Positions 1 to 17,027 of a stretch of 17,027 nucleotides of DNA are shown piece by piece (position 1 is the stretch's first letter; each line of letters starts with the position of its first letter). This stretch comes from Thermoplasmata archaeon (GTDB taxonomy: Archaea; Thermoplasmatota; E2; DHVEG-1; B8-G13). The notes beneath the pieces are model-generated. The model was not told the DNA's origin. It saw only the letters and a list, made by a program, of their open reading frames with translations, and made no database searches. The stretch spans positions 1 to 17,027 of the forward strand of contig JAGGYP010000099.1 in NCBI GenBank assembly GCA_021162485.1. The letters are read 5' to 3'. The position numbers and the translations under genes are program-made.

Positions 1-1141
1 GATAAGACGATCCAGAGGGTTTGTCCCTCTTCCAATAAAAATTAGTTTGAAAAACAACAAAAAAATACTCGGATTTGGCGGAGAGATTAACACAAGTATA
101 TGTATATTGTCGAGAGATAGAGCCTATCTCTCTCAGTATATTGGTGATACAACAAAATATGAGACTCTTAGATTTCTGTTAAACACAGTAGAGCATATTA
201 AAAAATTGACAAATATAGAAAAATTTGATGTTTTAGCATGTGATCTCCACCCTGATTTTGACACTACACATGCTGCAGAGGAAAAAAGCAGGGTAGAAGA
301 AGTGCCGTTGTATAAAGTTCAACATCATTTTGCACATGCTTTAGCTTTAATGCAAGAAAATGATTTAGAGGAGATGATTGCCATAACATGTGATGGGCTA
401 GGATATGGAGATGATGGAACTCTATGGGGTGGAGAGATCCTCTACTGTACAACAAGAGATGAAATATGTTACAAGAGAGTGGCACATCTTATGGAACAAC
501 CAATGGTTGGTGGAGATTTAGCGACAAAGTATCCCTTGAGAATGGTTGCTGGTATTTTATTTGATGAACCAAGTTTGCATGATTTTCTTCTCCAGAAAAG
601 CAAGTTCTTCCCACATGGAAAAGATGAAATTGAATTGATTTTTTCTCAACTGATGAAGAAGAAATACGCGATCACAAGTAGCTGCGGTCGAGTACTGGAT
701 GCAATATCAGCATTACTTGGCATATGCTACGAAAGAACCTATGAGGGAGAACCTGCTATGAAATTAGAAGCATTTGCTGCTAGTGGAAAAGATGTTTTAA
801 AACTGAAGTCACAAGTAAAAGATAACACGATTGATACAAGATACTTGTTATCTGAAATATTCTATCATTTAGAGAAAGAAAAAATCAAAAACCTAGCAGC
901 ATCAGCACAGGCATATATAGCCAAAGGCATAGCAGAGATGGCAATAGAAAAGGCAATGGAAGAAAATGTTAAACATATAGGGTTTACAGGTGGATGTGCC
1001 TATAATGAGTATATAGCAAAAACAATAGAAGAAAAGGTAGAGAAAGCAGGTTTTAGATTCTATTTACATAAAAATGTACCCGCTGGTGACGGTGGGATTT
1101 CTTTTGGTCAAACGATTGCTGCTGCCTTAATGGAAAACTAA
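1..1141 (+). CDS. hypF: [NiFe]-hydrogenase maturation carbamoyltransferase HypF, C-terminal half (5' end outside window)
   Basis: HypF makes the CN ligands of [NiFe]-hydrogenases, passing a carbamoyl group from carbamoyl phosphate to HypE. The frame is open from base 2 and first encodes IRRSRGFVPLPI, the end of the YrdC-like domain that precedes the Kae1-like domain in HypF. The TTG at 47 is therefore an internal Leu codon and not the start; the real start lies before the window. Visible Kae1-like/HypF motifs are a GFGGE opening, LSQYIGD, ACDLHPDF, the metal-binding histidines of QHHFAH, CDGLGYGDDGTLWGGE, TSSCGRVLDAISALLG, GFTGGCAYN and GDGGISFGQ. About 379 residues are present, roughly half of a usual HypF. 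The stop (TAA 1139–1141) overlaps the stop of the convergent gene. No other hydrogenase gene is visible. Family assignment is firm. Confidence 0.93.
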   Translation, partial: IRRSRGFVPLPIKISLKNNKKILGFGGEINTSICILSRDRAYLSQYIGDTTKYETLRFLLNTVEHIKKLTNIEKFDVLACDLHPDFDTTHAAEEKSRVEEVPLYKVQHHFAHALALMQENDLEEMIAITCDGLGYGDDGTLWGGEILYCTTRDEICYKRVAHLMEQPMVGGDLATKYPLRMVAGILFDEPSLHDFLLQKSKFFPHGKDEIELIFSQLMKKKYAITSSCGRVLDAISALLGICYERTYEGEPAMKLEAFAASGKDVLKLKSQVKDNTIDTRYLLSEIFYHLEKEKIKNLAASAQAYIAKGIAEMAIEKAMEENVKHIGFTGGCAYNEYIAKTIEEKVEKAGFRFYLHKNVPAGDGGISFGQTIAAALMEN

Positions 1142-4100
1142 TCTTTTATTACAGGTGTAGCAGAGAGTTTGCTATGTTTGATAGAGACCATATGTGGAGA
1201 TGATAAAATATTCTCTTCAGTGTTTACATTTTTACTGTCTACATCATCTATCTCTTCCACCAGTTTTAGAAGTTCGTTGTTGCTATAGAGGCTGCTTCCT
1301 CTCAGCTTGATCATAAAAATATTTGTTGTTGCATTGTTTTGATTCCCATATTTATCATATGCAATAACTGTTATTTCACATCTGCCAAATTTCCTCTCAT
1401 CCAACGTATACGTATAAGGCGCTTCGGTATCAGTGAATTTTAGCTCGTTATTCACCCAGAACTCAACTTTTGATATCCCATCAGGATCTGATGCAACAGC
1501 ATTTATCGTTATTTTACCAATAACTATGGTTTTCTCAAAAGGTAACGCTCTTTTTTCTTCATCATTAATATAAAGATAACCTTTTTTGGGCCTGGTTATA
1601 TCTACTGTTGGTATAGTATTTGCTTCTATTTTACACCATGCCTCTGGTTTTCCGATTGTCTCGTTGGTTTCATTGTTATCTGCTGCATCTCTTGCTTTTG
1701 CATAAAACTGGTAGTATCCACTTTTCATTGTATTTACATCGAAGTACCAAGACCATCCATCATTGCCATTACTATCTCTTCCAAACCATTTCCAGTCACT
1801 CCAGCTACTATTATCAGTGCTCCATCTATAGAAGAGATCAACTTCTGATATTGGACTCAATTTATCCTGCGTCTCAACATTAGCGGATATTTCAAAAGGC
1901 TCATTATGGAAATAAGGCTCTATGGTGTTTACAGTAGCAATGGGTGGTATATTATCAAAGCCAAATTCCACTTCACTCTTGTTTTTATTTTCCGAGTTCC
2001 CAGCTAGATCAGTAGCTATACAATATATCTGATAATATCCTACTCCCTCAGTAGTATTAAATGACCACCTCCATGGAGGAGAATCTATTGTTTGATATTT
2101 CTCCCATTCACTCCAATTTTTCTTGTTAAGGGAGTATCTATAGTATAGAGTCATATTTTTCACTCCGCTGAGGTCATCTGTTGCTGTTGCCCAGATGTTC
2201 ATATGGTCGGACTTATACCAATAATGTGATAGTTTATCCAGACTTGAATTGGGTGCATTTTCATCACCAACCTGGAAGGTATGAAGCTCTGACTGATTTG
2301 TGACACCATATATATCGCTCGCTATTATGTAGAAAACATAGATTCCTTTTGAATAATTATCATTATAGTAATAAGTTGTATTGACTAAGTGAGACAAGTT
2401 TTTAACAGAATGGTTTCCATCTGGTAATGTAATATTTATTTTCACAAAATCTACTCCAAAATCATCGGAAACCTCACAGGATATGTTTACAGGTCCAAGT
2501 TTTAACCTGAAAGAAGGTGTTATTGTAATATTGTTTATCACTGGTGGTGCGTTGTATAAAATAGTGAAGTTGTAAATACTGCTTTCGTTTTTGTTTCCAC
2601 TAGCATCTTCTGCGAGTATGGTGAAATTATATAATCCAGCAGCAGTATAGGTGGTGTTTAAATAGTATCGCCCATCTGAACTACTGTTCATTGATAGAAG
2701 CAGTGTTGTATCATCTGGAAATGTTACGTTTAATGATACGTTTGCAACAGCAACATCATCTGTTACAATGCAACTTATGTTGATATTTCCACCTGCAACC
2801 TGGCTTGGAGGGTTTATGGTAACGTCAGATATGTTCGGTGGAGAAACATCGGAACGATTCACTATGTAGAACGATTTGTTCTCAGAAACATTTGTGTTTC
2901 CACTTGTATCATTAGCCCAAATACTATAATTATATCTACCAGTTATATCGTAAGTTGCATTGTAGTAGTATTTATTATCTCCGCTTGTTTTATTCATTGG
3001 CATATTAACAGATGTACCAGTTGGTCCATAAATTCTAACTTTTACCAGGTTAACAGCAATATCATCAACTATACATGATATGTTCACAGATTTGTTGACA
3101 ACTTGTACAGTAGGTTCAGCTTCAACATTCTTTATCGGAGGAGCTTGAAGATCAATTATAGTTATGCGGAAAGAGTAATCAAGATATCCCTCTTTTGAAA
3201 CTGTTATATTATACTGTGTAACTTTGTCTACCTCTGGTGCTGTGAAGCTAACAGTTCCATTAGCATCTGTAGTGTTTTCACCTTCATCGCCAAATTTAAC
3301 AGTTGCATTCTCTACGGGGTCATTACTTGTTTTATCCTTTACATGGACAGTGAAATTACTCCCTTCACCTATGGTAGTAGATGGATCAACTGTTACATTG
3401 AAAACACTTTTAATAATGAAACTAAATGAACCTGTCTGCGCTGTATTGTTAAACTTGTCAACAGCTTTGATGTAGAAATGATAGGTTCCACTAAGGGAAT
3501 AAGTTTTATTGTAATAATAGTGGTGAGAATCAGGTATCATTTCTATTTCGGATAAATTGGTTTCGTATGTTGAATTGCCTGGGCGGGTTATATTTAATAA
3601 AATATTTTTCAAACCATTTTCAACATCATCTTCTGCATCAAAAGAGATGTTTACATAGCCATCTATTTTTTGTATGGCTGGGGTTATTGTTACATTGGAA
3701 ATAGTTGGTGGCGTATCATCGAAATATTCGCCAACGTAAACATCATCTATATACCATATTTCACCATGAGTACTTTGATATCTCCAAGCAATGCAAACTG
3801 TATCATTTTTATATTCACTTAAATTATAAGCAACCCTCTCCCAGTTAGAGGGAAGTGTACCTGGTTTAAAAGTGAGGTTTCTAATCTCATCGAAATAATT
3901 TTTATCTTTTGTTTTATTAGTAGAGATCAAAACATAATTTGGCAAATTATCATTTTCAACCCAAGTGGCTCTATGCCAAAACATAAGATGAGGATTCTCG
4001 TATTTGGATAGATTAATGGCAGGTGTTATTAGCCATTCATCCTGTGTTATGTAAATATTATCATAATGGCACATAATGCTATGTGAACCAGAATGCGAAT

Positions 4101-4284
4101 CTATATCTGTAATCTCCCAGGTTTTAGTTGCACCGCTTCCAAGAACAGTCCAGCCAGATGGTATTGTGCCACCTTCAAAACCCTCAAAAAAATTGTCATC
4201 ATCACTAGCAAGAATAGCAAATGATGTAAGCAGCAAAGACACTGCTAGTAGCAGGCTAAAGCCTATTTTAAAGATTCTTTTCAC
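1138..4284 (-). CDS. Large secreted multi-domain Ig-like surface protein
   Basis: A 1048-residue exported protein of unknown specific role, probably a surface or adhesion protein. Residues 1–26 form a signal peptide (MKRIFK, then a Leu-rich core, cleavage near ILA|SD). Residues about 33–188 resemble the choice-of-anchor/cleaved-adhesin (MAM-like) jelly-roll domain (FFEGFEGGTIPSGW, DEWLITPAINLS, WYIDDVYVGE). Ig-like modules follow: about 192–290, 294–375 (a big-domain/carboxypeptidase-regulatory type with DANGTVSFTAP), 382–475, 481–575 and 580–672. Two modules carry W-rich YRYS/YRWS...NWSEW/SWSDW motifs (677–775 and 780–888), and the last has an SDPDGISKVEFWVN motif (890–993). There are more than 40 N-X-S/T sequons, as in heavily N-glycosylated archaeal surface proteins. 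No C-terminal transmembrane helix or PGF-CTERM-like tail is visible; the end is hydrophilic. The start is GTG at 4284 with GGGGGA upstream. Domain names are from pattern recognition. Confidence 0.85.
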   Translation of the reverse strand: MKRIFKIGFSLLLAVSLLLTSFAILASDDDNFFEGFEGGTIPSGWTVLGSGATKTWEITDIDSHSGSHSIMCHYDNIYITQDEWLITPAINLSKYENPHLMFWHRATWVENDNLPNYVLISTNKTKDKNYFDEIRNLTFKPGTLPSNWERVAYNLSEYKNDTVCIAWRYQSTHGEIWYIDDVYVGEYFDDTPPTISNVTITPAIQKIDGYVNISFDAEDDVENGLKNILLNITRPGNSTYETNLSEIEMIPDSHHYYYNKTYSLSGTYHFYIKAVDKFNNTAQTGSFSFIIKSVFNVTVDPSTTIGEGSNFTVHVKDKTSNDPVENATVKFGDEGENTTDANGTVSFTAPEVDKVTQYNITVSKEGYLDYSFRITIIDLQAPPIKNVEAEPTVQVVNKSVNISCIVDDIAVNLVKVRIYGPTGTSVNMPMNKTSGDNKYYYNATYDITGRYNYSIWANDTSGNTNVSENKSFYIVNRSDVSPPNISDVTINPPSQVAGGNINISCIVTDDVAVANVSLNVTFPDDTTLLLSMNSSSDGRYYLNTTYTAAGLYNFTILAEDASGNKNESSIYNFTILYNAPPVINNITITPSFRLKLGPVNISCEVSDDFGVDFVKINITLPDGNHSVKNLSHLVNTTYYYNDNYSKGIYVFYIIASDIYGVTNQSELHTFQVGDENAPNSSLDKLSHYWYKSDHMNIWATATDDLSGVKNMTLYYRYSLNKKNWSEWEKYQTIDSPPWRWSFNTTEGVGYYQIYCIATDLAGNSENKNKSEVEFGFDNIPPIATVNTIEPYFHNEPFEISANVETQDKLSPISEVDLFYRWSTDNSSWSDWKWFGRDSNGNDGWSWYFDVNTMKSGYYQFYAKARDAADNNETNETIGKPEAWCKIEANTIPTVDITRPKKGYLYINDEEKRALPFEKTIVIGKITINAVASDPDGISKVEFWVNNELKFTDTEAPYTYTLDERKFGRCEITVIAYDKYGNQNNATTNIFMIKLRGSSLYSNNELLKLVEEIDDVDSKNVNTEENILSSPHMVSIKHSKLSATPVIKD

Positions 4285-4330
4285 AGTATTTCCCCCATTC
4301 TGAATACTTTTAACTATTTTTATGACCTAT

Positions 4331-4341
4331 CAAATATAAAT
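4331..4341 (-). promoter_or_regulatory. TATA box for the large surface protein gene
   Basis: On the minus strand this reads TTTATATTTG, a good archaeal box A. It lies about 50 nt before the GTG start at 4284, which predicts a transcript start near 4310 and a short leader carrying the GGGGGA ribosome binding site at about 4291–4296. Confidence 0.6.
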
Positions 4342-4370
4342 AATTTATTGTATATTTGTTATCTTTTTTT

Positions 4371-4381
4371 GAAAAAAGAAG
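4371..4381 (-). terminator. T-tract terminator after tRNA-Ser
   Basis: The minus strand carries CTTCTTTTTTC just past the tRNA-Ser 3' end. This is a plausible archaeal T-tract terminator for the L15–cbf5–tRNA string, before the promoter of the next gene. A neighbouring T-run on the plus strand (4364–4370) makes the site an imperfect A/T inverted repeat. Confidence 0.45.
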
Positions 4382-4389
4382 TTTTTAGG

Positions 4390-4475
4390 CGCCGAGGGGG
4401 AGATTTGAACTCCCGAGGGCAAAAATGCCCACGAGCTCTCCAGGCTCGCGCCGTGCCGGACTGGGCCACCTCGGC
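4390..4475 (-). tRNA. tRNA-Ser(GGA)
   Basis: A type II tRNA of 86 nt. The acceptor stem GCCGAGG pairs with CCUCGGC, followed by discriminator G, as expected for archaeal serine tRNAs. The anticodon stem CGAGC/GCUCG closes loop CUGGAGA, giving anticodon GGA (serine, UCC/UCU codons). A long variable arm (GGGC...GCCC) follows. The T arm GGGAG-UUCAAAU-CUCCC is perfect. CCA is not encoded (CCT follows). It starts 30 nt after the cbf5 stop in the same direction and may be co-transcribed with it. A weak A/T-rich box around 4503–4509 could instead give it its own promoter. Confidence 0.95.
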
Positions 4476-4505
4476 ATTTTGGTATATTAAAACCAGGAGT
4501 TTATT

Positions 4506-5516
4506 TTAAGATTTTTTCCAAACCCTTGGATAGGTACCTCTTTTCATAAAAACCCTCTCTATATTTGCACAAACTCCTTTGTTTTTTTGTATCATCTGCT
4601 CTGCATCCATCAGAGTTTTTCCCAGAGCAATGATTTCCCCTTTTAAAGTGAAAATACCTATCAAATCATTCTTCTTTATATCAGAGTCAACCTCTAAAAC
4701 ACCAGGTAATGCCAGGTCTGCACCATGACATATTGCGTCTACAGCAGAATCTCTTACCACTATTTTTGGTAGATGATCAAACAATTTTTCAAATGGTTTT
4801 ATGATTTTTTTTAACTCCCTATCATCTTCATTTTCTATCCAGATCATATACGCATCTTTCAAATCCTGTAGTTTTACAGCATCCTCTAGATTTAAACAAC
4901 CTACTTTTGTCCTCCTTAGTTCCAGGAGATGGGCGCCACAACCGAGTTTTTTACCAATGTCTACACAAAGAGTTCTTATATATGTGCCTGCTTCGCACCC
5001 AACCCTGAATAAAACATCTTTATTTTTTATTTCTAAAATTTGTAGATAGTAGATATGTCTTTTTCTCTTTCTTCTTTTAACAGCGGATCTTAGAGGAGGA
5101 ATCTGATATATCTCACCAACAAAGCTTTTACATGTCTCCCTGAGTTTTTTTTCCTCTATCTTTTTGTGTAAACGCATTATTCCAACATATTCTTTGCCAG
5201 CTAGTAATAGCACGCAAACAGCTTTTGTAGCATTTCCCAATGCAATGGTCAGTAGACCAGTTGCATTAGGATCCAAGGTTCCACCATGCCCAGCCTTGTT
5301 GATATTTAAAATCTCTTTTACCCAAGCAACTATTTGATGAGAACTTGGTCCAGATGGCTTGTCTATGTTTACAAACCCGCTATCTAAAAGTTCGTAAACA
5401 TTTCTTTCATTTGGATTCTTTCCATAATTTGGATTGGTGTTAGCTTGTGCTTTTATCAATCTAACCCTGTTTATCCTATTTCTTTCAGATGGAAGCAAGA
5501 AGTTATTTGAAGACAT
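4506..5516 (-). CDS. cbf5: Cbf5, H/ACA-guided rRNA pseudouridine synthase
   Basis: The catalytic subunit of archaeal H/ACA ribonucleoproteins, which also modifies U55 of tRNA without a guide. It has 336 residues, matching archaeal Cbf5 (about 340) and not bacterial TruB. Visible are the N-terminal segment with TNPNYGKNP, then FVNIDKPSGPSSHQ, and the catalytic loop AGHGGTLDPNATGLL with nucleophile Asp82. Also seen are PPLRSAVKRRKRKRHIY, GCEAGTYIRTL and ELRRTKVG. The C-terminal PUA domain is PKIVVRDSAVDAICHGADL through the terminal YPRVW. ATG at 5516 is used; GAGGT lies about 12 nt upstream. It is 44 nt from cmk. The ribosomal genes eL14 and eL34, often found between cmk and cbf5 in archaea, are absent here. 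Confidence 0.97.
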   Translation of the reverse strand: MSSNNFLLPSERNRINRVRLIKAQANTNPNYGKNPNERNVYELLDSGFVNIDKPSGPSSHQIVAWVKEILNINKAGHGGTLDPNATGLLTIALGNATKAVCVLLLAGKEYVGIMRLHKKIEEKKLRETCKSFVGEIYQIPPLRSAVKRRKRKRHIYYLQILEIKNKDVLFRVGCEAGTYIRTLCVDIGKKLGCGAHLLELRRTKVGCLNLEDAVKLQDLKDAYMIWIENEDDRELKKIIKPFEKLFDHLPKIVVRDSAVDAICHGADLALPGVLEVDSDIKKNDLIGIFTLKGEIIALGKTLMDAEQMIQKNKGVCANIERVFMKRGTYPRVWKKS

Positions 5517-5560
5517 AGGTGGTTAACCTCGCTAATAATGGCGATTTGATTTTAAAAATG

Positions 5561-6097
5561 CTATGTTCTAAATAACCTGTTTAAAACCATATTAGCAACT
5601 TCTTCTGGTTTTTTATCTGATGTATCTATAACAATATCATAAAATGATTTATCTTTTGGGTCAAATCCATAATAAGTTCTATATCTCTTTTCTTCACTCT
5701 TCTCTCTTTCCAGTATTTCCTTTTTCCTTTGTTCAAAATCTCCCCCCTCTCTTTTGATAACACGCCTGATCCTTGTATCTAAATCAGCATCCAGGAAAAC
5801 TTTGAAAGCAGGTATTTTGTTTTTATATGCAATCCAACCAGCTAATCTACCTTCTAAAATTATGTTTCCTTTTTCTAAAATTTTCCTTTGTTCCTCGTCT
5901 AATTTTTTATCTATCTCACTATGTTTTTCACAGTATTTGCCAAACTCATCTAAACTCATACCATGTTCTTTTGCTAATCTTCTAAATATGTCGCCAGTGT
6001 ACACGTGTTTTAATCCAGTTTCTCTCTCTAGAATTTTTGCTAATGTTGTTGTTCCACTTCCAGGAGGACCACTTATTGTTATTGTTTTGTTTTTCAT
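5561..6097 (-). CDS. cmk: Cytidylate kinase, archaeal type
   Basis: Phosphorylates CMP/dCMP with ATP. Its 178 residues match the short archaeal Cmk family. The P-loop GPPGSGTTT is at residues 10–18. After it come HVYTGDIFRRLA (nucleotide monophosphate side), ILEGRLAGWIA, FLDADLDTRIRR and the lid-like Arg-rich segment REGGDFEQRKKEILERE, ending with YDIVIDTSDKKPEE. The ATG at 6097 is 9 nt after the stop of the DUF106 gene and has only a weak AGTGA upstream, consistent with translation coupled to the preceding gene in the secY operon. This gene order (secY, adk, DUF106, cmk, cbf5) is conserved in many euryarchaea. Confidence 0.95.
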   Translation of the reverse strand: MKNKTITISGPPGSGTTTLAKILERETGLKHVYTGDIFRRLAKEHGMSLDEFGKYCEKHSEIDKKLDEEQRKILEKGNIILEGRLAGWIAYKNKIPAFKVFLDADLDTRIRRVIKREGGDFEQRKKEILEREKSEEKRYRTYYGFDPKDKSFYDIVIDTSDKKPEEVANMVLNRLFRT

Positions 6098-6106
6098 TGA
6101 TGTTCA

Positions 6107-6763
6107 CTAGGCATTTGTTTTTCTTGTTTTAATATTTTGCCACCATTGAGACCAGCTAACCCATTTTAACCCCTGTCGTATTATCTGACCTATTACTAGA
6201 GAAAAAACAAAATATAATACAATCCAGTTTGAAAACAGTAGAGATCTATCATATAAGGAGACTTTTGCTGCCCATGGAACTGTGAAGAGATAATATTGTA
6301 ATGTACTGAGAAATGAGAGAAGCCATGTGAATATTGGTACTATAAATATAAATAAAAATAGCATGGGTTTCATCATCCCACTTTGCGATTGCGTAGTGAT
6401 CTTCATTATCTGCGGTTGTAGTTTCATCAACTTATTTATCTTTGCTGTATCTCCTTTTTTTCTAGCTTCGCTAAGTTCTTTTTGAAATGCTCTGCTAATC
6501 TCCTGTGCTCTTCCAACTGCTTTCCAATCTGTAAATATATGTGTGAAAAAGGATGATAAAAAAATCATTATAGAGCCGGCGAGTAAAAGAGTGAGTATAG
6601 GGTATTTTCCATCAAACCCTATTACTGGGTAGAGAACAGTGTTAAGGGAAGACGCGATTAGATATCTTATAGAAGGATCTCCAAATACAAAGATCATTAT
6701 AAACATGATTATCATGAAAAGCAAAAGCTGACTACCTGCGGTTTGTGCTTTATTCTCATTCAC
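6107..6763 (-). CDS. DUF106 / EMC3-TMCO1-like membrane insertase (Oxa1 superfamily)
   Basis: A 218-residue integral membrane protein of the archaeal DUF106 family, related to eukaryotic EMC3, TMCO1 and GET1 and to the YidC/Oxa1 insertases. It probably helps insert membrane proteins beside the SecY channel encoded three genes upstream in the same transcript. Hydrophobic helices are seen at about residues 13–30, 53–75, 130–155 and 180–200. A charged cytosolic coiled segment (FQKELSEARKKGDTAKINKLMKLQPQIMK) lies between the second and third helices, the hallmark arrangement of this family, followed by MMKPML. The start is GTG at 6763 with AGGAGTG upstream; that site overlaps the adk stop region, so the genes are tightly coupled. 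Substrate range is inferred from the family, not seen. Confidence 0.9.
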   Translation of the reverse strand: MNENKAQTAGSQLLLFMIIMFIMIFVFGDPSIRYLIASSLNTVLYPVIGFDGKYPILTLLLAGSIMIFLSSFFTHIFTDWKAVGRAQEISRAFQKELSEARKKGDTAKINKLMKLQPQIMKITTQSQSGMMKPMLFLFIFIVPIFTWLLSFLSTLQYYLFTVPWAAKVSLYDRSLLFSNWIVLYFVFSLVIGQIIRQGLKWVSWSQWWQNIKTRKTNA

Positions 6764-6780
6764 TTATATTCTACACTCCT

Positions 6781-7335
6781 CTAATCTTGGAGAACAGGTT
6801 TGGCCTGTTCAACAGCCTCATCTATTGCGTTATCATGGTTAAACACTATTTTAACTGTTGCGCCTGATAATGCTGCATATGCCATAGCTATAGCTCTATT
6901 CATTTGTTGATGCTCATTTATCTCTTCTATAGTATCAGGGTCCCTTTTCCTTGTTTTATCTTTTTGTCTTCTTCTGTATATCTCCTCTGGATCCGCCTCC
7001 ACTATAACAATTGTTCTAGGGTTTAATCTTTTTATCACCCATTCTGGTAAACCTGGCATGTAACCTTGTGGTGTTTTAACAGTGCAGTGTGTGTCAACAA
7101 TAACGTTTTTCATCTCTGCAACTCTTTCAGCTGTTTTTATTTGCAGTTCCTTTTGCTTATCTAAAGGAAGTTTTCTCATTTCATCTCTATCTTTTGCCCA
7201 TCCAAGTTCCTTTGCTATATCTATCATTACGCTTCCAAAGGTTACAAATTTTATGTTAATACCCTCTGCTGCTTTTTGCATAACAGTGGTTTTACCAACA
7301 CCTGGTATGCCTGTTACTACTATTACTCCTCCCAC
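6781..7335 (-). CDS. adkA: Archaeal adenylate kinase AdkA
   Basis: Interconverts ATP + AMP and 2 ADP. It is the short archaeal type (about 184–187 residues), distinct from bacterial Adk. The P-loop is TGIPGVGKTT, followed by FVTFGSVMIDIAKELGW, VIVDTHCTVKTPQGYMPGLP (AMP-binding side), IVIVEADPEEIYRRRQKDKTRKRD (Arg-rich lid) and INEHQQMNRAIAMAYA. Two GTG codons compete for the start. GTG 7344 lies inside the GAGGTGA ribosome binding site, while GTG 7335 is 5 nt after it and gives MGGVIVVTGIPGVGKTT, a normal N-terminus for the family. I therefore choose 7335. It follows secY by about 20 nt in the same operon. Confidence 0.93.
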   Translation of the reverse strand: MGGVIVVTGIPGVGKTTVMQKAAEGINIKFVTFGSVMIDIAKELGWAKDRDEMRKLPLDKQKELQIKTAERVAEMKNVIVDTHCTVKTPQGYMPGLPEWVIKRLNPRTIVIVEADPEEIYRRRQKDKTRKRDPDTIEEINEHQQMNRAIAMAYAALSGATVKIVFNHDNAIDEAVEQAKPVLQD

Positions 7336-7356
7336 AGATATCACCTCTTTTTGATT

Positions 7357-8901
7357 TCACTCTTTTCCAAAGAATCCTCTTAATACAGGATGCATCTCCA
7401 TAGCCTGCTCTCTAGCAATTTGTTCATAGAGATTAATCAATATACCAACTGTTAATAACACACCCGTTCCACTGGTGTTGCCAACAGTTCCTATGGCATC
7501 TGCCGATGCTGCCAACGCTCCTACTGCAGCACCACCTATTACTGTTACCACTGGAATATATCTTTCCAGTACTTTTCTTAGTATTCTGGGGTCTCTTCTA
7601 AAACCAGGTATCTGCATACCAGAGCTCTGAATCTGCCTAGCAACTGCTGCAGCACCCATATCTGTTGTCTCAATCCAGAACTTCGCAAATAATATAGATC
7701 CTATGATCATAATGGAGAAGTATACTATTACTCTTATAGCGTATTGCCACGCAGCATGCCCACCTGGCATGCCACCTTGTACCATTGGTAAAAGCCAACC
7801 TTGTATACCATTTAGTCTGTGTAAATACCATGCTCCGCCAGCTACAGGAACTGTGGGATTAGTTGAAGTTAGATCATATTTTCCAATCCACCACTGCCCA
7901 CCAATTAGAGGAATTCTTTGTAGACTCGGGTTTGTATAGAATAGTAGGGCAAACATGTTTATGTTCGCAAGTAATGCAGACATAAGAATAACAGGTATGT
8001 TAGAGGCATAAATCAACCTAATCGGATACCTACCTCTTGCTCCTCTCACACGTTCATGGGCAAGAGGTAACTCAATTCTTGTAGATTCCGCATATACTAC
8101 AATCAGGAAAATAGAGATTGTACCTAACAATGCTACTATAGAGTTCTGCGTGCCTAAAAAGATTGTCTGAAAGCCACCGCCATTCACAATTTCCGATATA
8201 GACATTTGTGATAAGAGATAATAGGTTCCTGGTATAAGCCCAGCTGGTGGATTACTAGTACCTAATGGCAAGTCCTTGTGAATTGGAAGCCAATTGAATA
8301 TCCCAGTAAATATAGCCTGTGAAACCCCAGCTGCTATAAACAAAGAAATACCAGATCCTATACCCCATTTAGAAATAAGTTCATCCATCAGAAAGACTAA
8401 TAACGCTCCCATAAACAGCTGTGAAACAATTATAGCTCTTGCCCCACCTAGCCCAACCATTTTTATTAAACCTGCATCAGGTTGTAAATATCCAAAAACC
8501 TGAGGAATCGCCTCAACAAGTATCATTACTATAACCAGGATCTTCTGAAAACCTTGATATATAGCCTTGTCTTCTTTTTTTGTTAAATCTAGGTTTATGA
8601 TTTTGGCGCCAACAAATAATTGTAAAATAATGGATGCTGTAACAATTGGTCCTATACCCAGGTGCATTATTGAACCACTAGCGCCTGCCATTATAGCACG
8701 GAAACCAGCAAACATATCAAGGGCTGTACCACTTACACCATAAATCATTATGTTTGTTAGGATGTAATAAAGTATAAGGCATAGGATAGTCCAGAATAAC
8801 TTTGATCTAAATGGGACATGCCCCTCAGGTCTAGCAACAGCAGGCCATCTCTCAATAATAGGCTTTAATGCATAGAGTTTACTCCTCTTCTCTTCAGCCA
8901 T
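7357..8901 (-). CDS. secY: SecY, protein-conducting channel subunit
   Basis: The central pore of the Sec translocase (with SecE and Sec61-beta encoded elsewhere). At 514 residues it is of the archaeal SecY/Sec61-alpha type with ten expected membrane spans. Typical elements are the N-terminal LKPIIERWPAVARPEG amphipathic stretch and the GTALDMFAGFRAIMAGASGSIMHLGIGPIV plug and helix 2 region. LISKWGIGSGISLFIAAGV is also seen. The ribosome-binding loop is HERVRGARGRYPIRLIYASNIPVIL. A long extracytoplasmic loop of about 60 residues, rich in Gly, Pro and Trp, lies between about residues 325 and 385. The C-terminal MQIPGFRRDPRILRKVLERYIP loop is present. ATG at 8901 starts 40 nt after the uL15 stop. 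Confidence 0.97.
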   Translation of the reverse strand: MAEEKRSKLYALKPIIERWPAVARPEGHVPFRSKLFWTILCLILYYILTNIMIYGVSGTALDMFAGFRAIMAGASGSIMHLGIGPIVTASIILQLFVGAKIINLDLTKKEDKAIYQGFQKILVIVMILVEAIPQVFGYLQPDAGLIKMVGLGGARAIIVSQLFMGALLVFLMDELISKWGIGSGISLFIAAGVSQAIFTGIFNWLPIHKDLPLGTSNPPAGLIPGTYYLLSQMSISEIVNGGGFQTIFLGTQNSIVALLGTISIFLIVVYAESTRIELPLAHERVRGARGRYPIRLIYASNIPVILMSALLANINMFALLFYTNPSLQRIPLIGGQWWIGKYDLTSTNPTVPVAGGAWYLHRLNGIQGWLLPMVQGGMPGGHAAWQYAIRVIVYFSIMIIGSILFAKFWIETTDMGAAAVARQIQSSGMQIPGFRRDPRILRKVLERYIPVVTVIGGAAVGALAASADAIGTVGNTSGTGVLLTVGILINLYEQIAREQAMEMHPVLRGFFGKE

Positions 8902-8941
8902 TTATTGGCACCCTATATTTTTTAGATACTTTAAATGTTTT

Positions 8942-9364
8942 TTATTCTGAAATTTTTTCAATGCCCTCGCTTAAAGTTAGAATTACTTTCCCGCCTTTAC
9001 TTTCGATTTTTTCTATAGCTTTTTTAGAAGCTTTTGGAACTTTTACTATGAAAGGCTTATTTATAACTCCAGAACCCAATAATTTATCAAAACCCTCTTT
9101 TTCTAAATCCACTTCTTTTGCATCTGGAAATTTTTCTTCTAATAGTCCAACATTTATAGTTTTTTCTTCTTTAATCAACTTTTGAGGTCTTTTAAATCCA
9201 CGTCTACCAAAATGATCAGGCATGTATTTTATCATATGTATATACTTATGTTTATGCAATCCAGCGTTTCCTCTGCCTCCTTTTAATCCTGCACCTCTAC
9301 CGGCTTTTTTTCCTCTTCCGTGGGTTCTACTTCCCCTATACTTCTTCGTTTTGTTTTTTACCAT
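8942..9364 (-). CDS. rpl15: Ribosomal protein uL15 (L15)
   Basis: A large-subunit ribosomal protein. The N-terminus is the typical basic, glycine-rich extension (YRGSRTHGRGKKAGRGAG, KGGRGNAG), followed by HKHKYIHMIKYMPDHFGRRGF. The C-terminal globular part includes GSGVINKPFIVKVPKASKKA and ESKGGKVIL. The frame reaches GTG 9373, but ATG 9364 gives MVKNKTKKYRGSRTHGRG, the usual family start, and puts GTGAGG just ahead of it; GTG 9373 has only an A-rich stretch upstream. It is the first ribosomal gene of this transcript: uL30 and uS5, normally just upstream in the spc operon, are not here. Confidence 0.96.
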   Translation of the reverse strand: MVKNKTKKYRGSRTHGRGKKAGRGAGLKGGRGNAGLHKHKYIHMIKYMPDHFGRRGFKRPQKLIKEEKTINVGLLEEKFPDAKEVDLEKEGFDKLLGSGVINKPFIVKVPKASKKAIEKIESKGGKVILTLSEGIEKISE

Positions 9365-9415
9365 AGGCCTCACTTTTTGTTTTTAGGGATGCGAAGAGGA
9401 TATAGATTTCTTATT

Positions 9416-9425
9416 ATTATATTTT
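9416..9425 (-). promoter_or_regulatory. Putative TATA box for the uL15–secY operon
   Basis: The minus strand reads AAAATATAAT inside an A/T-only run, about 26 nt before an expected transcript start near 9394 and 55 nt before the uL15 ATG. It lies just past the end of the 58-aa gene, so uL15 may have its own promoter and need not depend on the small gene's transcript. Confidence 0.4.
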
Positions 9426-9436
9426 ATGATGGAGAA

Positions 9437-9613
9437 TTAATCTTCAAAGGGATCGAAGTATCCAATTGTTCTGCTAATTGTAATGACTTTTTTCTTTTCC
9501 CTGCATGCTTTTTCAGCTTCTTTCAATATCTCTTCAAGTTTTCCCCTCAGGTACATTATGTTTTCTCCATCATCTAATACGTATTCTTCATCCTTGCTCT
9601 TCACATACTGCAT
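9437..9613 (-). CDS. Small 58-residue acidic/charged protein of unknown function
   Basis: I do not recognise the family. ATG 9613 is preceded by GAGGTGA with 5–6 nt spacing, one of the best ribosome binding sites in the window, so this looks like a real gene despite its size. The product starts MQYVKSKDEEYVLDDG. A Glu/Lys-rich predicted helix follows at about residues 20–42 (LRGKLEEILKEAEKACREKK), and it ends VITISRTIGYFDPFED. There is no membrane segment, and only one cysteine, so it is not a zinc finger. It sits in the divergent region between uL15 and the radical SAM gene, in the position where uL30 would be expected, but its sequence does not look like uL30. An A/T-rich box around 9662–9686 could be its promoter. 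Confidence 0.6.
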   Translation of the reverse strand: MQYVKSKDEEYVLDDGENIMYLRGKLEEILKEAEKACREKKKVITISRTIGYFDPFED

Positions 9614-9676
9614 TACCTTTCACCTCTTTTTCAATCTAGGAGCATGAGTTTTACGATTGTAGTTAATATTAATAGG

Positions 9677-9701
9677 ATTTAAAATCATTATCTTTTAAAT
9701 T
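9677..9701. promoter_or_regulatory. Divergent promoter region (two TATA-like boxes)
   Basis: The near-palindrome GATTTAAAATC at 9678–9688 can be read as box A on either strand. CTTTTAAATT at 9692–9701 lies about 25 nt before the radical SAM ATG at 9723, the distance expected for a leaderless or nearly leaderless transcript; ribosome binding sequence there is weak (GAGAGG). The remaining bases between 9614 and 9722 show nothing else recognisable. Confidence 0.45.
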
Positions 9702-9722
9702 AGAAAGAAGAGAGGCTAAAAA

Positions 9723-10838
9723 ATGAGAGAAATTATGGAATGGTATTCTTCAAGTATGTATCTTCCTCCGCTTTCACCAGGTTGTGAACTTTGTGCTAAA
9801 GGTGAAAAGTTGGTATTGCTTGTAACTGGGAAATGCAATGCAAAATGTTTCTATTGTCCATTGAGCTTCAAAAAAAGGGGGAAAGACAAAATTTTTGCAG
9901 ATGAATGGGAACTTGAGGATGAGAATGATGTAGAAAAAATCCTAATAGAAGCTAGGTTAATTGAGGCTAAAGGGGCAGGAATCACAGGTGGAGACCCTCT
10001 GCTTGTTATCGAGAGAACATGTAGATATATTTCTTTATTGAAGAATGAGTTTGGTAAGAATTTTCATATACATTTGTATACTCCAAATGTGAAGGATTTT
10101 GTAGATGTAGAGAACTTAGCAAGTAGTGGTTTAGATGAAATACGTTTTCACCCGGTTCCACAGCTTTGGGGGGATATGGAAAAAAGCAGGTTATCTAAAA
10201 AGATTGAGCATTTTAAAAACTTAGGTGTTGATGTTGCTATAGAAATACCTGTTTTGCCTGATAGAAAAGATGATATAATATCACTTATCATCTGGGCGGA
10301 TAAAAATAATGTAGATTGGGTTAATCTAAATGAGTTAGAATATTCTGAAAGTAACTATGAAAACCTAGATAAGATAGGGTATACATTAAGAAACGAATCC
10401 GCAGCCACAGTTGCTAGTAGCGAGGAGACTAGTGTTGAAATAATAAAGAAATGTAGCGAGATGGATTTAGATGTAGGTATCCATTATTGTTCATCATCTT
10501 TTAAAGATGGAGTTCAACTTCGTAATCGGATAAAAAGAAGGGCAAAAAATGTTGCCAGGCCATATGACGTTATAACCGAGGATGGAACACTCCTAAGAGG
10601 AGCAGTTTATGGTGAAATCAATCTTAAAAAACTGAGGGATTTTATTGTTAAAACCTTTGATGTTCCTCCAGAGTTGGTGGAGATAGATGATGAGAAAAAA
10701 AGAGTAAACATGGCTGCATGGGTTTTACAAGAGATAGCCTCGGAACTTCGAGAAATGGGGTTTGAGTGTTATATGGTGGAGGAGTACCCAACTGCGGATA
10801 GATTGGAGGTAGAGCGCATTGATTTACCAGTAAAGTAA
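9723..10838 (+). CDS. Radical SAM protein, COG2108 family, function unknown
   Basis: A 371-residue radical S-adenosylmethionine enzyme resembling the archaeal COG2108 group (related to pyruvate formate-lyase activating enzymes); its substrate is not known. The [4Fe-4S]-binding CxxxCxxC motif is Cys38, Cys42 and Cys45 (TGKCNAKCFYCPLS), with a further CxxC at Cys21/Cys24 (PGCELCAKG) immediately before it. GAGITGGDPLL is the SAM-binding GGE-like motif with Asp in place of Glu. HLYTPN and EIRFHPVP follow as later barrel strands. The C-terminal about 110 residues (from SSFKDGVQLRNRIKRRAKN) form an extra domain with no signature I recognise. It is transcribed alone, divergent from the uL15 operon, with tRNA-Ala following. 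Confidence 0.85.
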   Translation: MREIMEWYSSSMYLPPLSPGCELCAKGEKLVLLVTGKCNAKCFYCPLSFKKRGKDKIFADEWELEDENDVEKILIEARLIEAKGAGITGGDPLLVIERTCRYISLLKNEFGKNFHIHLYTPNVKDFVDVENLASSGLDEIRFHPVPQLWGDMEKSRLSKKIEHFKNLGVDVAIEIPVLPDRKDDIISLIIWADKNNVDWVNLNELEYSESNYENLDKIGYTLRNESAATVASSEETSVEIIKKCSEMDLDVGIHYCSSSFKDGVQLRNRIKRRAKNVARPYDVITEDGTLLRGAVYGEINLKKLRDFIVKTFDVPPELVEIDDEKKRVNMAAWVLQEIASELREMGFECYMVEEYPTADRLEVERIDLPVK

Positions 10839-10843
10839 ACATA

Positions 10844-10854
10844 AATTTTATTTG
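10844..10854 (+). promoter_or_regulatory. Possible TATA box for tRNA-Ala
   Basis: The A/T-only stretch AATTTTATTT lies about 34 nt before the tRNA, which would give a transcript start some 8 nt ahead of the mature 5' end. A second candidate (TTTATTT at 10862–10868) is too close. It follows the radical SAM stop directly. Confidence 0.35.
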
Positions 10855-10883
10855 CCCAGGATTTATTTCCTTCTTTGCAAAAT

Positions 10884-10957
10884 GGGCTCGTAGATCAGTC
10901 TGGTAGATCGCCTCCTTGGCATGGAGGAGGCCTCGGGTTCAAATCCCGACGAGTCCA
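10884..10957 (+). tRNA. tRNA-Ala(GGC)
   Basis: A 74-nt cloverleaf. The acceptor GGGCUCG pairs with CGAGUCC and includes a G3:U70 wobble pair, the alanine identity element, with discriminator A. The D arm is GAUC/GAUC. The anticodon arm CCUCC-UUGGCAU-GGAGG gives anticodon GGC. The T arm UCGGG-UUCAAAU-CCCGA is perfect. CCA is not encoded. No intron is present. Confidence 0.96.
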
Positions 10958-10970
10958 CTTATACCTCAAA

Positions 10971-10977
10971 TTTTTTT
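10971..10977 (+). terminator. T-tract after tRNA-Ala
   Basis: Seven T residues starting 14 nt past the tRNA 3' end, a plausible archaeal T-tract terminator. From here to about 11045 I see no gene or clear signal. Confidence 0.4.
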
Positions 10978-11047
10978 CATAAGGGGGAAATCAATGTCCA
11001 AATAAATTTTGCTGGTAAAACTATTTCAACCATTCTTTTAACAAAAA

Positions 11048-11059
11048 CATTTATTTAAC
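11048..11059 (+). promoter_or_regulatory. Putative TATA box for the PEPCK N-terminal fragment
   Basis: CATTTATTTAAC lies about 55 nt before the GTG at 11109 and predicts a transcript start near 11079. With the GGGTGA ribosome binding site before the GTG, the start signals of the old pck gene look intact although its body is lost. Confidence 0.4.
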
Positions 11060-11108
11060 AAAACTAGATACAAAAATCTCTCAAAATACTTATGAAAGGG
11101 TGAAATAA

Positions 11109-11471
11109 GTGAGCGAAAATTACATGAAAGTCTTAAAAGAAAGAATAGATGAGGAAAATTATAATAAATTAATAAGAATAAAAAACTCGTATTTACACAA
11201 GTTCATAGCTAGGTACATAGAGCTTTGCAATCCAACTAAAATTTTTGTTTCAGATGGATCTAAAGAGGCAATAGAATATATTAGGAAAGCAGCAATCAAA
11301 AATGGAGAGGAAACACCTCTTGCTATTGAAGGACATACTGTACATTTTGATAATTACTACGACCAGGCGAGGGATAGAGATGGGTTCTCGTTTTCCCTAA
11401 ATTTAGCGAAATCTTTTCCAGATAACACAACGGAGCCAAAAAACAAAAGTTTTAAACCCAAAACAACATAA
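11109..11471 (+). pseudogene. pckG: N-terminal fragment of archaeal PEP carboxykinase (GTP-type) with an unrelated tail
   Basis: Intact PEPCK converts oxaloacetate + GTP to phosphoenolpyruvate. Residues 1–about 90 read as the N-terminus of the archaeal GTP-PEPCK family (as in Thermococcales): MKVLKERIDEENYNK, then LHKFIARYIELCNPTKIFV, DGSKEAIEYIRKAA and AIEGHTVHFDNYYDQARDR. Similarity stops at about base 11381. The last 29 residues (GFSFSLNLAKSF... to KPKTT) look like random Lys/Thr/Asn-rich read-through, and neither other frame restores PEPCK sequence. The family normally has about 600 residues, so the GTP P-loop, metal ligands and active-site cysteine are missing and no activity is possible. 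GTG 11109 has GGGTGA upstream, so a 120-residue stub could still be made. The C-terminal remnant is at 16598. The family call rests on recalled motifs. Confidence 0.82.
11449..11458 (+). promoter_or_regulatory. Putative TATA box of the oadA operon
   Basis: GTTTTAAACC lies about 35 nt before the oadA ATG at 11488, predicting a very short leader. AAGGTG at 11476–11481 is the likely ribosome binding site. The box is inside the tail of the PEPCK fragment, just inside the left edge of the inserted block. Confidence 0.4.
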
Positions 11472-11487
11472 TGTTAAGGTGTAAAAA

Positions 11488-13218
11488 ATGGTACAACTAC
11501 ATGAGCAGATATTCAGGGATGCGCATCAGTCAATACTTGCAACGAGAATGAGGACAGAGGATATGCTTCCAATATGTCCGACTATAGATAGAATAGGTTT
11601 TTTTTCTCTTGAGGTATGGGGTGGCGCAACATTTGATGTTTGTATACGATATCTTAATGAAGACCCTTGGGAGCGTCTGAAAAAGATGAAAGAGGCTTTA
11701 CCAAACACGCCTCTGCAAATGCTTGAGAGGGCAATGAACATTGTTGCATACAGGAATTTCCCTGATGACATAGTAAAAAAATTTATTTATTATGCGAAAA
11801 AAAATGGGTGCGACTATTTCAGGATTTTTGATGCATTGAACGATTTACGTAATATGAAAGTTCCTATTGAGACAGTTAAAGAGGTTGGCGGTCATGCCCA
11901 GGGAGCATTATGTTATACTATAAGCCCGATTCATACTGTTGAAAGATATGTTGAAGATTTCAAACAGCTGGAAAAAATGGGCTGCGATTCGCTATGTATT
12001 AAGGACATGGCGGGTATGATTTCACCAAAAAAGGCTTATGAGATAATAAAGGGATGCAAGGATGCTGGAATAAAAATACCGATTGATTTGCATTCACATT
12101 GCACATCAGGGATGACAGGCATGGCGTACATGAAGGCATGTGAGGCAGGCGTTGACATACTTGATACTGCTATCTCACCTATTTCTGGCGGTACTGGTCA
12201 ACCCCCAACAGAATCTGTTGTAGCAGCATTAAAAGATACAGAGTACGACACAAAATATGACATGAATCTGCTCATGGAATGCAGGAAATATTTTTTGAAG
12301 GTTTGGGATAAATACAGGCATCTGCACCGTCAAACAGCATTAAAGGTTGACCCATCTGTAACTGTTCATCAAATCCCAGGTGGGATGCTTTCAAATCTGG
12401 TTTTTCAGCTTGAGCAGCAGGGTGCAGCAGATAAATATGTTGCTGTGCTTAATGAAATTCCAAGGGTTAGAAAAGATCTCGGCTATCCTCCTCTTGTTAC
12501 TCCAACATCACAGATAGTGGGTGTTCAGGCAGTAATGAATGTTCTTTTTGGAAGATACAAAAAAATACCAAAGGAGACAAAGGATTATGTTAGAGGAATG
12601 TATGGCAAGCCACCAGGTGAAATATCAAAAGAAATATACAAGACAATACTTGGGCCCAACTGGAAAGATGAAATAATAGATTGCAGACCATCTGATTTAC
12701 TTGAACCCATGTATAAAAAAAGAAAGGATGAACTTGAGGAAATGGGGTTACTAAAAAAACCTGAAGATGTTCTTACATACGCCATTTACCCACAGATTGG
12801 GTTGAAATTTTTGAAGGGGGAGGTAAAAGCGGAATTTACATCGGATCAATTACCTCTGATCCCAAAGCAGCAACAAATTGATCTATCTGATAAAATATTC
12901 AACGTTGAGGTAGATGGTAAATTATACAAAGTAAAAGTAAAGGTTGGAAAGGGAAAAGATGGAATAAAACATCATGTCGCGAAGACAGAAACAAAAGAGG
13001 GTGGTGGAGAACCGATCTATGCGCCTATGCTGGGTACAATTATCAGGATTAATGTTAAGGTTGGTGACTCCGTAAGGAAAGGAGATACTGTTGCCGTATT
13101 GGAAGCAATGAAAATGGAGAACGATATTGTTGCACCCAGGTCAGGAATCGTCACCTCAATAAATGTTTCACCAGGTCAAGAGGTCAATGCAGATGATGTA
13201 TTAATGGTGATTAAATGA
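11488..13218 (+). CDS. oadA: Oxaloacetate decarboxylase alpha subunit (carboxyltransferase + biotin carrier)
   Basis: Transfers CO2 from oxaloacetate to its own biotin, releasing pyruvate. The 576 residues hold an N-terminal carboxyltransferase TIM barrel (about 1–300) and the conserved carboxylase domain (about 300–450). A linker follows, then a C-terminal biotinyl domain (about 505–576). Visible catalytic features are RDAHQSILATR with metal ligand Asp11, CIKDMAG with the reactive Lys172, metal ligands His202/His204 in DLHSHCTSGM, and LDTAISPISGGTGQPP. The biotin attachment site is VLEAMKMEN, Lys542. A pyruvate carboxylase subunit B has the same domains, but oadG and oadB directly downstream favour the Na+-pumping decarboxylase. 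ATG 11488 has AAGGTG upstream. The stop overlaps the oadG start (ATGA), so the two are translationally coupled. Confidence 0.93.
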   Translation: MVQLHEQIFRDAHQSILATRMRTEDMLPICPTIDRIGFFSLEVWGGATFDVCIRYLNEDPWERLKKMKEALPNTPLQMLERAMNIVAYRNFPDDIVKKFIYYAKKNGCDYFRIFDALNDLRNMKVPIETVKEVGGHAQGALCYTISPIHTVERYVEDFKQLEKMGCDSLCIKDMAGMISPKKAYEIIKGCKDAGIKIPIDLHSHCTSGMTGMAYMKACEAGVDILDTAISPISGGTGQPPTESVVAALKDTEYDTKYDMNLLMECRKYFLKVWDKYRHLHRQTALKVDPSVTVHQIPGGMLSNLVFQLEQQGAADKYVAVLNEIPRVRKDLGYPPLVTPTSQIVGVQAVMNVLFGRYKKIPKETKDYVRGMYGKPPGEISKEIYKTILGPNWKDEIIDCRPSDLLEPMYKKRKDELEEMGLLKKPEDVLTYAIYPQIGLKFLKGEVKAEFTSDQLPLIPKQQQIDLSDKIFNVEVDGKLYKVKVKVGKGKDGIKHHVAKTETKEGGGEPIYAPMLGTIIRINVKVGDSVRKGDTVAVLEAMKMENDIVAPRSGIVTSINVSPGQEVNADDVLMVIK

Positions 13219-13478
13219 CTGGTTTGTATTTTGCATTAAAAGTAGCAGTAATTGGTATATTAATTGTTTTTGGGGTGTTATCTTTATTAGCGTTTGTGAT
13301 TTATCTGGTCGGAAAAATTTTTATAAAAAAACAAGAAAAAGAAAAAAAAATAAAATCCATGGAAAGAAATATCCGGGAAAAGATAATAAAATCTGCAATA
13401 TGTACTTATCTAAAGGAAAGCGGTTATAATGTATCTAATGAAGAAATAAATATTGAGGTGGTGGGTGAAAATGTATGA
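13215..13478 (+). CDS. oadG: Oxaloacetate decarboxylase gamma subunit
   Basis: The small subunit that holds the alpha subunit to the membrane beta subunit. Its 87 residues have one strong N-terminal membrane helix (about 8–34, ALKVAVIGILIVFGVLSLLA), then a Lys/Glu-rich cytosolic segment (KKQEKEKKIKSMERNIREK) and an acidic end. This fits the OadG layout, although the family is poorly conserved and the call leans on position between oadA and oadB. The ATG overlaps the oadA stop by 4 nt, and its own end overlaps the oadB start by 8 nt. I see no His/Cys-rich C-terminal zinc motif like that of enterobacterial OadG. Confidence 0.8.
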   Translation: MTGLYFALKVAVIGILIVFGVLSLLAFVIYLVGKIFIKKQEKEKKIKSMERNIREKIIKSAICTYLKESGYNVSNEEINIEVVGENV

Positions 13479-14592
13479 AACAGGCTTGCAACATCTGACC
13501 TGGCAGAATATTGTAATGTTAGCGGTAGGCATTGGTTTCCTTTTTCTTTCAATCAAAAAGAAAATTGAACCATATGAACTACTGCCGCTAGGTGTTGGAA
13601 TAATTCTGGCGAATCTACCACTCACCGGTTTAATGACAGTAGTTAGTGGACAGCAAGGATTGCTATATACCATTTATAAGTACGGAATTTTGTGGACTAT
13701 ATTCCCAACACTCATATTTGTTGGTCTTGGTGCCATGACAGATTTCGGTCCATTAATAGCAAATCCAAAAACATTAATTTTGGGTTCTGCTGCGCAAATT
13801 GGTATATATTGCGCTTTTCTCTTGGGTATCCTATGTGGGTTTACACCTGCAGAATCTTGCTGTATAGGTATTATTGGAGGGGCAGATGGTCCTACGACAA
13901 TATATCTCACAACATTTTTACGTCCAAAAATACCCGATTTTATACCTTTTTTAGCAGTTGTATCTGTGGCAGCGTATACCTATATGGCAATGGTTCCTAT
14001 TTTCCAACCCCCAATAGCAAAAGCTCTTACAACTAAAGAGGAAAGAAAAATAAAAATGAAGGCTCTAAGACCTGTTTCAAAAACAGAAAAAATATTATTC
14101 CCGATTATAATGAGTTTTGTTATTATCCTACTAGTACCAAGGGCAGGAACTTTAATAGGATGTTTCTGCTTTGGAAATATTCTAAGAGAAAGCGGGGTGG
14201 TACCACGACTTTCAAAAACTGCTCAAAATGAGCTCATAAACCTTATAACATTGTTCTTATGCTTATGTATAGGTGCATCAATGAATGGAAATGTTATCCT
14301 GCAGTGGAAAATGATGATGATTCTTGGTTTAGGATTGATTGCAATATGCGGAGGGACAGCAGGAGGGGTTTTGATTGCGAAACTGATGAATTATTTCTCA
14401 AAAGAGAAGATTAATCCTTTGATTGGAGCAGCGGGTGTATCAGCTGTTCCGATGGCTGCTAGGACGGTACAAAAAATAGCTCTAAAAGAGGATCCAACCA
14501 ATCATATATTGATGCATGCAATGGGTCCAAACATTGCAGGTGTGATTGGTTCTGCCACCGCTGCAGGGATTTTCTTAGGAATGTTGGGGTGA
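13471..14592 (+). CDS. oadB: Oxaloacetate decarboxylase beta subunit, Na+ pump
   Basis: A membrane subunit that decarboxylates carboxybiotin and drives Na+ out of the cell. It has 373 residues from ATG 13471. A TTG at 13453 extends the frame by six residues, but GGTGGTGGGTGA sits between the two codons at a proper distance from the ATG, so 13471 is chosen. Family hallmarks are GLGAMTDFGPLIANPK and the strictly conserved CCIGIIGGADGPTTIYLTT, which holds the functional Asp of the pump. Other seen elements are FPIIMSFVIILLVPRAGTLIG, the GNILRESGVV re-entrant region and GAAGVSAVPMAARTVQK, with NHILMHAMGPNIAGVIGSA at the end. About nine hydrophobic segments are visible. The same family includes methylmalonyl-CoA and glutaconyl-CoA decarboxylase beta subunits, so the substrate is fixed by OadA. 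Confidence 0.93.
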   Translation: MYETGLQHLTWQNIVMLAVGIGFLFLSIKKKIEPYELLPLGVGIILANLPLTGLMTVVSGQQGLLYTIYKYGILWTIFPTLIFVGLGAMTDFGPLIANPKTLILGSAAQIGIYCAFLLGILCGFTPAESCCIGIIGGADGPTTIYLTTFLRPKIPDFIPFLAVVSVAAYTYMAMVPIFQPPIAKALTTKEERKIKMKALRPVSKTEKILFPIIMSFVIILLVPRAGTLIGCFCFGNILRESGVVPRLSKTAQNELINLITLFLCLCIGASMNGNVILQWKMMMILGLGLIAICGGTAGGVLIAKLMNYFSKEKINPLIGAAGVSAVPMAARTVQKIALKEDPTNHILMHAMGPNIAGVIGSATAAGIFLGMLG

Positions 14593-14598
14593 GAAATA

Positions 14599-14928
14599 AT
14601 GGATGAAATATTTATAAAAAAAGGAGAAGAAAAATATAAAGCAGAAGAACCAGGTAAACTGTTCAGATTGCTGATAAAATCTAGGCGTATGGAGGCAGTA
14701 ATCGCAGAGATGGGGATCGGTGTGGAATCAAAGATGTATAAGCATGAAGGAGAAGAAATGCATCTCCTGCTTAAAGGGAAGATAGAGTACAGGGTTGGAG
14801 AGAAAACATATACACTGGAGGAAGGAGATATACTCTGGCATAGGTCAAATATTCCACATGGAGCAAAAAACATTGGTGATGAAAAAGCGGTTTATCTAAC
14901 AGTTGGTTCACCACCCACATTCATGTAA
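14599..14928 (+). CDS. Small single-domain cupin protein
   Basis: A 109-residue cupin_2-type beta-barrel. The first cupin motif is KHEGEEMHLLLKGKIEYRVG (H-x4-E...G) and the second is GDILWHRSNIPHGAKN (G-x...P-H), giving metal ligands from His, Glu and His. No helix-turn-helix is fused to it. The ATG has GGGGTGAGA upstream, 6 nt after the oadB stop, and its TAA is immediately followed by the birA ATG, so it is part of the oad operon. The substrate is unknown. A role with oxaloacetate or another small acid is only a guess from context; it could also be a sensor without enzymatic activity. Confidence 0.85.
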   Translation: MDEIFIKKGEEKYKAEEPGKLFRLLIKSRRMEAVIAEMGIGVESKMYKHEGEEMHLLLKGKIEYRVGEKTYTLEEGDILWHRSNIPHGAKNIGDEKAVYLTVGSPPTFM

Positions 14929-15567
14929 ATGAAAATATATCGTTTCAAGCAAGTGCCATCAACCAATGATGTAGCAAAAGAAATTGCACTGCAAGGTGAA
15001 AGAGATTTTGTTGTTGTTTCTGATGAACAAACTAAAGGAAAGGGGAGAATGGGCAGGGAATGGAAATCACCTCCCGGTGGGCTTTATTTTTCTATTGTTA
15101 CCGAAAAAAACCCTCACCTTCCATTAATTGTAGGCGTTTCCGTTGCATCAGCATTAAAAGATTTTGGTTTATCACCTGTATTAAAATGGCCCAATGATGT
15201 TATGATTGGTAACAAAAAAATCTCAGGCATACTCATTGAGTGTCTTGATGATTTCGCTGTTGTCGGCGTCGGCGTAAACATATCTAAGACACCAATGGAA
15301 ACAGCAACATCAATAAAGGATGAAACAGGAAAAAATGTTTCTAAGGATGCAGTTTTAAAGAGTATTTTAAAAAATTTTGAGAAGAATAAGAAAAAAACTG
15401 TTTTGGATGAATACAAAAAACTCTGCTCCACGATAGGCAGGAAAGTAAAAATAAAAACATTAAACAAGGTTATTAAGGGAAAAGCTGTAGATGTTGATGA
15501 ACATGGTAAACTTGTTCTTGAATCTGGTGAAAGAATTGTTTCAGGTGATGTTATCCATCTGAGGTAA
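14929..15567 (+). CDS. birA: Biotin–protein ligase, catalytic-only (no DNA-binding domain)
   Basis: Attaches biotin to the carrier lysine through biotinyl-5'-AMP. Its 212 residues begin directly with the catalytic domain: QVPSTNDVAKE, the biotin/ATP loop GKGRMGREW (about 37–45), SPPGGLYFSI, LKWPNDVMIGNKKISGILIE and VGVGVNIS. The C-terminal SH3-like part is GRKVKIKTLNKVIKGKAVDVDEHGKLVLESG. The N-terminal winged helix of repressor-type BirA is missing, so this protein should not act as a biotin repressor. The ATG abuts the cupin stop (TAAATG) without its own clear ribosome binding site, indicating coupling. The likely partner is OadA Lys542 in the same operon. The last 27 nt overlap the convergent DUF1284 gene. 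Confidence 0.95.
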   Translation: MKIYRFKQVPSTNDVAKEIALQGERDFVVVSDEQTKGKGRMGREWKSPPGGLYFSIVTEKNPHLPLIVGVSVASALKDFGLSPVLKWPNDVMIGNKKISGILIECLDDFAVVGVGVNISKTPMETATSIKDETGKNVSKDAVLKSILKNFEKNKKKTVLDEYKKLCSTIGRKVKIKTLNKVIKGKAVDVDEHGKLVLESGERIVSGDVIHLR

Positions 15568-15915
15568 ACATATCTTTTTCCATTCACATTTTTTACATGC
15601 TTTTTCTCTCCATTCCTTGAATATTTTCGGAAAATATTTTTTCACAAAATCTTTTCTTACCCTATCACCTGTTTTTAACCCTAAAAGTGTGAGTGCAAGT
15701 TCATCAATCTCATCAACTTTATATCCAGGATGATTGCATCTTCCATTTTTTAGAAAAGGACAAAGACTGCATATATCATCTGCATTTTTCACTATCTCAG
15801 CAGAATTGCTCTCCCAGAATTCAACCCACTTTTTTGCATTATTCACAAAATCCTTGCTGTATCCTTTTCCTTTAAAAAACTGAAGGCATATAAGATGATG
15901 TCCTCTTAATTTCAT
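15541..15915 (-). CDS. DUF1284 cysteine-rich protein
   Basis: Its 124 residues match the DUF1284 family signature: N-terminal KLRGHHLICLQFFKGKGYSKDFV, then two cysteine clusters, ICSLCPFLKNGRCNHPGY and CKKCEWKKICLP. The six clustered cysteines suggest an iron-sulfur or zinc site. No biochemical role is established that I know of. It starts with ATG 15915 preceded by GGAGGA, 10 nt after the bioY stop, so it is the second gene of the bioY transcript. Its 3' end overlaps birA by 27 nt on the opposite strand. A link to biotin uptake is suggested only by this operon. Confidence 0.88.
   Translation of the reverse strand: MKLRGHHLICLQFFKGKGYSKDFVNNAKKWVEFWESNSAEIVKNADDICSLCPFLKNGRCNHPGYKVDEIDELALTLLGLKTGDRVRKDFVKKYFPKIFKEWREKACKKCEWKKICLPQMDNIT
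15574..15606 (+). terminator. Possible T-rich terminator region for the oad–birA operon
   Basis: Three T-tracts of five to six bases follow the birA stop closely (about 15575–15579, 15589–15594 and 15601–15605), with no hairpin. They fit archaeal T-tract termination but lie inside the antisense DUF1284 gene, so base composition could also explain them. Confidence 0.3.
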
Positions 15916-15925
15916 AATTCCTCCA

Positions 15926-16540
15926 TTAAGCAGCTTTTGGTATTATCAATCGCCCAGCTGTTCCAGCAGCAACTGCCTTTAGGGCATCTCCTGCTATAAA
16001 AGGAACGAATCCCATCAGCATTGCTTCACCTATACTAACAGAATAAGAAAGGTTCAACCATACATAAAGCCATAATGTTCCGGGAATAAGAATCAGCATT
16101 ATATCGGCAAATAACATTAAACCAATCGTGTCCAAGAAACTTCTTGCCCTGAGGTTTGAGTCAACAACCCATCCTATGAATAACGCAGCAAGAATAAAAC
16201 CAATCATGTACCCTCCTGTTGGACCTAACAAAACACCAAGCCCGCAAGTCCAACCTGCGAACCATGGAACACCGGCAAATCCAAGTCCTGCATAAATAGT
16301 TTGGCTAAGACCACCATAACGTTTCCCGAGTATTACACCGGAAAGCAAAACCGCAAACGTTTGCCCAGTCACAGGAACAGGTGTAAACGGAAGATAAAAC
16401 CTGACCTGCGCCATTAAACCCGTGAAACAGGCAAATGCGCAACACATAACTAATTTGTAAACAAATTTTGTTTCAGTTCTCCATTTAAAAAAATCCTGCG
16501 TCCTGCTTTTGTATCCATCCACGAACACATTCATATTCAT
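15926..16540 (-). CDS. bioY: BioY biotin transporter (ECF S component)
   Basis: The membrane protein that binds and takes up biotin, either alone or with an energy-coupling-factor module; no BioM/BioN-type genes are near. It has 204 residues and about six hydrophobic helices. Family signatures are LPFTPVPVTGQTFAVLLSGVILG (helix 2 region), then YAGLGFAGVPWFAGW and LGPTGGYMIGFILAALFIGW. It continues to GFVPFIAGDALKAVAAG with the conserved late Asp-Lys and ends LIIPKAA. The start is ATG 16540 with AAGGTGA 5 nt upstream. It heads the leftward operon with DUF1284 and faces birA, so biotin import and attachment genes converge. Confidence 0.94.
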   Translation of the reverse strand: MNMNVFVDGYKSRTQDFFKWRTETKFVYKLVMCCAFACFTGLMAQVRFYLPFTPVPVTGQTFAVLLSGVILGKRYGGLSQTIYAGLGFAGVPWFAGWTCGLGVLLGPTGGYMIGFILAALFIGWVVDSNLRARSFLDTIGLMLFADIMLILIPGTLWLYVWLNLSYSVSIGEAMLMGFVPFIAGDALKAVAAGTAGRLIIPKAA

Positions 16541-16574
16541 TTTTTCACCTTTTATAAAGATATAATTGACGAGT

Positions 16575-16587
16575 GTATATATAAGGC
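16575..16587 (-). promoter_or_regulatory. TATA box for bioY
   Basis: The minus strand reads CCTTATATATAC, a strong archaeal box A, about 40 nt before the bioY ATG, predicting a transcript start near 16555. It lies at the right edge of the inserted block, directly against the PEPCK C-terminal fragment. I see no inverted repeat that would be a convincing biotin operator. Confidence 0.6.
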
Positions 16588-16597
16588 TATCTGCACA

Positions 16598-17027
16598 ATG
16601 ATGTTAGGAGTAAAAATCGATGCAATAGTCTACGGTGGAAGAGATTCAGATACGTGGGTATCGGTTCAAGAAGCATTCGACTGGGTACATGGGATTATAA
16701 CCAAAGGAGCATCATTGGAATCAGAAAGAACAGCTGCTGTGCTTGGAAAAGAAGGAGAAAGAGAGTTCAACCCCATGTCCAATCTTGACTTCCTCTCCAT
16801 ACCAGTGGGAAGATATATTGAAATAAACCTTGATTTCGGTAAAAAACTGAGGAAAAAACCAAAATCTTTGCGGTTAATTATTTTGTAAAAGACAAAGAAA
16901 CTGGCGAATATTTAACAGAAAAAAATGATAAGAAAATATGGTATAAATGGATAGACCTCAGGGTTAACAATGAGGCAGAGGCAATAGAGACACCAACAGG
17001 TTATATTCCATATATGAAGATTTAAAA
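16598..17027 (+). pseudogene. pckG: C-terminal fragment of archaeal PEP carboxykinase, frameshifted, runs to the window end
   Basis: From about 16604 the frame encodes typical archaeal GTP-PEPCK C-terminal sequence: VKIDAIVYGGRDSDTWV, FDWVHGIITKGASLESE, TAAVLGKEGEREFNPMSNL and DFLSIPVGRYIEINLDFG. At the A-run 16853–16864 the reading slips: this frame ends at 16888 (LRLIIL), while the frame starting with ATC at 16864 continues the family sequence (IFAVNYFVKDKETGEYL, then KKIWYKWIDLRV and EAIETPTGYIP). That frame stops at 17023, and a third frame there gives the expected YEDLK, so a second slip near 17010 is likely. There is no ribosome binding site or promoter for this fragment. It matches the N-terminal piece at 11109, with the catalytic middle absent. 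The frameshifts could partly be errors near a contig end. Confidence 0.82.

Follow-up and report, generated by a model that had tools for sequence, protein, structure and literature searches.

A predicted Na+-pumping oxaloacetate decarboxylase cassette between the remnants of a PEP carboxykinase gene in a Thermoplasmata archaeon

PEP carboxykinase (PEPCK) is a gluconeogenic enzyme. Its GTP-dependent form, PckG, matches both of the gene fragments described here, with the core lost between them. The genes lying between those fragments resemble OadABG of enterobacteria and Vibrio, with which they have in common the alpha and beta subunits, a putative gamma subunit, the biotinyl domain and the Na+-site residues of OadB; they differ from OadABG in the addition of a cupin gene, birA and bioY, in an alpha subunit scoring just below the NCBI equivalog cut-off, and in their position within pckG. 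PMC7274780 gives the Na+-binding residues as D203, S382 and N412 (Salmonella OadB numbering), and the archaeal OadB retains residues matching all three. Two further relatives occur among archaea. Cassettes of families f8 and f9, in the same class (loci L170, L171 and L174), have the same genes in the same order where sequence is present; and the pycB-pycA-birA(-cupin) operon of sister family f3, which belongs to the same taxonomic order as our archaeon, also has a carboxyltransferase subunit, birA and cupin as neighbours, with a biotin carboxylase where our locus has oadG-oadB, and presumably carboxylates rather than decarboxylates.

The window analyzed here is the whole of contig C38 (17,027 nucleotides) from a Thermoplasmata archaeon assembly (761 kb in 108 contigs, a 59.6%-complete MAG). 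Two pieces of pckG lie on the same strand 5.2 kb apart, with 319 PEPCK residues, including the P-loop, absent; between them are oadA, oadG, oadB, cupin and birA on the forward strand, then DUF1284 and bioY on the reverse (Table 1). All seven block genes match Pfam above cut-off, in accord with the identities read in a first-pass annotation, and Pfam and alignment agree with its placing of the end of the PEPCK N-terminal part at about 11381 and the resumption of the C-terminal part at about 16604, on the same strand.

Table 1. Features of the pckG locus and the genes within it (positions in the window).
Feature	Position	Strand	Basis
tRNA-Ala(GGC), ancestral left neighbour of pckG	10884..10958	+	ARAGORN
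Probable pckG promoter region, kept	11033..11070	+	92% identity over 38 bases to the pre-pckG stretch of G001:C113
pckG 5' piece, about residues 1-91	11109..11380	+	PF17297 PEPCK_N, E=1e-14; alignment to L003
Left junction and 107-base leader before oadA, no clear source	11381..11487	+	G008 pckG alignment stops at 11380; that to G001 turns gapped and weak at the same point
oadA, oxaloacetate decarboxylase alpha (carboxyltransferase and biotinyl domain)	11488..13218	+	PF02436, PF00364, PF00682
oadG, putative gamma subunit	13215..13478	+	PF04277, 38.4 bits (cut-off 27)
oadB, Na+-translocating beta subunit, ATG at 13471	13471..14592	+	PF03977, E=7.6e-142; TIGR01109 above cut-off
cupin, conserved cassette member	14599..14928	+	PF07883; between oadB and birA in L170, L171, L174
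birA, biotin protein ligase	14929..15567	+	TIGR00121, 193 bits (cut-off 83.1)
DUF1284 protein	15541..15915	-	PF06935, E=2.3e-20
bioY, biotin uptake component, convergent with birA	15926..16540	-	PF02632, E=2.1e-38
Probable bioY leader and promoter, up to right junction	16541..16603	-	63 bases from bioY to junction; TATA-like run, by eye
pckG 3' piece, from residue 411	16604..17027	+	PF00821, E=8e-27; alignments; continues on contig C11

Both pieces align, with order and strand kept, to one 630-aa PEPCK of the congener G001 (L003), at a nucleotide identity of ~75% (74.5-75.5) for the N piece and 84.4% for the C piece; they therefore match the same orthologue and not different paralogues. Residues 92-410 of the L003 protein, including the MCGKT motif at 275 and GDD at 291, are missing, and with them the GTP-type catalytic core and its P-loop, so that the earlier view of a replaced core rather than a simple insertion is supported: 319 codons are absent and one gene lies on both sides. 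As read, this pckG cannot encode a functional PEPCK. The N piece belongs to an open reading frame at 11109-11471, which extends past 11380 into unrelated sequence; PF17297 covers its residues 31-91, and the 120-aa N piece found no match among PDB sequences. In the C piece PF00821 matches at profile positions 164-249 and, in another frame, at 243-300 up to the contig end. Its frame is lost near 16862 and 17011 in the window, and contig C11 adds a third frame loss and a premature stop in the tail, so that the lesions within ~660 bases come to three lost frames and a stop. By comparison, each of the seven left-flank genes checked against G001 stays in a single frame at the protein level (six gap-free, secY with one gap compensated in the DNA), and 3/3 frame losses fall in the pckG 3' tenth of the compared bases (p=0.001, in a test picked post hoc). 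The frame losses are single-base changes beside short runs near contig ends, a setting more prone to assembly error; the stop is a different type of lesion. From its lesions, the C piece is a damaged pseudogene. A search for a second PEPCK found none in the 59.6%-complete genome beyond the two pieces and C11; a 33-base match on contig C81 was taken as chance.

The surroundings of the block are those of an ancestral pckG. In G001, the single congener compared, contig C113 carries the same tRNA-Ala directly 5' of pckG, in the order radSAM-tRNA-Ala-pckG cut by the contig end, and the overlapping contig C118 (L003) carries intact pckG and downstream sequence, so that an intact gene beside tRNA-Ala does exist in a relative. 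In G008 an OPT gene stands between the tRNA-Ala and pckG. To the right, contig C11 of our own assembly takes up the homologous sequence at the point where the window stops, with a 10-base exact overlap, and reads pckG tail-TBP-TBP-like-ORF-PGDH-like, the same order as in G008. The ancestral order radSAM-tRNA-Ala-pckG-TBP, as reconstructed from these contigs, is thus what surrounds the block. The kept promoter stretch has a TATA-like look, read by eye only.

By gene content and order, the block itself is a conserved cassette that other families of the class also carry, completely at one locus and in part elsewhere: L171 has oadA-oadG-oadB-cupin-birA with convergent bioY, L174 has oadB-cupin-birA and bioY, also convergent, and L170 has oadA-oadB-cupin and the start of birA. 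Our proteins are 45-72% identical to those of L171. The f8/f9 cassettes are preceded in L170 and L171 by aconitase-type and isocitrate-dehydrogenase-type genes, whereas ours sits in pckG, and they are without DUF1284, which has no match in seven related cassette loci at E 0.01. Within the order, OadB was found in 1/52 genomes, the window's own. OadA scores 740.8 bits against a cut-off of 756.5 for TIGR01108, narrowly below the NCBI equivalog, as does OadA of L171; it has the PF02436 and PF00364 domains of an alpha subunit above cut-off and aligns to the OadA of 2nx9. OadG scores 35.6 against 36.05 for TIGR01195. PF03977 and TIGR01109 identify OadB as a beta subunit of Na+-transporting decarboxylases; OadB by itself does not identify the substrate, predicted here to be oxaloacetate. 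The block looks like a biotin-self-sufficient Na+-pumping oxaloacetate decarboxylase, horizontally gained. OadA would move the carboxyl group of oxaloacetate onto biotin, leaving pyruvate; OadB would free CO2 and export Na+; and BirA and BioY would provide biotin. Pyruvate could return to PEP via PEP synthase (TIGR01418 is above cut-off on contig C62 of the same genome, G000), which would make PEPCK dispensable. Apparently, one use of oxaloacetate was exchanged for another at a single site; the earlier proposal that one oxaloacetate-consuming enzyme was removed and another added is a fair reading of the genes, with function predicted from them.

We consider it very probable that a complete cassette inserted into pckG, replaced codons 92-410 and left two dead pckG ends. 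It may have arrived horizontally or been relocated within the genome, and was probably joined by illegitimate recombination. Nine proteins scanned included no transposase or integrase, the two 50-base edge windows have no 5-mer or longer direct repeat in common (two inverted 5-mers are), and no listed repeat family frames the block (among 20/33 direct and 25/29 inverted listed), so that the absence of a transposase, integrase or obvious direct repeat at the edges is borne out and the hallmarks of a transposon or integron-type element are missing. The listed repeat families are A/T-rich and short; one of them, D15, a 17-base 88% repeat across the right junction and inside birA, was taken as chance. 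The leader before oadA has a best match in related cassettes of 22 bases (E=0.026). Composition proved a weak mark of foreign origin: block GC is close to that of the flanks (0.34-0.39 per kb), with a lower tetranucleotide correlation (0.65-0.70 vs 0.83 for a single flank pair).

oadA lies downstream of the pckG promoter region and may be transcribed from the surviving pckG promoter. In relatives oadA begins at most 23 bases after an upstream open frame in L170, L171, L173 and L175 (89 in L172), gaps in which a separate promoter would scarcely fit. Possible, though less likely than not, is a one-step metabolic swap by promoter capture, in which a cassette without a promoter came to lie, correctly oriented, behind that of pckG, gained immediate expression and eliminated a competing oxaloacetate user; such exchange may recur in the class. 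In genus g39, G066 has PEPCK without OadB, G065, G067 and G068 have OadB without PEPCK, and G069 has neither; across the class, exclusion of PEPCK and decarboxylase was not significant (0/7 vs 18/72, p=0.34). Gene gains and gene losses at metabolic branch points are as a rule deduced separately. At this locus the genes of the acquired energy-conserving enzyme lie within the very gene that was lost, between its ancestral neighbours, and the biotin-dependent pump travels with its own ligase and vitamin importer. The locus offers a testable case of rewiring at the PEP-pyruvate-oxaloacetate node in uncultured archaea. Among the literature matches listed, no title or abstract start describes such an event, and no paper in the collection searched mentions both oxaloacetate decarboxylase and Thermoplasmatota.

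A different sequence of events is possible, if rather unlikely: pckG was already inactive and decaying, its core was deleted, and the block came in as a separate, later step, by insertion or by internal rearrangement of a cassette that the genome already had, the block being no cause of PEPCK loss. The four lesions in the 3' piece are compatible with this, as is the frequent absence of PEPCK in the class (no match in 61/79 other genomes, many incomplete). Against it, the N piece keeps an open frame throughout its 91 codons, and third-position changes outnumber first-plus-second changes in each of the three pieces compared with L003 (42 v 19, 27 v 10 and 23 v 2), which together indicate that selection held until late. 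These position counts were used as NG86 dS was saturated in most comparisons. A relaxed-selection test at sites invariant in 12 relatives gave no signal (the window differs at 1/21 in the N piece and 3/46 in the C piece, L003 at 0 and 3).

A chimeric assembly, in which the contig end of another organism bearing the cassette was misjoined into pckG, is decidedly improbable. The MAG is fragmented and incomplete, with an assembly break inside pckG (C38/C11); its left junction is known from one contig only, and the truncated N protein occurs only there (1/6 matches in a protein search). No other genome searched in the order yielded OadB, an OadA identical from residue 67 on (P0127) is encoded by a contig of 9,957 bases that may be cut, on its left, inside oadA, and the N piece diverges more from G001 (~75% identity) than its flank (81-82%) and the C piece (84%), with third-position divergence of 42/84 vs 27/85 and 23/48. 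However, a chimera would require pckG to have been misjoined twice, independently, with orientation and order kept; the left flank and the C piece show identities that suit a single species pair; the 3' remnant is damaged on the separate contig C11 too; the cassette ends are gene-module ends, not random positions; and the continuation onto C11 in ancestral order, like that on the left, argues against misassembly.

It is scarcely credible that the block encodes, in place of a decarboxylase, a pyruvate carboxylase of two subunits: over its first 440 residues the OadA carboxyltransferase domain is 90-98% identical per bin to P0131, which one source names pyruvate carboxylase subunit B, and to P0128 (without a name), and cupin occurs in 5/14 f3 pycB loci read, but no biotin carboxylase gene was found in the block or the incomplete genome, oadG and oadB occupy its place, and the biotinyl domain groups with decarboxylase-linked OadA, not f3 PycB (support 0.79). 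The carboxyltransferase tree (node support beside the window sequence 0.43, 0.46 and 0.86) disagrees in topology with the biotinyl tree, suggesting domain exchange with PycB somewhere.

The locus shows an unusual and well-bracketed case of a core enzyme replaced by a pump of known kind; the kind of system is not new. The first-pass annotation had read two fragments of the PEP carboxykinase (PEPCK) gene pckG, flanking a Na+-pumping oxaloacetate decarboxylase (OAD) block, as replacement of the PEPCK core. As reference we took the intact 630-aa PEPCK of a congener, G001 (locus L003), which scores above the NCBIfam PRK04210 cut-off. Both pieces align to this one protein in order and on one strand, with DNA identity of ~75% for the 5′ piece and 84.4% for the 3′ piece, which confirms the split; the core is lost as described, residues 92-410 (L003 numbering) being absent together with MCGKT (275) and GDD (291). 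The replacement interpretation is thus supported. A suggested check for a second PEPCK found no further PF00821 match in the assembly (761 kb in 108 contigs, 59.6% complete, with the window as its complete contig C38).

Features of the window and of compared loci (window positions unless a locus is named)
Feature	Position	Strand	Detail
1062-codon open frame	1141-4326		probable surface protein with Ig-like and carboxypeptidase-regulatory-like domains
secY gap cluster	7816-7876		sums to nine
pckG 5′ piece	11109-11380		PF17297, E=1e-14
oadA	11488-13218	+	carboxyltransferase and biotinyl domains
Repeat inside birA	15189-15205		88% match to right-junction stretch
DUF1284 gene	15541-15915	-	between birA and bioY; in 0/7 related loci
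17-base stretch	16593-16609		across right junction
pckG 3′ piece	16604 onward		PF00821, E=8e-27; other frame to contig end
OPT oligopeptide transporter gene	L018:6239-8209 (G008)		between tRNA-Ala and pckG
citF (citrate lyase alpha) piece	L173:2329-3173 (G067)		runs into last third of isocitrate-dehydrogenase-type gene, just before oadA
L171			oadA-oadG-oadB-cupin-birA and convergent bioY
L174			begins within oadB; then cupin, birA, bioY
L170			oadA-oadB-cupin and birA start, at contig end
L172			oadA-oadB-birA, without cupin
L173, L175			both end within oadB
L169			distant OAD, without any of the other cassette genes

The block is bracketed on both sides by ancestral pckG neighbours, as judged from gene orders in two relatives and on an adjoining contig. 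The expected placement of pckG beside tRNA-Ala was borne out in G001, where contig C113 reads radSAM-tRNA-Ala-pckG start and the overlapping C118 carries the whole gene plus downstream sequence. These contigs share ~350 bases with few differences (by eye) and were left unjoined by the assembler. In G008, which belongs to a different family within the order, the genes run tRNA-Ala-OPT transporter-pckG-TBP-like-TBP-like-ORF-PGDH-like (some names by likeness); the site is therefore variable within the order, given the interposed OPT gene. Searching the window's own genome with L003 recovered C11, whose second base corresponds to L003 position 1686 and the window end to 1694 (query orientation); C11 and the window end share exactly 10 bases. 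C11 carries the rest of the pckG tail, with one more frame loss and a premature stop, followed by open frames for TBP, a second TBP-like protein, an ORF, a PGDH-like protein (below the NCBI cut-off) and an enolase-like protein (assigned by eye). In G001 the pckG 5′ end exists in two versions (L146 on C113, L003 on C118), and C113 ends ~45 bases beyond the point matching the window's left junction; this may be strain variation at the site or coincidence.

For the assembly to be chimeric, the same gene would have had to be joined wrongly twice by chance, each time keeping order and strand, which is unlikely. Both sides of the block fit one species pair, as left-flank genes are 81-82% identical to G001 and the 3′ piece 84%. 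Even so, the left junction is seen on a single contig. A database OadA, P0127, is 100% identical to the window's from residue 67 on and represents, among protein clusters, a 9,957-base contig, possibly the same locus assembled a second time. Frame losses are clustered, three within ~660 bases of the pckG tail; all seven left-flank genes compared with G001 align in one frame, flank DNA gaps not summing to three lie at gene ends, and the cluster in secY sums to nine. Each tail loss is a one-base change close to a contig end and could be an error; the C11 stop codon is a substitution. The 5′ piece is more diverged from G001 than either the left flank or the 3′ piece, and L003 and G008 differ by 27 first-plus-second-position changes in the 5′ piece and 13 in C1. 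That this piece is the less conserved part of the protein is the one account we can offer for its divergence. The repeat shared by the right junction and birA is probably chance.

The block encodes oadA, oadG, oadB, cupin and birA on the plus strand, and DUF1284 and bioY on the minus strand. OadB exceeds the TIGR01109 cut-off and retains residues equivalent to Salmonella OadB D203, S382 and N412, which a passage of PMC7274780 implicates in Na+ binding; OadA (740.8 against 756.5) and OadG (35.6 against 36.05) fall just below their NCBI cut-offs and pass those of Pfam. PF03977 occurs in 8/80 genomes of the class and 1/52 of the order, the window genome only. We compared seven other OadB-bearing loci (L169-L175). 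Among named loci of genome_contigs (80 of 99 found), the available flank includes birA in 7, bioY in 1 and cupin in 0.

Aconitase-type or isocitrate-dehydrogenase-type frames precede oadA in L170-L173 and L175, with a gap of 89 bases in L172 and of ≤23 in the other four loci. In contrast, the window cassette lacks these genes and starts 107 bases after the pckG remnant ends, and a 38-base stretch upstream of pckG shares 92% identity with G001. Given these short gaps, this distance and this conserved stretch, we favour a reading in which the cassette would use the pckG promoter. The citF fusion in L173 could be either a deletion or an assembly join; the same isocitrate-dehydrogenase-type gene in L175 (G065) is open across at least 249 residues.

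The two domains of OadA have different nearest relatives. Residues 1-440 are 90-98% identical per bin to the database proteins P0128 and P0131, and residues 441-460 70-76%; the linker and biotinyl part is 35-41% identical to P0128, against 87-92% between P0128 and P0129. Trees of the two parts conflict, with modest support. These comparisons indicate that an OadA/PycB domain exchange, in one direction or the other, took place near residue 457. Family f3 belongs to the same order; its L122 and L128 loci show pycA after pycB, with internal Biotin_carb_C matches, and f3 pycB loci carry birA in 9/14 and the block's cupin in 5/14.

The Na+-pumping OAD couples irreversible decarboxylation to Na+ export, and growth on TCA intermediates can proceed through either PEPCK or OAD, according to passages of PMC8100219. 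The window's genome encodes a PEP synthase (TIGR01418, 1232 bits against a cut-off of 739.75). We found no biotin carboxylase in this 59.6%-complete genome, so within the assembled part OadA would be the sole enzyme served by BirA and BioY. Across the 80 class genomes, intact PEPCK occurs in 0/7 with OadB (window genome excluded) versus 18/72 without (p=0.34; p=0.19 with the window genome counted), no more than a hint of mutual exclusion. Within genus g39, G066 has PEPCK without OadB, G065, G067 and G068 have OadB without PEPCK, and G069 has neither; this alternation was read in L185 (G066), L173, L174 and L175, and PEPCK there adjoins citF and an aconitase-type gene.
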